Source of the DNA: a virus | IMG/VR virus record: IMGVR_UViG_3300006071_000014 | Location: 1 to 60,345 of that record | Direction: 5' to 3' (one strand) | DNA: 60,345 bases | Part shown: in pieces, positions 1 to 60,345 of the stretch | Numbering within the stretch: position 1 is the stretch's first letter | Layout: each line of letters begins with the position of its first letter | Notes under the pieces: model-generated | What the model saw: only the letters and a program-made list of their open reading frames with translations | Database searches by the model: none | What the model was told of the DNA's origin: nothing | Program-made: the position numbers and the translations under genes

Positions 1-2
1 CA

Positions 3-239
3 GTTGGTATTAATGTTCCTCGTATTTTTAACCTTGTTCTTATTGAACCTGGCAAGTCATTCGTTCGTGTCATTCAGTCTATCGGTCGTGGCATTCGTAA
101 GGCAGAAGATAAAGACTTTGTTCAAATCTGGGATTTAACTGCCGATTGTAAGTTTGCCAAACGACATTTAACAAAACGCAAACAGTTTTATAAAGAAGCC
201 AATTATCCATTTACACAAGAAAAGAGTATCTATAAATGA
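3..239 (+). CDS. SF2 helicase, C-terminal end (UvsW-like), partial
   Basis: This is the last 78 codons of a helicase whose start lies outside the window. The visible stretch has the SF2 motif VI pattern QSIGRGIRK, in which the arginines act as ATP arginine fingers, followed by a charged tail ending in a TGA stop. In T4-type phages the matching protein is UvsW, a branch-migrating helicase used in recombination and replication restart. That assignment rests on the motif and on the nearby replication genes, so another SF2 helicase is possible. The stop overlaps the start of the next gene (ATGA). Confidence 0.7.
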   Translation, partial: VGINVPRIFNLVLIEPGKSFVRVIQSIGRGIRKAEDKDFVQIWDLTADCKFAKRHLTKRKQFYKEANYPFTQEKSIYK

Positions 240-973
240 GTTATAGTCATGTAGTATTCTGCGGTGATAGTTATATGCGTTGCTACATTGATTCTAATGG
301 TCATTTAGAATTGTGTAAGCAGCTTGGTGCAGAACCTGTTATGTTATATCGCAGTGGCAGTGCGCATGAATATGTTATAAATCACATCTATAATAAAATT
401 GCAAAACTTCCAAAATGTTTAATCATATGGGGATTATCATTCCCAAGTCGATTAGATGTTCCCTATAGCGATCCTATAACAAGAAAAAGTATGTGGGCTA
501 CACTAAATTATGATCATATAGTTGGTGATGATGACAAGCACAATTTTAATAAATCTCAAAAAAATGCCGAAGATGATAGATTGCTAAATTTATTTAAAGA
601 TTATCTTTATAATACGTTAAATCATAGTGCGCTGTTTATTGAAAAAAGCCTACAACAAATTGCTATGACTGCTGGTTGGTTAAAAAATAACGGACATGAT
701 TATTTGATTTGGAACCAAGCCGCTGGAGATTTTTCTCATTTTAAAGAACATAATTTTCCTGTGATGGCTGATATAGCGAGTGATAGTGGATTTTATAGAT
801 TATTTGATTTTTATATGAATCAACATACACATGATTGCGGAGTTCCTATTCGTGACATAGATTACTATAATGGTAAATGGCATTTAGCTGCACATCCATT
901 AGAGTGCGAACAATTATCAAATGTGATTAACACATTTATTTTAGATAACTTAAAAGGTAGAAATTTAATATGA
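236..973 (+). CDS. SGNH-hydrolase-like protein
   Basis: A 245-residue protein. Near the N-terminus it has VVFCGDSYMR, the GDS block of SGNH/GDSL esterases with the nucleophile Ser. Later it has IIWGLSFPSR, at the place of the block III Asn/Gly region, and near the C-terminus AAHPLECEQL, which fits the DxxH catalytic block with His only. Such proteins deacylate or deacetylate lipids and glycans. The start overlaps the helicase stop, and the stop overlaps the next gene by 4 bases, so it is co-transcribed. Two other SGNH-like genes occur in the window (7989 and 49042). The fold assignment is from motifs only and the substrate is unknown. Confidence 0.5.
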   Translation: MSYSHVVFCGDSYMRCYIDSNGHLELCKQLGAEPVMLYRSGSAHEYVINHIYNKIAKLPKCLIIWGLSFPSRLDVPYSDPITRKSMWATLNYDHIVGDDDKHNFNKSQKNAEDDRLLNLFKDYLYNTLNHSALFIEKSLQQIAMTAGWLKNNGHDYLIWNQAAGDFSHFKEHNFPVMADIASDSGFYRLFDFYMNQHTHDCGVPIRDIDYYNGKWHLAAHPLECEQLSNVINTFILDNLKGRNLI

Positions 974-1470
974 GAATACTAACAGTAGATAACACTGTCT
1001 TTGAAATGAATAACTTGCCAGAACAGGTAGATGATTTACGATTCTGTGTATTGGATAATTCAAATCCAAGTGAAGCAGATTATTATTTCTTGCCATTGGT
1101 TTTCTTAGAAAGCTTTAATGATCCTGCACTTGTGTTAAAGATTGGCAAACACAGAATTATGATGCCATATAATTGGCGTATTCTTATTGGCGAAGCAGAG
1201 ATTGGCGATTTAGAAGCCTTACCACTTACAAAACTTAATGATCGTGGATTCCAAGCATTTACATTTAATCCAATTAGTTCATTTCGTGCAGCATTTATGA
1301 ATATTGAAATTGAAGATGTATATCAAGATGTGCGTTGGTATTTTCCTAAATTAAAAAATGGACAGCTATTATGTGTGCCATTAAGTGATGGACCAAAGCC
1401 AGTATGTGCATACTTTGTTAAAGAAATTTCTCGTGCAAGTGAGACTATTGACATCCAGAACATTATATGA
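970..1470 (+). CDS. Conserved phage protein, unknown function
   Basis: A 166-residue soluble protein with no signal peptide or membrane segment. It starts inside the stop of the upstream gene (ATGA overlap), so it is translationally coupled to the SGNH-like gene. The sequence is rich in hydrophobic strands (FLPLVFLESF, RIMMPYNWRILIGEAEIGD) and looks like a compact alpha/beta domain. I do not recognise a catalytic motif. The setting between a helicase and the probable gp62 suggests a replication-linked accessory protein, but that is only context. Confidence 0.6.
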   Translation: MRILTVDNTVFEMNNLPEQVDDLRFCVLDNSNPSEADYYFLPLVFLESFNDPALVLKIGKHRIMMPYNWRILIGEAEIGDLEALPLTKLNDRGFQAFTFNPISSFRAAFMNIEIEDVYQDVRWYFPKLKNGQLLCVPLSDGPKPVCAYFVKEISRASETIDIQNII

Positions 1471-1482
1471 TAGGATAATATT

Positions 1483-1680
1483 ATGGGAAACGCAACGACA
1501 CAGAGTAGTAGCATGAGCACATATGAAAACAACATTGGAACTGCCAGGTGGATGGCAATTCTTCGTGCAACTGAAAACAATCCTACGCTAAAAGAACTTG
1601 CTGATGAATTGCATGTGATGTATCAGTTAAGTGAAGAAATAAAGCAAGATGATGACAGCATCTCTGGTTTCACCAACTGA
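1483..1680 (+). CDS. Small hypothetical protein
   Basis: A 65-residue protein with a polar, Ser/Thr-rich N-terminus followed by two predicted helices (ATENNPTLKELADELHVMYQLSEEIKQ). A weak purine-rich site (AGGATAAT) precedes the ATG. It sits directly upstream of the probable clamp-loader subunit in the same transcription unit. No family is recognised. Confidence 0.5.
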   Translation: MGNATTQSSSMSTYENNIGTARWMAILRATENNPTLKELADELHVMYQLSEEIKQDDDSISGFTN

Positions 1681-1706
1681 AAAAGGTAAATGGAGAGGAG
1701 TAATCC

Positions 1707-2171
1707 TTGGTTAATAAACTTGACATTGGCTATGAGATGGCACAGCTTGATTTGCGCAATCGTGAGTTCTATGATGAATTGACGGATGAAGAACGCAAGA
1801 AGTTCTCTACCTATCTTATGTTGCGTTGGGGCAGTGCGGTAGGCGGTGAGCCTATGTTGCAGCAATATTATCTGCAAGCAATGAACGAGCGTGTTAATAA
1901 ACGGTTCTTTGATCTTGGTAAGCATCCTAAACTACAATGGTTGTTGCTGACCACTGTAAGCCCCAACATGGGCAAGCATCGTCATGAGTGGATGGCGTTT
2001 AGCGCACGTAAGTCAAAGAATAAACGTGCAGATATTATTGCAAAACTTTATCCAGAATATAAACTTGACGACTGTGAGTTAATGGCGGCAAGTATTCCTG
2101 ATGTCGAGTTTAAGGCAATGTTGGTAGAATTGGGTTGGAACGATAAAGAAATCAAGGATGCAATGAAATGA
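1707..2171 (+). CDS. 62: Probable clamp-loader small subunit (gp62-like)
   Basis: A 154-residue protein read from a TTG start preceded by a strong GGAGAGGAG site six bases upstream. The middle carries PNMGKHRHEWMAF and then KRADIIAKLYPEYKLDDCELM. This layout matches the KRYGKWAKL...IIKLLAKRYQVNTNDA block of T4 gp62, the small subunit that with gp44 loads the sliding clamp gp45. It is about 30 residues shorter than T4 gp62 at the N-terminus. The match is from memory of the family pattern, not an alignment. The replication-gene setting supports it. Confidence 0.5.
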   Translation: MVNKLDIGYEMAQLDLRNREFYDELTDEERKKFSTYLMLRWGSAVGGEPMLQQYYLQAMNERVNKRFFDLGKHPKLQWLLLTTVSPNMGKHRHEWMAFSARKSKNKRADIIAKLYPEYKLDDCELMAASIPDVEFKAMLVELGWNDKEIKDAMK

Positions 2172-2383
2172 CAATTAAAGGCGCTTTTACAAATGCTGGC
2201 GATGTTGGTTATATCAACATCCAAGAAACACACGGCGGTCAAAATATTGATATTAGGTTTTCTATGGAAATGATGGAATTGGTTACGTTCTGGAAAGAAT
2301 GGGGTCCAGTGTTCAAAAGCAACAATCTAAGTGTTATAGATGCACTGAATAATGCCAAAGTATTGCATGAAATAACAAAATAA
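2168..2383 (+). CDS. Small hypothetical protein
   Basis: A 71-residue protein overlapping the gp62-like stop by 4 bases (ATGA), so it is probably translationally coupled. It has a beta-rich first half (GDVGYINIQETHGGQNIDIRF) and a helical tail. It ends at a TAA inside an AATAAATA late-promoter-like sequence for the next gene. No family is recognised. Confidence 0.55.
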   Translation: MTIKGAFTNAGDVGYINIQETHGGQNIDIRFSMEMMELVTFWKEWGPVFKSNNLSVIDALNNAKVLHEITK

Positions 2384-2386
2384 ATA
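2379..2386 (+). promoter_or_regulatory. Late-promoter-like AATAAATA box
   Basis: An AATAAATA element four bases before the ATG of the first DUF6492-like gene, overlapping the stop of the upstream gene. It resembles the T4 late promoter TATAAATA read by the gp55 sigma factor. No Shine-Dalgarno lies between it and the ATG, so a transcript from here would be nearly leaderless. Confidence 0.45.
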
Positions 2387-2390
2387 TTGC

Positions 2391-3350
2391 ATGTTTGATA
2401 TATTTGTTGTTGTATGCAAAGATGATTTTCCTCTGCTAAAAGTTCTTGGAAGAAGCATTAATAAATTTTGCAATAAATTTCCGCTCAACCAAATTGTAAT
2501 TGTAAGCAATAATCAAAATAATAATATGTCTGATGCAATTAATAGCATGAGATTGTATTTTGGTTCATTTAATGAACGCATAAGCATACATGATTTCAGT
2601 GAAATATATGATGGTCCATGGGTAAATGGATATAATGTTCAGCAAATTTTAAAATTATATGCTTATAAATTATGTCACAGTGAAAATATAATGATTCTTG
2701 ATGCTAAGAATTTTTTTATTAATCCTGTCAGATTAGAAGAAGTAATGAATAGTGAAGGAAAATTACGAGCAGTATATGATATTGCTCCAGAATTTTGGTT
2801 AGAAAATAAAATATTCACGCACAAATTATTTGAACTTCCGCCCAATAGTCAGCAAATTATGTTGCGAACACCATTTTTTATTAAACGACAAACTCTAATA
2901 GAATGTGTAGATTACATTAAAGAAAATTTTAATCTTTTGCCACAAGATATTATTGGATACGATGCTCCAAATAAAACAAATGAGTTTATGTTAATCCAAT
3001 CTTTCATATTAAAAAAATATAGTGATTTTAAAGAATATTTCTTTTTTACAGATGATACTCCGCAGCAAGGAAATTATTGCACTGGAATATGGCCAGTAGA
3101 TGTTGAACATTGGGAAGATTTTCATTGGACTTATATTCCACATACAGAAGTTAAAATTAGAAAAAGTTTAATGCAAGCCGCATTTTTAGATTGGGTTGGT
3201 GGAATTTTTTGCAGTAGTGTGCATTATAGGTCTATTAGAATAATGTCTGAGGAACTATTATCTGAATTAAAAAATTTTTGGATTGAACTAGAACTATGTT
3301 ATGGCGATGAAGCAACTAAAATAATAAATGATGTGAAAAATCATGTTTGA
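2391..3350 (+). CDS. DUF6492-like glycosyltransferase, copy 1
   Basis: A 319-residue protein. It opens with FDIFVVVCKDDFPLLKVLGRSI, the first strand and helix of a GT-A-type nucleotide-sugar fold. It then has IMILDAKNFFIN, which fits the LDxKNxF motif of DUF6492 proteins at the position of a metal-binding DxD. A basic block PFFIKRQTL and a late HYRSIRIM follow. The expected role is transfer of a sugar to host surface glycan or phage DNA, which is inferred. The next gene is a clear paralogue in tandem and overlaps this one by 8 bases. Confidence 0.55.
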   Translation: MFDIFVVVCKDDFPLLKVLGRSINKFCNKFPLNQIVIVSNNQNNNMSDAINSMRLYFGSFNERISIHDFSEIYDGPWVNGYNVQQILKLYAYKLCHSENIMILDAKNFFINPVRLEEVMNSEGKLRAVYDIAPEFWLENKIFTHKLFELPPNSQQIMLRTPFFIKRQTLIECVDYIKENFNLLPQDIIGYDAPNKTNEFMLIQSFILKKYSDFKEYFFFTDDTPQQGNYCTGIWPVDVEHWEDFHWTYIPHTEVKIRKSLMQAAFLDWVGGIFCSSVHYRSIRIMSEELLSELKNFWIELELCYGDEATKIINDVKNHV

Positions 3351-4236
3351 TTTATTCGTCGTAGCATACGAAAATGACTATCCACTATTAAAAATATTTG
3401 CCAATAGTATTGGTAAATTTTGTCAGAACTTACCAATAACAAATATTCATATTGTTAATAATTGTGATGCGCAACTACTAGTATTAAATTTTGGTATGTT
3501 TAATGATCGGATAAAATTTTACAACTATAAAGATTTATATAATGGCAGGTTGATAGATGGATATGTGCGACAACAAGTTTTGAAATTATCTGCACATCAA
3601 GTATGTACTGCTGAAAATATTATAATACTTGATTCAAAAAATTTCTTTATACGTAACATCACGAGCGCAGATTTTGTAATAGATAATAAATTTCATGCTT
3701 GCTATAGTCACACAATAACCCAAGACACGTTACCAGAATATCCTATTAAAAAATATGCATTTGATTTATTCAGTGTATCAGTTGATACTCCAACAATGTC
3801 TATTAATACACCGTTTTTAATTAAGAAACAAACTCTTGAAGAATTAGAATCAGTACTTGTGCAGAATTTTAACTTAGCACTTGATAATTTTTTTGGTAAT
3901 TTTGTGCCAGCAAGTACAAATGAATTTTATTTAATGCAAGCATATATTATATCAAAATATGGTAGTTTAGAAGAATATTATTATTTCACTAATCCTTTTA
4001 GCACTGGTTTATGGGATTCAAACCTACATTTTCTTGATGACAGTATGACATTGAAAGATTTCTTAAATGTTACCTATACTAATAAGTTTGATATAATGGT
4101 ATCAGCAATTCATTACAGAAGTATTAAAGAAATGAATGATTCAGTTAAACAGCAACTTATAAATTATTGGACAGAACTTGATATCATTTCTCGTGATGAG
4201 GCATCTCAGATTATTAATGATATTGTAAATGAATAA
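3343..4236 (+). CDS. DUF6492-like glycosyltransferase, copy 2
   Basis: A 297-residue paralogue of the upstream gene. It keeps the same order of motifs: FDLFVVAYENDYPLLKIFANSI at the N-terminus, IIILDSKNFFIR in the middle, PFLIKKQTLEEL, then SAIHYRSIKEM near the end. The two proteins also share acidic tails (ELDIISRDEASQIIND versus ELELCYGDEATKIIND). Tandem duplication with divergence is the simplest explanation. The start lies inside the end of copy 1. The sugar and acceptor are unknown. Confidence 0.55.
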   Translation: MFDLFVVAYENDYPLLKIFANSIGKFCQNLPITNIHIVNNCDAQLLVLNFGMFNDRIKFYNYKDLYNGRLIDGYVRQQVLKLSAHQVCTAENIIILDSKNFFIRNITSADFVIDNKFHACYSHTITQDTLPEYPIKKYAFDLFSVSVDTPTMSINTPFLIKKQTLEELESVLVQNFNLALDNFFGNFVPASTNEFYLMQAYIISKYGSLEEYYYFTNPFSTGLWDSNLHFLDDSMTLKDFLNVTYTNKFDIMVSAIHYRSIKEMNDSVKQQLINYWTELDIISRDEASQIINDIVNE

Positions 4237-4251
4237 CTGGTGTGCTATAGT
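4223..4251 (+). promoter_or_regulatory. Sigma70-like promoter, predicted leaderless start
   Basis: TTGTAA, 17-base spacer, TATAGT, then six bases to the ATG at 4258. Transcription would begin at or next to the ATG. The same geometry occurs before four other genes in this window. No Shine-Dalgarno is present. Confidence 0.45.
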
Positions 4252-4257
4252 ATGGTC

Positions 4258-4983
4258 ATGAGTGAATTGCAAAAGATTGCAGAAGAAGCAAGGCGTGATA
4301 TGAAACCAGGCGAGCACAAATGCAAATATTGTGGTCAAGGGTTTGTGCGCGAAAGCACATTGGCAGTTCATCAATGTGAGCCAAAGCGTCGTGACTTGCA
4401 GCAAGGTGAGAAGGGCGTTATTATTGGTTTCAAAACTTGGTTGCGGTTTTATGAACTTACGCAAGGCTCTGCTAAGTTAAAGACTTATGCAGACTTTTGT
4501 AATAACAACTTTTACAATGCATTTGTAAAGTTTGGGCGACACTGTGTAGCAATTAGTGCAATCAATGTTAATCAGTTTATGGATTATGTGTTAAAGAAAC
4601 AAATCAAGATTGATAACTGGTGCAAGGATAAGGTATATGAAGAATATCTATATGGATTGTTGCGCAGTGAAAGTTCAAGTGATGCACTAGAACGTTCAAT
4701 CATAACCATGCAAGAATGGAGTGAAGAAACTGGTAATGATATTACTACATACTTTACTGAGGTAAGTTCTAATCGTTTTGTGCAACATGTTTTAAATGGT
4801 CGTGTTAGTTGTTGGGCAATCTATTGCTGTGATAATGGTATTGCTAAATTTGAAACGCTAAGTGAAGAACAAGTTACACTGCTAATGCCATGGATTGATC
4901 CTGAGTTTTGGCAACGTAAGTTGCATGATTATACTGCTGATGCAGAATTAACCAAGCATATATTGGCGCAAGCAAATTTCTAA
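4258..4983 (+). CDS. Zinc-finger-containing conserved phage protein
   Basis: A 241-residue protein. Near the N-terminus is a C2H2/C2HC-type finger, CKYCGQGFVRESTLAVHQC, after a short acidic helix. The remaining 200 residues are helical with no catalytic motif seen. The ATG at 4258 is chosen because a promoter -10 box ends six bases before it. A GTG at 4240 and an ATG at 4252 are in frame but would lie within the promoter. The protein might bind DNA or act as a phage regulator through the finger. The stop overlaps the next start (TAATG). Confidence 0.6.
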   Translation: MSELQKIAEEARRDMKPGEHKCKYCGQGFVRESTLAVHQCEPKRRDLQQGEKGVIIGFKTWLRFYELTQGSAKLKTYADFCNNNFYNAFVKFGRHCVAISAINVNQFMDYVLKKQIKIDNWCKDKVYEEYLYGLLRSESSSDALERSIITMQEWSEETGNDITTYFTEVSSNRFVQHVLNGRVSCWAIYCCDNGIAKFETLSEEQVTLLMPWIDPEFWQRKLHDYTADAELTKHILAQANF

Positions 4984-5243
4984 TGACTAAAGAAAAGCAA
5001 AGATTTGTTGTTCCTTCTCCAATACCTGGCATTAATGGCAGCGAAGGACTTAGCATGTTAGTTATTTCTGATGTTAAGTTTTGGCAAGCAAATGAAAATG
5101 AAATTCGAGCATGGGTAAATGCTAATTTAAAAGAAGTATCGCCTGCATGGGAAAAGTGGGGAAATAAAAGTTGGCAAACTGGTATGGTATTGGTATTTGC
5201 TGATGAAGAAGACCGAATGTTATTCTTGATGAGATGGGCATAA
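4983..5243 (+). CDS. Small conserved phage protein
   Basis: An 86-residue protein overlapping the stop of the zinc-finger gene by one base and followed immediately by the DnaE-like gene. It reads as a small alpha/beta domain ending in TGMVLVFADEEDRMLFLMRW, where the last helix is amphipathic. No family is recognised. Its fixed place between two coupled genes suggests the three work together, but this is context only. Confidence 0.55.
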   Translation: MTKEKQRFVVPSPIPGINGSEGLSMLVISDVKFWQANENEIRAWVNANLKEVSPAWEKWGNKSWQTGMVLVFADEEDRMLFLMRWA

Positions 5244-5804
5244 ATGGATATTGACATAGACTTTGGAAACCGTGAGGATATCTTGAAACTTATCAAGCAT
5301 ATTCCTGCGAGCATTACTCGTGATGGTGTTGTTGTCAAGCACAACACTGGAGTCTATGTCAATCCCGTTCCTTATAATCCGATAACAGGATTATCTAATA
5401 TTGATTATAATGAAGCCGAAGAACTTGGCTATATGAAATTAGATATGTTGAATGTGCATATCTATAATTTAGTCAAGAGCAATGAGCATCTTGATGAGTT
5501 AGTAGCAAAAGAACCTGATTGGAATTTGCTTAAAGATAAAGAGTTTGTTGATAAGTTGATGCATCTCAACAATCATTTTGATACAGTGCAAAAGCATTTT
5601 CCCGATACGCTAGAGAAACTAGCAATGGTATTGGCATTGATTCGCCCAAGTAAGCGATATCTTATTGGCAAACGATGGAAGGAAATTGCAGAAGAAATTT
5701 GGATTAAACCGCATGAAGGATATTACTTCAAGAAAGCACATGCGGTGTCATATGCCCAATTAGTAATGGTACATATGAATCTATTAGGAGAGACGCTTAA
5801 CTAA
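5244..5804 (+). CDS. Miniature DNA polymerase III alpha (DnaE) palm-like protein
   Basis: A 186-residue protein that resembles a compressed C-family polymerase palm. It starts DIDIDFGNREDIL, like the DnaE PDIDLDF block holding two catalytic Asp. It then has ELGYMKLDMLNVHIYNLV with Asp67, like the KFDFLGLxxLTVI block with the third Asp. Near the end HAVSYAQLVMVHMNLL matches the SHAVAYALISYQTAYLK segment. Only about 60 residues separate the Asp blocks here, against about 150 in DnaE, and PHP, fingers and beta-binding domains are absent. Polymerase activity is doubtful; it may be a repurposed domain. Its 3' end overlaps a convergent gene by 21 bases. Confidence 0.55.
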   Translation: MDIDIDFGNREDILKLIKHIPASITRDGVVVKHNTGVYVNPVPYNPITGLSNIDYNEAEELGYMKLDMLNVHIYNLVKSNEHLDELVAKEPDWNLLKDKEFVDKLMHLNNHFDTVQKHFPDTLEKLAMVLALIRPSKRYLIGKRWKEIAEEIWIKPHEGYYFKKAHAVSYAQLVMVHMNLLGETLN

Positions 5805-6155
5805 CTGCAATACACGGCGTTTTGTGCGACGTTCTGCAAGTTTAGCAATTGAAACAATATGACCTTGTTGTTCAACTATGTCTTTGCACGTTAGCGTTAC
5901 TGTGCTGTAACGGTATGGATTCCATGTTTCTTTTAAAAATATGTTGATTGGTATAAGACGATTGCTTTCCCACCACCATATTTCTGCTGCTTCTAGAAAC
6001 CCAAGTTTATCTTTTTCAGTTCGAAGTTTATTAAATGCATAGATTGAAACTATATCAGTATCATGATTTTGTATAATACCTATGTAGTCACTATGCGTGT
6101 ATTTTATATAACTTAGGAAAGGATATTTTTCAAGCATTTGTTCAATTGAAATCAT
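5784..6155 (-). CDS. Hypothetical protein on minus strand
   Basis: A 123-residue reading frame opposite in direction to its neighbours, overlapping the end of the DnaE-like gene by 21 bases. The protein has a plausible folded composition: SIEQMLEKYPFLSYIKY, then DYIGIIQNHDTDIVSIYAF, and LEAAEIWWWESNRLIPINIFL, ending in a basic helix ERRTKRRVLQLVKRL. The central part looks like a small beta-sheet regulatory domain. It has no shadow explanation because the + strand here is otherwise non-coding. Function is unknown. Confidence 0.6.
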   Translation of the reverse strand: MISIEQMLEKYPFLSYIKYTHSDYIGIIQNHDTDIVSIYAFNKLRTEKDKLGFLEAAEIWWWESNRLIPINIFLKETWNPYRYSTVTLTCKDIVEQQGHIVSIAKLAERRTKRRVLQLVKRLS

Positions 6156-6163
6156 AATAAATA
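6156..6163 (+). promoter_or_regulatory. Late-promoter-like AATAAATA box
   Basis: AATAAATATT upstream of a virion-like gene. It is followed by a GTAGGAG ribosome site and a GTG start, the usual order for a T4-type late gene. Confidence 0.5.
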
Positions 6164-6180
6164 TTGTAGGAGTCCATTCT

Positions 6181-6969
6181 GTGCAGCCAATTATAGGTTA
6201 TTTATATACGCAAATTATTGATATTGTAAAGAACAGTGATTTCACACCTCACACGGAGAATCAGTTAGTGTATGCAAAACCATTACAAATCTACAAAGGC
6301 GTAGATAATAGATTTCAGTTTTTGATTAAAAACCAAGATCAGAAACCTGTTAGCCTACTTGACAGTTCGGTTTTATTTAACCTAATTGATCCGACAACAA
6401 AAGAATTAGTTTTTAGTAGAGTGCTGCAGATGGTTTATACCGATACTGGCACCGCTACTACATTGGTTGAAGGAACATTGCTAAATGATATTTCGGCAGG
6501 ATTATATAATTATAGTATAGTAATTACTAGTCCAGAAGGCGAACAACAAATTGCATTCAGTGATGATAATTATAATGCACAAGGTCAAGCAAGATTACTT
6601 GACAGCGTATATCCTGCATTTGTTCCAAGTGCCAATCTTTCTATTCCTGTTTATACAAATGATGTTAGTACTAACTATACTAATGTTGCCTATACAAGTA
6701 CAACCGTTACAGCAGATCGTGTAAAATCACGTGCTGTTTATCAAACAGTTCAATATAATACAAATAGCTTTACTGGCAATATTGATATTCAAGCAAGCCA
6801 AGATTCAATAAGTGTTAGTAATGCAAACAATTGGGTAACTGTAAATACGGCTGTATTCAGTAATTCAACTGGCAATCGATATTATAATTTTCAAGGTAAG
6901 TTTGGCGCTGTTCGTTTTAAGGTTACACAAACTAGTGGCACGGTAAATTATATCGCATATCGTCCTTGA
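6181..6969 (+). CDS. Virion structural protein (baseplate or tail accessory)
   Basis: A 262-residue protein from a GTG start ten bases after a GTAGGAG site. It is Ser/Thr/Asn-rich and beta-rich throughout. The first half (LQIYKGVDNRFQFLIKNQDQKP, ISAGLYNYSIVITSPEGEQQ) looks like an immunoglobulin-like or BppU-N-type baseplate domain. The second half (NTNSFTGNIDIQASQ, RYYNFQGKFGAVRFKVTQ) is a repeated beta domain seen in phage structural proteins. A late-promoter-like box lies just upstream. Its place in the particle cannot be set from sequence. Confidence 0.6.
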   Translation: MQPIIGYLYTQIIDIVKNSDFTPHTENQLVYAKPLQIYKGVDNRFQFLIKNQDQKPVSLLDSSVLFNLIDPTTKELVFSRVLQMVYTDTGTATTLVEGTLLNDISAGLYNYSIVITSPEGEQQIAFSDDNYNAQGQARLLDSVYPAFVPSANLSIPVYTNDVSTNYTNVAYTSTTVTADRVKSRAVYQTVQYNTNSFTGNIDIQASQDSISVSNANNWVTVNTAVFSNSTGNRYYNFQGKFGAVRFKVTQTSGTVNYIAYRP

Positions 6970-6993
6970 CTTTTGTTATAAATCTGTTATATT
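6966..6993 (+). promoter_or_regulatory. Sigma70-like promoter, predicted leaderless start
   Basis: TTGACT, 16-base spacer, TATATT, then six bases to the primase ATG at 7000. There is no Shine-Dalgarno, so the messenger would begin at the ATG. Confidence 0.6.
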
Positions 6994-6999
6994 AATGTT

Positions 7000-7998
7000 A
7001 TGGAAATTACTGACCAAATCATGCAGCATCTGCCATGGAAGCGCAAATCCACGCCTAGCGGTTGGATAAGTTTCAATGCTGTTTGCTGCCATAATAATGG
7101 TCATGCAGTAGATACTCGTGGGCGTGGTGGTATTATGCCATCACCAGAGGGTGGTATCACTGCACACTGTTTTAACTGTCATTATACTGCCTCTTGGCAA
7201 CCTGGTAATCGTTTATCATATAAGATGCGTCGTTGGATGTCATGGCTTGGCATGGGCGATGATACTATTTCTCGTCTTAGTTTATTTGCATTGGCACAAT
7301 CTACACCTGATGCTCCAAAGGTTGAACCTCGTGAGTTGCCAACTTATGAACCTCGTGACCCATGTCCCGGTCGTCCTGTTACTAGTTGGCTTAATGATGG
7401 ATATATCAATGAAGACGATTATAATTCTCTTGAAGCTGCTATTCATTATCTTGATGCTAGAGGGTTTGGTGATAAGTTGTCTGAGTTTTATTGGACCGAT
7501 GACGCATCATTGAGAAACCGTGTGCTTGTTCCATTTACTTGGAAAAAGAGACCAATGGGTTTTAGTGGTCGGCTGTTTGAGGATGGCAAGAAGAAGATAA
7601 AATACTTCTCTAACTATCCAAGCAATATGATATGGGGATATGATAAACAGCCTAAAGATGCAAAGTTTTGTATTGTTGTAGAAGGATTGTTAGACGCCGT
7701 TGCCATTGGTGCGCTTGCAATTTGTTCAAATGAAATCAATGATGGTCAGGCTCAAGTTATTGAAACACTTGACCGTGATATCATTGTTGTCCCTGACCGT
7801 GACAAGGCTGGTGGAGCAATGGTAGAGGCTGCGCTAAAGTATGGTTGGGGCGTAGCATTTCCTGATTGGGAAATGGGTATTAAAGATACGGCAGATGCTG
7901 TTGCAAAATACGGCACATTGTTCACGATGCGCAGTATTTTAGATAGTGTGCAAACTAACAAACTTAAAATTCAATTGGTATCTAAGAAATGGTTTTAA
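7000..7998 (+). CDS. 61: DNA primase (gp61-like)
   Basis: A 332-residue primase that makes RNA primers for lagging-strand synthesis with the gp41 helicase. The N-terminal zinc site uses Cys29/Cys30 and His31/His35 with Cys57 and Cys60 (HCFNC). The Toprim core has VVEGLLDAVAIG with Glu228 and VVPDRDKAGG with the metal-binding Asp pair at about 266-268. Length fits T4 gp61 (about 340). The ATG sits six bases after a promoter -10 box and lacks a ribosome site. The last 10 bases overlap the next gene, which separates it from gp41. Confidence 0.9.
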   Translation: MEITDQIMQHLPWKRKSTPSGWISFNAVCCHNNGHAVDTRGRGGIMPSPEGGITAHCFNCHYTASWQPGNRLSYKMRRWMSWLGMGDDTISRLSLFALAQSTPDAPKVEPRELPTYEPRDPCPGRPVTSWLNDGYINEDDYNSLEAAIHYLDARGFGDKLSEFYWTDDASLRNRVLVPFTWKKRPMGFSGRLFEDGKKKIKYFSNYPSNMIWGYDKQPKDAKFCIVVEGLLDAVAIGALAICSNEINDGQAQVIETLDRDIIVVPDRDKAGGAMVEAALKYGWGVAFPDWEMGIKDTADAVAKYGTLFTMRSILDSVQTNKLKIQLVSKKWF

Positions 7999-8726
7999 AA
8001 ATAGCAACATTTGGATGTTCTTGTACGTTTGGCGATGAATTTCCAGATGCATCGCTGTACAACATTGTTCAACCAAGCAATCATACTTGGACAAATCATT
8101 TATATAAAGATGCTACCATATTTAATTACGGAATATCTGGAGCAGGTTGTGGTCAAATAATGACTAAAATTTTGTCTTCTGATTTAACAGACATTGATTT
8201 AGTTGTTGTTATGTGGTCATTTTTAGAAAGAATAACTTTTTATAAAAATAATTTTCCTGTAAATTTTTCTCCAAGTGGTATTAATCTTTATGATCAAGAT
8301 TTTAAAATATACAAACTAGTTTCACAAAAATTCAAAGACAAATCAAAATTAAAAAATTTACAAAATGTCTATGAAACTTTAGTATTTGAGAAAAAGATAT
8401 TGTTTAATGAATATTTTAAAAATATATTATTGACTCAACAATACTTAAAATTAATGAACAAAAAGTTTTATTTTACAAGCACGATTGATTATTTTTCAGA
8501 ATATGAAACTATTAGAAAAAATATTAACAGTATTAACAGTGATACGGATATCTTCTATTCTAAAATTGACAAAAATAAATTTTTTCTACCAGAAAATTTA
8601 GGATTTAATCAATGGGCAAGCAAGCATAACTATGAAAAATTTGAAAAAGGACATTATGCAGAAATGGCACACATAGATTTTGCATCTTTATTTAAATTGT
8701 GGATCAACAATAATAGTGACAATTGA
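7989..8726 (+). CDS. SGNH-like hydrolase, inserted between gp61 and gp41
   Basis: A 245-residue protein beginning KIATFGCSCTFGDEFPD. This is a variant of the GDSL block with FGCSCTFG in place of GDS, a form common in phage and marine proteins. It then has NYGISGAGCGQIMTKIL, the block II Gly region, and DLVVVMWSFLERITFY at block III. A late HYAEMAHIDFASLF may hold the catalytic His. It is very AT-rich compared with the flanking primase and helicase, suggesting a separate origin. The substrate is unknown. Confidence 0.55.
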   Translation: MVLKIATFGCSCTFGDEFPDASLYNIVQPSNHTWTNHLYKDATIFNYGISGAGCGQIMTKILSSDLTDIDLVVVMWSFLERITFYKNNFPVNFSPSGINLYDQDFKIYKLVSQKFKDKSKLKNLQNVYETLVFEKKILFNEYFKNILLTQQYLKLMNKKFYFTSTIDYFSEYETIRKNINSINSDTDIFYSKIDKNKFFLPENLGFNQWASKHNYEKFEKGHYAEMAHIDFASLFKLWINNNSDN

Positions 8727-8744
8727 TTAAATTAAAGATATAAT
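8716..8744 (+). promoter_or_regulatory. Sigma70-like promoter, predicted leaderless start
   Basis: GTGACA, 17-base spacer, perfect TATAAT, then six bases to the ATG of gp41 at 8751. No Shine-Dalgarno is present. It lies within the end of the SGNH-like gene. Confidence 0.6.
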
Positions 8745-8750
8745 TACCTA

Positions 8751-10145
8751 ATGGCAAAAACATATGATAGCGCAATACAGAAGTTATTCGTTGAAATGAT
8801 GTTAAGTGACCCGCAAAGTTATGTGCGTGTCCAAAACATCTTTAACCCAAATAATTTTGACCGTAGTTTAAAAGGTGCAGCAGAGTTCATCAAGGAACAC
8901 TGTGAAAAGCATACTGTTATGCCTATTGTTGAGCAGATTAATGCTGCTACCAATAACACCTTTGCCCAAGTTCCTGGTATGACTGATGATCATACCTCTT
9001 GGTTTTTGGAAGAGTTTGAAGACTTTACTAAGCAGAAAGAACTTGAACGAGCCATTCTTGCCGCCGCAGATTTGCTAGAGAAAGGTGATTTTGGTCCAGT
9101 TGAAAAACTTATTAAAGACGCTGTTCAAATCAGTCTAACCAAAGACCTTGGTACCGATTACTTTGCTGATCCTAAAGCACGTTTGATGAAAATCAAAGAT
9201 AACAATGGTCAGGTTTCGACGGGGTGGAATGCACTTGATCAGAAATTATTTGGTGGGTTCAACAAGGGAGAACTTAACATCTTTGCTGGCGGTTCAGGTA
9301 GCGGTAAGTCACTGTTCATGCAGAACATTGCAGTTAATTGGATGCAACTTGGTCTCAATGGTGTATATGTTACGCTTGAATTGAGCGAAGAACTTACCTC
9401 TATGCGTATCGATAGTATGGTAACCAATATTGCCAGCAAGGATATCTTCAAAGACATTGATAATGTTGATATGAAGGTTGTCATGATGGGCAAGAAGAGT
9501 GGTAGATTACAGATTAAGTATCTACCAGCCCAAAGCAATATCAACGATGTTCGTTCTTATGTAAAGGAACTTCAAATTCGTACTGGTCGTAAGGTTGATT
9601 TTATTATGATCGATTATCTTGACTTGCTCATGCCTGTTAGTGCCAAGGTTAGTCCAAGTGATTTGTTCGTTAAGGACAAATATGTCTCCGAAGAAATTCG
9701 TAACTTTGCCAAGGAAATGCAAATTTTATTGGTCACCGCATCACAGTTGAATCGTGCGAGTGTTGAAGAAGTAGAGTTTGACCATAGTCACATTAGTGGT
9801 GGTATTTCTAAGATTAACACTGCTGATAATCTATTTGGTATCTTTACCTCTCGCAGTATGCGTGAGCATGGCAAATATCAGTTACAGATTATGAAAACTC
9901 GTTCATCTAGTGGTGTTGGGCAAAAGGTTGAACTTGAGTTTGATGTTGATAGTTTGCGTATCCGTGACTTGCCAGATGATGGTGAAGGCATGACATTTAA
10001 GAAGCCAGTTAGCAGTATATTTGACGGTGTAAAAAATAAGAGTACTGTGATACCAGCAGCAGAGCCAGAAGAACGTGGCAAAATAGTTTCAGATGTCAAT
10101 AGTACTAAGTTAAAACAAATGTTAGCTAACATAAAGAAAACTTAA
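8751..10145 (+). CDS. 41: Replicative DNA helicase (gp41-like, DnaB family)
   Basis: A 464-residue RecA-fold helicase that unwinds the fork and works with the gp61 primase. The N-terminal part is an all-helical primase-interaction domain. Walker A is GGSGSGKS near residue 180; Walker B is FIMIDYLDLL near 285; a SQLNRA sensor block and SGGISKINTADNLFGIFTS follow, then a basic loop MKTRSSSGVGQ with the arginine-finger region. Length is close to T4 gp41 (475). The gene has its own TATAAT promoter and starts without a ribosome site. Confidence 0.92.
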   Translation: MAKTYDSAIQKLFVEMMLSDPQSYVRVQNIFNPNNFDRSLKGAAEFIKEHCEKHTVMPIVEQINAATNNTFAQVPGMTDDHTSWFLEEFEDFTKQKELERAILAAADLLEKGDFGPVEKLIKDAVQISLTKDLGTDYFADPKARLMKIKDNNGQVSTGWNALDQKLFGGFNKGELNIFAGGSGSGKSLFMQNIAVNWMQLGLNGVYVTLELSEELTSMRIDSMVTNIASKDIFKDIDNVDMKVVMMGKKSGRLQIKYLPAQSNINDVRSYVKELQIRTGRKVDFIMIDYLDLLMPVSAKVSPSDLFVKDKYVSEEIRNFAKEMQILLVTASQLNRASVEEVEFDHSHISGGISKINTADNLFGIFTSRSMREHGKYQLQIMKTRSSSGVGQKVELEFDVDSLRIRDLPDDGEGMTFKKPVSSIFDGVKNKSTVIPAAEPEERGKIVSDVNSTKLKQMLANIKKT

Positions 10146-10148
10146 ATA
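10142..10148 (+). promoter_or_regulatory. Late-promoter-like TTAAATA box
   Basis: TTAAATACTATC overlapping the gp41 stop, five bases before the ATG of the radical SAM gene. It shares the ATA-CTATT tail seen after other late-type boxes in this window. There is no ribosome site between box and ATG. Confidence 0.35.
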
Positions 10149-10153
10149 CTATC

Positions 10154-11164
10154 ATGATTTCAATACAAGATGTAGTCCATTTACACATGGAATTTAGTTC
10201 GCTGTGCAATGCTCGTTGTCCGCAGTGTCCGCGTAATTTATTTGGCTATCCATTTAATAGTGGATACGAAGAAACAAATCTTTCGTTAGAACTTGTTAAA
10301 AAATCTTTTAGTCCGCAGTTTATTTCACAATTAAAACATATATTGGTCAATGGAAATCTTGGTGATTTTACTTCAAATTTAGAATCATTGGATATTATTC
10401 AATATTTTAAATCGCACAATGAAAAATTAAGAATAGAAATAAGCACAAATGGTAGCGCAAGAAATGCAGCATTTTGGGCAGACTTGGCACAGTTTAGTTA
10501 TACAGAAGTTCAATTTTGTTTAGATGGTCTTGAAGACACTCACCATCTTTATCGTCAAGATACTGATTATAATAAAATTTTGCAAAATGCAAAAACATTT
10601 ATGGATAATGGTGGGCATGCTATATGGAAAATGATAAAATTTGACCATAATTCACACCAAATAGAACAATGCAGAGAACTTTCTAAAAACTTAGGTTTTG
10701 CTAATTTTTTATTAATAGATGATGGTAGATGCGTTGGTCCAGTATTTGATCGTGATGGAAAATTATCCCACATCATGGGCGATTGGGCTGGCGATACAGT
10801 AATTGAAAATATTATTGCTGACAAAAGTAATCGGAATAAAGAATTTTTTATCTCGCCACATGTACCTGGTACAACATATTCTTGTTTTTCTAAGAATCAA
10901 AAATCGATATACATTGCATCAGATGGCAAAGTATATCCATGCTGCTTTATGGGTTTTAATCCAGAAAAATATGATAAAGGTTGGAATGGAAAACTAAATC
11001 AACAAATTAAACCATTGGTGTCACAGTATAGTTTGCACGAATATGATTTAGAAACATGCATGCGTTGGTTTAGTAAAGTTGAAAGTGCTTGGACTCGTGA
11101 TAGCTACGAAGATGGTGCTCTTACAACATGTGTAAAAATGTGCGGAAAAGTTCCACAAGCATAA
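10154..11164 (+). CDS. Radical SAM protein with SPASM-like tail
   Basis: A 336-residue radical SAM enzyme. The CxxxCxxC cluster is CNARCPQC near residues 18-25, which binds the 4Fe-4S cluster that cleaves S-adenosylmethionine. GNLGDF and EISTNGS follow as the usual GGE-like and strand-4 blocks. The C-terminal part has IYIASDGKVYPCCFMG and later TTCVKMCGK, which look like extra Fe-S ligands of a SPASM or Twitch domain. Such tails are typical of peptide-modifying enzymes. No small precursor peptide is obvious next door. The substrate is unknown. Confidence 0.8.
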   Translation: MISIQDVVHLHMEFSSLCNARCPQCPRNLFGYPFNSGYEETNLSLELVKKSFSPQFISQLKHILVNGNLGDFTSNLESLDIIQYFKSHNEKLRIEISTNGSARNAAFWADLAQFSYTEVQFCLDGLEDTHHLYRQDTDYNKILQNAKTFMDNGGHAIWKMIKFDHNSHQIEQCRELSKNLGFANFLLIDDGRCVGPVFDRDGKLSHIMGDWAGDTVIENIIADKSNRNKEFFISPHVPGTTYSCFSKNQKSIYIASDGKVYPCCFMGFNPEKYDKGWNGKLNQQIKPLVSQYSLHEYDLETCMRWFSKVESAWTRDSYEDGALTTCVKMCGKVPQA

Positions 11165-11169
11165 TTTCC

Positions 11170-11177
11170 AATAAATA
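11170..11177 (+). promoter_or_regulatory. Late-promoter-like AATAAATA box
   Basis: AATAAATAATAGCGGAG upstream of the TTG-started gene at 11196. Box and ribosome site are in late-gene order. Confidence 0.45.
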
Positions 11178-11195
11178 ATAGCGGAGTAGTAGATT

Positions 11196-11444
11196 TTGCG
11201 CAAACAATCACGTTCTATATTAGATGAACTAAGCACTTTAAGTGTTGGTAAAAATACTGGATTAGTATTAGAAAGCCGTGCTAACCATATTATTAATAGT
11301 GCTATCAATCTAATTAATCAAATACGTGAAACTTATGATACTCCAGAAGCAGATGAACTTGAACGCCGACTTTTAAATAGTATTCGTGCGCAAGAACCTG
11401 CTAAATTTATTCGTGGATTGCGAAAGATAGACGAAAGCCGTTAA
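11196..11444 (+). CDS. Small conserved helical phage protein
   Basis: An 82-residue protein read from a TTG start after GCGGAG. It is entirely helical and charged (RSILDELSTLSVG, RANHIINSAINLINQIRETY, DELERRLLNSIRAQ, KFIRGLRKI). It could be a small prohead-core or DNA-binding protein, but I recognise no family with confidence. It has its own late-promoter-like box and lies just before the small virion protein at 11525. Confidence 0.55.
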   Translation: MRKQSRSILDELSTLSVGKNTGLVLESRANHIINSAINLINQIRETYDTPEADELERRLLNSIRAQEPAKFIRGLRKIDESR

Positions 11445-11476
11445 TCTACTATATACGCCTTAATTTTTAACTCAAA

Positions 11477-11484
11477 CATAAATA
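11477..11484 (+). promoter_or_regulatory. Late-promoter-like CATAAATA box
   Basis: CATAAATACTATTAG upstream of the 140-residue virion protein. A TTTGGAG ribosome site follows. The ATACTATT tail matches the box before 13209. Confidence 0.55.
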
Positions 11485-11524
11485 CTATTAGCGTAATAAT
11501 AAACGCAAATTTTGGAGAATTAAA

Positions 11525-11947
11525 ATGGCAGATTTTTATCGTACAAATGGTAATGCTGGTGTAGTTGGTGATGGTAAGGGTTTTATCTCAACAGCAATCG
11601 GTGCTAGCTTTATCGGAAAGTTCCCTGTAGCACTTGCAGGTTATATCGCTAACACTAGCGGCACAGCACAAGATATTCGTGGTGAAAGCGCAGTAAACTA
11701 CGCAATTCCTGCAATCCTAAACGCAATTGAGTCAAACGTGACTGTTCTTGCATATCAGGTTGAAGCATCATCTGGTGGTAACATCAGTCTTCTTCTTGAA
11801 GGCGCACAAGGTCTTGCATCAACTGATGCTGGCATTGCAAGTGTTGTTCAGGCAACTGTTCGTAGTCTAACTGCTGCTGGTAACAACGCAGTTGATTGCA
11901 GCGGTTCAGTATTCGCTAACCGTGGTTTCAAGCTAAGCTACACTTAA
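11525..11947 (+). CDS. Small abundant virion protein (decoration-like)
   Basis: A 140-residue protein rich in Gly, Ala and Ser with no charge clusters. It opens MADFYRTNGNAGVVGDGKG and continues with alternating beta segments (NVTVLAYQVEASSGGNISLLLE). It has a late-type box, a good TTTGGAG ribosome site and a strong terminator directly after the stop, so it is a single-gene unit built for high expression. Codon use is also more GC-rich and even than in its neighbours. A head or tail surface protein is likely. No named family is recognised. Confidence 0.6.
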   Translation: MADFYRTNGNAGVVGDGKGFISTAIGASFIGKFPVALAGYIANTSGTAQDIRGESAVNYAIPAILNAIESNVTVLAYQVEASSGGNISLLLEGAQGLASTDAGIASVVQATVRSLTAAGNNAVDCSGSVFANRGFKLSYT

Positions 11948-11973
11948 TATATCCTAGATATATTACAAAGTTC

Positions 11974-11995
11974 AAGGGCGGGCAACCGCCCTTTT
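11974..11995 (+). terminator. Rho-independent terminator
   Basis: An 8-base-pair stem (AAGGGCGG / CCGCCCTT) closed by a GCAA tetraloop and followed by TTTCTTT. It ends the transcript of the small virion protein. Confidence 0.9.
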
Positions 11996-12029
11996 TCTTT
12001 GCCTAAAATAATATACAATAAGTAAAACC

Positions 12030-12395
12030 ATGATTAGATGTTTAACACTTTTTGATATTACCAGAAATGGCGATTATTATGCTCAAAATCAATTAAAAAA
12101 TTGGCACACATTAGTTCAAGCTATTGGTTTAAAATCTATTCCTACAATTCAAGCATATCCTACGAGAGTATATCGAAAAATAGATGATATTGGATTTGGT
12201 GAGAATTATACAGGATTTCATAATGTATGGTTGTTTGATTTTGATTCTGATAACTTCAAAAATAACTTAGAATCATTAGAAAATGAAATTGGTTTTATAC
12301 CAATGATAACTGGTCTCGAAGAAAGTGTAGAAGACCTTAAAAAATATACCATTGTTTCTGGTGAAAATAAAAATATCTGCTTTTTATTATTATAA
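12030..12395 (+). CDS. Conserved T4-type phage protein, unknown function
   Basis: A 121-residue protein starting MIRCLTLFDITRNGDYYAQNQLKNW. This opening is one I associate with a conserved protein of T4-like marine phages (LTLFDIT...QRNWETL). A hydrophobic end (NICFLLL) completes a small alpha/beta fold. It is the first gene after the terminator at 11974-11995, with a weak TATACAAT box ten bases before the ATG. No activity is predicted. Confidence 0.6.
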   Translation: MIRCLTLFDITRNGDYYAQNQLKNWHTLVQAIGLKSIPTIQAYPTRVYRKIDDIGFGENYTGFHNVWLFDFDSDNFKNNLESLENEIGFIPMITGLEESVEDLKKYTIVSGENKNICFLLL

Positions 12396-12402
12396 TTGAT
12401 AT

Positions 12403-12410
12403 TATAAATA
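12403..12410 (+). promoter_or_regulatory. Late promoter TATAAATA (exact T4 consensus)
   Basis: TATAAATATTATT, an exact match to the T4 late box, 25 bases before the holin-like gene and followed by a CGGAG ribosome site. Confidence 0.65.
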
Positions 12411-12435
12411 TTATTTGCAATGCACGGAGTTTGTT

Positions 12436-12708
12436 ATGGCAAAGAAACCATATGAAATTGAGCGAACCAGTTTAGAAGCGCATGTCGATATCTGTGCAGA
12501 GCGTTATGAACAAATGGATAATAAAATGGATACTATGGAATTAAGACTTGCAAAGGTTGAATCCATAGTCAGCGATATTAAAAACATGTTAATCGAAAAA
12601 GAAACTTTGGCTTATAAAAAACTCGTTGGCTTAGGAATTGGCATTATTGGCTCACTATTAACGGCACTTTTGGGACTTATATTATATGTGGCAAAAACGC
12701 ATAGTTAA
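12436..12708 (+). CDS. Holin-like protein with coiled coil and C-terminal membrane segment
   Basis: A 90-residue protein. The first 60 residues are a charged coiled coil (YEQMDNKMDTMELRLAKVE, SIVSDIKNMLIEK). They are followed by one strong membrane segment near residues 66-86 (GLGIGIIGSLLTALLGLILYV) and a short polar tail. This arrangement is that of XhlA-type holins and hemolysin-like lysis proteins. The ATG at 12436 is chosen because CGGAG lies seven bases upstream; an earlier in-frame ATG lacks a site. An exact TATAAATA late box precedes it. It could instead be a membrane-anchored virion protein. Confidence 0.5.
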   Translation: MAKKPYEIERTSLEAHVDICAERYEQMDNKMDTMELRLAKVESIVSDIKNMLIEKETLAYKKLVGLGIGIIGSLLTALLGLILYVAKTHS

Positions 12709-12738
12709 TTGACAAGTGGTTGTGCTTTGTGCTAAATT
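12709..12738 (+). promoter_or_regulatory. Sigma70-like promoter, predicted leaderless start
   Basis: TTGACA, 18-base spacer, TAAATT, then six bases to the ATG at 12745. No Shine-Dalgarno is present. Confidence 0.55.
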
Positions 12739-12744
12739 AATAGC

Positions 12745-13182
12745 ATGATTAATGAAAGCAAAACCCTCAACAAAATCAAAAAATTCGTCACGGAAGAATA
12801 CGATCACTTGCCTAACAAGGGCGCAGTGATTGTAAAATCCGTGGGGAGCGGATATGTAGTCAATGGCGTTGAAGTAAAATTAAATGATAATAAATGGACC
12901 GTAATTAATAAGAATACGGTAATTTCAACACTTCGCCAACGCCGTATTGCAATACTTACTGCTGCGCTTGTTGCAAAGAACAAATATAATGATATTAGTT
13001 CTGCTACAGCAATCGACAAACAATTAGATATATACCTTGCAGATCAAAATCACTTTCGCATGCGATTAAAAAACAACCCGCATAATGCAGTTGCGCAAGA
13101 TCGCCTTGCAAAAGTAGATAGCGAATTAGACTTACTGCATCAACAGATAGACCTTTTAGAAAAAACCGTCTCTATTAAATAA
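12745..13182 (+). CDS. Hypothetical protein
   Basis: A 145-residue protein. The first 60 residues form a small beta domain (AVIVKSVGSGYVVNGVEVKL). The rest is helical with a long C-terminal coiled coil (DRLAKVDSELDLLHQQIDLLEKTV). It has a TTGACA promoter of its own, placed so that the ATG would be the first transcribed codon. No family is recognised. Confidence 0.6.
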   Translation: MINESKTLNKIKKFVTEEYDHLPNKGAVIVKSVGSGYVVNGVEVKLNDNKWTVINKNTVISTLRQRRIAILTAALVAKNKYNDISSATAIDKQLDIYLADQNHFRMRLKNNPHNAVAQDRLAKVDSELDLLHQQIDLLEKTVSIK

Positions 13183-13185
13183 ATA
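13178..13185 (+). promoter_or_regulatory. Late-promoter-like AATAAATA box
   Basis: AATAAATACTATT overlapping the stop of the upstream gene, followed by a GTAAGGA ribosome site for the gene at 13209. Confidence 0.55.
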
Positions 13186-13208
13186 CTATTAAATGTAAGG
13201 ACAACACT

Positions 13209-14120
13209 ATGTTTGTTAAAGAATTCGGAAAGACATCTTCTGCAGAGTTAAATCAGCAATTGGACAAAGTTTATAAATGGCAACTTAATCTTGCTAAGAT
13301 AAATGAAAGCGATGCTAATCAGATGTTGAAAACTATTGGCACAAAGATTCGTGCAATTAAGACATCAAGTCAGGCACACTATGCCGAACGCAATCCACAA
13401 TATATGGAAGCTGTTATGGTAGGCAAGATTTTAGAAACATGGAAAAACGAAATGGCACAAGGTCGAGCAATATTAGCAGAAAAAATGCAAGCAATTACTG
13501 ATTATTGCACAGTAAATCTTAATGAGCGTGAATTATCACCGAGCGAACTTAAGAAGCGTGAGCATTATGCAAAGTCACTTAAAGGCAAGAAGGGTGATTT
13601 TGAAAAACGTTATGGCAAGCGTGGCGAAGAAGTTATGTATGCTACTGCTACTAAGATGGCAAAGAATGAAAGCATTGAGTTGCCACCAGCACTAACCGAA
13701 GGTGAAATTGAGCAAGCACGTGTTACTATGGCTGCTCGTGACCTTGCAGATACTGTTCAAGACATTGTTGAAAAAATCAGCAAGATGCAGAACGAACAAC
13801 TACCAGCACTAGTAAGTGCTATGAAAGATGAAGTTGGTATGGAACAAGCTAACTCATTTAATGATACAACTAAGCAAGTATTGGGTAGCTTACTTGATGC
13901 TGCTAATGGCGCACGTGATACTCTTGATAATGCAAGCCGTGGTGTCTATGGTGCTGCTCCTATGGGCGAACCTGCTCCTGATATGGGTGCTGCTCCTATG
14001 GGCGAGCCTGCTCCTGATATGAATGCTCCTATTGGCGATGAAAATGATAATGAGCCTGAGTTAAATGCAGTTGATAGTGCTACAGGCGGACCCGCAGAAA
14101 TGGGACGTGGTTTAAGATAA
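13209..14120 (+). CDS. Virion-associated protein with Ala/Pro-rich repeats
   Basis: A 303-residue protein, mainly helical. Near residue 125 is a basic motif LKGKKGDFEKRYGKRGEEVM followed by YATATKMAK. I recognise this as a short module that recurs in T4-like marine phage proteins (KKxxDFKKRYGxxAKSVMYATATKMAKE). The C-terminal 60 residues hold two copies of GAAPMGEPAPDM and a third degenerate one, encoded by a 36-base tandem repeat. A late-type box and good ribosome site precede it. The protein is probably packaged or part of the prohead; the role is unknown. Confidence 0.6.
   Translation: MFVKEFGKTSSAELNQQLDKVYKWQLNLAKINESDANQMLKTIGTKIRAIKTSSQAHYAERNPQYMEAVMVGKILETWKNEMAQGRAILAEKMQAITDYCTVNLNERELSPSELKKREHYAKSLKGKKGDFEKRYGKRGEEVMYATATKMAKNESIELPPALTEGEIEQARVTMAARDLADTVQDIVEKISKMQNEQLPALVSAMKDEVGMEQANSFNDTTKQVLGSLLDAANGARDTLDNASRGVYGAAPMGEPAPDMGAAPMGEPAPDMNAPIGDENDNEPELNAVDSATGGPAEMGRGLR
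13950..14021 (+). repeat. 36-base tandem repeat, two copies, in coding sequence
   Basis: Two 36-base units (13950-13985 and 13986-14021) differ at one base and encode GAAPMGEPAPDM twice. A partial third unit follows. It is an in-frame expansion in the flexible tail of the protein at 13209-14120. Confidence 0.9.
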
Positions 14121-14458
14121 TGAAACTTCTTGAAGTTGCTCCAGATTTTGTAAAGAGTCAAGCCGGTGTTTTTATGACTATTTTACAATATCTGGAGAGT
14201 AAGACTAAACCAGGCGTACAAATTCCAATGGCCAACATTAGTAAATTAATGAATAATGCTGGCTATTCTTTTTCTTATGAAAACCTTGAAGAATTAATTA
14301 ATTCAAATCCTAGTATTGGTGAAATGATTAGTGATTATAACAACCAGCATGTTGTGCTAGGAAAAGAAAGCGTAGCCAGCAAACAACCTGATAAATCAGA
14401 CATTGAAAAGCAATCTGCCACTGTAGATAATATGGCAAAAAGCGCAGCCAAGTTCTAA
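14120..14458 (+). CDS. Conserved phage protein, unknown function
   Basis: A 112-residue protein whose ATG overlaps the stop of the upstream gene (TAATG), so the two are coupled. It starts MKLLEVAPDFVKSQAG and has an LMNNAGYSFSYENLEELINS winged-helix-like middle. The C-terminal 40 residues are polar and Ala/Lys-rich (MAKSAAKF). It likely belongs with the upstream virion-associated protein. No function is assigned. Confidence 0.6.
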   Translation: MKLLEVAPDFVKSQAGVFMTILQYLESKTKPGVQIPMANISKLMNNAGYSFSYENLEELINSNPSIGEMISDYNNQHVVLGKESVASKQPDKSDIEKQSATVDNMAKSAAKF

Positions 14459-14464
14459 TAAATA
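14457..14464 (+). promoter_or_regulatory. Late-promoter-like AATAAATA box
   Basis: AATAAATACTT overlapping the stop of the upstream gene, four bases before the ATG at 14469. No ribosome site lies between, so this late message may be leaderless. Confidence 0.5.
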
Positions 14465-14468
14465 CTTA

Positions 14469-15383
14469 ATGCGCATAGGTGATTTAGAAACCTTAACTAC
14501 ATTTCATGATAAACTTAACCCAGATTTATGGGAAGGCAATCATTTAAAACCACAAGTTCGTCTTGCACTTTTTAAAATTGCAAAAGCATTTGTTGAATTT
14601 ATCAATGTAGAAGACCTAGAACTTACTGATATTACAATAAGTGGTAGCAATGCTAGTTTTAATTATAATAACAAGAGTGATATTGACCTTCATCTTATTG
14701 CTAACAGTAGCGGACCTTGTAAAGTTAATCTCAAAGACCTTTTTCAAGCCAAAAAAGTAATATTCAATGATCAACACGATATTACAATTTTAGGTCATGC
14801 TGTTGAAGTATATGTTCAAGGCAGTGAAGATAAACACATTTCTAATGGTGTTTATAGTGTGTATAATGATAACTGGGTACAGTTTCCAAAAAAGATAACT
14901 GCCAAGCCAGATGTTACTAATATTGAACATAAGTTTGAACACTTAGAAGAAGAAATTAAACAGGCACTTGAGAGTGGCGATCCGCAAACTATTGCAAGAC
15001 TTAAAAAACGTATTAAAGATATGCGTCAAAGTGGTTTAGAAAAGAATGGCGAGTTTGGTGTAGAAAATTTAGCGTTCAAACTACTTCGTAACACTGGTTT
15101 AATTCAGAAATTATATGATGCCGAAACTATTGAGACCGATAAAGAATTAAGTCTTGGAGAGGGCAATGCTTTTTTGGGTGCGCTTAACACTGCCAGAAAA
15201 AATAATCTAGAGTATTTTATAGTTGATGGCAAGAAATACAAAGTAAAAAAGAACAAGAAGATTGTAAAAGAAGCGGAACTGACTGAAAAGTGGAGCAAGA
15301 AATACAAGCGCAGTATAGATTGTTCTCATCCTAAAGGTTTTAGCCAAAAGGCTCACTGTGCTGGTCGTCGTAAAAAGAAATAA
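14469..15383 (+). CDS. Nucleotidyltransferase-like protein with PKGFSQKAHCAG tail
   Basis: A 304-residue protein. The N-terminal domain has ITISGSNASFNYNNKSDIDL, the GS...DxD pattern of the polymerase-beta nucleotidyltransferase fold, with the Asp pair in SDIDLH. A central coiled coil follows (EHLEEEIKQALESG, RLKKRIKDMRQ). The last 20 residues, CSHPKGFSQKAHCAGRRKK, form a Cys/His basic tail that I associate with several unrelated virion proteins of T4-like marine phages; it may be a packaging tag or nucleic-acid binder. The activity (nucleotide transfer to protein or RNA) is inferred only from the fold. Confidence 0.6.
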   Translation: MRIGDLETLTTFHDKLNPDLWEGNHLKPQVRLALFKIAKAFVEFINVEDLELTDITISGSNASFNYNNKSDIDLHLIANSSGPCKVNLKDLFQAKKVIFNDQHDITILGHAVEVYVQGSEDKHISNGVYSVYNDNWVQFPKKITAKPDVTNIEHKFEHLEEEIKQALESGDPQTIARLKKRIKDMRQSGLEKNGEFGVENLAFKLLRNTGLIQKLYDAETIETDKELSLGEGNAFLGALNTARKNNLEYFIVDGKKYKVKKNKKIVKEAELTEKWSKKYKRSIDCSHPKGFSQKAHCAGRRKKK

Positions 15384-15386
15384 ATA
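15379..15386 (+). promoter_or_regulatory. Late-promoter-like AATAAATA box
   Basis: AATAAATAATCACGGAG overlapping the upstream stop, in late-gene order before the small structural gene at 15404. Confidence 0.5.
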
Positions 15387-15403
15387 ATCACGGAGCGCCA
15401 CAC

Positions 15404-15742
15404 ATGTTTACAGCCACTAATGCCAGAATTGCAAGTATTGACAGCGTAGTCGTTGAGACTGAACTTGCATTGTTAAACATTAATATTATTAATGCGGTTG
15501 ATAACAACCAAACAACAGTCAGAATTAATGGCAATACATATACATCAATCGGTGCTAATACTGTTGTTGGCACACCCATGACCCTTGATGCCAATTATTA
15601 TTCAACTTGGCAGACTATTACATCTAATAATTTTGCTAGTGGGCAAATGCAAACAGTTATTGACAACTTCACAAAGCTAGGATATACTATAAGTCGAATC
15701 TCAACAGATGGACAACATATATCTTGGCAAATATCCTGGTAA
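15404..15742 (+). CDS. Small structural-like protein
   Basis: A 112-residue protein rich in Thr, Asn, Ile and Val (RINGNTYTSIGANTVV, IDNFTKLGYTISRISTDGQ). The composition matches the other virion proteins here. A late-type box and a CACGGAG site precede it. The 3' end overlaps the exonuclease gene by 19 bases. Its position in the particle is unknown. Confidence 0.5.
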   Translation: MFTATNARIASIDSVVVETELALLNINIINAVDNNQTTVRINGNTYTSIGANTVVGTPMTLDANYYSTWQTITSNNFASGQMQTVIDNFTKLGYTISRISTDGQHISWQISW

Positions 15743-16425
15743 CACATAATCCTTTATACGATTATAAAAAAATCACACGCAAAGAAACAGAAGCAGGTCG
15801 TAGATATCAAACGCCCGAAGGCGATATTGTAGCAAGTGTTACAACTATCCTTGATAAGACTAAAAGTGAAGAAAAGAAAAAATCACTTTATGAGTGGCGC
15901 AAACGTGTTGGTGTGGCAAAAGCGCAAGAAATTACCACAGAAGCTGCTGGTCGTGGAACCTCAATGCACAAGCAGTTAGAAAACTGGCTTGAGTTTGGTG
16001 ATCTTAAAACTGGTGGTAATATGGTTCATGGACAAGCCGCCAAGATGGCAACTGTTATCATTGAAGAATATATGAAAGGTCAGATGCAAGAGTATTGGGG
16101 CATGGAAACTGCACTATACTATCCTCAACTTTATGCTGGTACTACTGACCTTGTAGGTGTTTATAATGGCAAACCATCTATTGTAGATTATAAGCAAACT
16201 AATAAACCAAAGAAAACCGAATGGATTTCGGACTATTTCATTCAAGGTGCTGCCTATGCTGCCGCACATAATCAGTTGTTTGGTACCGATATTTCACAGA
16301 TTGTTATCTTAATGTGTTCCAAAGATTGTGAGCCACAGCGTTGGATTATTAAAGGTGAAGAGTTTGACCATTGGACAAGTGTATGGTGGGATAGAGTTTG
16401 GGAGTTCTATGCGGATAAACCATAA
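15724..16425 (+). CDS. PD-(D/E)XK exonuclease (RecB/Cas4-like)
   Basis: A 233-residue nuclease. The key block is YAGTTDLVGVYNGKPSIVDY followed by KQTNKPK. This gives the G-x-x-D metal-binding Asp and the D-Y-K catalytic pair of the PD-(D/E)XK fold. The N-terminal helix has RGTSMHKQLENWLEFG with the conserved His and Glu. A C-terminal YFIQGAAYAAAHNQ is the Q-x-x-x-Y block of RecB-type nucleases. The TTG start lies within the upstream gene. Similar genes in T4-like phages are annotated as exonucleases for recombination or DNA processing. Confidence 0.8.
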   Translation: MANILVTHNPLYDYKKITRKETEAGRRYQTPEGDIVASVTTILDKTKSEEKKKSLYEWRKRVGVAKAQEITTEAAGRGTSMHKQLENWLEFGDLKTGGNMVHGQAAKMATVIIEEYMKGQMQEYWGMETALYYPQLYAGTTDLVGVYNGKPSIVDYKQTNKPKKTEWISDYFIQGAAYAAAHNQLFGTDISQIVILMCSKDCEPQRWIIKGEEFDHWTSVWWDRVWEFYADKP

Positions 16426-16428
16426 ATA
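16421..16428 (+). promoter_or_regulatory. Late-promoter-like CATAAATA box
   Basis: CATAAATATCC over the exonuclease stop, upstream of the tail-spike gene. A GCGGATA/TATCCGC inverted repeat (16411-16417 and 16443-16449) flanks it and reaches the ATG, so it may cover the GCAGGA ribosome site. Confidence 0.5.
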
Positions 16429-16449
16429 TCCTTAAAGCAGGATATCCGC

Positions 16450-19400
16450 ATGGCAATCGTTCAAATTTCTCGTATTTCACACCGCAGTGGTTTATACGAA
16501 AATCTACCACAATTAAGCAAAGCAGAAATTGGTTATAGTATTGATACTCGCCAATTGTTTATTGGTAACGGATTAGTTACCGATGGAGCGCCAAGTGCTG
16601 GTAATACAGAAATTTTAACTCAATATAGCGATATTTTAAACTTAGCTAATACCTATAGTTTTAAAAATAGTGACGCAGGTTATAATCCACAAACTGGAAA
16701 TGCTCGTGCGCAGTATAATGCTATTGCATATAATGGTACCATTTATGTTGTAGTTGGTACTAGAGGAAACATTTTAACAAGTATTGATGGAAAAACATGG
16801 ACTAGTACAACAAGCGGTACAACTAGTGATTTGCTTGATGTAGTATATGGTAATGGTACGTTTGTTGCTGTTGGTGCAAATGGTGTTGTTATTTCTAGTA
16901 CAAACGGTACGGTTTGGTCATCTAGCGGCGCAGTTTCATACACCAATATTAATGCTATTGTTTATGGTAATAGTAAATTTGTTCTTGTTACTCTTCAAGG
17001 CAGTGTATATTGGAGTGCAAACGGTGTTAATTGGACAGGACCAGTTACTACTGGTGTAAGTGTTGCATTAAATGCAATCGCATATGGTAACGGTAAGTTT
17101 GTTGCAGGTGGTTCAACTGGAACTATAATTTATGCTACTGATCCAACTTCAAATAGTGGATGGACTACTGTAACCGCTGGTTTTGATGATATCGTTGGAT
17201 TACGATATATAACCGATACATCAACATCTACTAGTGCGTTCATTGCAACAAAAGCAAATAACAAAGCATTTTACAGTACAGATGGAATAACTTGGCGTCG
17301 TTCATTAATAGATACTTTTGTTTCAAGCACAACAAATGGTGCTAATACATATGCCATTACAAGTTGGGGTGATGTTTATAAGAATACAAATGGCACGTTA
17401 GTTTATTTGTCCTCTGTAGCAAGTGGTATTGAAAATTTTACCAAGATTTATTACAATGGTACTGGTACATTTCATGCTCTTACTGGAAGTGGTGGAATTT
17501 ATACTAGTAGTAATGCGTTAAATTCATCTTGGACTTTACGAACTAGTGGTGTTACAACGAGCCTCAATGATGTTTATTATGATGGCAGCTATTGGATAGT
17601 TGTTGGTGACGGTGGTGTAATTTTAAGCAGCACTGATGGCACAACTTATACATCACGCACAAGTAATACAACAAATAACTTGTATTCTATTACAAAAGGT
17701 TCAAATCCTGCAACATATATTACAGTGGGAGCAGCAGGAACAGTAGTTACTGCGCCTAATATAACTACTTGGACAGTTGCAAGCAGCGGAACATCTGCTG
17801 ATTTACGTAGTGTAACAGTAGCAAACTTAGGTGGTAGTTCATATTTGGCACTTGCAGTTGGAACAAGTGGTATTGGTATAAGCAGTCCAAACAGTTCAAA
17901 CTATGTTACTTGGGCAACTGCGATTAATAATAGCGCAGTAAATCCAAGCGGCTCACCTGTGTCATTGGCTGATCTGAATAGTGTATCCTATGTAACATTC
18001 ACACCACCTGGCGGTGCGCAAACAAGTTATTTTGTTGTTGGCGGTGATCACGGCGTATTTGCGGTTAGTTCTACTGGTACTACTAGTAGTTGGCTAACAC
18101 GAAATCTAGGCACACTTGCAGATATACAAAGCATAGATTATGATGGAACATATTTCTTTGCTGTTGGTGATGTTGGTTTAACTTATAGTAGTAGTTTAGA
18201 TTCAAGCACATTTGTTCCATTAAGTGGTTATTATGGAGCAAATTTATTAGCGCCCGCAATTTATGATATTACTACAAACGGCACAATAAACATTATGGCT
18301 GGTCAATATGGCTATTTGTACAAAAGCACAGGTCAATTTAAATATTGGAAACGAACATCTGTAAGTTTAAATTATACTATAACATCCATTGCTTATCTAA
18401 ATGCACAATATACTGCCATTGGTACTAATGGGCAAGTATCTTATAGCAACGATGCAACTACATGGACTGGACAAAGTTACACCTATGGTAATAGTATCAC
18501 TGTTCGCAGCATACAAAAGAAATTAGATGATTTTGTAAGTGTAAAAGATTTTGGTGCTATGGGAGATGGCGTTACTGATGACACTGAGGCAATTAATCGT
18601 GCATTATATGAATTGTATTGCCGCAGTGGTAGTTTAAATGCAAGAAAAATTCTTTATTTTCCTGCTGGTAATTATATTGTTAGTGGCAGCATAAACGTTC
18701 CAAGTTTTGCAAGAATTATGGGTGAAGGTAGTTATAATACACAAATAACGCAAACAGTAAGTCCATACATTTATCCTTATGTTACGTGGGTAATGTATAC
18801 TGCTGATAACTTGCAACAAATTCAAAACTTAATTGGATTAAACGGTGCCAATTTGCCAACTGATATTACTATTAGCAATTTAACACTAAAGAGTTTAAAT
18901 GATGGTATTATTATTGATACTGCAAGTCGTGTAACACTGGACAATGTTCGTATTCAAGGACAAAGTGCAGCAGTAACTTCTTCAACTGATTCTATTAGCG
19001 GAAATACAACGGCTGCGGTAAAACTTTTAGGTCGCAGTTTAATATACAATACTGATGTTAATTTAGTAGATTGCTTGTTTAGTGGATTTAATACTGGTGT
19101 ATATTTGCCAGCATCACAAAATACAAGTAATTCATTAATCGACAGTTGTACATTTTATAATTTATATTATGGAATTTATTTTGTTGGTAATTCTTCAAAA
19201 GGCGTTACACTAAGCAATAGTGTAATGGATCAAATTTATTCTAATGGTGTATATGTTGTAAATTCTTCAAATTTCTTAAGTTTAGCCAATTATTATAGAG
19301 ACGTAGGAGATCATTTAACTGGTCCAACAAACCCATCAACTTATGTAATTAATTGGGATAGTACAGCAATTGGTTGTGCTAGCGTCGGTGATACTTTTGA

Positions 19401-19800
19401 TAGAACTGATATGAATATTGTCATTGAAACAGTTAATACAGTTGAATGGAATTATAATGTTGGTCTGCGTTTAGGAAGCATACAGCATAATAATGGTAAA
19501 TCTCTAACACTTGCAGCAAGACAAACTGGTGTTGCACTTGGAACAGGTTATGATAGTTTTGCAAGTCAAGTTGCTGGTCTGCTTGTAGATTATACTATTA
19601 GTCGAAATGGTGGTGTTCGCAGTGGAACATTTAAGTTTAGCTTGACAAGTGGTGGCGTATATAGTATAGATGATGATAGCACTCAAAATTCGGATGTTGG
19701 AGTAACATTTGGTTTCAATGGAACCGATTTAACTTATACATCAGATGGAAATGGAACAGGTCTCCTCAATTATGCTATCAGATACCTTGAAATGCTATAA
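16450..19800 (+). CDS. Tail spike or fibre with beta-propeller repeats and pectate-lyase domain
   Basis: A 1116-residue receptor-binding type protein. The first 45 residues (RISHRSGLYENLPQLSKAEI then DTRQLFIGNG) form an attachment module common at the N-terminus of phage fibre proteins. Residues 75-670 hold many repeats of the form YGNGTFVAVGANGVV...SSTNGTVWSS, a BNR/Ycf48-like propeller. Residue 698 starts VKDFGAMGDGVTDDTEAINR, the opening of a pectate-lyase-type right-handed beta-helix. This fold is used by spikes to bind or cut polysaccharide. The sequence after about residue 1000 is a fibre tip. The glycan target is unknown. Confidence 0.8.
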   Translation: MAIVQISRISHRSGLYENLPQLSKAEIGYSIDTRQLFIGNGLVTDGAPSAGNTEILTQYSDILNLANTYSFKNSDAGYNPQTGNARAQYNAIAYNGTIYVVVGTRGNILTSIDGKTWTSTTSGTTSDLLDVVYGNGTFVAVGANGVVISSTNGTVWSSSGAVSYTNINAIVYGNSKFVLVTLQGSVYWSANGVNWTGPVTTGVSVALNAIAYGNGKFVAGGSTGTIIYATDPTSNSGWTTVTAGFDDIVGLRYITDTSTSTSAFIATKANNKAFYSTDGITWRRSLIDTFVSSTTNGANTYAITSWGDVYKNTNGTLVYLSSVASGIENFTKIYYNGTGTFHALTGSGGIYTSSNALNSSWTLRTSGVTTSLNDVYYDGSYWIVVGDGGVILSSTDGTTYTSRTSNTTNNLYSITKGSNPATYITVGAAGTVVTAPNITTWTVASSGTSADLRSVTVANLGGSSYLALAVGTSGIGISSPNSSNYVTWATAINNSAVNPSGSPVSLADLNSVSYVTFTPPGGAQTSYFVVGGDHGVFAVSSTGTTSSWLTRNLGTLADIQSIDYDGTYFFAVGDVGLTYSSSLDSSTFVPLSGYYGANLLAPAIYDITTNGTINIMAGQYGYLYKSTGQFKYWKRTSVSLNYTITSIAYLNAQYTAIGTNGQVSYSNDATTWTGQSYTYGNSITVRSIQKKLDDFVSVKDFGAMGDGVTDDTEAINRALYELYCRSGSLNARKILYFPAGNYIVSGSINVPSFARIMGEGSYNTQITQTVSPYIYPYVTWVMYTADNLQQIQNLIGLNGANLPTDITISNLTLKSLNDGIIIDTASRVTLDNVRIQGQSAAVTSSTDSISGNTTAAVKLLGRSLIYNTDVNLVDCLFSGFNTGVYLPASQNTSNSLIDSCTFYNLYYGIYFVGNSSKGVTLSNSVMDQIYSNGVYVVNSSNFLSLANYYRDVGDHLTGPTNPSTYVINWDSTAIGCASVGDTFDRTDMNIVIETVNTVEWNYNVGLRLGSIQHNNGKSLTLAARQTGVALGTGYDSFASQVAGLLVDYTISRNGGVRSGTFKFSLTSGGVYSIDDDSTQNSDVGVTFGFNGTDLTYTSDGNGTGLLNYAIRYLEML

Positions 19801-20230
19801 CTGGTTCAGTGGCAATTCTGCATATAGAATATTACAATGGCGAGAATATCGTCGCAATATTGCAAGCAACCATTTGCAAATTATAGCAAAAGATTGGGCT
19901 AAATGCCCAATCATTCCAAATTATCTTGAATACGATGATTGCAGAGACTGGCCTGATCCTTGGACCTTGGTCAGTGAAGGTAATTATTGCGATATAGCAC
20001 GTGCGTTAGGCATGTTTTACACTTTATACTATACTTCTTATCCATTTCGTGATACTATGAAAATAGAGATTTACAAGGATAGAAAAAATCATGAATACCT
20101 TAATTTATTGCGATGTGAAGACGGATTATATACGCTTAATTACAATATAGGCGAGGTTGTAAATAGTCTCTCTGTCCCCGAATCGGCAGAACTCATAAAC
20201 ATCGTAACACATAAAAATTTAAAAATTTGA
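19772..20230 (+). CDS. Conserved T4-type phage protein, unknown function
   Basis: A 152-residue protein. I place the start at the ATG at 19772 because the sequence after it (LSDTLKCYNWFSGNSAYRIL) is the part that looks conserved. An earlier in-frame ATG at 19745 would only lengthen the overlap with the spike gene. Features are many aromatic residues (LQWREYRRNI, DCRDWPDPWTLV) and ARALGMFYTLYYTSY. The protein resembles a marine T4-like phage family with the WPxPW motif. The 29-base overlap suggests a tail-related role. Confidence 0.6.
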   Translation: MLSDTLKCYNWFSGNSAYRILQWREYRRNIASNHLQIIAKDWAKCPIIPNYLEYDDCRDWPDPWTLVSEGNYCDIARALGMFYTLYYTSYPFRDTMKIEIYKDRKNHEYLNLLRCEDGLYTLNYNIGEVVNSLSVPESAELINIVTHKNLKI

Positions 20231-20243
20231 AAGAGAGAATAAA

Positions 20244-22550
20244 ATGCCAATCAATGTTATTAAGCGTGATGGTCGCAAGGAACCATTGGATATTGAAAAA
20301 CTTCACAAGGTAGTATTTTGGGCAACTGAAAATCTAAGCGGCGTAAGTGCAAGTGAATTAGAATTGCGTAGTCAAATCCAATTTTATAATAACATTAAAA
20401 CCAGCGAACTACAAGAAACCCTAATCAAGGCTGCTGCTGATCTTATTAGCGAAGAAGCGCCTAACTACCAATATGTCGCAGGTCGTCTTGTAAATTATCA
20501 TCTTCGCAAGCAAGTATATAATGACTATCATCCACTTCCGCTAATTGATATTATCAAGAAGAATGTAGAAAGTGGATTCTATGATTCTAATCTATTAAGC
20601 GATTATACCGAAGAAGAATGGGCAAGCATTAATAAGTTCGTTGAACACGAGCGTGATATGACGCTTACCTATGTTGCTATGGAACAACTTCGTGGCAAGT
20701 ATTTGGTACAGAATCGTGTTACTGGTGAAATTATGGAAACGCCACAGGTTGCTTATGCTCTTATTGCCGCAACCCTATTTGCCAAGTATCCACAAGAAAC
20801 TCGCCTAAAGTATGTTCGTGATTATTATGATGCTATTTCAAAGCATGATATTTCTCTTCCAACTCCGATCATGGCAGGTCTTCGCACACCACAGCGTCAG
20901 TTCTCTTCATGCGTGTTAATTGAAACTGGCGACAGTTTAGACAGCATTAATGCCACATCCAGTGCTATTGTTAAGTATGTCTCACAAAAGGCTGGCATCG
21001 GTATTGGAGCGGGTTCTATTCGTGCTATTGGTAGTGCCATTCGCAAGGGCGATGCCTCTCACACAGGCTTAATTCCATTCTATAAGATGTTCCAAGCAGC
21101 AGTTAGATCATGCTCACAGGGCGGCGTTCGCAACGGTGCTGCTACTCTTTATTATCCGCTATGGCATTATGAAGTAGAAGACTTATTGGTTCTCAAGAAC
21201 AATAAGGGAACCGAAGATAATCGTATTCGCCAGATGGATTATGGTGTGCAGTTTAACAAACTTATGTATGAGCGTCTGCTAAGCGGCGGAGATATTACTT
21301 GCTTCTCGCCAAGTGATGTACCAGGTTTGTATGATGCGTTCTTTGCTGATCAAGATAAGTTCAAGGAACTGTATGAGAAGGCAGAGAAGAATCCAAAGAT
21401 TCGCAAGAAAACCTACAAAGCAATTGATTTGTTCTCGCAATTCATGGAAGAGCGCAAGAATACAGGTCGCATCTATCTTATGAATGTCGATCATGCCAAC
21501 ACGCACGGTGCATTTATTGAAAGCAAGGCTGTAATCAAGCAAAGCAATCTGTGTGCCGAGATTGCACTACCAACAAAGCCACTAAATCATATCTTTGATG
21601 AAGAAGGTGAAATCTCACTTTGCACTCTAAGCGCAATCAATTGGGGCAATGTTAAAGAACCAAAAGATTTTGAAAAGATGTGCGATTTGGCTGTTCGTGG
21701 GCTTGATGCGCTACTTGACTACCAGAACTATCCAGTCATTGCAGCACAGTTAAGTACAATGAATCGTCGTCCATTGGGTGTTGGTATCATTAACTTTGCT
21801 TACTTCCTTGCAAAGAATGACATGAGTTATAGTGACCCACGTGCGCTTGCATTAGTTGATGAGTATGCAGAAGCATGGTCTTATTATCTTATCAAGGCAA
21901 GTAACCAACTTGCTATTGAACGTGGCGCTGCGCCAAAGAGCGATGAAACAAAGTATGGTTCGGGCATTCTGCCTATTGACACATATAAGCGTGAAGTTGA
22001 TGAACTTGTGCCACATGTGGAGCGTATGGATTGGGCATCACTTCGTGCAAGTCTTCGTGAACATGGTATCCGCAATTCAACTCTTATGGCACTTATGCCA
22101 GCAGAAACATCTGCACAGGTTGCAAATGCTACAAATGGCATTGAGCCACCACGCAGCTTAATTTCTATCAAGCAAAGCAAGCATGGTGTGTTGAAGCAAG
22201 TTGTTCCAGAGTTCCGTAAGTTAAAGAACAAGTATGAACTTCTATGGGATCAAAAATCACCAGAAGGTTATTTGAAATTAGTTGCGGTTCTACAAAAGTA
22301 TATTGATCAGAGTATTTCAACTAATACTTCATATAATCCAACATTCTATGCGGATGAAAAGATTCCAATGAGTGTTATGATTGGTCATTTGTTGTTATGT
22401 TACAAATATGGTATCAAAACCTTGTATTATTTTAATAATTTTGATGGCCAAGGTGAAATTGATGTCAATAAGTTTGTTGAACAAAAACCATCGGAAGTGA
22501 TTTTTGCTACGCTTGAAGATCAAGACGCATGCGAGTCCTGCACAATATAA
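20244..22550 (+). CDS. nrdA: Ribonucleotide reductase class Ia, large subunit
   Basis: A 768-residue alpha subunit that reduces ribonucleoside diphosphates to deoxy forms. An N-terminal ATP cone is present (PINVIKRDGRKEPLDIEKLH). The core has FSSCVLIETGDSLDSI with a redox Cys, NLCAEIALPT with the active-site NxCxE, and PAETSAQVANATNGIEPP near the second loop. The C-terminus ends CESCTI, the shuttle Cys pair that takes electrons from glutaredoxin. Length is normal. A GAAAGAGAG ribosome site precedes the ATG. nrdB and glutaredoxin follow, interrupted by an HNH nuclease gene. Confidence 0.97.
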   Translation: MPINVIKRDGRKEPLDIEKLHKVVFWATENLSGVSASELELRSQIQFYNNIKTSELQETLIKAAADLISEEAPNYQYVAGRLVNYHLRKQVYNDYHPLPLIDIIKKNVESGFYDSNLLSDYTEEEWASINKFVEHERDMTLTYVAMEQLRGKYLVQNRVTGEIMETPQVAYALIAATLFAKYPQETRLKYVRDYYDAISKHDISLPTPIMAGLRTPQRQFSSCVLIETGDSLDSINATSSAIVKYVSQKAGIGIGAGSIRAIGSAIRKGDASHTGLIPFYKMFQAAVRSCSQGGVRNGAATLYYPLWHYEVEDLLVLKNNKGTEDNRIRQMDYGVQFNKLMYERLLSGGDITCFSPSDVPGLYDAFFADQDKFKELYEKAEKNPKIRKKTYKAIDLFSQFMEERKNTGRIYLMNVDHANTHGAFIESKAVIKQSNLCAEIALPTKPLNHIFDEEGEISLCTLSAINWGNVKEPKDFEKMCDLAVRGLDALLDYQNYPVIAAQLSTMNRRPLGVGIINFAYFLAKNDMSYSDPRALALVDEYAEAWSYYLIKASNQLAIERGAAPKSDETKYGSGILPIDTYKREVDELVPHVERMDWASLRASLREHGIRNSTLMALMPAETSAQVANATNGIEPPRSLISIKQSKHGVLKQVVPEFRKLKNKYELLWDQKSPEGYLKLVAVLQKYIDQSISTNTSYNPTFYADEKIPMSVMIGHLLLCYKYGIKTLYYFNNFDGQGEIDVNKFVEQKPSEVIFATLEDQDACESCTI

Positions 22551-22553
22551 ATA
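22546..22553 (+). promoter_or_regulatory. Late promoter TATAAATA, copy 1
   Basis: An exact TATAAATA box overlapping the nrdA stop codon, in the first copy of the 16-base repeat. Confidence 0.6.
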
Positions 22554-22568
22554 CGTATGATGGATAAA

Positions 22569-22576
22569 TATAAATA
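22569..22576 (+). promoter_or_regulatory. Late promoter TATAAATA, copy 2
   Basis: An exact TATAAATA box in the second repeat copy, 18 bases before the ATG of the HNH gene. An ACGGAG ribosome site follows. Confidence 0.6.
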
Positions 22577-22594
22577 CGTATGACGGAGATTCGT

Positions 22595-23290
22595 ATGAAC
22601 TATTATTCCATTTATAACAATTTGATAGAGAGAGCGAAAAATCGCTCTCTTACAACATACACTGAAAATCACCATATCATTCCTAGATGTATGGGCGGGA
22701 CTGATATAAAGGATAATCTTGTGGCGCTAACCGCAGAGGAACATTATATAGCACATTTATTGTTATTAAAAATGTATCCAGATAATATAAAATTACTATA
22801 TGCCGCAAATATGATGGCAAATAGGAATAATAAAAATTATGGATGGGTAAGACGCAAACACGCCGAAAGAGTCAAAATAGATAATCTTGGATACAAGCAT
22901 ACCGATGCTGCTAAACAAAAAATGAGTAAGGCACGTAAAGGTATAATAAAAAGCAAGGAATGGAAAAATAATTTAGGTTTTGCAAAAATGTTGGAAATAG
23001 AATATAATGGAAAAATGTATAAGGGATATAAAGAACTTAAAGAAGAAACTGGAATTACTAGACATCTTTACTTAAAATTTTATAAAAATGGCATTGACCC
23101 AATTCCATACATAGGCAACAACAGTTATGCAATGATTGAAAAAGTTAAAAACAATCATTCTAAACATTCTCTTGGTAAAAAATGGTATAATAATGGCACA
23201 GAAGAAAAATATATGGAAAGTCAACCAGAAGGATGGTATAAAGGTAGAATGAAACATAATAGAGATGAAAAAGGAAGATATGTAAAATGA
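22595..23290 (+). CDS. HNH homing endonuclease with NUMOD-type DNA-binding repeats
   Basis: A 231-residue free-standing homing nuclease between nrdA and nrdB. The catalytic part is TENHHIIPRCMGGTDIKDNL and then LTAEEHYIAHLLL, the HNH/HNN pattern with the central His pair. Then comes a NUMOD3-type AAKQKMSKARKGI segment. A NUMOD-like EYNGKMYKGYKELKEETGI follows, and the tail is GKKWYNNGTEEKYM...QPEGWYKGR. The ATG at 22595 is chosen because ACGGAG precedes it; an upstream ATG at 22580 overlaps that site. T4 also has a homing gene (mobE) between nrdA and nrdB. It overlaps nrdB by 4 bases. Confidence 0.88.
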   Translation: MNYYSIYNNLIERAKNRSLTTYTENHHIIPRCMGGTDIKDNLVALTAEEHYIAHLLLLKMYPDNIKLLYAANMMANRNNKNYGWVRRKHAERVKIDNLGYKHTDAAKQKMSKARKGIIKSKEWKNNLGFAKMLEIEYNGKMYKGYKELKEETGITRHLYLKFYKNGIDPIPYIGNNSYAMIEKVKNNHSKHSLGKKWYNNGTEEKYMESQPEGWYKGRMKHNRDEKGRYVK

Positions 23291-24399
23291 GTACAGTATT
23301 TGATGCCAACGATAAAACAGATCATACTAAATCACTTGCGTTCCTTGATCCACATGGTGGTGTCAGTATTCAGCGTTATGATACCTTAAAATATAAACAA
23401 TTTGATAAACTTACAGACCGCCAGTTAGGATTTTTTTGGAGACCCGAAGAAATTGATATTCTTCGTGATGCCAAGGACTTCAAAGACTTGACGGCGAATG
23501 AACAGCATATCTTTACAAGTAATTTAAAGCGCCAAATTCTGCTTGATAGTGTGCAAGGTCGTGCGCCAGCAGTAGCATTTGGTCCTATTTGTTCGCTGCC
23601 CGAATTGGAAACTTGGATTACTACTTGGACATTCAGTGAAACTATTCACTCTCGTTCGTATACACATATCATTCGCAATGTGTATGCCAATCCATCAAAG
23701 ATATTTGATGAGATGATGGATATTCAAGAAATTGTTGATTGTGCTGGTGATATTACTGCTCTATATGATAATCTAATTAACATGAACAATGATCTTGCCA
23801 TTAATGGTGTTGGTCCTAGACCAGGTTATGATTCATATGAGCACAAGAAAGCACTGTGGCTTGCACTTATGAGCGTTAATATTCTTGAAGGTGTTCGTTT
23901 TTATGTTTCATTTGCTTGTAGTTGGGCATTTGCTGAATTGAAAAAGATGGAAGGCAATGCAAAGATTATTAAGTTAATCGCTCGTGATGAAAATCTGCAT
24001 CTTGCTGGCACACAAACGCTCTTGAAGATTTTGCCAAAAGATGACCCTGATTATGCCAAGATTGAAGTAGAATGTCGTGAAGATGCTATCAAGTTGTTTG
24101 ATGATGCAGTCAAACAAGAAAAAGAATGGGCAAAATATTTGTTCAAGGATGGCTCCATGATTGGACTAAACTATCAACTACTTGCTGAATATGTTGAGTT
24201 TATTGCCAACAAGCGTATGCAAGCAGTTGGTCTTGGTCAGCCATATCCTACAAAGAATAATCCGTTACCTTGGACACAAAAGTGGATTGCTGGCGCAGAA
24301 GTTCAGGTTGCTCCACAGGAAACTGAAATCTCATCATATGTTATCGGCGGCACCAAACAAGATGTTGATAGTAATTCATTTAACGGATTTAGTTTATAA
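23287..24399 (+). CDS. nrdB: Ribonucleotide reductase class Ia, small subunit
   Basis: A 370-residue beta subunit holding the di-iron tyrosyl radical centre. Ligand-bearing segments are visible: FTSNLKRQILLDS, TWTFSETIHSRSYTHIIRN with Glu and His, NILEGVRFYVSFACSWAF, and IARDENLHLAGTQ with the ExxH. Length fits NrdB of T4-like phages. The start overlaps the HNH nuclease stop. The C-terminal SSYVIGGTKQDVDSNSFNGF includes the acidic aromatic tail used to dock on NrdA. Confidence 0.96.
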   Translation: MSTVFDANDKTDHTKSLAFLDPHGGVSIQRYDTLKYKQFDKLTDRQLGFFWRPEEIDILRDAKDFKDLTANEQHIFTSNLKRQILLDSVQGRAPAVAFGPICSLPELETWITTWTFSETIHSRSYTHIIRNVYANPSKIFDEMMDIQEIVDCAGDITALYDNLINMNNDLAINGVGPRPGYDSYEHKKALWLALMSVNILEGVRFYVSFACSWAFAELKKMEGNAKIIKLIARDENLHLAGTQTLLKILPKDDPDYAKIEVECREDAIKLFDDAVKQEKEWAKYLFKDGSMIGLNYQLLAEYVEFIANKRMQAVGLGQPYPTKNNPLPWTQKWIAGAEVQVAPQETEISSYVIGGTKQDVDSNSFNGFSL

Positions 24400-24411
24400 A
24401 AGAAATAATCA

Positions 24412-24663
24412 ATGATTACATTATATACAAAAGATAACTGCCCATATTGCGACGGAGCAAAGCACCTTCTAAACAGTTGGGGTGAAGAATATACCGAAGT
24501 TCATATCAATGACGAGGGTGTTCGTGATTGGTTAGTAGCCGAAGGTCACAAGACTGTGCCGCAGATTTATTACAATAAAAAACTTTTAGTAGAGGGCGGT
24601 TATAGCGGACTAAGTAAATTGTCTATCAACGAATTACAGGAAAGAAAGAATGCTAATCAATAA
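24412..24663 (+). CDS. Glutaredoxin (NrdC-like)
   Basis: An 83-residue glutaredoxin. It starts ITLYTKDNCPYCDGAKHLL with the CPYC dithiol pair, has KTVPQIYYNKK with the cis-Pro, and ends GGYSGLSKLSINEL with the conserved GG. It supplies electrons to the NrdA Cys pair. It follows nrdB by 12 bases and overlaps the next gene by 14 bases, in the same operon. Confidence 0.95.
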   Translation: MITLYTKDNCPYCDGAKHLLNSWGEEYTEVHINDEGVRDWLVAEGHKTVPQIYYNKKLLVEGGYSGLSKLSINELQERKNANQ

Positions 24664-24946
24664 GACCGACAAGAATACTGTCTATACATTTAAGACTGTC
24701 ACTGGTGAAGAAATTATTAGCCGTGTTAGTGAAAGTGATGCTACTACCTACACACTGTTAAAGCCGCTAGTTATGATTGTCACTCCGCAAGGTGGATTTG
24801 GATTAGCACCAGCAATCTATAGCGTTGGACCTACGGATACGATTGTGTTAAATAAAAGAGCAGTTGTTCTTTCTGGTAGAACCGAAAGTGATATTGCCAC
24901 TCAGTATCTTGCTAAAACAACAGGACTGACACTGGCTACTGCCTAA
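24650..24946 (+). CDS. Sm-like conserved phage protein
   Basis: A 98-residue protein. The first half (NTVYTFKTVTGEEIISRVSE) and LNKRAVVLSGRTESDIATQY resemble the small beta-barrel Lsm-like proteins of T4-like marine phages. The stretch PQGGFGLAPAIYSVGP is between them. An RNA- or protein-binding role is possible. It starts within the glutaredoxin gene, so it is translationally linked, and precedes the PAAR gene. The Sm-like assignment is by pattern memory only. Confidence 0.55.
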   Translation: MLINKTDKNTVYTFKTVTGEEIISRVSESDATTYTLLKPLVMIVTPQGGFGLAPAIYSVGPTDTIVLNKRAVVLSGRTESDIATQYLAKTTGLTLATA

Positions 24947-24956
24947 AGGAGAGTCA

Positions 24957-25238
24957 ATGCCTATTCCAACAAAGATAGGAAGTCCAAATACTGTAGGTGG
25001 TGTTGCTTTTATGGGCGACTATAGTGTATTAATCAATGGCAGACCTGCTAGTCGAATTGGTGATTACGTAACAAGCCATCCTGGTTTTGGTCCGCATCCT
25101 CACCCACCTAATCCAATTATAATGGGAACTCCAAGCATAATTGTAGGTGGTCGGCCATTAGGTTACTTAAGTGTGCTTGATAGTTGTGGTCACACAATGA
25201 TACCATTTGAATCTGATGTTTTAATAGGTCCATTGTAA
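24957..25238 (+). CDS. PAAR spike-tip protein
   Basis: A 93-residue PAAR-family protein that forms the sharp tip of the tail central spike. It opens PTKIGSPNTVGGVAFMGDYS and has VLINGRPASRIGDYVTSH, then GPHPHPPNPIIMGTPSIIVG, with several His that can hold the metal of the tip. The typical Gly/Pro turn pattern runs to the end. It is preceded by AAGGAG and followed by baseplate and hub genes, which fits its role. Confidence 0.9.
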   Translation: MPIPTKIGSPNTVGGVAFMGDYSVLINGRPASRIGDYVTSHPGFGPHPHPPNPIIMGTPSIIVGGRPLGYLSVLDSCGHTMIPFESDVLIGPL

Positions 25239-26449
25239 TGTCATTGGGAAGTTACACAAACGGAACAGGAAATATTACTGTCTATACTGCAAACGGAAAT
25301 GTGTATGGAAGTGGCACAACTTTTCTTACACAGTTAAAACCAGGTGCAGTAATAGGTAACACAAATAGCAATTTTGCTGGTTATATTTCTACAGTAGTAA
25401 GCAATACATTTGCAACATTTACTACAAACAGTGCAATTAATATTAGCAATGCTGTATTTAAATATCGTCCAATAAGCGCCAATGCTTTCACTTATACGTA
25501 TTATACGACTGGAAATATTACGGCAAACACTGCAAGTAAAATAGTAAGTGGAAGCGGCACACATTTTCCGAACGAAATTAAATATGGTGATAGTTTATGG
25601 ATAGCAAATAGCGGTGCTGGTCCCAATACATTTGTTGGTGTAGTTGATTTAATCATAAGCAATACACAAGTTTATCTTGCTGCAAATAGTTTAGCAAATG
25701 TTTCTAACTTGCAATTTTATAATACTCCTTTAACATATTCTACAAGTACATTTGGTAGCGGTCAAGCATTTACCGAACCTAATCTATTTCAAGGTTTAAC
25801 TACAATTAATACACAAATGTTTAATTGGACACGCAGCGGTTTAATACCTAATGTGTCAGTAGTTAATAATTATCATCCACCAATCCGTGATAGTGTAACT
25901 GGTGTATTGGTTAATTTACCAGCAAGCATCTATAAAAAAACTGGCAACGTTGCAAGCAATAGCTATGCATTAGGCAGCACACTTAGCACAAGTGGCGTTG
26001 GTTATGTTGTATCTGACTTTGACGTTAATCAAAATGTATTTGGAACAGATGCTTCTTATGTATTAGATGCTTTACATAATGGAAGCGAACTTAAAAACGC
26101 TGCGCTTAATGGTACGGCAGATGTTACTAATTTGGTACCACTTACTGCAGCAGATCATGCTGCGAGTAGATTGGGTGGCACAGTACATCGTGTAACTGAT
26201 AATCCAGTACTTGCTAAAGAATATTTTAGTAAAGATACTCCACTAACACAGCTACAACAAAGCAGTGAAATTAATTTAAGCAGTAATCAAGATAAAAATC
26301 TTCGCAAAGAACCTACGGGTTTGCGTAAATTGGTTACAACAGGCGCACCTATTGCAATACCAGGTTTATTAAATGCAGTCGCAGATACATATATAGCTGG
26401 TAATATTGCTTGGTCACCGCCTGCATACAGCAGAACAAATGTGAGTTAA
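25238..26449 (+). CDS. Baseplate or tail structural protein
   Basis: A 403-residue beta-rich protein, high in Asn, Ser and Thr, starting at an ATG that overlaps the PAAR stop. Residues 1-170 hold two similar blocks: GNITVYTANGNVYGSGTTFL and NITANTASKIVSGSGTHFPN. This is a repeated domain of phage baseplate wedge or fibre-attachment proteins. The rest is less repetitive, with LADVTNLVPLTAADHAASRL-like helical parts. It sits between spike tip and hub, so a baseplate role is likely. Confidence 0.65.
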   Translation: MSLGSYTNGTGNITVYTANGNVYGSGTTFLTQLKPGAVIGNTNSNFAGYISTVVSNTFATFTTNSAINISNAVFKYRPISANAFTYTYYTTGNITANTASKIVSGSGTHFPNEIKYGDSLWIANSGAGPNTFVGVVDLIISNTQVYLAANSLANVSNLQFYNTPLTYSTSTFGSGQAFTEPNLFQGLTTINTQMFNWTRSGLIPNVSVVNNYHPPIRDSVTGVLVNLPASIYKKTGNVASNSYALGSTLSTSGVGYVVSDFDVNQNVFGTDASYVLDALHNGSELKNAALNGTADVTNLVPLTAADHAASRLGGTVHRVTDNPVLAKEYFSKDTPLTQLQQSSEINLSSNQDKNLRKEPTGLRKLVTTGAPIAIPGLLNAVADTYIAGNIAWSPPAYSRTNVS

Positions 26450-26451
26450 AA

Positions 26452-29400
26452 ATGGCAACACTTAAAGACCCTACACTTACCGCTAGTTTTATTGCCTCGC
26501 ATGAAGGTTTTCGTTCTACACCCTATTATGATGTCAATGGTTATGCTATTGGATACGGCAATCACTATAACTTAGATGGCAGTCCTGTTACGCCTGGGCA
26601 ATCAATAAGTCAAAGTGATGCACAAGCATTAATGCAGAATCAGATTCAAAGCACTTATGCACCTGCTATTGCTAATCGTATTGGTCCTGCATGGGATAGC
26701 ATGACCCCAGAACAACAAGCAGCGTATGTTGATGCTGCTTATAATTATGGTCCTAATAGTCCATGTTTAAGTGATGCTGTTGCTGCTGCGCAAACTGGTG
26801 ATGGCAATCAAATGGCTGGTCAGCTTGGTGCGTTAAGCAGTAATCCAGGTCGCCGTGCAGATGAAGCAGCACTTATTAATGGAACATATAACGGTCAAGT
26901 TTCTAAAGGTGGTGCCGCTGCTAATTTACCACAAAATGCACGAGGCGCTGCGCCTGGTACTGGCGCAGGTTGTGCTGGTGCTGGCATGGGCATCCTTGGT
27001 GCAATTGCTGGCGCTGGTTTATTCGGTGGTTTAGGGTTAGGTTTAAACAGCATCCTTGGTGGCTTGACAAGTGCATTAGGAGCAACAGGTATCACTGGTG
27101 CGATTGGTGGAGCATTTGGCTCACTTGGTAATGTTCTAGGTGGTGGTCTTAGTGGCTTATTAGGTCAGGCTGCAGGTCCGCTTAATCAACTTACTGGTGG
27201 TGCAATGCAAGCACTTAGCAGCATGGGTAGCGGTATTTTACCAAGTTTAACTGGTGTATTGCCAAGTGGTATTACTAACATTCTTGGTGGTGCAGTAAAT
27301 GGCGCAGTTGGTGGTTTATTGGGACCACTTAACGGAATATTACAAAATCCACTTGCTCTTCCAAATGCAATGCAACAAATTGCCGCTGGCGGTGGGTTGA
27401 ATGGCGTTATTAATCGTGTCGCAAACAATATGATAGGCGGTGCTTCTTTTGGTGCCGCTAATCAGTTTATGCAAAACATTGGTATTAGTAGTGCGTATGG
27501 TGGTATTAGTAACAGCATGATTGGTGCAGCATCAGAAGCTGCCGGTTTGTGTTTTGGTGCAAATGGACCTGGTGCTCTTGGTGCAAACTTTGCAAATAAT
27601 AACGGAGTAGTTAGTTTTGGTATGAGTGCGTTAAGCAGCAATATACCAGCAGCCGCTTCTAACATGCAAAATCTTGGAAATTTCTCAACTGGTAGCCTAC
27701 TACGATTGCAACAACCATCAAATGTTGCTAGCCAAATTATTAATGCAGGCTTGGGCAAAGTTACAGGTATTACTAATAGTGTAATAAGTGCAGGCTTGCC
27801 AGTTGCTGGTATCGATAATCCTGCACACGATGCGGCTGTTCAGAAAATATTAAACAATGTTACTGATCAGGCAGCAATTGGTGCAGTAAGCGCAAAATTT
27901 AATATTGGTGTGCCGATAGACAATCTAGGTCAGCTAACTGATATTAATCATATGTGTCCTGATCTTGCCGCTACTGGACCAAGTAAAAATTTTGCAGATT
28001 TGGGTCAGCATATGTTAAGTTTGGGCATAACTCGTTCAAAAACATTTAATGATGTTGGCACTGCACTATCTAAAACTGATGCTGGCATTGACTTAAATCA
28101 TTTAAGTCAAATGAGCACTCCAATGTATAGTGGCGCAACAGATAAACTATATCAAACATATGGTTATGGTGGTGGAAGCATCGGTGAATTAACTATGGCT
28201 GATTTTGTTGGAACGCCCGCTGGTTATGTGCATAATGACACACTTCCTTATATTATTGATGCTAACAATAAAGTTATGGCAACTGCGGACGGTCAATTAT
28301 TAAACAGTTTAATTGTGCAGTTACAAATTTTACTTTCTGGTGGCTATCATGTACCTGGCAGCGCAGCAAGTGGCGATCAACCTGCTTCTGCAGATAGTAT
28401 TAACATAAACGGCACTGTTTATACAACACTTGATTCTGCTGTATATGCCTTGGTTGCTGCTATTGAGGCACAACTAACAGTTATTAAGAATAATCCTGAT
28501 CCTACAATTCAAGCAGCACTACAAGCAAGTGAAGCAGGACATGCAGCAAGTTGCGCACAAATTTTAAAAGAAAATCATCATATTAGTACGTGGGGAATCA
28601 ATCTGTTTGAGCCAGTAAGCAATAGTCCAGTAAATGCATATGTATTTGCTGATAGCTTGCCTTATCATGGTTTGCAGACTGGCTATGGTCAAATTGGTGA
28701 TTACTTGGAGCGTGTAGCAAGCGATAATATCTATGGCGATGCTATTAAGGGCGCAATGCGCATGGGTCGCAATGCTGCTGCACTTGAACCACTTGGCGTT
28801 AATGTAGAACGATTTAGATTGCCGCATAGCAAATACTATCGTGATCCTGCTAGTTTCTACTTAGACGCTTATACTGGCAATGTACCATATGTGCCAGAAA
28901 ACTTAACAGATCAAATTATTCCGCAAACACCTGCTGATACGTATGTTGAATTGCGCAATCAACTGCTTATTAGCAATGGATATAACCCAGCAGAAATGTT
29001 GCCTGCACAAGCTGACGAAACATATTATGATTTACAGTGGGCAAATACATCGCCAGAAGTTCGTGAAAATATAGGTCTAAGCATTTTACAACAAGCAATT
29101 AATAGAAATACTATCGTGGTTGGTAACAAAGCATATATTATTGGTTTAAATGGTGTGCAAAATCAATTTGCTACCCTTGACCAAAATGGATTGGCACTTA
29201 CCAATAATGATATTTTTGTTGCTACACTTTTCTCTATTATCAATAAAATGTTGTATGGCAATATCGGAACTACAAAGTTCAACACGCCATTCTTTACTGA
29301 TCAAATGGTATATGGCGTTTTAGAAATGTTGGCACAAATTACTCCAAGTAATGTGGAAGGTTTAGCTTCTACGTTATTGGGAAGTGCAGTTTTGCCACAG

Positions 29401-29517
29401 TTTATGGACAAATTACGCACTGCGTTTAACTCTATTCTGAATGTTACCAATACTCAAATGGATCGTAACATTAATAATGCATGGGGTTCTGCTGGTCCTG
29501 ATGGACAAACAAAATAA
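26452..29517 (+). CDS. Baseplate hub protein with N-terminal lysozyme domain (gp5-like)
   Basis: A 1021-residue protein. Residues 1-150 form a T4-lysozyme-type GH24 domain: SHEGFRSTPYYDVNGYAIGY with Glu18 and Asp27, then MTPEQQAAYVDAAYNYGPNS. The place of the third catalytic residue, Thr26 in T4 lysozyme, is Ala32 here. Residues 165-440 are a Gly/Ala-rich low-complexity region. Residues 440-1021 are mixed and may form the hub body. It follows the PAAR gene, as gp5 associates with the spike. It would cut peptidoglycan during entry. The ATG at 26452 is chosen over an upstream in-frame start that would overlap the previous gene. Confidence 0.75.
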   Translation: MATLKDPTLTASFIASHEGFRSTPYYDVNGYAIGYGNHYNLDGSPVTPGQSISQSDAQALMQNQIQSTYAPAIANRIGPAWDSMTPEQQAAYVDAAYNYGPNSPCLSDAVAAAQTGDGNQMAGQLGALSSNPGRRADEAALINGTYNGQVSKGGAAANLPQNARGAAPGTGAGCAGAGMGILGAIAGAGLFGGLGLGLNSILGGLTSALGATGITGAIGGAFGSLGNVLGGGLSGLLGQAAGPLNQLTGGAMQALSSMGSGILPSLTGVLPSGITNILGGAVNGAVGGLLGPLNGILQNPLALPNAMQQIAAGGGLNGVINRVANNMIGGASFGAANQFMQNIGISSAYGGISNSMIGAASEAAGLCFGANGPGALGANFANNNGVVSFGMSALSSNIPAAASNMQNLGNFSTGSLLRLQQPSNVASQIINAGLGKVTGITNSVISAGLPVAGIDNPAHDAAVQKILNNVTDQAAIGAVSAKFNIGVPIDNLGQLTDINHMCPDLAATGPSKNFADLGQHMLSLGITRSKTFNDVGTALSKTDAGIDLNHLSQMSTPMYSGATDKLYQTYGYGGGSIGELTMADFVGTPAGYVHNDTLPYIIDANNKVMATADGQLLNSLIVQLQILLSGGYHVPGSAASGDQPASADSININGTVYTTLDSAVYALVAAIEAQLTVIKNNPDPTIQAALQASEAGHAASCAQILKENHHISTWGINLFEPVSNSPVNAYVFADSLPYHGLQTGYGQIGDYLERVASDNIYGDAIKGAMRMGRNAAALEPLGVNVERFRLPHSKYYRDPASFYLDAYTGNVPYVPENLTDQIIPQTPADTYVELRNQLLISNGYNPAEMLPAQADETYYDLQWANTSPEVRENIGLSILQQAINRNTIVVGNKAYIIGLNGVQNQFATLDQNGLALTNNDIFVATLFSIINKMLYGNIGTTKFNTPFFTDQMVYGVLEMLAQITPSNVEGLASTLLGSAVLPQFMDKLRTAFNSILNVTNTQMDRNINNAWGSAGPDGQTK

Positions 29518-29535
29518 CTCTTGACATAACCCTTA

Positions 29536-30066
29536 TCAATGTTGTCTTATTAAAGTAATAAAACTTTTTAATTCATCATCTGTAAAGTTATTTTTTGCAA
29601 GATTCATGCCATACGCAACAAATTGAACATTGCCTTTTATATAACCTTTACTTGAATCTATTCTATCCAATGAAGCAGTTGTTAAGAATGTTTTATTTTT
29701 GTAATGTTTCATTTCAATTGGAACATTTGATATAGCACAGAATCCAGTCCATATAGACTTCAAATGGTCTTCATCAATATCCATTTCCTTCTTTCTTTGC
29801 CTTGCTCTGTTCAGGAACCAAGTAAAATCACCTTTCTTATTATTGGCATTTCCTATACCATATTTGTTATCTTTCCATTTATCACTCAATTTCTTACTAA
29901 TTTCTTGTCGTGTTTCTTGTGATAGATTTTTATTTCTAAAAGAGGTAGAACAAGATAACCCACAGAAAAAATAATCTCTTCCTTTTTTAACATGCCTGTC
30001 ATGTTCTCGTTTGTCTAACGAAAAATCTTTTTCACAATTCTTACAATTTAATAAAATCTTTGCCAT
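29536..30066 (-). CDS. HNH-type homing endonuclease, minus strand
   Basis: A 176-residue nuclease. It opens with a zinc-ribbon-like CKNCEKDFSL and a second Cys pair FFCGLSCSTSFRN. The C-terminal block is TASLDRIDSSKGYIKGNVQF, then VAYGMNLAKNNFTDDEL, the signature of a phage HNH family in which SLDRID and NVQ are conserved. The ATG at 30066 is chosen because GGAG lies upstream; a further ATG at 30081 overlaps it. It is the only minus-strand gene between the hub and tmRNA, consistent with a mobile insertion. Confidence 0.75.
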   Translation of the reverse strand: MAKILLNCKNCEKDFSLDKREHDRHVKKGRDYFFCGLSCSTSFRNKNLSQETRQEISKKLSDKWKDNKYGIGNANNKKGDFTWFLNRARQRKKEMDIDEDHLKSIWTGFCAISNVPIEMKHYKNKTFLTTASLDRIDSSKGYIKGNVQFVAYGMNLAKNNFTDDELKSFITLIRQH

Positions 30067-30082
30067 AACTCTGCTCCACATT

Positions 30083-30090
30083 TATTTATC
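30083..30090 (-). promoter_or_regulatory. Late-promoter-like GATAAATA box, minus strand
   Basis: GATAAATAAATG on the minus strand upstream of the HNH gene at 29536-30066. It sits between two copies of TCTGCTCCACA (30070-30080 and 30091-30100, the second one base shorter). Confidence 0.4.
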
Positions 30091-30117
30091 TCTGCTCCAC
30101 AAATAACAAATAAAATC

Positions 30118-30146
30118 TTGACATAATAAAAATCCTATGCTATAAA
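30118..30146 (+). promoter_or_regulatory. Sigma70-like promoter of tmRNA
   Basis: TTGACA, 17-base spacer, TATAAA. Transcription would start near 30153, just upstream of the acceptor piece of the tmRNA. Confidence 0.8.
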
Positions 30147-30152
30147 TAATAT

Positions 30153-30465
30153 ACTATCGTTGATAGCAACTAATAGGCGGGCAAGACGAGGCTTCGACTG
30201 CCTCCTGGTCCACCACAGATACATTGGTTTCCATAGTCGGAACAAATATGGTGTAATAGGTTTTTCCGAACACCCGATGTATCTTTGATGGGCCAGCAAG
30301 GGATCGATTGACGTTGAAAGGGTTGAAGTAGATAGTAGGTTGGTTGCTTTATAGACCAAAAAAAGTAAATGCAGCGAATGATAACGCTCCATTTGAAATG
30401 CGCCTAGCGGCGTAATTCATTGGGTGGGCAACCAGCCTAGAAACAGAAATGGTTGCACTTTTTTA
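30153..30465 (+). ncRNA. ssrA: Circularly permuted two-piece tmRNA
   Basis: A tmRNA with the acceptor piece first and the tag piece second. The acceptor piece has a T arm (GAGGC/GCCTC, loop TTCGACT, 30188-30204), then CTGGTCC, discriminator A and encoded CCA (30213-30215). The tag piece starts GGGCCAG (30290-30296), which pairs with CTGGTCC over seven pairs. The third pair is G-U, the alanine identity pair. The two pieces are joined by a segment closed by AGATACAT/ATGTATCT. The tag frame begins at GCA 30371 and reads AANDNAPFEMRLAA, stop TAA at 30413. A 7-base-pair GCAACCA/TGGTTGC hairpin plus T-run ends it. It rescues stalled ribosomes. Permuted genes are known in alphaproteobacteria, some betaproteobacteria and some cyanobacteria; the AANDN start points to the first. 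Confidence 0.92.
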
Positions 30466-30474
30466 TTGAGGGCG

Positions 30475-30945
30475 ATGAAAAAATTTATAATCTCTTTGGC
30501 GCTGCTCTTGACAGTGAGTTATCCTGTTTTAGCCAAAGACCCCAAACCCCAAAAACCTATTGTTGCGGAAAATCCTAGCGAGTGTGTTGCACAAGCCGTT
30601 TATAATGAGGCTCGTGGCGAAGACTATCAAGGACAAGTTGCTATTGCGTGGGTAATTCGTAACAGATTGCAGAGTGGCAAGTTTCCTAACTCACCATGTA
30701 AGATTGTTTATGAAAGACATGGGCTTGATTGCCAATTTACTTTTATATGTTTTCCATTTAAACCAATAGAAAAAGTAGATGACCGCAATGATTTTTACAG
30801 CATTGCGATGATGGTGTTGTATTCAACCTATATGGTTGATCCAACCGATGGTGCGCTATACTTTAATAATAAACCCTTTAAGAATAAACAGTTCAAGTTT
30901 ATTAAAAAGATAGGACACCATTGGTTTTATACGGATGCAAATTAA
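30475..30945 (+). CDS. SleB-type cell-wall hydrolase with signal peptide (endolysin)
   Basis: A 156-residue protein. It opens with a signal peptide MKKFIISLALLLTVSYPVLA and has the hydrolase_2/SleB core VAQAVYNEARGEDYQGQVAI, with the catalytic Glu in NEARGE. WVIRNRLQSGKFPNSPCKIV and a Cys-containing LDCQFTFICF follow. These enzymes cut peptidoglycan glycan strands. The signal peptide suggests export by the host Sec system instead of release through a holin. The ATG at 30475 is chosen because the signal peptide starts there; an upstream start would lie in the tmRNA tail. Confidence 0.85.
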   Translation: MKKFIISLALLLTVSYPVLAKDPKPQKPIVAENPSECVAQAVYNEARGEDYQGQVAIAWVIRNRLQSGKFPNSPCKIVYERHGLDCQFTFICFPFKPIEKVDDRNDFYSIAMMVLYSTYMVDPTDGALYFNNKPFKNKQFKFIKKIGHHWFYTDAN

Positions 30946-31700
30946 TTAATACTTTGACCAGTATCACGAATATTGGTCAATTTTTCAATATAAAGACCCA
31001 TGTTGTGGTCATATAAGCCATCAAACAACTGACCCTTCTTCCAACAACGCCAATGCGCTCTCATGCTATCCTTGAAGCGTTGATAACGGCTTAGCGGACG
31101 AATGTTGCCATAGAAATTGATATAACATAGTTGTCCATGATGCTTGAATAGCAGCACTGGCGGTGGCACATGCGTAACCATATCATTGCAATTTACAAAA
31201 CGATAGTGGTCAGTTTTAATATCTGCAACATAATCAGCATTTCCAAGACGAGGCTGTCCAAAGGTCATAAGTTTCGTTGGCGGATATCCAGCAAATTCTA
31301 GTTCTTGGGTGATATAAAGTGCCATTGCAGCACCAAGACTGTGACCAGTAACATATATATCTTTGCCCTTATTCTTCGCTGCCCAATCTAAAACTTGGTC
31401 AAGAATTTTACGTGCTTCACGACGGAAACCTTCATGGACCCATCCTTTGCCGTGACGTTTTGGAATAGTATCAAGGTCGGCAAGTAAATCATTTGGCTGT
31501 GTTGGCTGTGTGCCTCGGCAAGAAACAATTACTTCATTCTTGCTGGCTGCAACATAACCTTGTGCGCCTTCGTTATCCAGAAACTTATACTTGGTAAAAC
31601 CAAGATTATCAAATACTTCAAAATAATTATCTTTGTATGCATCACTGGCAATTTGTGCCATAGTAACGGCTAATTCAGGTAGGCTTTGGTCTTTTAACAT
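30942..31700 (-). CDS. Class 3 lipase
   Basis: A 252-residue alpha/beta hydrolase of the Lipase_3 family on the minus strand. The nucleophile elbow is YVTGHSLGAAMALY, GHSLG with the active Ser. KLMTFGQPRLGNADY follows, with the typical FGxPRxGN, and RFVNCNDMVTHVPP holds the acid residue. The oxyanion segment VIVSCRGTQPT is upstream. No signal peptide is seen, so it would act inside the cell, perhaps on the inner membrane during lysis. A late box and GGGAG ribosome site precede it. It overlaps the endolysin stop by 4 bases in convergent order. Confidence 0.88.
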   Translation of the reverse strand: MLKDQSLPELAVTMAQIASDAYKDNYFEVFDNLGFTKYKFLDNEGAQGYVAASKNEVIVSCRGTQPTQPNDLLADLDTIPKRHGKGWVHEGFRREARKILDQVLDWAAKNKGKDIYVTGHSLGAAMALYITQELEFAGYPPTKLMTFGQPRLGNADYVADIKTDHYRFVNCNDMVTHVPPPVLLFKHHGQLCYINFYGNIRPLSRYQRFKDSMRAHWRCWKKGQLFDGLYDHNMGLYIEKLTNIRDTGQSIN

Positions 31701-31720
31701 AATTGATTCTCCCTTATAAT

Positions 31721-31730
31721 AATATTTATT
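31721..31730 (-). promoter_or_regulatory. Late-promoter-like AATAAATATT, minus strand
   Basis: AATAAATATT on the minus strand, upstream of the lipase gene. An AAGGGAG ribosome site lies between it and the lipase ATG. Confidence 0.55.
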
Positions 31731-31848
31731 GGAACAGGAATGTCATAAATGTTGGGCTAAATATCATACATTCAATTACACATAGTTTTTCAACGATTCA
31801 ATTATATTCAACAATTTCAACGAATATCAATCAAATCAAGGGAAAATT

Positions 31849-34800
31849 ATGTTTAAAAAACTTATTACAGCCATCGCTGCGATGGTAGGTTTTGTTGCAG
31901 CCTCAAATGCACACGCAGATAATATTTACAATAGTATTGCAACTGCTTATGTCACAACAACAATTAGTCAAAGTGTTGTATTTGATAGCACTATGCAACA
32001 AGGTGGCACATTTACTTTTAGTGTCCTAGCCCATAATGGCGGCGGTCGTGCAGGACAAAGTGATACTGCAAACGTAAAAATAGAATTTTATAATGGTAAT
32101 AACCAACTGGTATCTACTGTTAATACTAGTTACAGTGGTAACTTGCCTAATCCTACCGCACTCGGCGGTAATCCACAAATCGATCCTGCTGTTCCTTGGA
32201 CAACACTAAGTGTCAGCAGCACTAATTGCGGTGGTAGTTGTGCTACTGTAGCATATGCCAAAGTATCTATGTATGGTATTGATGGCAGCTATTGGGCAGG
32301 CGATTATGGTCCATGGTATCGTGCGCCAACTCTAACACTCAATGGTGGAAATAACTTAGTTTATAATCCAGAGTTTGGTCCTTACAATGGCATTACAGCA
32401 CAAGGTTGGTCAGCAAGTCCAGGCTTTGGTGCTTGTCAGGGTGCATGGGGTGGAAGCAATGCTTGTATCGTTAATAGCAGCGGAACACCAGGTCAAAGCA
32501 CTGTAGGTCTTGTTGCTAACCAAAACGGTGGTGGTCCAAGCGCAACTGGTGGTACAACAAGTGGTCAAGCAGGTGGTTACAATTCTACTATGAATGTAAG
32601 CAATCCATCTGGTGCGCCTGCTGCTACTACTAGCACTAATGCAAACGGCACAACTATTACCACATCACTGGGTCAAACTACTGATACAAGCATCACTAAC
32701 AATGGCACAATCAATGTTGGTGGAACTAACGCAGGCATTAGTGCTACTAGTGCTACTACAACTACAATTACAAATGGCGGAACTATTACTACTAATAATG
32801 GCAGTGGTATCAATGCTCAACAAAGCAGCAGCACTAGTGCCAACGTAACAATTACTAATAGTGGAACTATAACTGCCAATACCAGTGGTGCAACTAATGG
32901 TAATAACACTTATTCAGCATTTGGTATCATAGCATCTTTCAATGGAACTGGCAGCACAGGCACAGCAACAGTTAATAATACATCAACTGGCACTATTACT
33001 GTTACTAATGGCAATGGTGTTATTATAAATGGTTATGGTCATGGTATTCTAAACAATGATGGTTCTATTACTGCAACACCAACTGGAACAAACAGTATGC
33101 CAGGCGTGTTGGTTGCTAATAATGGTACTATCAACAACAATGGTTCTATTACTGGTGATGTTGGCGTAGATTTCTTAAACAGCACTGCTGGCAGCACTAT
33201 TAATAATAATGCAAGCGGCACAATCACTGGCGGCAGTGGTTTAGCAATTGTTAATTTAGGCACAAATAATACTGGTGCAATCATTAATAATGCTGGCACA
33301 ATCACAGGCGATGTTCAACTATCTACTAATGGCACATATAACTTATTAGGCAATGGCAGTCAAGTGGGTGCTATTCGCTCAACTGATGCCACCAATTCTA
33401 CTAATGTTAATATTGGAACTAATGCAAGCGCAGCAACTGCTACCTTACAAGGTAACATTGGTGATCCTGCAAATACCAGTGCGCCTATCGGCACTTATGG
33501 CAACTTTCCTCGTGCCTTTACATTCCAAACTATTGGCAATGTTACAATTAATGCAAATAGTAGTTTAACAGATAATACTGGTTATACTATCAGTGCAAAT
33601 ACTGTAACAAACAATGGTACATTCGTAAGCGGAGCAGGAACAACTACTATCAATGGTGCATTTGTTAATAATGGCGTGTTCAGCACAACATATAACGGTC
33701 CATCATATAGTCAAGTTGCCGTCAATGGTAGTTTAACTCTCGGTGGTGGCGCAACGTATGTTCCAATCATTGTCGGTGGTCAAACTACTAATGTTACACT
33801 AAACTCACCATACACAAGTATCATCAGCGCAAGCGGCGGTATTAGCGGTGCATTTGTAACAACTAGTGGCTCTATCGGCAATATCAATTGGGCAATTACA
33901 CAAAATGGCAATCAGATTGATATGCTATGGACTCCAAGCGTGACTGTTACGGGAACTGCACCAGGCACTCCAATTGTAACATCAACATCAACCAATGGCG
34001 CAACTACTACAACTACTAGCGTGGCTTATGGCACACCAGTAGAAACAGCAACTATTATTGCTGGAACTTCAACAACAACACATGCTACTGCATTTGCAAG
34101 TACTAATAGCGGTAATAATGTTAGTGTTACAAGAACTGATACAACTACAGTATCAACTCCATATACTACTACCGTTACAACCGACACTCCTGTTATTACA
34201 ACTACTACAAACACAACTCCTGTAACAACAGTAATCAATACAACTCCAACTACTGTTACATCATATAGCGATGGTTCAACTACCACTGCTAATGGTTCAA
34301 CAGTAACAACTACTAATACTACAAATCAGGTATCATCAAATAATGTAACTACTGATCAAATTACTACTGCTACTTCAAGTGGCACACAAGTAGTAGCAAC
34401 ACCAGTAAGTGCAACTGCAACTGCCAGTGTAAAAGGTATGAAAGATAGCGTTGATTATCAAAACAGCAACCTGTTTATGATTGATCCATTCTTCCAAAAT
34501 AACGGAAGTTGGGCAACTCCATCTTATACATTTAGTAAGACTGCTAGCGGCAATATCGGTGGCGAAGGCATTTCTTTCGGTCATCAAGATGTTGGTGAAG
34601 GCGGTATTGTTTGGGGTGTTGCTGGTTACTATGGTCAAACAAGCAGCAATGGTTACAATAACAGCAGCAGTAGTGCTATAAACGGTAGCGGCACTGCTTA
34701 TGTATTGGCTGATACTGGCAACGGTAAAGTAAAGGCAACGGTTGGCTTTGCAAATACTGATCATACAAATACTATTAGTCTTCCAACTATTGGTATTGGT

Positions 34801-35199
34801 AATCAGCAAAAACTAAATCAAAAGAATGTGTATGCAGATATTGCTTACTATACTCCATTTGATGTTCTTGGTTGGACACCATTCGTTGGCGTTACAGTTA
34901 ATGATAGCACTATTAGCGATAGTGGAAGCAGTGGAAGCGCAGTATTGGCTCAGCCTACAAATACTGGCTCAACTGTAAAGACTACTCCTTATGCAGGTGC
35001 TCAAATCAAGATTAATGATAACATTGCGCTACAAGGAAAAGTTAGCAACACTGACGAACATGGTGTTGTTGGCAGTGGTAAAGTTATTGTTAAAAAGAAA
35101 ATCATTGATAATACCAGTCTATACCTAAGTGCAAGTTATGATCATGGCAACAACTATGATAATGGCACAGTAATGGTTGGTTTAACTGTTGATTTCTAA
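31849..35199 (+). CDS. Secreted autotransporter-like giant adhesin
   Basis: A 1116-residue protein. Residues 1-23 are a signal peptide ending ASNAHA. Residues 280-490 carry repeats of the type INNNGSITG, NNASGTITGG and NNAGTITGDVQL, the Gly/Asn beta-helix repeats of autotransporter passenger domains. Residues 700-860 are a Thr-rich linker. The last 230 residues have amphipathic strands (GVAGYYGQTSSNGYNNSSSS, KVKATVGFANTDHTNTISL, TPYAGAQIKINDN) and end GLTVDF with the terminal Phe of outer-membrane barrels. The protein would be displayed on the host cell surface. An AAGGGA ribosome site precedes it. Virion tail-fibre origin is less likely given the signal peptide. Confidence 0.6.
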   Translation: MFKKLITAIAAMVGFVAASNAHADNIYNSIATAYVTTTISQSVVFDSTMQQGGTFTFSVLAHNGGGRAGQSDTANVKIEFYNGNNQLVSTVNTSYSGNLPNPTALGGNPQIDPAVPWTTLSVSSTNCGGSCATVAYAKVSMYGIDGSYWAGDYGPWYRAPTLTLNGGNNLVYNPEFGPYNGITAQGWSASPGFGACQGAWGGSNACIVNSSGTPGQSTVGLVANQNGGGPSATGGTTSGQAGGYNSTMNVSNPSGAPAATTSTNANGTTITTSLGQTTDTSITNNGTINVGGTNAGISATSATTTTITNGGTITTNNGSGINAQQSSSTSANVTITNSGTITANTSGATNGNNTYSAFGIIASFNGTGSTGTATVNNTSTGTITVTNGNGVIINGYGHGILNNDGSITATPTGTNSMPGVLVANNGTINNNGSITGDVGVDFLNSTAGSTINNNASGTITGGSGLAIVNLGTNNTGAIINNAGTITGDVQLSTNGTYNLLGNGSQVGAIRSTDATNSTNVNIGTNASAATATLQGNIGDPANTSAPIGTYGNFPRAFTFQTIGNVTINANSSLTDNTGYTISANTVTNNGTFVSGAGTTTINGAFVNNGVFSTTYNGPSYSQVAVNGSLTLGGGATYVPIIVGGQTTNVTLNSPYTSIISASGGISGAFVTTSGSIGNINWAITQNGNQIDMLWTPSVTVTGTAPGTPIVTSTSTNGATTTTTSVAYGTPVETATIIAGTSTTTHATAFASTNSGNNVSVTRTDTTTVSTPYTTTVTTDTPVITTTTNTTPVTTVINTTPTTVTSYSDGSTTTANGSTVTTTNTTNQVSSNNVTTDQITTATSSGTQVVATPVSATATASVKGMKDSVDYQNSNLFMIDPFFQNNGSWATPSYTFSKTASGNIGGEGISFGHQDVGEGGIVWGVAGYYGQTSSNGYNNSSSSAINGSGTAYVLADTGNGKVKATVGFANTDHTNTISLPTIGIGNQQKLNQKNVYADIAYYTPFDVLGWTPFVGVTVNDSTISDSGSSGSAVLAQPTNTGSTVKTTPYAGAQIKINDNIALQGKVSNTDEHGVVGSGKVIVKKKIIDNTSLYLSASYDHGNNYDNGTVMVGLTVDF

Positions 35200-35228
35200 T
35201 TGACATTTTGATGCCCCTATGCTAAATT
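35200..35228 (+). promoter_or_regulatory. Sigma70-like promoter with flanking inverted repeat
   Basis: TTGACA, 17-base spacer, TAAATT. A perfect 10-base inverted repeat, ATGCCCCTAT (35211-35220) and ATAGGGGCAT (35234-35243), flanks the -10 box. It could be an operator, or a terminator hairpin for the upstream gene, because TTTATGTTTTTTT follows. Confidence 0.6.
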
Positions 35229-35245
35229 ACAGTATAGGGGCATTT

Positions 35246-36424
35246 ATGTTTTTTTTAATAAGCGATTTAGCAGATTTACGGTTTCCTTGTAACTTTAAAC
35301 TAACTGAAAATCGGTGGTTAAACAGTGATGAAGGATGGATGCGTTTATCCGATAACTTTTATTTTAAAGGTTATTGTATGGAATCTTTTAATTATACTGA
35401 TTTAATGGATGATCCAACCCCTCGTCATTTTGGAAACTTTGCTGCTATATTTGTTCAAGATAATAATATTGTCATTACGCATGACAGAGAACGCAGTTTT
35501 CCACTTTATCATGATATTGTTACCAATGCTGTTGGTAACATAGGTTTATCACAGAATAATAAAATTGGTTCTAACAGTTTAGTCAGTATATTATCCAATG
35601 GAGATATTATACAAAATTTTATTAAAATACCATATTCATTTGATAATGAACTTACTATAGATAATGCGGTTGAAATTATCTACGAAAAACTTATTAAACA
35701 TTTTACTTGGTTAAAAAATAACTGCCCAGTAGTTCCTAAAATATTTTTTACGGGTGGTATTGATACTATGTTATGTCTTGCAATGCTGCGTAATTTAGAT
35801 ATAGCACACGATTTATTAGTTTGCGAACATTATGATTTAGATCATTTTACTTCAAAATTTCGTTACCAGATATCACAGAATTGGGGTTATGCTCAAATTC
35901 ATCACTGGAACAATGATTCATGGTTAATTTCAGGAGCAATGGGTGATGAGACTTTTTTACGCGGACCAAGCGCCATTAATATGATATTAATGAACCGTGG
36001 AAAAAATATAGCAGAATTAATTAAAAATAGTGACTACCATTATCAATATTTTAATGCAGATAAAAATTTAAAAATTTATACAGAACAACAAAATGATCCA
36101 AAATTAAAAATATATACCAAAAATATAAATCATTTGTATAAAAGAATAGTAGAAATAAATTTAAATGATTATCAACATTGGCATTTAGGTAAAACTATTA
36201 CTTTTACACCATTTAAAGATATATCTATACTAACTACTATATTAAGCATGGACAATAACAGTTTAGATTTACAAATGGCAGATGCGCAATTACAAAAAAA
36301 ATTAATTGCAAAAGCAGCACCAGAACTGTTAAAGTATCTTATGCCACAGAAAAATATAGATGCAGATAGCAGCATAGCTACCGTATGGGAATTATACAAG
36401 GATTTATATAATGGAACAGCCTAA
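35246..36424 (+). CDS. Asparagine-synthase-like PP-loop enzyme
   Basis: A 392-residue protein resembling the synthetase half of AsnB with a divergent front. The PP-loop reads PKIFFTGGIDTMLCLAML, close to the SGGxDS pattern, but with Thr-Gly-Gly and Thr after Asp. Later SGAMGDETFLRGP matches the GDELF block. The N-terminal half (HFGNFAAIFVQDNNIVITHD, RERSFPLYH) resembles the glutaminase fold but has no Cys2. It may adenylate a carboxyl group and use ammonia. The ATG at 35246 is used because an AGGGG site precedes it and an earlier ATG lies in the promoter. Confidence 0.6.
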   Translation: MFFLISDLADLRFPCNFKLTENRWLNSDEGWMRLSDNFYFKGYCMESFNYTDLMDDPTPRHFGNFAAIFVQDNNIVITHDRERSFPLYHDIVTNAVGNIGLSQNNKIGSNSLVSILSNGDIIQNFIKIPYSFDNELTIDNAVEIIYEKLIKHFTWLKNNCPVVPKIFFTGGIDTMLCLAMLRNLDIAHDLLVCEHYDLDHFTSKFRYQISQNWGYAQIHHWNNDSWLISGAMGDETFLRGPSAINMILMNRGKNIAELIKNSDYHYQYFNADKNLKIYTEQQNDPKLKIYTKNINHLYKRIVEINLNDYQHWHLGKTITFTPFKDISILTTILSMDNNSLDLQMADAQLQKKLIAKAAPELLKYLMPQKNIDADSSIATVWELYKDLYNGTA

Positions 36425-36773
36425 ACCAAACCTTGAAGCAGATTTGTTTGATAGCCAATATATTCGTGATAAAGCACGAAATAATGATATCTATTGTCAG
36501 CATCTTTATGCTACGCTCAGCAATAATGAGTTTATTAAGGCAGAAGTCCTATCAATTTTAGCAGCAGAGCATTGGTCTTGTTCTTGGCGTCATGCGGGCG
36601 GTATTGCCGCTGCATTGTATGATGGCACTTTTAGTGGCGATTATATGCGCTATTACGTAAGCAATATGATGGATAGTAATGATTATATTACCGAAGGAAT
36701 GATTGACGAAGAAATTCGTGAAGATTTCAAAAAAATTGGTTGGTATGTGGTTGAAAACAAGGTAAATATATAA
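36411..36773 (+). CDS. Conserved phage protein, unknown function
   Basis: A 120-residue protein overlapping the end of the asparagine-synthase-like gene by 14 bases and the next gene by one base. It is helical, with KAEVLSILAAEHWSCSWRHA, then GGIAAALYDGTFSGDYMRYY, and a polar acidic end. Its regular position in a coupled series suggests a shared role with neighbours. No family is recognised. Confidence 0.6.
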   Translation: MEQPKPNLEADLFDSQYIRDKARNNDIYCQHLYATLSNNEFIKAEVLSILAAEHWSCSWRHAGGIAAALYDGTFSGDYMRYYVSNMMDSNDYITEGMIDEEIREDFKKIGWYVVENKVNI

Positions 36774-38275
36774 TGTTCTTAAACATTTTAGCACTCCTAA
36801 GTGCCATCTCAATCAGTGGTGTTGCAGCATATTATAGTATTGCTGGATTAACTGCCATCTTTAGTGGAGCAGTAATTCCTATTATCATTATGGGAACTGT
36901 ATTAGAATTTGGTAAGATTATTACCACAGTATGGTTGCACGGTAATTGGAACAAGATAAATTTGTTTATCAAATATTATCTGAGCCTTGCAGTTATTGTT
37001 CTTATGTTTGTTACATCTATGGGTATCTTTGGATTTCTTAGCCGTGCGCATATTGAAACTACCAGCAGTGTAGGCGATAATACCCTACTCATTGAACAGA
37101 TTGATCAAAATCTTGCAGTTGAACAACAACGAATTAAAGATAATCAAAAGATTATTGCGCAAATGGATGATGCTGTTAATGGATTGTTGAACAGTAGCGC
37201 ATCAAATGCTACTAAAGACAACAATCGCACAGCAACCTTAACCACACAAGCAACTAAATTACGTGATGGTCAAAAGAAAGATCGTGAAGCGGCTAATAAA
37301 ACTATTGATGATACCAATAAACGTATTCAAGATTTGAATAGTCAGAAGTTAAAACTTAACCAGGCACAACTTAAAGTTGAAGCCGAAGTTGGACCAATCA
37401 AATATATTGCTCAATTAATATATGGAGATAGTGTCGATAAAAACTTGCTTGAACGAGCAGTTCGTTGGGTTATTATTTTTATTGTAGCAGTATTTGATCC
37501 ACTTGCAGTATCACTTGTGTTAGGTGCTACGATGAGCATTGGTTGGCGCAAGCCAAAAGAAGAAAACACAGTAGAATATATTGAAAAGATTGTAGAAGTT
37601 CCTGTTGAAAAAATTGTAACTGTATATAATAATGATGCGATTATTCGTGCAGAAGCCTTACAAGAAGAAGTAGAAGAACTTCGCAATCGAGAGCCAGAAA
37701 TTGTAGAACGTGTCATTACTCAGGCAGTTCCTATCTATGAAGAACGCATTGTTGAAAAGATAGTAGAAGTTCCAACTATTGTTGAACGTATTGTTGAAGT
37801 AGAAAAGATTGTGGAAGTTCCTGTTGAAACTATTCGTGAAGTTGAACGTATAGTTGATAATACTGATAACAAAACACTAATGGATTTAACTGCAGCATTG
37901 GATCAACTATTAAAAGAAGTAGAAAATAAAAATCATGAGATTCGTCGTCTTCATGCCGCAAATGAAATATTGCGTGAAGAACAAGCTGGTGTAGATGAAA
38001 AAGCATACTTACTTGATATAGACACAGATATTGTTGGTCCAATATTTCCAAATGACCCATATGTAGGTCAGTTGTTTATTCTTGTTTCACAGCCAAATAA
38101 TCTTCATAAATGGAACGGTGATATGTGGATTTTAGTTGACAAGACACAAAATACTGGCTATACTGATAATATAAATTGGAAACATTGGCAGTTGGGCAGA
38201 CTACAGAGAGCAGAGATTGAGTTTGACGATATGACTAATGCTGAACAATCTGCACTAGAAACGTTAAATGTATGA
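36773..38275 (+). CDS. Multi-pass membrane protein with coiled coil and VEVP repeats
   Basis: A 500-residue protein. Three or four membrane segments occur: two or three in residues 1-95 (ALLSAISISGVAAYYSIAGL, IFSGAVIPIIIMGTVLEF, LSLAVIVLMFVTSMGIFGFL) and another near residue 230 (WVIIFIVAVFDPLAVSLVLG). Between them is a coiled coil. After it comes a repeat region with VEKIVEVPVEKIV, IVEKIVEVPTIVERIVEV and similar, then a heptad helix and a beta-like end. A similar architecture is common in T4-like marine phages. It may be an inner-membrane scaffold during infection. Function is unknown. Confidence 0.65.
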   Translation: MFLNILALLSAISISGVAAYYSIAGLTAIFSGAVIPIIIMGTVLEFGKIITTVWLHGNWNKINLFIKYYLSLAVIVLMFVTSMGIFGFLSRAHIETTSSVGDNTLLIEQIDQNLAVEQQRIKDNQKIIAQMDDAVNGLLNSSASNATKDNNRTATLTTQATKLRDGQKKDREAANKTIDDTNKRIQDLNSQKLKLNQAQLKVEAEVGPIKYIAQLIYGDSVDKNLLERAVRWVIIFIVAVFDPLAVSLVLGATMSIGWRKPKEENTVEYIEKIVEVPVEKIVTVYNNDAIIRAEALQEEVEELRNREPEIVERVITQAVPIYEERIVEKIVEVPTIVERIVEVEKIVEVPVETIREVERIVDNTDNKTLMDLTAALDQLLKEVENKNHEIRRLHAANEILREEQAGVDEKAYLLDIDTDIVGPIFPNDPYVGQLFILVSQPNNLHKWNGDMWILVDKTQNTGYTDNINWKHWQLGRLQRAEIEFDDMTNAEQSALETLNV

Positions 38276-38664
38276 ATAATAGCAGAATAGTAACTGAGCC
38301 TGATATAGATTTAGATAACAGGTTTAAAGTATTGCTCATTGATTGTGAATGGGGCGATATTGAACGTTTAAGTAAAAGTATCAGTTCATTAGGAATAGAT
38401 ATTACATTGTTTCTATATGGCAGCAATGATAGCAATGACAATTGGTGTATTAATACCAACAAACATGCCCATGCTACGTTAGTTAATTGCAGATTTAGTG
38501 GTAAAAAAGAGTTACTTAAAGGTTTTTTGCTTGCTCAACGAAATACGTGGGCATTAGGGCAAAATGAAATTGGCTCAGCAATACATAGAAATACATTCGA
38601 CATTTATTCTTGGTTGCTTGAACAATATAATAATTATAATAAAGAGGAAAATAATGGCACATAG
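38272..38664 (+). CDS. Hypothetical protein ending in TAG
   Basis: A 130-residue protein whose start overlaps the upstream stop (ATGA). It reads as a small alpha/beta domain (RFKVLLIDCEWGDIERLSKSI, IDITLFLYGSNDSND) with a helical end. The stop codon is TAG at 38662, one of only two genes in the window with an amber stop, and it lies inside the bS21 gene start. No function is assigned. Confidence 0.55.
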   Translation: MNNSRIVTEPDIDLDNRFKVLLIDCEWGDIERLSKSISSLGIDITLFLYGSNDSNDNWCINTNKHAHATLVNCRFSGKKELLKGFLLAQRNTWALGQNEIGSAIHRNTFDIYSWLLEQYNNYNKEENNGT

Positions 38665-38902
38665 ACCAGAGTTAGAAAATGTACGTCAGCGTGGATTTTT
38701 CGTTGAAGTTCATAACAATGATGTTAATAAAGCACTTCGTAAAATGAAGAAAGTGCTACAGCAAGATGGAATTTTTCAAGTTCTTCGCGAGCGTGAGCGT
38801 TTTGAACAACCAAGTATGGTTCGTAAGAAAGCCAAAGCACGTGCAGTAAAGCGTTGGCAGAAGAAGTTAAAAGAACTTCGTAATAGTGGCATCGCACGAT
38901 AA
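38654..38902 (+). CDS. rpsU: Ribosomal protein bS21
   Basis: An 82-residue homologue of small-subunit protein bS21. It has VEVHNNDVNKALRKMKKVLQ, then VLRERERFEQPSMVRKKAKA and RAVKRWQKK, which align with the VKVRENEPFDVALRRFKR and RRREFYEKPTTERKR...AKASAVKR blocks of the family. bS21 helps the 30S subunit recognise messenger RNA, so a phage copy may bias translation to phage messages. The ATG at 38654 follows an AAAGAGGAAA site; 30 upstream residues in frame are not conserved. The start overlaps the previous gene. Confidence 0.85.
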   Translation: MAHRPELENVRQRGFFVEVHNNDVNKALRKMKKVLQQDGIFQVLRERERFEQPSMVRKKAKARAVKRWQKKLKELRNSGIAR

Positions 38903-38916
38903 TCAATAGGTGAATA

Positions 38917-40023
38917 ATGCGTATTATTAATGATACCAAGTTGGATTTCTCCGACGTTCTAATCTTGCCTAAACGATCTACTCTTACAAGCCGTGAAGAA
39001 GTATCTCTAGAACGAACTTTTACATTTCGTAATAGTAAGCGTACATGGATAGGGAAACCTGTCATGGCGGCAAACATGGATGGTGTCGGAACATTTGAGA
39101 TGGCAGAGAAACTTGCCTCTTATTATATGTTCACATGCTTACGCAAGAATTATACTACGGAAGAACTGATCCTATGGATTGGTCGTAGCGGTTATCTAAT
39201 CCAAGAATATTGGGCATATGGTCTTGGTATCAAAGAAGAAGAATACGAAAAGTTCAAACTTATTAAAAGCAAACTGCCACCAAACAATATCAAGTTTGTT
39301 TGCATTGATGTTGCTAATGGTTATACCGAACGATTTGTAGAGTTTGTTAAACGTTTTCGTGCCGAAAATCCTGACCTAATTATCATTGCTGGTAATGTGG
39401 TAACTGGTGATATGACAGAGGAGTTGATACTGAGTGGAGCAGATATTATTAAAGTTGGTATTGGTCCTGGTAGTGTCTGTACTACTCGTCTCAAAACGGG
39501 TGTTGGTTATCCACAGCTTAGTGCTATTATTGAGTGTGCTGATGCTGCTCATGGGCTTGGCGGACATATCATTAGTGATGGTGGTTGCGTTTGTCCTGGC
39601 GATGTGTCTAAGGCTTTTGGGGCTGGGTCCGACTTCGTGATGCTTGGTGGTATGCTAGCAGGTCATGATCAGGGCGGCGGTGATATTGTCACGCAAACTA
39701 CTCGCTCTAATCAGGTATGGATACAGGACGATGGCACCCCTGATGATATCTTTACTACACAACAGTTTGTTAAGTTCTATGGCATGAGTTCAAAATCTGC
39801 CAATGAAAAGCATAGTGGTGGATTGAAATCATATCGTGCTGCAGAAGGCAAAGAAGTTGCTGTGCCTTATCGTGGCGATGTTAGCGATACGGTTCAAGAT
39901 ATTCTTGGCGGCATAAGAAGCACTCTAACTTATACGGGCAGCAAGTCGCTTAAAGAACTATCTAAACGTACAACATTTATTCATGTGAATAATCAAGTGA
40001 ATAATATTTTTGGCAAAATATGA
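38917..40023 (+). CDS. GMP reductase / IMP dehydrogenase family enzyme
   Basis: A 368-residue TIM-barrel enzyme. The core is [20 protein letters not shown] with the catalytic Cys in [29 protein letters not shown] and [15 protein letters not shown] give the phosphate-binding loops. The N-terminus [16 protein letters not shown] is typical. A CBS domain is absent, as in GMP reductases, and the length of about 350 residues fits GuaC. It converts GMP to IMP or the reverse and so adjusts purine supply in infected cells. It ends on the next gene (ATGA). Confidence 0.85.
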
Positions 40024-40718
40024 AAAATAATATAAAATATTATCCAGAGGGTTTTTATGTTTATGCATACCTGCGTGACGATGGAACTCCTTATTATATT
40101 GGTAAGGGTAACGGGGACCGTGCTTGGACAAAACATGAAAATGTTGATAAACCTCAAAAAAATCTCATTAAAATTTTAGAATCTAACCTAACAGAATCAG
40201 AGGCATTAGATATTGAAACAAAACTAATTAAAAAACATGGTAGAAAAAATTACGATGAAAATGGAATATTATTAAACAAAAAATTAGTTGGAAGTATTCA
40301 AAAAATGTTAGATGAAAAAGAAAATTTTAAAGAAATCAGTGATGTAAAAAATTCTCAGTATCTTTCTTTGGGAAAAGCAGCACTTTATGTTAATCGAAGC
40401 AAAACTACATTAACAAGAAATATTCGAGCAAAAAAACTATCTGCTAAAATGCATGAAGATGGATCATATAGTATTTGTATTAATGATTTAAATAATTATT
40501 TAAAAAAAATCAATGATAGGGAACTTATTTCTTCAAACAAATCTGAAAACGAATCATTTGTTAATAATCATGTAATTGTTTTAAAAAATAAAATTGAAGA
40601 TTTAGAAAATAAAATTATTATTTTATCTGAGCAATTAAATGACATTAAAATTGATAGAGACAGTTGGAAAAAACAAGCAGATACATCATATAATTTATTA
40701 CAAAAATATTTAAAATAA
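40020..40718 (+). CDS. GIY-YIG homing endonuclease with HTH and coiled coil
   Basis: A 232-residue nuclease. The GIY-YIG core is [20 protein letters not shown] then NGDRAWTKH, with [19 protein letters not shown] as the Glu-containing helix. After about residue 115 a helix-turn-helix-like [20 protein letters not shown] follows. The last 60 residues are a coiled coil ([20 protein letters not shown]). It is very AT-rich compared with the upstream GMP reductase, as expected for a mobile gene. It starts within the stop of that gene. Confidence 0.85.
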
Positions 40719-40722
40719 ACCC

Positions 40723-40751
40723 TTGACAAATGATGCGTGAATCACTAAATA
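40723..40751 (+). promoter_or_regulatory. Sigma70-like promoter of hsp20
   Basis: TTGACA, 17-base spacer, TAAATA. The predicted start near 40758 gives a leader of about 55 bases holding two hairpins. Confidence 0.7.
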
Positions 40752-40756
40752 TAGTT

Positions 40757-40805
40757 AGACGATGCCATTATGGGTCGTCTATCGCATACTCGCTTTAAAA
40801 AGGAG
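40757..40805 (+). promoter_or_regulatory. ROSE-like RNA thermometer before hsp20
   Basis: The leader has a hairpin AGACGA/TCGTCT (40757-40780, inner stem CCA/TGG). A second hairpin puts the ribosome site AAGGAG (40800-40805) opposite CTCGCTT (40789-40795). In it TCGCT pairs with AGGA leaving the G unpaired, the UYGCU arrangement that defines ROSE thermometers of small heat-shock genes. Heat would open it and allow translation. Confidence 0.6.
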
Positions 40806-40813
40806 AAACAAGC

Positions 40814-41254
40814 ATGAGTAACCTTCTACAGGTCTTCGACCAAAAATTATTTGATAACCTTCATCGCACTACTATTGGTTTTGATCGTATGTTTGATGAT
40901 ATGCTGCGTGTAAATAGCATTCAAGTACAACAAAATTACCCCCCATACAATATCATCCGCAACGATGAAACCAATTATGAAATTCAGATTGCCATCAGTG
41001 GCTTTTCTGAAAAAGATATTGATATCACTTTAACTGATAATCAATTGGTTATCACTGGCGAAAACACCGACGAGGATACCAATGAGTATCTTCACCGTGG
41101 CATTGCTGCTCGCAAGTTTATTCGCACATTTTCACTCAGTGATGATGTTGTAGTAAATGCTGCAAAGGTTAAGAATGGCTTGCTTATCGTAGAACTGCAA
41201 CATATTGTTCCAGACGAAAAGAAGCCAAAGAAAATTCCAGTAATTTCAGAATAA
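40814..41254 (+). CDS. Small heat-shock protein Hsp20
   Basis: A 146-residue alpha-crystallin-type chaperone that holds unfolded proteins. The N-terminal arm is FDRMFDDMLRVNSIQVQQNY. The crystallin domain has YEIQIAISGFSEKDIDITLT, then DNQLVITGENTDED, and ends with AKVKNGLLIVELQHIVP, the conserved A-x-x-x-n-G-v-L pattern. The tail KKPKKIPVISE carries the I-x-I-like anchor (IPVI). The gene has its own promoter and a ROSE-like thermometer in the leader. A strong hairpin separates it from ClpS. Confidence 0.95.
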   Translation: MSNLLQVFDQKLFDNLHRTTIGFDRMFDDMLRVNSIQVQQNYPPYNIIRNDETNYEIQIAISGFSEKDIDITLTDNQLVITGENTDEDTNEYLHRGIAARKFIRTFSLSDDVVVNAAKVKNGLLIVELQHIVPDEKKPKKIPVISE

Positions 41255-41267
41255 TTTATAGCAATAA

Positions 41268-41293
41268 ACACGGCGGGAATTGTCCCGCCGTGT
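41268..41293 (+). terminator. Hairpin between hsp20 and clpS (terminator-like)
   Basis: A perfect 11-base-pair stem, ACACGGCGGGA/TCCCGCCGTGT, with an ATTG loop. There is no T-run after it, so it may be a messenger-stabilising or processing hairpin. A TGTAAATAAT box follows immediately. Confidence 0.7.
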
Positions 41294-41305
41294 AAATAAT
41301 AGAAG

Positions 41306-41629
41306 ATGAGCAAAATGAGCACAGACACCGCAACCAAATCTAAAGTTAAAATCGCACCACGTCTTGATTTAACTGCGCCACCGCGCTTTAAAGTTATTTT
41401 TATGAATGATAATGTAACAACTGTTCAGTTTGTCATGGCTGTACTACAAGAAGTTTTTGATCATAATGAAGATAGTGCAATGATATTGACTGCTAGAATT
41501 CATGAAGAGGGTCAAGCAAGTGTTGCTGTTCTGCCATTTGAAATTGCAGAAAGCAAGGCTGTAGAAGCAACGCTACTCGCTCGTACTAATAGTTTTCCAC
41601 TCAATGTAAAGATTGAACCAGAAGTTTAA
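41306..41629 (+). CDS. clpS: ClpS adaptor of the Clp protease
   Basis: A 107-residue ClpS homologue. The conserved core is PPRFKVIFMNDNVTTVQFVM, then AVLQEVFDHNEDSAMIL and ARIHEEGQASVAVLPFEIAE, ending KVEATLLARTN-like and FPLNVKIEPE. ClpS hands proteins with N-degron residues to ClpAP. A phage copy may alter host protein turnover. Two close starts are possible (41306 and 41315). It overlaps the convergent metallophosphatase by 4 bases. Confidence 0.88.
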   Translation: MSKMSTDTATKSKVKIAPRLDLTAPPRFKVIFMNDNVTTVQFVMAVLQEVFDHNEDSAMILTARIHEEGQASVAVLPFEIAESKAVEATLLARTNSFPLNVKIEPEV

Positions 41630-42402
41630 ATTTCAATTAATTTTGGAAAGTAAGCGAATCCGATGTTTTCTTCTTCTCGCCCACGAGGATGACAAACATA
41701 TCTGATTCCGTCTATAACTTCGTCATATTGTTTATGAACATGTCCAAAACACCATGTATCAATTTTTTTATTGGTGTTTGCATCTAATACAACTGACATA
41801 AGACTATTACCAGTACGCCCCATGTGACATAAATCCATGTTAGGATTTATATATCTGAATTTTTTCAATGGGCTTGTATGCGTAACTACAACTATTTTTC
41901 TAATGCGTGGATCATCATTAAAAATTTCAACTTGGTTTAACAGTGTTTTGGCATCCATCTTAGCACTAATGAATATTTCACTTAACAGCTTCTCGCTATA
42001 AGTTGCATCTATTAGAGAATTCCAACAATCTACTGTTTGAACTTCTGGCTGACAAAAATCAAAAGTCCACCAACCATTGCATCCAACAAATGCTATATCA
42101 TCAAGGACAATTGCACTCTTATACAGATAAGTTATATTTGGGTTATCTTTTAACCGTTCTTGAAATTTATAACAATTTTCAGTAATGTTGGTTTGATGAT
42201 TATGTTCGTGATTACCTTCAACAAATATCACATGGCGGTAATAATTGCTCATTTCTACCAATGTATTATAGCTATAATCCCAATTATTAGAGATGTCACC
42301 AGCTACAACAGCAACCAAACTAGTTCCTAAACCTTTATACTTTAGTAACTTATCTGGAGACCACCAATTGTCATGTAAATCGCTATACAAATCAAAATGC
42401 AT
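41626..42402 (-). CDS. Calcineurin-like metallophosphoesterase, minus strand
   Basis: A 258-residue two-metal phosphoesterase. The motifs are in order: FDLYSDLHDNWW (D-x-H), VAGDIS (GD), VEGNHEHNH (GNHE), VVTHTSP and CFGHVHKQYDE (GHxH). PLxK-like positions between agree. Substrates of such phage proteins range from nucleic acid 3'-phosphates to nucleotides. The fold is clear and the substrate is not. It is transcribed opposite to its neighbours and diverges from the gene at 42441. Confidence 0.85.
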   Translation of the reverse strand: MHFDLYSDLHDNWWSPDKLLKYKGLGTSLVAVVAGDISNNWDYSYNTLVEMSNYYRHVIFVEGNHEHNHQTNITENCYKFQERLKDNPNITYLYKSAIVLDDIAFVGCNGWWTFDFCQPEVQTVDCWNSLIDATYSEKLLSEIFISAKMDAKTLLNQVEIFNDDPRIRKIVVVTHTSPLKKFRYINPNMDLCHMGRTGNSLMSVVLDANTNKKIDTWCFGHVHKQYDEVIDGIRYVCHPRGREEENIGFAYFPKLIEI

Positions 42403-42431
42403 TTTTTTAATACCTACTGTAATTATGAATA

Positions 42432-42439
42432 TATAAATG
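42432..42439 (+). promoter_or_regulatory. Late-promoter-like TATAAATG box
   Basis: TATAAATG one base before the ATG at 42441, in the divergent space with the phosphoesterase. It differs from consensus at the last base. Confidence 0.35.
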
Positions 42440-42440
42440 C

Positions 42441-42800
42441 ATGAACATAATTTTTGATAAGAAAACAGTTGAAGTATTGCGTGACCGATATACTGTATTA
42501 GAACTTGATACAGTAATGCAACCAGGCATGTCAGAACCGCTTGTTCTTTATGCAGTTCTTGAAGTTAATAATATAGCTGATATTGCAACAATACAATTCT
42601 TTAAAGAAATGCATGAAAAACTTATCATTGAATACAAAAGTGGAAATTGGCAAACGGCAATTGAACTTGCTTCAATTTTACGCGAACAATTTAATAACGA
42701 ACTTACAGAATTTTATGATTTAGTTATTGACTTTTCTACAGAATCTGCTAAAGTAAATAGAAGTTGGGATGGCGTAAAGCACACCGTTCCTAAAGAATAA
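42441..42800 (+). CDS. Conserved T4-type phage protein, unknown function
   Basis: A 119-residue protein of the form DRYTVLELDTVMQPGMSEPL, then VLYAVLEVNNIADIATIQFF and a helical tail. I recall a related small protein in T4-like marine phages (VLELDTF...AYCVVENI). No catalytic motif. It is followed after six bases by tRNA-Thr. Confidence 0.6.
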   Translation: MNIIFDKKTVEVLRDRYTVLELDTVMQPGMSEPLVLYAVLEVNNIADIATIQFFKEMHEKLIIEYKSGNWQTAIELASILREQFNNELTEFYDLVIDFSTESAKVNRSWDGVKHTVPKE

Positions 42801-42806
42801 GTTAAT

Positions 42807-42888
42807 GCCTGGTTGGCTCAGTGGCGACAGCACCGCTTTTGTAAGGCGGAATACAACAACGGGGGTTCGAGTCCCTCACCAGGCACCA
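42807..42888 (+). tRNA. tRNA-Thr (TGT)
   Basis: The acceptor stem is GCCTGGT/ACCAGGC (seven pairs), and CCA is encoded. The anticodon arm CCGCT-TTTGTAA-GGCGG gives anticodon TGT, reading ACA and related Thr codons. The T arm is GGGGG-TTCGAGT-CCCTC with one G-U pair. The variable region is about 11 bases, long for this class. Confidence 0.85.
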
Positions 42889-42905
42889 TTTTTTAAGGAA
42901 GAGTT

Positions 42906-43715
42906 ATGTCACGCTATTGGTCCGAAACAAAATTATTTTACTGGCTTCGTGAAAAATTTGGTATTGAAAAACCAGTTGCCCTCGAATGGGGCGCTTGGTC
43001 AGTGTGGAAGCGTGAGACCAAAGCCGCACATCCTATCGGCTATTGGGTAACTGAAACCTTTCCTCGTATCGTAGATAAGATTGATCGCAATACTGTTGGA
43101 CATATTGATAATATTCGTTATTATCTGCGTAATCGGTTCTGGCGTCAAACTCATGTTCTTCCAACAGGTTTGCCTGTTGGTGAATATCATGATTTAGATG
43201 AGCGTATTCTTCATAGTATCATGCAAGGTATTGTTGATTATGTTGAAAAAGAAGTGGCGTGGAAAAGTCGTTGGTTAAACACTGAGTCAAGCAAGACGGC
43301 TGTGTGGAAAAACGGTCGTTGCCCTGAACTTGGCTTGGCATCCCTAAAGTGGGAAATGGGTTTGTTCTACGATGAATCATGGGGCATGGAACCAACCGAT
43401 CCAAAATTTGGTACATTGACTGACCAAGCGCAGCGAGCCATTGATGTAATGAAACTTTATATCTGGTGGAAGTTTGATCGTCCAAAGCGTCCTGATGTGC
43501 ATGATGCAAGTGATTGGACTCAGTATTGTAAAGATATGGAAGAAAAGTATGGTGCAGATCATATCTTTGAAAGTCGTGACCAAGAAACTCCAGAAGAACG
43601 AGCACGTGGTCGTGCGGCACTAGATAAATCGTTTGAAATTGAAGCAGCATATGAAGCAGAAGATACTGCGATGTTGATGAAGGTAATTGAAATTCGCAAG
43701 GGTTTGTGGACTTAA
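42906..43715 (+). CDS. Conserved phage protein, unknown function
   Basis: A 269-residue protein with many aromatic residues. SRYWSETKLFYWLREKFGI, LEWGAWSVWKRETKAAHPIG and RIVDKIDRNTVGHIDNIRYY belong to a widely spread tailed-phage family (W-x-x-W...HPIxY) that I know only as hypothetical. No metal or nucleotide motif is seen. An AAGGAAG ribosome site precedes the ATG. A GIY-YIG nuclease gene follows three bases after its stop. Confidence 0.65.
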   Translation: MSRYWSETKLFYWLREKFGIEKPVALEWGAWSVWKRETKAAHPIGYWVTETFPRIVDKIDRNTVGHIDNIRYYLRNRFWRQTHVLPTGLPVGEYHDLDERILHSIMQGIVDYVEKEVAWKSRWLNTESSKTAVWKNGRCPELGLASLKWEMGLFYDESWGMEPTDPKFGTLTDQAQRAIDVMKLYIWWKFDRPKRPDVHDASDWTQYCKDMEEKYGADHIFESRDQETPEERARGRAALDKSFEIEAAYEAEDTAMLMKVIEIRKGLWT

Positions 43716-43718
43716 ATT

Positions 43719-44237
43719 ATGCCATCTAAAAAAGAACTTCCACAAGGTTATTATGTTTATGCACATTTAAGACAAGGTGATTTATTGCCATATTATATTG
43801 GCAAGGGTAAAGGAAGTAGAGCATGGAATACACATGGTAGGAGACTACCAATACCATCTGATAAAAATAGAATACAAATTCTTGCTGATAATTTAACCGA
43901 AGAAGAAGCATTAGAACTTGAAAAGAAACTTATTGAGTCATATGGGCGTGAAGTCAACGGAACTGGTATTCTTTTTAATGTAACCAAAGGCGGCGAGGCG
44001 GGATTTTCTGATAACGATTACTATTACAAATATATTAGAAAGAAACATCTTATTGGCATAGAGCAAGCAAAACTTGATGGACGTTATAGGGGGAGAGAAC
44101 CTACTGCTAGAAGCCAATCTCAAAAAGTTTTGGATATGAAAGAAAAAAATTTTAATGTGCAAGAAATTATGTTAGAATGTAAAATAAGTCGTGCAAGTTA
44201 TTATAGAATATTAAAGGATAATGCGACCTTAGCTTAA
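43719..44237 (+). CDS. GIY-YIG homing endonuclease running into tRNA-CTA
   Basis: A 172-residue nuclease. The core is GYYVYAHLRQGDLLPYYIGK, then GKGSRAWNTHGRR, with EEEALELEKKLIESYGREVN. It ends in a small helix-turn-helix (NVQEIMLECKISRASYYRIL) that can bind DNA. The last five codons and stop (44223-44237) are also the first 15 bases of the tRNA that follows. This placing is typical of homing genes that target tRNA loci. Confidence 0.85.
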   Translation: MPSKKELPQGYYVYAHLRQGDLLPYYIGKGKGSRAWNTHGRRLPIPSDKNRIQILADNLTEEEALELEKKLIESYGREVNGTGILFNVTKGGEAGFSDNDYYYKYIRKKHLIGIEQAKLDGRYRGREPTARSQSQKVLDMKEKNFNVQEIMLECKISRASYYRILKDNATLA

Positions 44238-44299
44238 CGGTTAAAGCGGGTGTCTCTAAAACACCGACAATATGGGTTCAAATCCCATAGGACGCACCA
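44223..44299 (+). tRNA. tRNA with CTA anticodon (amber-reading, suppressor type)
   Basis: A full cloverleaf. The D arm is GCTT/AAGC and the T arm is ATGGG/CCCAT with loop TTCAAAT. The anticodon arm GGTGT-CTCTAAA-ACACC places T at 33 and CTA at 34-36, which reads UAG. The acceptor stem GCGACCT/AGGACGC has one A-A mismatch. Discriminator A and CCA are encoded. The body resembles phage tRNA-Arg(TCT), but a TCT register would break the anticodon stem. The amino acid is unknown. Confidence 0.8.
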
Positions 44300-44317
44300 A
44301 CTATTGGTAAATATAAG

Positions 44318-44476
44318 ATGAAATCAACAGCACGACATGTAGGCAGCGTAAATTTAAGAGGAAAGAAATATCTAACTTTACGCTGTGGCTGCTGTGAGGC
44401 ACAGAATTTTAAAGAACGTGAACTAAAACGTGAACACCTAAAACTAATTAAACAGGAGAAAGCAAATATGTCATAG
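44318..44476 (+). CDS. Small CGCC-motif phage protein
   Basis: A 52-codon frame beginning at the ATG 18 bases after the tRNA. It is basic and has LRCGCCEAQNF, a CGCC Cys cluster seen in small proteins of T4-like marine phages. The following EL KREH-like helix is charged. It stops at the TAG at 44474, the same amber codon that lies at codon 3 of the next gene. The two frames coincide, so readthrough would also fuse them. Confidence 0.55.
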   Translation: MKSTARHVGSVNLRGKKYLTLRCGCCEAQNFKERELKREHLKLIKQEKANMS

Positions 44477-45055
44477 GTAGAATTAGCATGTAAAGAAGCA
44501 GTGTTTCATTTTAACAAGAAGCACTTAGAAGACCCATCAATCCCAATGTGGATTATTATGGCCAAAGGCAAAACATATTATGTTGATCATGTTGAAGCCA
44601 ACTTGCCTTGGACCACCAAAGAAACTCCAACCAATGTAAAAACCAAAGGCGCAATCAAATTCAAAGATTGCCTTGTCACAATTGATACAGATAATTGTGC
44701 AAAACTTACTGTTCTTACCAAAGCAGATGAAATAAGATTACGCAACGCAGAGCGTGGTATTACTCGTATTATTACCAAATTTGGTGCTTCACTTACCGAA
44801 GTATTGCAATCTCTTGACATCAAACATACGCCTATCAAACGCATAGGCGGTGGTTGTGGCAGTAGTTTTTATATCACGGATATCATGCGAGAAGAAGATA
44901 TGACCATGCTTTCCATCGCTATGATTGGAAAAGGTGACTTTCGTATTCTTATGCCAAATGAAACATATTATGGTTGGTATAATAATGGCAATGCAGATGA
45001 TATGGATGAAGATGAAAAATTATATGATTATGATGACGATGATGAATATGCTTGA
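44468..45055 (+). CDS. Conserved phage protein with in-frame amber at codon 3
   Basis: A 195-residue product if TAG at 44474-44476 is read through, starting ATG-TCA-TAG. An AGGAG site lies nine bases before this ATG. The residues after the amber, VELACKEAVFHFNKKHLEDP, match the start of a conserved T4-like phage family as I remember it, so the true N-terminus lies before the TAG. The only start after the amber is GTG at 44501, which has a poor ribosome site and would remove conserved residues. The C-terminus is acidic (MDEDEKLYDYDDDDEYA). Function is unknown. Confidence 0.65.
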
Positions 45056-45080
45056 CACACAATATTAAATATCCTACAAT
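45052..45080 (+). promoter_or_regulatory. Sigma70-like promoter of structured RNA
   Basis: TTGACA, 17-base spacer, TACAAT, overlapping the stop of the upstream gene. Transcription would begin near 45087, at the 5' arm of the RNA closing stem. Confidence 0.75.
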
Positions 45081-45087
45081 AGATTTT

Positions 45088-45280
45088 TAACGGTGGCACG
45101 GCTGTGCTAAAAGGTTGGAGCGAGTATAACTAAAAACCGAATGTGAGGGATGCATACCGAGATCAACGGGCTGGACAGGTGAGAGACCTGTGGAAGGTAA
45201 TGGTGATTGCGTAAGGCAGTTGAAACCCGAAAACTATTGACCAAACTAAAACCATCGTGGGGATAGCAACCCGCCCGTTA
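45088..45280 (+). ncRNA. Structured RNA of unknown class, about 193 bases
   Basis: No open frame covers this stretch. The ends pair (TAACGG 45088-45093 with CCGTTA 45275-45280). Inside are hairpins GCAC/GTGC, GGTT...AACC and ACAGGT/ACCTGT. AACGGGC near 45153 can also pair with GCCCGTT near 45279, so two folds compete. It has its own promoter and is followed by a separate promoter for the next gene, so it is an independent RNA. I could not match it to RNase P, 6S, tmRNA or a riboswitch. Confidence 0.6.
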
Positions 45281-45288
45281 AAAAACTA

Positions 45289-45317
45289 TTGACAAACTGC
45301 AGACTATATAGTATATT
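45289..45317 (+). promoter_or_regulatory. Sigma70-like promoter
   Basis: TTGACA, 17-base spacer, TATATT. It serves the 65-residue gene at 45342. A palindrome ACTATATAGT overlaps the end of the spacer. Confidence 0.65.
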
Positions 45318-45341
45318 AGGAAAATAGAAAAAAGAGAGTAT

Positions 45342-45539
45342 ATGACAATGTTGATTATGGGTTATAAAGGCAAGCCAGATTGGACCAAGATTCGTGCGTC
45401 GTTTAAACGTTGTACTGATTTGCAAACGCATGATATTGAAAAGATTGTCAAAAACGTTAAGGATGGCAAAACCGAGACCATTCCAAATGATCATACCTTG
45501 TATGATGACCTTAAGGAACTTGGCATCCTTATCAAGTAA
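45342..45539 (+). CDS. Small hypothetical protein
   Basis: A 65-residue protein with a basic front (GYKGKPDWTKIRASFKRC) and an acidic helical end (LYDDLKELGILIK). It has its own TTGACA promoter and an AGAGAG ribosome site. A terminator hairpin follows the stop. An early regulatory role is possible from the arrangement. No family is recognised. Confidence 0.55.
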   Translation: MTMLIMGYKGKPDWTKIRASFKRCTDLQTHDIEKIVKNVKDGKTETIPNDHTLYDDLKELGILIK

Positions 45540-45546
45540 ATGACAT

Positions 45547-45582
45547 AATCCCACTAAATAATAATTAGTGGGATTTATTATT
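45547..45582 (+). terminator. Terminator hairpin with internal late-type box
   Basis: An 11-base-pair stem AATCCCACTAA/TTAGTGGGATT with a seven-base loop, followed by TATTATTTT. The loop region contains CTAAATAATA, the same late-like core found inside the repeat before csgF, so it may be a combined terminator and promoter. Confidence 0.7.
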
Positions 45583-46278
45583 TTGATAAATGAATATTGG
45601 ACCAAGATCAATCACCTTGTAGAATTTAATCGCTTTATTGAACAAGCGCAGATTAAATCTGATATTATAACTAGGGTATTTCAATTATTGAATACTAACC
45701 CTAGAGTTATATTGTTTCCTAAATTTAACCCAATCGTATTATTATTAGAAAAACATCACACATGTTATGTGGTTGATGATCAAAGCGTAAAATATACTTG
45801 GCAAAGTGAAAGCCAATTCATTGATAAGATTACGGATGTTCCAACTACGGTTGATGTAACAATTGCGCTTGATGAATATTTTACCTATGCTAACAGTGAA
45901 ACTGAACAACGAAATATGGTTGCAGAAATAAAATCTGTTACTAAAGGTTACTTAATTACTACTATCCAAGATTATAAAAATAACGCACCTCACAAGCGTA
46001 ATCAAGTTGATACTTTTATCAACGACGATACAATTGTACTTGAACAAAATATAATGGATAAAATTAATCGTCAGAACTGGAAAAATCATATATACTTCAT
46101 AGAGAATCAAAAAGATTTAACTGTTCTTGGTCCTATAGACCGTCGCACAATGTACTTTAAGCAACTGGCAAAATATACCAGTGACTTAGGCGGAACAAAT
46201 TACGTTGTACAAAAGAACTTGTTATATCGTGGATTCTTTAAAAAGAATTATGAACACATTATTACAGTACAGTTCTGA
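45583..46278 (+). CDS. Conserved phage protein, unknown function
   Basis: A 231-residue protein from a TTG start after a terminator hairpin; a GTG at 45568 is in frame but lies inside the hairpin. The middle (VDVTIALDEYFTYANSETEQ, RNMVAEIKSVTKGYLITTIQ) looks like an SAM-dependent methyltransferase-like or replication fold, with acidic and aromatic residues after strand 4, but no GxGxG is visible. I recall similar hypothetical genes in T4-like marine phages next to structural genes. Confidence 0.5.
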   Translation: MINEYWTKINHLVEFNRFIEQAQIKSDIITRVFQLLNTNPRVILFPKFNPIVLLLEKHHTCYVVDDQSVKYTWQSESQFIDKITDVPTTVDVTIALDEYFTYANSETEQRNMVAEIKSVTKGYLITTIQDYKNNAPHKRNQVDTFINDDTIVLEQNIMDKINRQNWKNHIYFIENQKDLTVLGPIDRRTMYFKQLAKYTSDLGGTNYVVQKNLLYRGFFKKNYEHIITVQF

Positions 46279-46286
46279 GGTGAAAT

Positions 46287-47465
46287 TTGGTTGAAATTAA
46301 TTTAGAATCTACGATAGCGGCAACTGTTCGCGCAAATGTAGAACAATACTTACAACAAGTTGATCTTAACACGATCATTGCAGATGCACTTCAAAAAAGT
46401 GTATCAAGTATTGTTATGAACCTAACAAGCAAAATTTTTAATGACATTGTTAGCAAACGTGATTTATCTAATGAAGTTAGCACACTTGTTAATAGTATTA
46501 TGGCTGATCAGTTACTAACAGTTGGTACTAATCTTGTTAGTGATATGGTCAATAATGCTAATATTAATAATTTAATTATTGAAGGTGTTGATAAAAAAGT
46601 TCAAAATACTTTATTAAATTTTAACTTTCCTACACGCAGCATACCTTTTAATAGTATTAATATGGAAGGCGCACTTATTGATCCTAGCTTAATTGATAGT
46701 GGTAAAATTAAAAAATTTAGTAGTAGTGGAATTAATGATGAAGCAACAGCCGTTCAACTTACTATTACCGATGAAGGTATCATTACCACCAATAATATTA
46801 CTGCTGAGAATTTATTAATTGCTGATAATAGTTTTGTAAAAAACTTAACTGTCGATGGTGATTTAGTATTATCTGGTAATATTTTGCAAAGCAACAGTTT
46901 TGATGAATATATTACAAATATTACAAATAAAATAAGCAGCGACATATTTAATAATAGCGATATTAATATATCTAATCGTAAGTTATTAGATGGCGACAGA
47001 TATATTGTTAATAGCGATAGTCTTGGTCCGCATATTATCAATAGCAATCTTCGCAAGGTTGGAAACCTTAATGAACTTGTTGTAAGCGGTCAAGCTATTA
47101 TTCACGAAACACTTGTTGTTACTAATAATAAAGTTGGTATTAATACTGAAAGTGCAAGTGGTGCGTTAAGTGTGTGGGATGAAGATAGTGAATTTACTCT
47201 AGTAAAGCACAGCCCAAAGACTATGTATGCTGGCAGCACTCGTGTAACAGATGTAATTCTTGGAAGCAATAATCAAGAACAAATTGGTTTGCGAACAAGT
47301 GGAATTATAGAATTAAATGGTCCAGTTAGATTTAATGGGTTATTAATAAACATTGTAGATCGTATTCCAGAACAAGTTGGTGAGCCTGGCGAAATTGCTG
47401 TCATGCGTGATGGCACGGCTATATACAGATGCCAAGGTCAAACTACATGGGGGAAGATTCTATAA
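46287..47465 (+). CDS. Virion structural protein (fibre-like)
   Basis: A 392-residue protein from a TTG start after GAGGTGAAA. The first 130 residues are helical (NVEQYLQQVDLNTIIADALQ, VSTLVNSIMADQLLTV). The rest is beta-rich: GIITTNNITAENLLIADNSF, LTVDGDLVLSGNIL and NKVGINTESASGALSVWD. The last is the typical pattern of fibre proteins with trimeric beta structure. The end EPGEIAVMRDGTAIYRCQGQ, then TTWGKIL, resembles fibre tips. It is probably a short tail fibre or neck protein. Confidence 0.65.
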   Translation: MVEINLESTIAATVRANVEQYLQQVDLNTIIADALQKSVSSIVMNLTSKIFNDIVSKRDLSNEVSTLVNSIMADQLLTVGTNLVSDMVNNANINNLIIEGVDKKVQNTLLNFNFPTRSIPFNSINMEGALIDPSLIDSGKIKKFSSSGINDEATAVQLTITDEGIITTNNITAENLLIADNSFVKNLTVDGDLVLSGNILQSNSFDEYITNITNKISSDIFNNSDINISNRKLLDGDRYIVNSDSLGPHIINSNLRKVGNLNELVVSGQAIIHETLVVTNNKVGINTESASGALSVWDEDSEFTLVKHSPKTMYAGSTRVTDVILGSNNQEQIGLRTSGIIELNGPVRFNGLLINIVDRIPEQVGEPGEIAVMRDGTAIYRCQGQTTWGKIL

Positions 47466-47572
47466 TGCGTATTTTTAAATGGATTTATAATATTTTTGAT
47501 GATATGATATACAAATATAAGCGTCGTCGTTTGCTCAAAGAATTACGCAAACGTGACCCATTTGTATATTGA
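47465..47572 (+). CDS. Microprotein ending RKRDPFVY
   Basis: A 35-residue basic protein starting at the ATG that overlaps the upstream stop (TAATG). It has a short aromatic front (MRIFKWIYNIFDDMIYKY) and a Lys/Arg helix ending LRKRDPFVY. Small proteins ending RDPFIY are common in T4-like marine phages. It is too short for the usual frame cutoffs but the coupling and ending support it. Confidence 0.6.
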   Translation: MRIFKWIYNIFDDMIYKYKRRRLLKELRKRDPFVY

Positions 47573-47578
47573 GGAAAG

Positions 47579-49042
47579 ATGTTATTAGGTATCAATGCTA
47601 ACAATCATGATGCAAGTATCACTCTTGTTGATGGGTCTAATATTTTGTTTGCTGGTCACGCTGAACGGTATAGCAGAGTAAAAAACGATTCACATCTTAA
47701 TGAAGCACTAATTGATGATGCGTTACAATATGGCATACCAGATAAAATATTGTGGTATGAACAGCCGTGGAAACGAGCAGTTCGTAATCTTATAAGTGGT
47801 CAGCGTCCGTTACACTATAACTTAAACAACTATCTTAAAAAATATGGTTTGGGCAAAATACCAGTTGTAACCACACCTCACCATGGTGCGCATGCTGCTA
47901 TGGGTTATTATACCAGTAGTTTTAGTGATGCAGCCGTAGTAGTTATTGATGCTATTGGTGAATATGAATGCACTTCAATATGGCGTGGGCATGGAGATAA
48001 ACTTACTAAAGTTTGGAGTAATGTTTATCCACAAAGTATTGGGCTATTCTATAGTGCTATCACAGATTATCTTGGGTTTAAGCCCAATGAAGAAGAATAT
48101 ATTGTCATGGGCATGGCAGCATACGGCGAACCAAAGCATCTTAAAGCAATGCTTAATGAGTTCTTTGGTGCATGGTCACCGCCTCACATAGAGTTTAAGC
48201 ATAACCTACATCGTGGTATGCGTTGGTGGTCCAAGCCTAAAGATGAAAATTGGAAACCAGAAGATATTGCAGCATCTGCACAAGCCTTATATGAACAATA
48301 CTTAATGGCAATTTGTCGCTATGCTCGTGATGTGATTAGCAGTGATAATCTTGTATTGGTAGGTGGTTGCGCACTTAATTGCGTGGCAAACAGCCGATTG
48401 AAAACATTTATTGGGTTTAGCAAAATATGGGTGCCACCAAATCCTGGCGATAGTGGTTTAAGTTTAGGTGCAATTACCTATCATACCAAGAAGCATGTGA
48501 ATCTGAACCATGCGTTTCTTGGTTATAACATTGATCGTAAGGTAGATGTTCGTGCTGTTGTTGATGCGTTAGAAGCAGGTCAAGTTGTAGGTATTGCCAA
48601 TGGTCGTGCAGAGTTTGGTCCGCGTGCGTTGGGCAATCGTTCGCTACTTGCAGACCCTCGTGGTGACGATGTAAAAAACCGTGTAAATGCGATTAAGAAA
48701 CGTGAGCCATTTCGTCCGTTTGCTCCTATTATACTAAAAAGTTTCTTTAGCGATTACTTTTATAGTAAGATGCGAGTAAATCATGATTATATGCAATGGG
48801 CAGATGCGTGTCTATCACCTGGCACTTTTCCAGCAATCTGTCATGTAGATGGAACCTCTCGTGTTCAAACAATTGACCAACCTACGCCAAGTATTACATA
48901 CAAAATATTAGAAGCATGGTATGCAAGAACTCGTTGTCCAATGTTGCTTAACACTAGTCTTAATATTAAAGGCGAGCCATTAGTGAATACATGGGCAGAT
49001 GCTCAACGATTTAGCGAATTACATAATATTACGGTGTTCTAA
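47579..49042 (+). CDS. Carbamoyltransferase (NodU/TobZ family)
   Basis: A 487-residue enzyme that transfers a carbamoyl group from carbamoyl phosphate, usually to sugars or antibiotics. The N-terminal ASKHA-type domain has LLGINANNHDASITLVDGSN, then HHGAHAAMGYYTSSFSDAAV and VVIDAIGEYECTSIW. YIVMGMAAYGEPK follows, then VLVGGCALNCVANSRL. The C-terminal part has GRAEFGPRALGNRSLLADPR and TSLNIKGEPLVNTW. All are family hallmarks. It may modify a surface sugar. It overlaps the next SGNH-like gene by one base. Confidence 0.92.
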   Translation: MLLGINANNHDASITLVDGSNILFAGHAERYSRVKNDSHLNEALIDDALQYGIPDKILWYEQPWKRAVRNLISGQRPLHYNLNNYLKKYGLGKIPVVTTPHHGAHAAMGYYTSSFSDAAVVVIDAIGEYECTSIWRGHGDKLTKVWSNVYPQSIGLFYSAITDYLGFKPNEEEYIVMGMAAYGEPKHLKAMLNEFFGAWSPPHIEFKHNLHRGMRWWSKPKDENWKPEDIAASAQALYEQYLMAICRYARDVISSDNLVLVGGCALNCVANSRLKTFIGFSKIWVPPNPGDSGLSLGAITYHTKKHVNLNHAFLGYNIDRKVDVRAVVDALEAGQVVGIANGRAEFGPRALGNRSLLADPRGDDVKNRVNAIKKREPFRPFAPIILKSFFSDYFYSKMRVNHDYMQWADACLSPGTFPAICHVDGTSRVQTIDQPTPSITYKILEAWYARTRCPMLLNTSLNIKGEPLVNTWADAQRFSELHNITVF

Positions 49043-49635
49043 TGCAGGTGAGTATTATTGGTGATAGTTTCACTCACACTTACAAAAATACATGGATAGA
49101 AAAAGTTTGTAATGAACTTAATTTAGAAGTCATTCACCATTCAGGATTTCGTGGGCAAGCGCAATATAGAATATATCTTGAATTTTTAGAAACTATAAAA
49201 AACAATCCAGATGTTATTATCTGCTGTCATACCGAGCATACTAGATTTTACAATAAAGATGGTAGCAGAGAATGGTTACTTGATGATGAAGATTTTGGCA
49301 AGTATATTTTTAATTCTATTCTGCGAGATATGCAAGAAATATGCAAAAAACGCAATATTAAACTTATAAACATTCCATGCTTCGAACATGATTTTATAAA
49401 TAAAACGCATGGTCTATGGATTTTGTCCAATGGTGGATTAGTAAATTGCAGCAGAGCAGATTATAACCGAGAATATAACAAGAATTGGACTACGTTTGAA
49501 GACCCAAGATTAAACCATTTTAGTGCAAATGGACATCAAGTTTTAGCCCAAAGTTTAATTCCACATATTAAAACGTATATTACTACCGACCAAGAGTTTC
49601 ATATTTCCCTACTTTATCCTGAAATATTTGCTTGA
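49042..49635 (+). CDS. SGNH-hydrolase-like protein next to carbamoyltransferase
   Basis: A 197-residue protein. It opens with QVSIIGDSFTHTYKNTW (GDS block with the nucleophile Ser) and has HHSGFRGQAQYRIYLEFLE at the block II Gly. PDVIICCHTEHTRFYNKDG is at block III. The end DPRLNHFSANGHQVLAQSLI holds the catalytic His and an Asp. The layout is nearly complete for the SGNH fold. It starts in the carbamoyltransferase stop (TAATG), so the pair is likely to act on the same glycan. The substrate is unknown. Confidence 0.6.
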   Translation: MQVSIIGDSFTHTYKNTWIEKVCNELNLEVIHHSGFRGQAQYRIYLEFLETIKNNPDVIICCHTEHTRFYNKDGSREWLLDDEDFGKYIFNSILRDMQEICKKRNIKLINIPCFEHDFINKTHGLWILSNGGLVNCSRADYNREYNKNWTTFEDPRLNHFSANGHQVLAQSLIPHIKTYITTDQEFHISLLYPEIFA

Positions 49636-49659
49636 CATTGCGTTTAATTGTGTTATATT
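49632..49659 (+). promoter_or_regulatory. Sigma70-like promoter, predicted leaderless start
   Basis: TTGACA, 16-base spacer, TATATT, then six bases to the ATG of the UV endonuclease at 49666. No Shine-Dalgarno is present. Confidence 0.6.
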
Positions 49660-49665
49660 CTTACT

Positions 49666-50688
49666 ATGACACAAAAACGTATCGGCTTTTGCTGCAAATG
49701 GATTGACACCGTGGATCAACTTGATGGCTTTAAGCCCAAAGATGATGCACTCCTTTACAACAACAAGACCACTACGGTGGCTTGGTTAAACCGCCAGACC
49801 AAGGCAGTTGCTGAGCAACGTTTGTGGGATATCATGGAGCATAATACAGATGCCACATTACGATTGGTCACCCGTGTTGGAAAACTTGCACCAGAATTAC
49901 GAATGGTACGCCTTAGTAGCGACATACTTCCTGTTTACACTGAGCCAACTTGGAGCCATTTCTGGACTGATAAACACCTTCGTGAAACCATCGCAAAGCG
50001 ACTGGCCAAAGTTGGAGAGGCTGCTAAACGTCTCGATGTTAGGGTCAGTTTTCATCCTGGCCAATTTTGCGTCCTTGCTAGTGACAGAGAAAGTGTTGTT
50101 CAAAATTCAATTGCTGAATTTGAATATCATGCTGACTTGGCTCGTTGGATGGGTTTTGGTTCTAGTTGGCATGATCACGGTTTTAAAATCAATGTGCATA
50201 TTAGCGGCAAGGGCGGTCCGTTGGCTATACGAACCGTATTCAACCGCCTCTCGCCCGAAGCTAGAAATCTCATCACAATAGAAAACGAGGAATATACACA
50301 TGGACTTGATGCTTGTCTCACTTTGGGTGATATCTTGCCTATCGTTTTTGATACTCATCATCACTGGATTCATTCGGGAGAATACATCTCTCCAACTGAC
50401 GACCGTATTAAAATGGTCAAGGATAGTTGGAGGGGTGTCCGCCCTTCTCTTCATTACTCTCTTAGTCGTGAATCTATGGGTATCGCTGATGTTTCTAGAC
50501 CTGACCTATCCACACTAATGGAAAGTGGTCACAAGAAAGGCACACTTCGTGCGCATAGTGACTTTATGTGGAATAGTGCGGTCAATCAATATGTTGGCGA
50601 ATTGTGGAATGACTTTGATATCCAAGTAGAAGCTAAGGCAAAAAACCTTGCTAGTCAAAAACTGTATGATGAATTAAAAATATATTGA
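49666..50688 (+). CDS. uvdE: UV damage endonuclease (UvdE)
   Basis: A 340-residue UVDE-type nuclease that nicks DNA next to UV photoproducts. The TIM-barrel pattern is present: IGFCCKWIDTVDQLDGFK, RMVRLSSDILPVYTEPTWSH, VSFHPGQFCVLASDRES, KINVHISGKGG, ITIENEEYTHGLD, LPIVFDTHHHWIHSG and LRAHSDFMW. These provide the His, Glu and Asp metal ligands. It starts at the ATG six bases after the promoter -10 box. An in-frame start at 49648 would lie in the promoter. T4 uses DenV instead, so this is an alternative repair gene. Confidence 0.93.
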   Translation: MTQKRIGFCCKWIDTVDQLDGFKPKDDALLYNNKTTTVAWLNRQTKAVAEQRLWDIMEHNTDATLRLVTRVGKLAPELRMVRLSSDILPVYTEPTWSHFWTDKHLRETIAKRLAKVGEAAKRLDVRVSFHPGQFCVLASDRESVVQNSIAEFEYHADLARWMGFGSSWHDHGFKINVHISGKGGPLAIRTVFNRLSPEARNLITIENEEYTHGLDACLTLGDILPIVFDTHHHWIHSGEYISPTDDRIKMVKDSWRGVRPSLHYSLSRESMGIADVSRPDLSTLMESGHKKGTLRAHSDFMWNSAVNQYVGELWNDFDIQVEAKAKNLASQKLYDELKIY

Positions 50689-50713
50689 CATAATTGCTGC
50701 ACTGCGGTATAAA
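50685..50713 (+). promoter_or_regulatory. Sigma70-like promoter with flanking inverted repeat
   Basis: TTGACA, 17-base spacer, TATAAA. CTGCACTGC (50697-50705) and GCAGTGCAG (50719-50727) form a perfect 9-base inverted repeat around the -10 box, a possible operator. The predicted start is near 50720. Confidence 0.65.
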
Positions 50714-50741
50714 TATATGCAGTGCAGTAAAGGAACACACA

Positions 50742-50795
50742 ATGTGGCCATATACAGAAGATGAATTAATCATCATTAACCAAGGAACAAAATAA
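50742..50795 (+). CDS. 17-residue leader ORF
   Basis: The frame reads MWPYTEDELIIINQGTK and ends TAA overlapping the next ATG (TAATG). An AAAGGAA ribosome site precedes it. It may be a real microprotein or a coupling leader for the gene at 50795. Too short to judge homology, but it begins MWPYTE, a start I associate with small genes of T4-like phages. Confidence 0.45.
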   Translation: MWPYTEDELIIINQGTK

Positions 50796-51004
50796 TGTTT
50801 GACAGCGAAAAGTTTATTGATACCGTGCAAAGCACAAAGAAGACAATGGTTAAGACCCTTGTTCAGAATGATACTATTGCAAAAAGCCTGAATGATTTTA
50901 TTGATGCGCAAACTGCGTATACTAAAGAAGCCGTTAAGGCAACTGCAAGTGCTATGGGAATTATCTCTAGCGAACTTACAAAATCATTCGCTCCAAAGAA
51001 ATAA
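50795..51004 (+). CDS. Small helical protein, phasin-like
   Basis: A 69-residue helical protein: FIDTVQSTKKTMVKTLVQND, then LNDFIDAQTAYTKEAVKATA. The amphipathic pattern with DAQTAYTKEAVKA resembles phasins and similar membrane- or DNA-surface proteins. It is coupled to a 17-residue leader. No function is assigned. Confidence 0.55.
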   Translation: MFDSEKFIDTVQSTKKTMVKTLVQNDTIAKSLNDFIDAQTAYTKEAVKATASAMGIISSELTKSFAPKK

Positions 51005-51005
51005 T

Positions 51006-51034
51006 TTGACATTTTAATTTAAATGTCATATTAT
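51006..51034 (+). promoter_or_regulatory. Sigma70-like promoter
   Basis: TTGACA, 17-base spacer, TATTAT. TGACATTT (51007-51014) and AAATGTCA (51021-51028) form an inverted repeat between -35 and -10. A leader hairpin TAGATA/TATCTA follows and then AAAGGAG. Confidence 0.6.
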
Positions 51035-51067
51035 AGATAGTAAATATCTACAAAGGAGAGATAATCG

Positions 51068-51475
51068 ATGAATGCTATTATTGTATTGTTTGGACTTGCT
51101 GTTCTTGTTGCAGTAATTTACAAACTAATTAATCATAAAGACAAGACACCAGAGGTTGATCCTCTAGATAAGTTAGAAGCAGAAGCCAAGGCAAATTTGG
51201 CAGAAGCAGAAAAGGCAGTAGCGGCAAAAATGAACGAAGTATTGCATGTTGCTGAAACTGCCGCTGAAACACCAAAGGCAATTACTAAGCCAGAAAGCAT
51301 GAGTGATGCTGAATGGGCAATGAATGATTTGAATCCAAACAAGGTTCAAGTAGCCCCAGTTGTTGTAACAGCAGATACGCCAGCAGAAACAACGGTAGCA
51401 CCAGAAGTAGCACCAGTTAAGAAGCCTCGTGCTAAGAAGACTGCTGCGCCAAAGGCACCAAAGAAGGCAAAGTAA
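51068..51475 (+). CDS. Membrane-anchored Ala/Lys/Pro-rich protein
   Basis: A 135-residue protein. Residues 2-20 are a hydrophobic anchor (NAIIVLFGLAVLVAVIYKL). A coiled coil follows (LDKLEAEAKANLAEAEKAVA). The C-terminal 45 residues are Ala/Pro/Val-rich and end KKPRAKKTAAPKAPKKAK, similar to histone H1-type tails. It could tether DNA or RNA to the membrane. It has a strong AAAGGAG site and its own promoter. The function is not known. Confidence 0.6.
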   Translation: MNAIIVLFGLAVLVAVIYKLINHKDKTPEVDPLDKLEAEAKANLAEAEKAVAAKMNEVLHVAETAAETPKAITKPESMSDAEWAMNDLNPNKVQVAPVVVTADTPAETTVAPEVAPVKKPRAKKTAAPKAPKKAK

Positions 51476-51530
51476 TTAAGAACCTGCGGCATCGGCAGTC
51501 GGAATTTCGCCAAAACTAAGGATGTCCGTT

Positions 51531-51559
51531 AAAAAGACCGCTGTGAAGCGGTCTTTTTT
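51531..51559 (+). terminator. Rho-independent terminator
   Basis: An 11-base-pair stem AAAAGACCGCT/AGCGGTCTTTT with a GTGA tetraloop and a T-run. It ends the 51068 transcript. The 55 bases between the stop and the hairpin contain CTGCGGCATCGGCAG and no frame. Confidence 0.93.
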
Positions 51560-51563
51560 CTTC

Positions 51564-51591
51564 TTGACAATCCTAAAATCTGTGTTATATT
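51564..51591 (+). promoter_or_regulatory. Sigma70-like promoter
   Basis: TTGACA, 16-base spacer, TATATT, just after the terminator and upstream of the small gene at 51617. Confidence 0.6.
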
Positions 51592-51616
51592 AAGAATATA
51601 AGTAATGGAGAAAGTC

Positions 51617-51799
51617 ATGAATATGTTTGCTGGTTTGGTTCTTCTTTTTCATCCAACTGATTCATTAATTGCTGCACTGAATGTGTTGAATAGATGTGAT
51701 CCTAATGTGCTTGAGAAACCAGATGCTGTTCGTGTAGCAAAGTTAAAAATTGCCCGTGAATTAATTCGTCGTGGCGTTGTGTTTTGGGAAGGGAATTAA
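51617..51799 (+). CDS. Small hypothetical protein
   Basis: A 60-residue protein with a hydrophobic front (NMFAGLVLLFHPTDSLIAAL) and a basic helical end (RVAKLKIARELIRRGVVFWE). The ATG at 51617 is chosen since ATGGAG at 51605 is itself the ribosome site (GGAG). It is cotranscribed with the next small gene. Function is unknown. Confidence 0.55.
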   Translation: MNMFAGLVLLFHPTDSLIAALNVLNRCDPNVLEKPDAVRVAKLKIARELIRRGVVFWEGN

Positions 51800-51802
51800 T
51801 TT

Positions 51803-52027
51803 ATGGATAATGTCATTGACTGTGGAAATATGTTTATTAACATGCGTATGATGACGATGGTAAAACGTTATCTACGTGATAGTGGCAAGGACAGTGAAGC
51901 CACCGTTGAGTTTTATCCTGATGAAGGTAGTCCAACTGGTATTGGTTTGATACTCGTTGATAGAAACGGTCATTCTAGAAAAATTAGTAACGATATCATT
52001 AATAATTTATTGACGAAAGTATCGTAA
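51803..52027 (+). CDS. Small hypothetical protein
   Basis: A 74-residue protein starting three bases after the upstream stop. It has a Met-rich front (NMFINMRMMTMVKRYLRDSG) and a beta pair (ATVEFYPDEGSPTGIGLILV). It contains the promoter of the following dehydratase in its last codons. No family recognised. Confidence 0.5.
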   Translation: MDNVIDCGNMFINMRMMTMVKRYLRDSGKDSEATVEFYPDEGSPTGIGLILVDRNGHSRKISNDIINNLLTKVS

Positions 52028-52038
52028 CCATATATAAT
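52010..52038 (+). promoter_or_regulatory. Sigma70-like promoter
   Basis: TTGACG, 17-base spacer, TATAAT upstream of the sugar dehydratase gene. A CGGAG ribosome site and TTG start follow. Confidence 0.65.
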
Positions 52039-52061
52039 AATATCAATAATCGGAGAACAAA

Positions 52062-53096
52062 TTGTCAAAGAACGTATTAGTTACGGGTGGTGCAGGTTTT
52101 ATCGCTACCCATGTTATAGACCATATCCTTAAAACTACTGACTGGAATATTATTAGTCTTGATCGTTTAGATTTTAGCGGCAATCTTAACCGCCTAAACG
52201 ATATGATGCAAGACCATAGCCCACAAACACGAGCACGTGTAAAGGTAATCTTTCATGATCTTAAGGCGGAAATTAACCCCCTTACGAAGACTCGTATTGG
52301 TCATGTTGATATTATTCTTCACCTTGCCGCTGGCAGTCACGTGGATCGTAGTATCGATTATCCAATGGAATTCGTCATGGATAATGTGGTTGGAACTTGC
52401 AATATCCTTGAGTTTGCTCGTAAGTGTGATAATCTAGAACGCTTTGTATATTTCTCAACTGATGAAGTATTTGGTCCTGCACCCGTTGGCGTGAACTATG
52501 GTGAATATGATCGCTATAACAGCGGCAATCCATATAGCGCAGCCAAAGCGGGTGGTGAAGAACTTGCAGTGGCATATGAAAATACCTATGGTCTGCCTGT
52601 CTATGTAACGCATACTATGAACGTATTTGGTGAGCGTCAGCATCCAGAGAAGTTCATTCCTATGTGTATCCGCAAGGCTCGTGACGGTGAAACCATTACG
52701 GTTCATAGCGACAAGACACGCACTATTCCTGGCTCACGTCACTATATCCATGCAAAGGATGTTGCCGAAGCCCTAATGTTCATTCTTGATCTCAAGGATT
52801 TCACAATGCCGCCAGAGTTTGGTGGAGCAAAGTGTCCTAAGTTTAACATCGTTGGTAAGCAAGAGATTAACAATCTTGAATTGGCACAGATTATTGCTGA
52901 TAGTCAAGACAAGCCTCTTAACTATGAAATGGTTGATTTCCATTCTAGCCGTCCTGGTCATGATCTTCGCTATTCACTAAGTGGTGATTTTATGAAGTCA
53001 CTTGGTTGGGAACCTAAGATTGAACTTACCGAACGCATCAAGCAAGTTGTTGATTGGACTCTCGCTCGTCCAGATTGGTTGAACCTTGATGTCTAA
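52062..53096 (+). CDS. NAD-dependent nucleotide-sugar dehydratase/epimerase
   Basis: A 344-residue extended SDR enzyme close to dTDP-glucose 4,6-dehydratase. The NAD-binding loop is VLVTGGAGFIATHVIDHIL. DIILHLAAGSHVDRSIDYP holds the family DRS pattern, FVYFSTDEVFGPAP carries the catalytic Ser-Thr-Asp-Glu block, and NPYSAAKAGGEELAVAY gives the Tyr-x-x-x-Lys. It starts at TTG after CGGAG. It would produce a deoxysugar intermediate for surface glycan or phage DNA modification. The next gene overlaps it by eight bases. Confidence 0.9.
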   Translation: MSKNVLVTGGAGFIATHVIDHILKTTDWNIISLDRLDFSGNLNRLNDMMQDHSPQTRARVKVIFHDLKAEINPLTKTRIGHVDIILHLAAGSHVDRSIDYPMEFVMDNVVGTCNILEFARKCDNLERFVYFSTDEVFGPAPVGVNYGEYDRYNSGNPYSAAKAGGEELAVAYENTYGLPVYVTHTMNVFGERQHPEKFIPMCIRKARDGETITVHSDKTRTIPGSRHYIHAKDVAEALMFILDLKDFTMPPEFGGAKCPKFNIVGKQEINNLELAQIIADSQDKPLNYEMVDFHSSRPGHDLRYSLSGDFMKSLGWEPKIELTERIKQVVDWTLARPDWLNLDV

Positions 53097-53829
53097 GAAG
53101 AAAGCAGTTTCTAAAAAGTATGGGGTGTTCATCACCAGTGCTATCAATGCTAAGTTTTCAATCTATAAGCCAGAAGAACGACTTGCTCAGACGCTAGAAA
53201 CTATTAAAAGTGTTCGTGATCGTATTCCAAATGCTGTTATTTGCTTGACAGATTGCAGCCAACCTGGTATAAGTGATGATGTAAAGGCTCAACTTGTAGA
53301 ACATGTTGATCACTTTGTAGATTTCAGTACGGATGAAAACGTAGTATGGATTCATGATACCATCGAAGTGCAAGATATTGTTAAGAATCTAACTGAACTT
53401 TCAGTAGTTCATAGTTTCTTTGAAATGGCACAGGAAGAAGGTTGGTTTGAGGGCTGTGATCGTATCTTCAAGGTAAGTGGTCGTTATATGCTTACTGATA
53501 CGTTTAACACCGCAGATTATGAGAACGATATCGTTGGCGACAAGTATGTTGTTTCCAAGCGTATGTTAAGTCAGTTTGTGCCAGGTATTACTGGTGTAGA
53601 TCAACAGCATATGTTGCGTGTTTATAGTTTTGGTGGCAATCGTATTCCAGAGTTTATTCTACTTCTTGAAGACATGGTTGAACATATGCAAGACCGTGTT
53701 AATGCCGGTGGATATATAGATATTGAACATCTTTGGTATAAGTTCTTGCCAAAGGCGGATGTAGTAGAGTTTGCCCGAACTGGTGTTAAAGGTTTAGTAG
53801 CACCAAATGGACAAGCAATAGAAAATTGA
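53089..53829 (+). CDS. Putative glycosyltransferase-like protein
   Basis: A 246-residue protein. It opens YGVFITSAINAKFSIYKPEE and has RIPNAVICLTDCSQPGISDD, which looks like the first strands of a nucleotide-sugar-binding fold. The middle (DRIFKVSGRYMLTDTFNTAD) contains the GRYxL motif of a glycosyltransferase family of marine phages. The ATG at 53089 is used, inside the dehydratase end. The pair may build one sugar product. tRNA-Gln follows after five bases. Confidence 0.6.
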   Translation: MSKKKAVSKKYGVFITSAINAKFSIYKPEERLAQTLETIKSVRDRIPNAVICLTDCSQPGISDDVKAQLVEHVDHFVDFSTDENVVWIHDTIEVQDIVKNLTELSVVHSFFEMAQEEGWFEGCDRIFKVSGRYMLTDTFNTADYENDIVGDKYVVSKRMLSQFVPGITGVDQQHMLRVYSFGGNRIPEFILLLEDMVEHMQDRVNAGGYIDIEHLWYKFLPKADVVEFARTGVKGLVAPNGQAIEN

Positions 53830-53834
53830 GTTAT

Positions 53835-53910
53835 TGGGGAGTGGTATAATTGGCAATACGCCTGACTTTGACTCAGGAGATTCCAGGTTCGATCCCTGGC
53901 TCCCCAACCA
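53835..53910 (+). tRNA. tRNA-Gln (TTG)
   Basis: Acceptor TGGGGAG/CTCCCCA with seven pairs, discriminator A and CCA encoded. The anticodon arm CCTGA-CTTTGAC-TCAGG gives TTG, reading CAA. The T arm is CCAGG-TTCGATC-CCTGG. All arms are intact. Confidence 0.95.
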
Positions 53911-53938
53911 CTACAAAAAACAGTAAAGTGCCAATATT

Positions 53939-53967
53939 TTGACACCCTTGTAATTACTAAATAATAT
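53939..53967 (+). promoter_or_regulatory. Sigma70-like promoter of curli operon
   Basis: TTGACA, 17-base spacer, TAATAT. A perfect 10-base inverted repeat, ACCCTTGTAA (53944-53953) and TTACAAGGGT (53971-53980), begins at the end of -35 and ends just before the csgF ATG. The region between its arms also contains CTAAATAATATTAG, a late-type core. It could be an operator or a hairpin at the 5' end. Confidence 0.6.
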
Positions 53968-53986
53968 TAGTTACAAGGGTATTATT

Positions 53987-54436
53987 ATGTGTAAAATTAG
54001 CGCAATTTGTGTATTTTTAATGACAGTTCCTACACTTGCACACGCAAGTGACATGACATTTGCATTTAAAAACCCGCAATTTAGTGGTGATGGATTCTCT
54101 AGTCATGTATTGACTATTGAAAACGAGGAATATACTCGTCGTCAATCTCTTGCTGCTCAGAAAAAAGCAGATGCAGATGCAGCCGCAGCAGCGGCTAGTA
54201 ACACCAATTTAAATAAATTTCTCAACAATCTGGAAAGCCGCATCTACGCACAGTTAAGTTTGCAACTTAGCAATGCTATGTTTAGCGATGGATCAACTAC
54301 TGGAACTATGCAATTTGAAGGCAGCACTATCTCTTGGATCAAGGATAGCACTGCTCAGACTATCGCCTTAACGGTAATTGATGCTACTGGCAATCGTACA
54401 GATATCACAGTTCCAATAGGGAGTTTCAAGTTCTAA
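53987..54436 (+). CDS. csgF: CsgF-like curli nucleation/secretion factor
   Basis: A 149-residue exported protein. The signal peptide is MCKISAICVFLMTVPTLAHA. It is followed by SDMTFAFKNPQFSGDGFSSH, which matches the MTFQFRNPNFGGN start of CsgF. That segment inserts into the CsgG pore in Escherichia coli. A short Ala-rich coil precedes the C-terminal half, whose NNLESRIYAQLSLQLSNAMF and SWIKDSTAQTIALTVIDATG fit the FTQAIQSQIL...VTDRKTGQT pattern of CsgF. It is first in the operon and coupled to csgG (TAATG). Confidence 0.85.
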   Translation: MCKISAICVFLMTVPTLAHASDMTFAFKNPQFSGDGFSSHVLTIENEEYTRRQSLAAQKKADADAAAAAASNTNLNKFLNNLESRIYAQLSLQLSNAMFSDGSTTGTMQFEGSTISWIKDSTAQTIALTVIDATGNRTDITVPIGSFKF

Positions 54437-55257
54437 TGTATAAATTTATCGTATCAATGATTATAACCACGTTACTGGCAGCATGTAGCACTGTGCAGCC
54501 ATATGAAGCAAAAGTACCAACAGCAGCAAGCAATATGCCGCAGAAGGTAACAAAGAGTTATTATAATGAATTAGCAAATATGCCACCACCAGATGGGCAA
54601 CCAATTACTATTGCTATGTATGGGTTTGGTGATAAAACTGGACAGCGTAAAGAAAACGATAAGTTTTCTGTGTTAAGCAGTGCTGTCACACAAGGCGGAG
54701 AAGTATTTCTTATTAAGGCGTTGCAAGATGCAGGTCATAGTAAATGGTTCCAAGTTGTAGAACGTGTTGGCTTAGATGATCTTATTAAAGAGCGTCAATT
54801 AATTCGCAACCAACGTGAAACCTATGAAGGAAAAGATGCTAAGCCGTTATCACCAATGCTTATTGCTGGTGTTATGGTGGAGGGTGGTATCGTAGGTTAC
54901 GATACTAATGTACAAAGTGGTGGCAATGGCGCTGCCATGTTAGGAATAGGCGTAAATCAACAATATAGAACCGACGAGGTTACTGTGATTGTAAGATTGA
55001 TAAGTGTTCATACTGGTGAAGTATTAATCTCTGCTGGTGCCACAAAAACAATCTTAAGCACAGGCGGAAGTGGCACAGTGGTCACTTTTTTAGACCAGAG
55101 CACGATGAGTTTACAAGTCGAATCTGGTGCAAATGTCAACGAACCCACCACATATGCCGTGCGTCTGGCAACAGAAGCAGCGGTTGTGGATATGATCAAA
55201 CAGGGTGTTCAAAAGAATTTGTGGAGTTACGCGACTCTTAAAAAGAAGGCGTCGTAA
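54436..55257 (+). CDS. csgG: CsgG-like curli secretion channel lipoprotein
   Basis: A 273-residue lipoprotein that forms the outer-membrane curli channel. The lipobox is LLAACS with Cys17. The hallmark segments are ITIAMYGFGDKTGQRKENDK, AVTQGGEVFLIKALQDAGHS, WFQVVERVGLDDLIKERQLI, and IAGVMVEGGIVGYDTNVQSG, then VTVIVRLISVHTGEVLISAG. These follow Escherichia coli CsgG closely in order and length. It is coupled to csgF and precedes the first curlin. A phage-encoded channel could secrete curlin or conduct solutes across the host outer membrane. Confidence 0.93.
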   Translation: MYKFIVSMIITTLLAACSTVQPYEAKVPTAASNMPQKVTKSYYNELANMPPPDGQPITIAMYGFGDKTGQRKENDKFSVLSSAVTQGGEVFLIKALQDAGHSKWFQVVERVGLDDLIKERQLIRNQRETYEGKDAKPLSPMLIAGVMVEGGIVGYDTNVQSGGNGAAMLGIGVNQQYRTDEVTVIVRLISVHTGEVLISAGATKTILSTGGSGTVVTFLDQSTMSLQVESGANVNEPTTYAVRLATEAAVVDMIKQGVQKNLWSYATLKKKAS

Positions 55258-55279
55258 AACTCCTTAAAGGAGTAGGCAG

Positions 55280-55966
55280 TTGAAAAACTTTATGAAAGCC
55301 GCAATTAGTATTGTGGGTATTATGCTGGCAAGTCAAAGTTTTGCTGGTACGATTAACAATGTTTATATCGACCAGGTTGGTAGCGGAAGCACTATCACAC
55401 TAAATCAACAAGGGTCAAATAACGAAATTGGTAACGACACTACCGCAACTACCTTACACGGAAATGGACAAACAGTAAGCATTTCACAAGTTGGTAGTAA
55501 TAATACGCATGTTATCAATGTCCAAGGAACCAATACCACTTTAAATAGTGTTGTAACTGGTGATAATAATAATACAACGGTTGCGTGTGGCGCTGCTCCA
55601 AGCAGCAGTTGTACTGATACTGCTATTACCGCTAATGTCACAGGTAATACCAACAACACAAATATTACTGCTGGTTCTAAAAGCACAATTACTGCAGTTG
55701 TTGCTGGCAGCACTAACAATACTACAATTAACAGCACCACTACAAACCTAATGGGCGCTGGCGTTGATGTCAAAGAAACTGGCGATACAAACGTGGTAAA
55801 TATAAGTCAGAACGGACCAGCAGGTGCTAATGGCTTTGTGTCAAAAGTTGAAGTAACTGGTGCGAGCAACAACGTGGCGGTGACTCAAAGTGGCACAACT
55901 GATAGCACAGTCAATATTAAGAGCACTGGTTCTAATAACAGTATTTCTGTTACCAGCGGCAACTAA
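55280..55966 (+). CDS. Curlin-like amyloid subunit
   Basis: A 228-residue exported protein from a TTG start 8 bases after AAAGGAG. The signal peptide is KNFMKAAISIVGIMLASQSF plus AG. Curlin repeats follow: VYIDQVGSGSTITLNQQGSN, QTVSISQVGSNNTHVINVQG, NVVNISQNGPAGAN and NVAVTQSGTTDSTVNIK. The spaced Gln, Gly and Asn form the strand-loop-strand of CsgA/CsgB. The last 77 bases overlap the FecR gene in another frame. It would be the secreted substrate of CsgG. Confidence 0.85.
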   Translation: MKNFMKAAISIVGIMLASQSFAGTINNVYIDQVGSGSTITLNQQGSNNEIGNDTTATTLHGNGQTVSISQVGSNNTHVINVQGTNTTLNSVVTGDNNNTTVACGAAPSSSCTDTAITANVTGNTNNTNITAGSKSTITAVVAGSTNNTTINSTTTNLMGAGVDVKETGDTNVVNISQNGPAGANGFVSKVEVTGASNNVAVTQSGTTDSTVNIKSTGSNNSISVTSGN

Positions 55967-57002
55967 TGCTGCTATCGGAACTGTTACTGAACAAACAGGT
56001 CCAACAGAAATACAACGTGAAAAACAAAGCATACCAAGTAATATAAACAGCGGCGTCGAAATGAATGACGCCGTTGTTACTGCTAAAGCAAGAGTTGGTA
56101 TTACATTTGAAGATGATACCAAGGTTGAAATAACCGAACAAAGCAAACTTGTTATTGATGATTTCGTATATGATCCTAAAAATAGTGATGCTGGCAAATT
56201 AGGACTTAAGGTTGCTATCGGAACTGCTCGTTATGCTAGCGGTCAAATTGCCAAAGATAATCCACAAAGTGTGAAGATTGAAACTCCTACTGCTACAATT
56301 GGTGTGCGTGGAACAGATTTTAGTATGACCGTTGATGAATTAGGTCGCAGTCTTATTGTGCTGTTGCCAAGTTGTCCAGTAGGTTATAAGAATATTGATA
56401 AAGACTGCATTACTGGCAAGATTGATGTGACTACCGACATGGGAACAGTGCATCTTGACAAACCATTTCAGGCAACTTCTACAAGTGCCAAAGAACAAAA
56501 TCCAACCAAGCCTGTTATTCTTAACTTAAGCACAGAACAAATCAATAATATGCTTATCCTACAACCGCCTAAGAAAGCAGCAGAAGAACAAACTACAACA
56601 AAAACTGCACTTGATGTTAATTTTCTTGATAAAGATTTCTTAAAGTTTGATGAATTGGATATAAATTATCTAACAGCATTTGACAAATTAAGTGTTAATA
56701 ATCTTGATGTTGTGTTCTTGGCTAATATGTTAGACCTTGCCAATGCTTCGTTACTAGCAAGTATGTTAGGTGGTGAAAACCAAATGCTGCCACAATATGC
56801 CCCAAACAAACAGGCAGGATTGAAGTATGTCAAGATAGATTCTTCACTCACACTATATCGTCAAGGCGGTAACAGTTATACTCAATTGACTGTAGATAAG
56901 GATAGTCCAACTACTCTTAACCTAAATCAGGATGGGGTAAATATGACACAGCATGTTCAACATCCTGGTGGCAGCGTAATAACCATCACTCAAGGAAATT
57001 AA
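55890..57002 (+). CDS. FecR-domain protein with curlin-like C-terminus
   Basis: A 370-residue protein from a GTG start inside the curlin gene. The first 27 residues (AQSILRALVLITVFLLPAAT) form a signal peptide. The FecR domain follows: VTEQTGPTEIQREKQSIPSN, ARVGITFEDDTKVEITEQSK and TATIGVRGTDFSMTVDE. The C-terminal end (SLTLYRQGGNSYTQLTVDKD, TTLNLNQDGVNMTQ, SVITITQGN) has the same Gln-Gly-Asn curlin pattern. It may bind peptidoglycan or envelope and nucleate or anchor the fibre. It is followed after one base by the second curlin. Confidence 0.7.
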   Translation: MAQLIAQSILRALVLITVFLLPAATNAAIGTVTEQTGPTEIQREKQSIPSNINSGVEMNDAVVTAKARVGITFEDDTKVEITEQSKLVIDDFVYDPKNSDAGKLGLKVAIGTARYASGQIAKDNPQSVKIETPTATIGVRGTDFSMTVDELGRSLIVLLPSCPVGYKNIDKDCITGKIDVTTDMGTVHLDKPFQATSTSAKEQNPTKPVILNLSTEQINNMLILQPPKKAAEEQTTTKTALDVNFLDKDFLKFDELDINYLTAFDKLSVNNLDVVFLANMLDLANASLLASMLGGENQMLPQYAPNKQAGLKYVKIDSSLTLYRQGGNSYTQLTVDKDSPTTLNLNQDGVNMTQHVQHPGGSVITITQGN

Positions 57003-57003
57003 T

Positions 57004-57591
57004 ATGAAACGTTTGTTATTCTTACTATGGATTACACCCGTTGCTGCACAAAGTTTAAGTGCTACTAGTAGCGGACCTGGCTTATCCATGCCAACGCTAC
57101 CACGTGGATCATCTGTATATATTGACCAAGTTGGTAATGGTAATAATATATTTGTAGAACAAGTTACAGGTGGCACACCACAGGCAACCATTCTTAATCA
57201 AGGTGATAACAATAATCTAACCATCGTGCAAGAGGGTAGCGGTGATCATCAGGCATTTATAGGAACGCCACCAACTGGCATGGGATTGAATGCAACACTG
57301 AATACTAATACAAGTGCTGCTAACAATAACAATAATACACTTACTATCTTACAAAATGGTAGTGGAAATCATACTGCTGCTATTAACTTAGATGCTTCCA
57401 CATCAAATAATAATAACATTGCCACCATTACCCAAACTGGCGATGCTAATAAGAATTTTACTCTTAATCTAAGTGGAAGCGGAATTGGTGCAACCGTATT
57501 GCAAGATAATCCATTAACGCCTGATAGTGGAAGCATGAGCATACAATGTTTAACGCCGCCTTGTTCTGGATACAGTTACACAAAACATTAA
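57004..57591 (+). CDS. Second curlin-like protein (CsgB-like)
   Basis: A 195-residue protein with signal peptide MKRLLFLLWITPVAAQS. Curlin repeats include SSVYIDQVGNGNNIFVEQV, ATILNQGDNNNLTIVQEGSG, NTLTILQNGSGNHTAAI and NNIATITQTGDANKNFTL. The tail has two Cys (CLTPPC) and a Tyr-rich end, different from the first curlin. It might act as the nucleator or minor subunit. It is the last gene of the curli operon and is followed by a TTAAATA late-type box. Confidence 0.85.
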   Translation: MKRLLFLLWITPVAAQSLSATSSGPGLSMPTLPRGSSVYIDQVGNGNNIFVEQVTGGTPQATILNQGDNNNLTIVQEGSGDHQAFIGTPPTGMGLNATLNTNTSAANNNNNTLTILQNGSGNHTAAINLDASTSNNNNIATITQTGDANKNFTLNLSGSGIGATVLQDNPLTPDSGSMSIQCLTPPCSGYSYTKH

Positions 57592-57594
57592 ATA
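57588..57594 (+). promoter_or_regulatory. Late-promoter-like TTAAATA box
   Basis: TTAAATATAGT overlapping the curlin stop, four bases before the ATG at 57599. No ribosome site lies between. Confidence 0.4.
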
Positions 57595-57598
57595 TAGT

Positions 57599-58300
57599 AT
57601 GCGTTTAAGTGAAATAGAAACCACGCCACAAAAAACTGGACCAGGCTATTATGAATTATTTCGTAATGGTAAGCCAAACGATATGCACGATAATGCAAAG
57701 TTTTTTGATTCATATGATGAAGCAAAGGATTGGTATTCAAAATTTCGCATTGATTATGCCATAAAAAATAAAGGTGCCAAGCCAGAAGAGTTTGCCGTTG
57801 TTCGTGATGCTAATACATGGGAATATTTTAAGACGCTACCTTCACCAGCAAAAGAAAAAAACAATAGACTAATTGATCCAAAATATTATACAGAAGCACT
57901 AAAGTTTTGGATAGATTACTATGGCGATAGTCGTCGTGGCGCAGTTGAAATTCACGATTATAGCAATGAAGTTGATGCTATAATACAACAAGGTGGCGTG
58001 TTATATCGTGTTGTATTCCTAGAAAAATTTGAAGATTTAAATCGCACAGATTTAGGTGCGCACTGGACTGTTGATCGTGATGTTATAGATGACTATATTG
58101 AAGGCACTGGTAGATACTACAGTGAAGGTAAAGATATGTATGTTTTACTTACTGCTGAAACACCACCAAACAATATTGATAATTTAAGCGTGGATGTTCG
58201 TGGTAATCCCGAAGAAAAAGAAGTGAATATTATTAATCCACGTGCTTGCAAATTTACTGCCAAGATTATTGGCACTGATAAAGTAATACCATTAAATTAA
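57599..58300 (+). CDS. ADP-ribosyltransferase-like protein (tentative)
   Basis: A 233-residue protein. The C-terminal half has GGVLYRVVFLEKFEDLNRTD, where LYRV fits the catalytic Arg strand of ART folds. LGAHWTVDRDVIDDYIEG is at the S-x-S-like position, and GNPEEKEVNIINPRACKF holds an E-x-E-like EKEV. The N-terminal half (YYELFRNGKPNDMHDNAKFF) looks like a separate small domain. Phage ARTs modify host RNA polymerase or ribosomal proteins. The match is from motif spacing only. It begins MRLSEIE, as several virion proteins do, so it may be injected. Confidence 0.4.
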   Translation: MRLSEIETTPQKTGPGYYELFRNGKPNDMHDNAKFFDSYDEAKDWYSKFRIDYAIKNKGAKPEEFAVVRDANTWEYFKTLPSPAKEKNNRLIDPKYYTEALKFWIDYYGDSRRGAVEIHDYSNEVDAIIQQGGVLYRVVFLEKFEDLNRTDLGAHWTVDRDVIDDYIEGTGRYYSEGKDMYVLLTAETPPNNIDNLSVDVRGNPEEKEVNIINPRACKFTAKIIGTDKVIPLN

Positions 58301-58320
58301 AATATATGTTATTATAAGAA

Positions 58321-58465
58321 TAAGTGCGGCAGCGTGGATAGGACACGCATCCCTGTGATAGGGCGAAATGGAAATACGATGTAACTAGCGAGCGAGGGAA
58401 GATAAGCCCTGCGGCTCTTATAATACCAATCTAATTGTAGGTATAAATCCTACCCGCACCTTTTT
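58321..58465 (+). ncRNA. Structured RNA of unknown class, tRNA-like ends
   Basis: No open frame covers this gap. GTGCGG (58324-58329) pairs with CCGCAC (58454-58459), followed by TTTTT. Inside are GCGTG/CACGC like a D arm, CCCT/AGGG, GAGC/GCTC with inner AGGG/CCCT, and GTAGG-TATAAAT-CCTAC like a T arm. The anticodon-like arm has only four pairs and a five-base loop, so it is not a normal tRNA. Upstream TATTATAAGA (58310-58319) can also pair with TCTTATAATA (58416-58425), so a switch in fold is possible. Confidence 0.6.
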
Positions 58466-58481
58466 GTAATTAAGTAAAAAC

Positions 58482-59201
58482 ATGCAAACAAGATACATTT
58501 TAAATTATAAACCTGGATGTAAAGGAGATTTTCTTTGCAATTTTTTAAATTATCAATCTGTACGGTTTATGGATGACAAAGTAAAAATTTCAAAATCAAA
58601 TAAAGTAAGTTTTAAATACTTGAGTACTTACAAGTTTTCATTAGAAACTTTTGAGAAATCTAAACCTCTTGTAGATATTATCTACCCAGCACATAACTCG
58701 TATATGATTCCAGATAATTTTTTGATTGAAAATTATTTTAAAATAATAAATTTAACATATGATCAAAAATTTATAACTAATCTTGTTATTGAAAGTACAA
58801 TTAAAAATGAATGTCAGAAAGTTAATCTGAGTTTTTTAAATCAAGTCAAATATCACAAACTTTTAAAAAATCCTGCTAAAAAAATATCATTTGCAATTGA
58901 CGTTAGACTTATAAACAATAATTTAGAAATCAATAATGAAAATAGATTTGCTACTTTGATTGAAATAATAAATTTAAATCTATCACAAAAACAAGAATTT
59001 TTGTTTGATGACAGAGCAATTTTTAATTTAAGTTATGAAGAATTATATATTAATAAAAATTTTAAAAAACTTGCTGAAATTTTTAATTTCGATCATGAAT
59101 TATTTAAAACAGAAATTGATAAGACGTGGCTTCCCGAAGAAATAGATATATGGGATAGAAAATTGAATACTCGATCTTTAGGTTATATTAGATATATCTA
59201 A
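58482..59201 (+). CDS. Hypothetical protein with P-loop-like N-terminus
   Basis: A 239-residue AT-rich protein. The N-terminus reads YILNYKPGCKGDFLCNFLNY, a weak match to a sulfotransferase or P-loop phosphate-binding turn. The C-terminus (FKKLAEIFNFDHELFKTEID, then KTWLPEEIDIWDRKL) is like the helical end of some sulfotransferase-like phage proteins. It has no ribosome site of note. The function is not known. Confidence 0.4.
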   Translation: MQTRYILNYKPGCKGDFLCNFLNYQSVRFMDDKVKISKSNKVSFKYLSTYKFSLETFEKSKPLVDIIYPAHNSYMIPDNFLIENYFKIINLTYDQKFITNLVIESTIKNECQKVNLSFLNQVKYHKLLKNPAKKISFAIDVRLINNNLEINNENRFATLIEIINLNLSQKQEFLFDDRAIFNLSYEELYINKNFKKLAEIFNFDHELFKTEIDKTWLPEEIDIWDRKLNTRSLGYIRYI

Positions 59202-59211
59202 ATAGAATTGC

Positions 59212-59970
59212 ATGAATTATTACCGCAGCGTATTCATAAGCGATGTGCATCTTGGCACAAAAATGAGCCAACCTGTGGCTCTGCTTGAATTTATCAAGAC
59301 ATTTGAATGCGAACATCTTTATCTTGTAGGCGATATTATTGATGGTTGGGCAATGAGCAAATCATTCTACTGGCCGCAAGAACATAACGACGTTATCCAA
59401 AAAATTATGCGTATGGCTCGTAAAGGAACGCTTGTTACATATCTACCAGGCAATCACGATGAGTTTCTACGCAGTTTTGGCGACCATCATTTTGGTAATA
59501 TCATTCTCACTGATACAATCACGCATAGCGGATTAGATGGCAAGAAATATCTAATCATGCATGGCGATCAGTTTGATGTGGTCATGAAGAATATGAAGTG
59601 GTTGGCACATATAGGAAGTTGGGCATATGATATTCTCATTAACATTAATGTGGTTGTTAATAAATTACAAAATTGGTTCAGACTCCCACACTGGAGTCTA
59701 AGCGCATGGGCAAAGTATAAAGTTAAGCAAGCAGTAAATTTTATTGGCGACTTTGAAGAAAACCTAGCCAAGTTTGCTAAAGTCAAAGGTGCCGATGGTA
59801 TTATATGCGGACATATTCATCATGCAAACATTCGTGATATAGGTGATGTAAAGTATATGAACTGTGGCGATTGGGTAGAGAGTTGCACCGCACTTGTTGA
59901 AACCTATGAAGGTAAGTGGATTATAATTAAATACTCTCATGCGGATCACCCTAGTCACCGATACATATAG
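59212..59970 (+). CDS. plcP: PlcP-type metallophosphoesterase (phospholipid-degrading)
   Basis: A 252-residue two-metal phosphoesterase. Motifs in order: RSVFISDVHLGTKMSQPVAL, LYLVGDIIDGWAMSKSFYWP, YLPGNHDEFLRSFGDHHFGN, MHGDQFDVV and GIICGHIHHANI. These, with WPQEHNDVIQKIMRMARKG and NCGDWVESCTALVET, match alphaproteobacterial PlcP. PlcP cleaves phosphatidyl headgroups to diacylglycerol during phosphate stress. LpxH shares the fold but lacks this exact C-terminal pattern. The stop is TAG, within the next gene. The downstream glycosyltransferase fits the plcP-agt operon. Confidence 0.8.
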   Translation: MNYYRSVFISDVHLGTKMSQPVALLEFIKTFECEHLYLVGDIIDGWAMSKSFYWPQEHNDVIQKIMRMARKGTLVTYLPGNHDEFLRSFGDHHFGNIILTDTITHSGLDGKKYLIMHGDQFDVVMKNMKWLAHIGSWAYDILININVVVNKLQNWFRLPHWSLSAWAKYKVKQAVNFIGDFEENLAKFAKVKGADGIICGHIHHANIRDIGDVKYMNCGDWVESCTALVETYEGKWIIIKYSHADHPSHRYI

Positions 59971-60345
59971 TCCAAGCGTAAATGGCGTTGTAACTACCCT
60001 TGTCAATACTGTTGCAGAACTAAGAAAACTTGGACACGAGGTTCAGGTTATTGAACCAAGTCAGTTTAAGACCATTCCAACACCTGGCTATAAAGAAATT
60101 AGACTAGCATGGAATATCTGGCGAGTGGGACCAATGATTGAATCATTTGATCCCCATGCCATTCACATTGCCACAGAAGGTCCGCTAGGCTTTGCTGCTC
60201 GTTGGTATTGTAAAGTAGATAAGCGCAGTATCCCACACAATACATCCTACCATACAAAGTTTCCAGAATATTTTAATAAGTTCTTTGGATTTCCTGTAGA
60301 TTGGGGATACTGGTTTATAAAAATGTTTCATAAGTTCTCTACTAA
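59939..60345 (+). CDS. GT4 glycosyltransferase (Agt-like), partial
   Basis: The first 135 residues of a GT4-family glycosyltransferase, cut by the window end. It starts MRITLVTDTYSPSVNGVVTT, the usual first strand and Gly loop. LRKLGHEVQVIEPSQF, HIATEGPLGFAARWYC and HNTSYHTKFPEYF follow, matching diacylglycerol glucosyltransferases. In alphaproteobacteria it follows plcP and puts sugars on the diacylglycerol so formed. It overlaps plcP by 32 bases. The C-terminal donor site is outside the window. Confidence 0.75.
   Translation, partial: MRITLVTDTYSPSVNGVVTTLVNTVAELRKLGHEVQVIEPSQFKTIPTPGYKEIRLAWNIWRVGPMIESFDPHAIHIATEGPLGFAARWYCKVDKRSIPHNTSYHTKFPEYFNKFFGFPVDWGYWFIKMFHKFST

Follow-up and report, generated by a model that had tools for sequence, protein, structure and literature searches.

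The stable RNAs C and D of phage T4 and the Bacillus cereus pseudo-tRNA tRNA-Other are the nearest known kinds to the phage RNA described here. RNAs C and D (species 1, 139 nt; species 2, 119 nt) resemble it in being phage-encoded, small and of similar length; they lie beside tRNA genes, and the 3' end of RNA C is a tRNA-like T arm (GGGTTCGAATCCC). They have long been known, and we are aware of no function assigned to them. The T4 region (L082) gave no match at E 10 to R1, our covariance model of the present family, and the GGRAAUA/AAUACC variable-arm motif of that family was not seen there. According to the sections of the source consulted here, tRNA-Other is a tRNA-like RNA that is non-functional in translation and has been proposed as a tRNA-like element of a regulatory RNA, illustrating that regulatory effects outside translation are possible for such an RNA (PMC3399842). 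As those sections present it, tRNA-Other differs from the phage RNA in being bacterial, in having about tRNA length (74-bp RT-PCR product) and a Trp anticodon, and in flanking a genomic island, and they describe no long variable-arm domain; the modelled structure of the phage RNA is nevertheless compatible with a pseudo-tRNA of this type.

Among ordinary tRNAs, those of class II (tRNA-Leu, tRNA-Ser and tRNA-Sec) have in common with the phage RNA a 7/5 acceptor–T stack, a long variable arm and a D arm of the Leu type (GCG...CGC), whereas the phage RNA has an unusable anticodon arm, a variable arm of ~63 nt and, in the window family, no encoded CCA. Mimicry of the tRNA elbow has been reviewed (PMC4810234), and by analogy with viral tRNA-like structures and other elbow mimics the phage RNA might also recruit tRNA-handling factors. 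Viral tRNA-like structures stand at the 3' end of RNA genomes, whereas the RNA described here is a free-standing gene of DNA phages.

The window, by which we mean the whole stretch of 60,345 nucleotides analysed, is a 60-kb virus record (IMG/VR IMGVR_UViG_3300006071_000014) that encodes DnaB, a ribonucleotide reductase, a phage lysozyme and a nodulation-type carbamoyltransferase, the last a NolO-type gene at 47579–49042 (+; PHROG 1601, E 1.1e-97). A curli-like locus lies at 54436–57591 (+), encoding a CsgG family protein (E 6.6e-46) together with a FecR-domain protein and two others that carry curlin-like repeats; genes resembling this locus adjoin the RNA in related contigs too. At 30155–30415 (+) we found a permuted, two-piece type tmRNA gene (Rfam RF04321, 81 bits), which also scores 42.8 bits against the alphaproteobacterial tmRNA model and whose apparent tag ends ...ANDNAPFEMRLAA-stop, hinting at an alphaproteobacterial host or gene source. 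The window has three true tRNA genes, all with encoded CCA. A tRNA with a CTA (amber) anticodon and encoded CCA lies at 44223–44299 (+), called tRNA-Pyl by ARAGORN. TAG is rare as a stop codon, terminating 2 of 54 likely genes in the window, which makes an amber suppressor role for this tRNA plausible.

Architecture of the RNA

The RNA at 58323–58460 (+) is intergenic, on the same strand as the neighbouring coding genes, and has the layout of a class-II (Leu/Ser-like) tRNA: a 7-bp acceptor stem, a D arm, a short hairpin at the anticodon position, a variable arm of ~63 nt and a T arm. Its elements are as follows.

58310–58319, +: upstream TATTATAAGA, complementary to 58416–58425; only in the window lineage
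58323–58329, +: acceptor-like stem, 5' strand AGUGCGG, pairing with 58454–58460
58332–58348, +: D-like arm, GCGUG/CACGC enclosing GAUAGGA; tRNA-Leu-type core of 3 bp (GCG/CGC), GG in the loop
58351–58363, +: anticodon-position hairpin in predicted folds, CCC-UGUGAUA-GGG or alternatively CCCUG-UGA-UAGGG
58368–58430, +: long variable arm, closed by AUGG (58368–58371) with CCA-AU (58426–58430)
58372–58376, +: internal loop, 5' half AAAUA (GG-RAAUA in the family); AAUA invariant in 11 of 11 members, several distant ones having been found by this same variable-arm motif
58395–58410, +: apical hairpin of the variable arm, AGGG-AAGAUAAG-CCCU, from alignment and folds
58422–58425, +: internal loop, 3' half AAUA (AAUA-CC in the family); invariant in 11 of 11, with the same reservation
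58437–58453, +: T-like arm, GUAGG-UAUAAAU-CCUAC; U54 and A58 retained, TTC replaced by UAU
58454–58460, +: acceptor-like stem, 3' strand CCGCACC; CCA not encoded
58461–58465, +: T-run 3' of the acceptor stem

The first-pass annotation of this DNA had described a closing stem followed by a T-run, D-like and T-like arms and an extra long domain between the anticodon-position hairpin and the T-like arm, and each of these was located where it had been placed. Terminator prediction reported no intrinsic terminator at the T-run. The minimum free-energy fold is a multibranch structure with a 6-bp closing stem and D-like, anticodon-position, long central and T-like hairpins. Its folding energy is unremarkable (z -1.08; 31 of 200 shuffles were equally stable). 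Thermodynamic stability by itself cannot set this RNA apart from chance, and the case rests on comparison.

Near homologues and the wider family

Related contigs were retrieved via the phosphoesterase gene neighbouring the RNA. The copies in L002 and L004 are identical to that in the window, those in L005 and L006/L007 are 81% and 75% identical, respectively, and L003 has a partial match at 89%; a further homologue, in L054, was picked up by a T-arm scan. With the window RNA, of which L002 and L004 hold identical copies, the four diverged homologues (L003, L005, L007 and L054) make five distinct sequences, which can be aligned from end to end. The homologues have an acceptor stem of 7 bp, whose outermost pair is A-C in the window, A-U in L007 and G-C in L005, L003 and L054. 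The T-like arm has the same sequence in all five members of the window family, and the apical loop of the variable arm is similar to the UGAUAA/UGUUAA loops of L054, L098, L003, L005 and L007, while the anticodon-position hairpin varies in loop size and sequence in the alignment. Among more remote phages of this lineage, the window-family covariance model detected another, diverged copy, with the D-arm sequence GCAGCGTGG..GGACATGC retained. In many relatives of the phage no copy was detectable, the records searched being fragments.

Search patterns built from the variable-arm internal loop plus the T arm yielded, among many unrelated coding matches, six tRNA-like RNAs: L053, L098, L106, L132, L193 and L092, the last being the locus also held in L169 (Oceanobacillus profundus; L169 7029–7157, -). 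The internal loop GG-RAAUA/AAUA-CC occurs in 11 of 11 members, a count to be read with the fact that five of the six distant members (L098, L092, L132, L193 and L106) were found by patterns containing this motif, and only L053 and the near-family L054 via the T arm alone. L053, which encodes a 3' CCA, had been seen earlier in the T-arm-only scan. R1, trained only on the five window-family sequences, was run against 556 kb that included ordinary tRNAs, and its top ranks were L106 (47.7 bits), L053 (42.7), L098 (41.3), L132 (36.9) and L092/L169 (35.4); L193 scored 24.7 bits, no better than ordinary tRNAs. At E 0.1, and with the best 128 candidates scored in each genome, the L092 RNA was the sole match in the 4.8-Mb Oceanobacillus genome and the L132 RNA the sole match in a 3.6-Mb Pseudomonadota genome.

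The stems of this set covary. In a MAFFT alignment of the 11 sequences, which was not structure-fitted, 97.6% of cells in the acceptor, D and T stems hold standard pairs and 10 pairs have changed on both sides, a result matched by 0 of 500 shuffles that take no account of kinship among members; slid-register controls were only 38–50% paired. Both-side changes affect 6 of 7 acceptor pairs (96% of cells paired), and 2 of the 3 core pairs of the D arm and 2 of the 5 pairs of the T stem covary across the same 11 members. The closing stem of the variable arm is 91% paired, with 4 of 6 pairs changed on both sides and 18 double-changed cells (0 of 500 shuffles, again blind to kinship, with the segments anchored on the motif). 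A descriptor of the whole architecture matched exactly once in the window and 0 times in 18.1 Mb of Markov-random sequence of equal composition. Judged from the sequence comparison, 58323–58460 probably encodes a conserved, non-coding RNA.

L132, at 38 bits, is the only member to pass the Rfam tRNA threshold, which ties the series to tRNA; L106 scores 16.4 bits, under the 29-bit cut-off. L106, L132 and L193 are close to tRNA-Leu, and their internal loop reads GG-RAA-UAA/GAA-UA-CC. The UAA/GAN internal-loop motif consists of UAA opposite GAN between two helices; the window family lacks the full motif. A class-II tRNA is recognisable in the long variable arm, in the T arm and in the D arm, which reads GCG...CGC and has GG in its loop. 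The suggestion that the RNA is a tRNA mimic thus gains support from its tRNA-like covarying arms and from the gradation into clear tRNA-Leu-like members, and the initial observation as a whole is borne out by homologue conservation and covariation, although the folding energy is ordinary.

Most motif-pattern matches were discarded as coding sequence or 16S rRNA, among them L152, which appears to hold a similar 16S element (GGGAAUAAC..GCUAAUACC). The best phage-record match to the RNA, in Vibrio phage 1.084.O, lies inside a coding sequence and was dismissed, and L131, which resembles an archaeal tRNA gene that may contain an intron, was left out of the family. BLAST of the L092, L106 and L098 RNAs against phage records either gave no match or hit only the T-arm portions of tRNAs or of tRNA-like genes.

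Several other RNAs came to light in the same records. An unannotated tRNA-like RNA that ARAGORN misses recurs at L055 6642–6735 (-) and in L057, L064 and L079, with T arm GTAGGTGCAAATCCTAC and stem TGTGC..GCACA. Another, of roughly 140 nt with T arm GTAGGTGAAAATCCTAC, lies at L058 9488–9626 (+) and L073 about 4580–4722 (+), within phage tRNA clusters between tRNA-Pro and tRNA-His, a position that recalls T4 RNAs C and D. ARAGORN also fails to call further tRNA-Leu-like RNAs at L060 3525–3663 (-) and L065 2673–2785 (-), which have long inserts and unusual anticodon regions. Brevundimonas phage Kabachok (L204) has an unannotated tRNA-like sequence at 1449–1529, with a complete acceptor stem and a GCCA 3' end, adjoining annotated tRNAs.

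Alternative readings

The RNA could be a tRNA-Leu gene in decay, a functionless pseudogene whose variable region has taken up a random insertion. The existence of tRNA-Leu-like members (L106 and L132), the degenerate anticodon arms of all members and the mismatches in some window-family stems would fit such decay. However, compensatory changes maintain the stems, a T-arm region of ~27 nt is identical in five members despite divergence of up to 25% in the rest of their sequence, and unrelated phages share the same internal loop, so that we regard this reading as unlikely.

If the RNA were a decoy for anticodon nucleases, or for other phage defences that attack tRNAs, it would compete for the enzyme and, having no anticodon loop, would not itself be inactivated. 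The tRNA-like body without a cleavable anticodon loop suits this role, and the L098 copy lies 15 nt after an RNA ligase gene; T4 RNA ligases repair cut tRNAs. An RNA ligase was found in none of eight other records searched, several of them fragments, and since the neighbourhood was seen in the L098 record only, it was rejected as a common theme. Moreover, many anticodon nucleases read the anticodon arm, the very part absent here, and we consider a decoy role quite improbable.

The RNA of the window ends 21 nt before the downstream ATG, as might a cis-acting leader (a riboswitch, T-box-like element or switch) controlling the next gene, and the first-pass annotation had proposed a conformational switch based on competing pairing with upstream bases. 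That pairing is present in the window, where 58310–58319 and 58416–58425 form 10 bp, a length reached by 0 of 300 mononucleotide shuffles. Only the window and the relatives identical to it have this pairing, however; the upstream complement in homologues is just 4–6 bp, at chance level, and the predicted fold is unchanged when the upstream bases are included, so the switch itself found no support. The genes adjoining the RNA also vary among homologues (unknown ORFs, a 77-aa ORF, a phosphoesterase or a glycosyltransferase). On the 3' side there is a phosphoesterase in L005, an unrelated 625-aa ORF in L007, and short unknown ORFs in the window and L003 between which significant similarity was not found. 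This lack of conservation downstream makes a cis riboswitch unlikely, and an Rfam scan of the RNA returned no family, riboswitches included, at gathering score or at E 10. A cis-acting leader of any kind is very improbable.

Ordinary decoding is excluded because a normal anticodon arm (a 5-bp stem with a 7-nt loop and U33) is found in 0 of 11 members, by sequence and by fold; the loops are of 3 or 5 nt on closed hairpins, or of 8 nt in L132. CCA is missing from the RNA gene, unlike the three tRNA genes of the window; CCA might be added post-transcriptionally, but this contrast with the tRNA genes, together with the unusable anticodon arm, argues against decoding. The window family also has C8 in place of U8 and UAU in place of TTC in the T loop, and having lost U8, TTC and encoded CCA it may have ceased to be treated as a tRNA. 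Rfam scans of the RNA found no group I or II intron and no tmRNA, the tmRNA of the window sitting elsewhere. Despite its overall cloverleaf and the long variable arms natural to class-II tRNAs (PMC7609411), a functional tRNA that still decodes, with an intron or a variable arm of unusual length, is thus extremely unlikely, since ARAGORN did not call the RNA even with intron options included and removal of the extra domain restores no 7-nt loop with U33.

Proposed role

We favour, as rather probable, a phage RNA that derives from a class-II (leucine/serine-type) tRNA, does not decode, and acts as a mimic of, or platform for, a tRNA-binding factor. Its structure, its conservation, the absence of a decoding loop and its kinship to tRNA-Leu-like RNAs are observed; it is probably also expressed, processed and used as such a mimic or platform. 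As a sense-strand RNA between protein genes, it would form part of a polycistronic transcript, from which tRNA-processing nucleases would probably excise it by reading the 12-bp acceptor/T-arm stack, with RNase P cutting at about 58322/58323. The excised RNA would persist, stable and folded, and its short closed anticodon-position hairpin would preclude ordinary decoding. Most likely, a host or phage tRNA-binding factor would then treat it as a tRNA; this could be a synthetase of the Leu/Ser type, an enzyme of tRNA processing or a defence enzyme that cleaves tRNAs, and the long variable arm with its conserved internal loop would offer a second site for binding or docking. Synthetases for class-II tRNAs are plausible partners, since bacterial LeuRS can dispense with the anticodon and SerRS reads the long variable arm and the discriminator. 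Recognition of these two features by SerRS has been described (PMC7609411).

In the open-access literature searched, outside which most subscription journals fall, no description of this RNA family was found. More tentatively, the members may represent an unrecognised family of phage tRNA look-alikes that has spread among unrelated phages and regions resembling prophages. In this family a tRNA-Leu body would have become a scaffold that does not decode, that bears a conserved receptor loop in its variable arm and that serves in host takeover or counter-defence. Such RNAs escape both tRNA finders and Rfam, and a recurring family with a defined conserved motif and a covariance model is a target for deletion, expression and pull-down.
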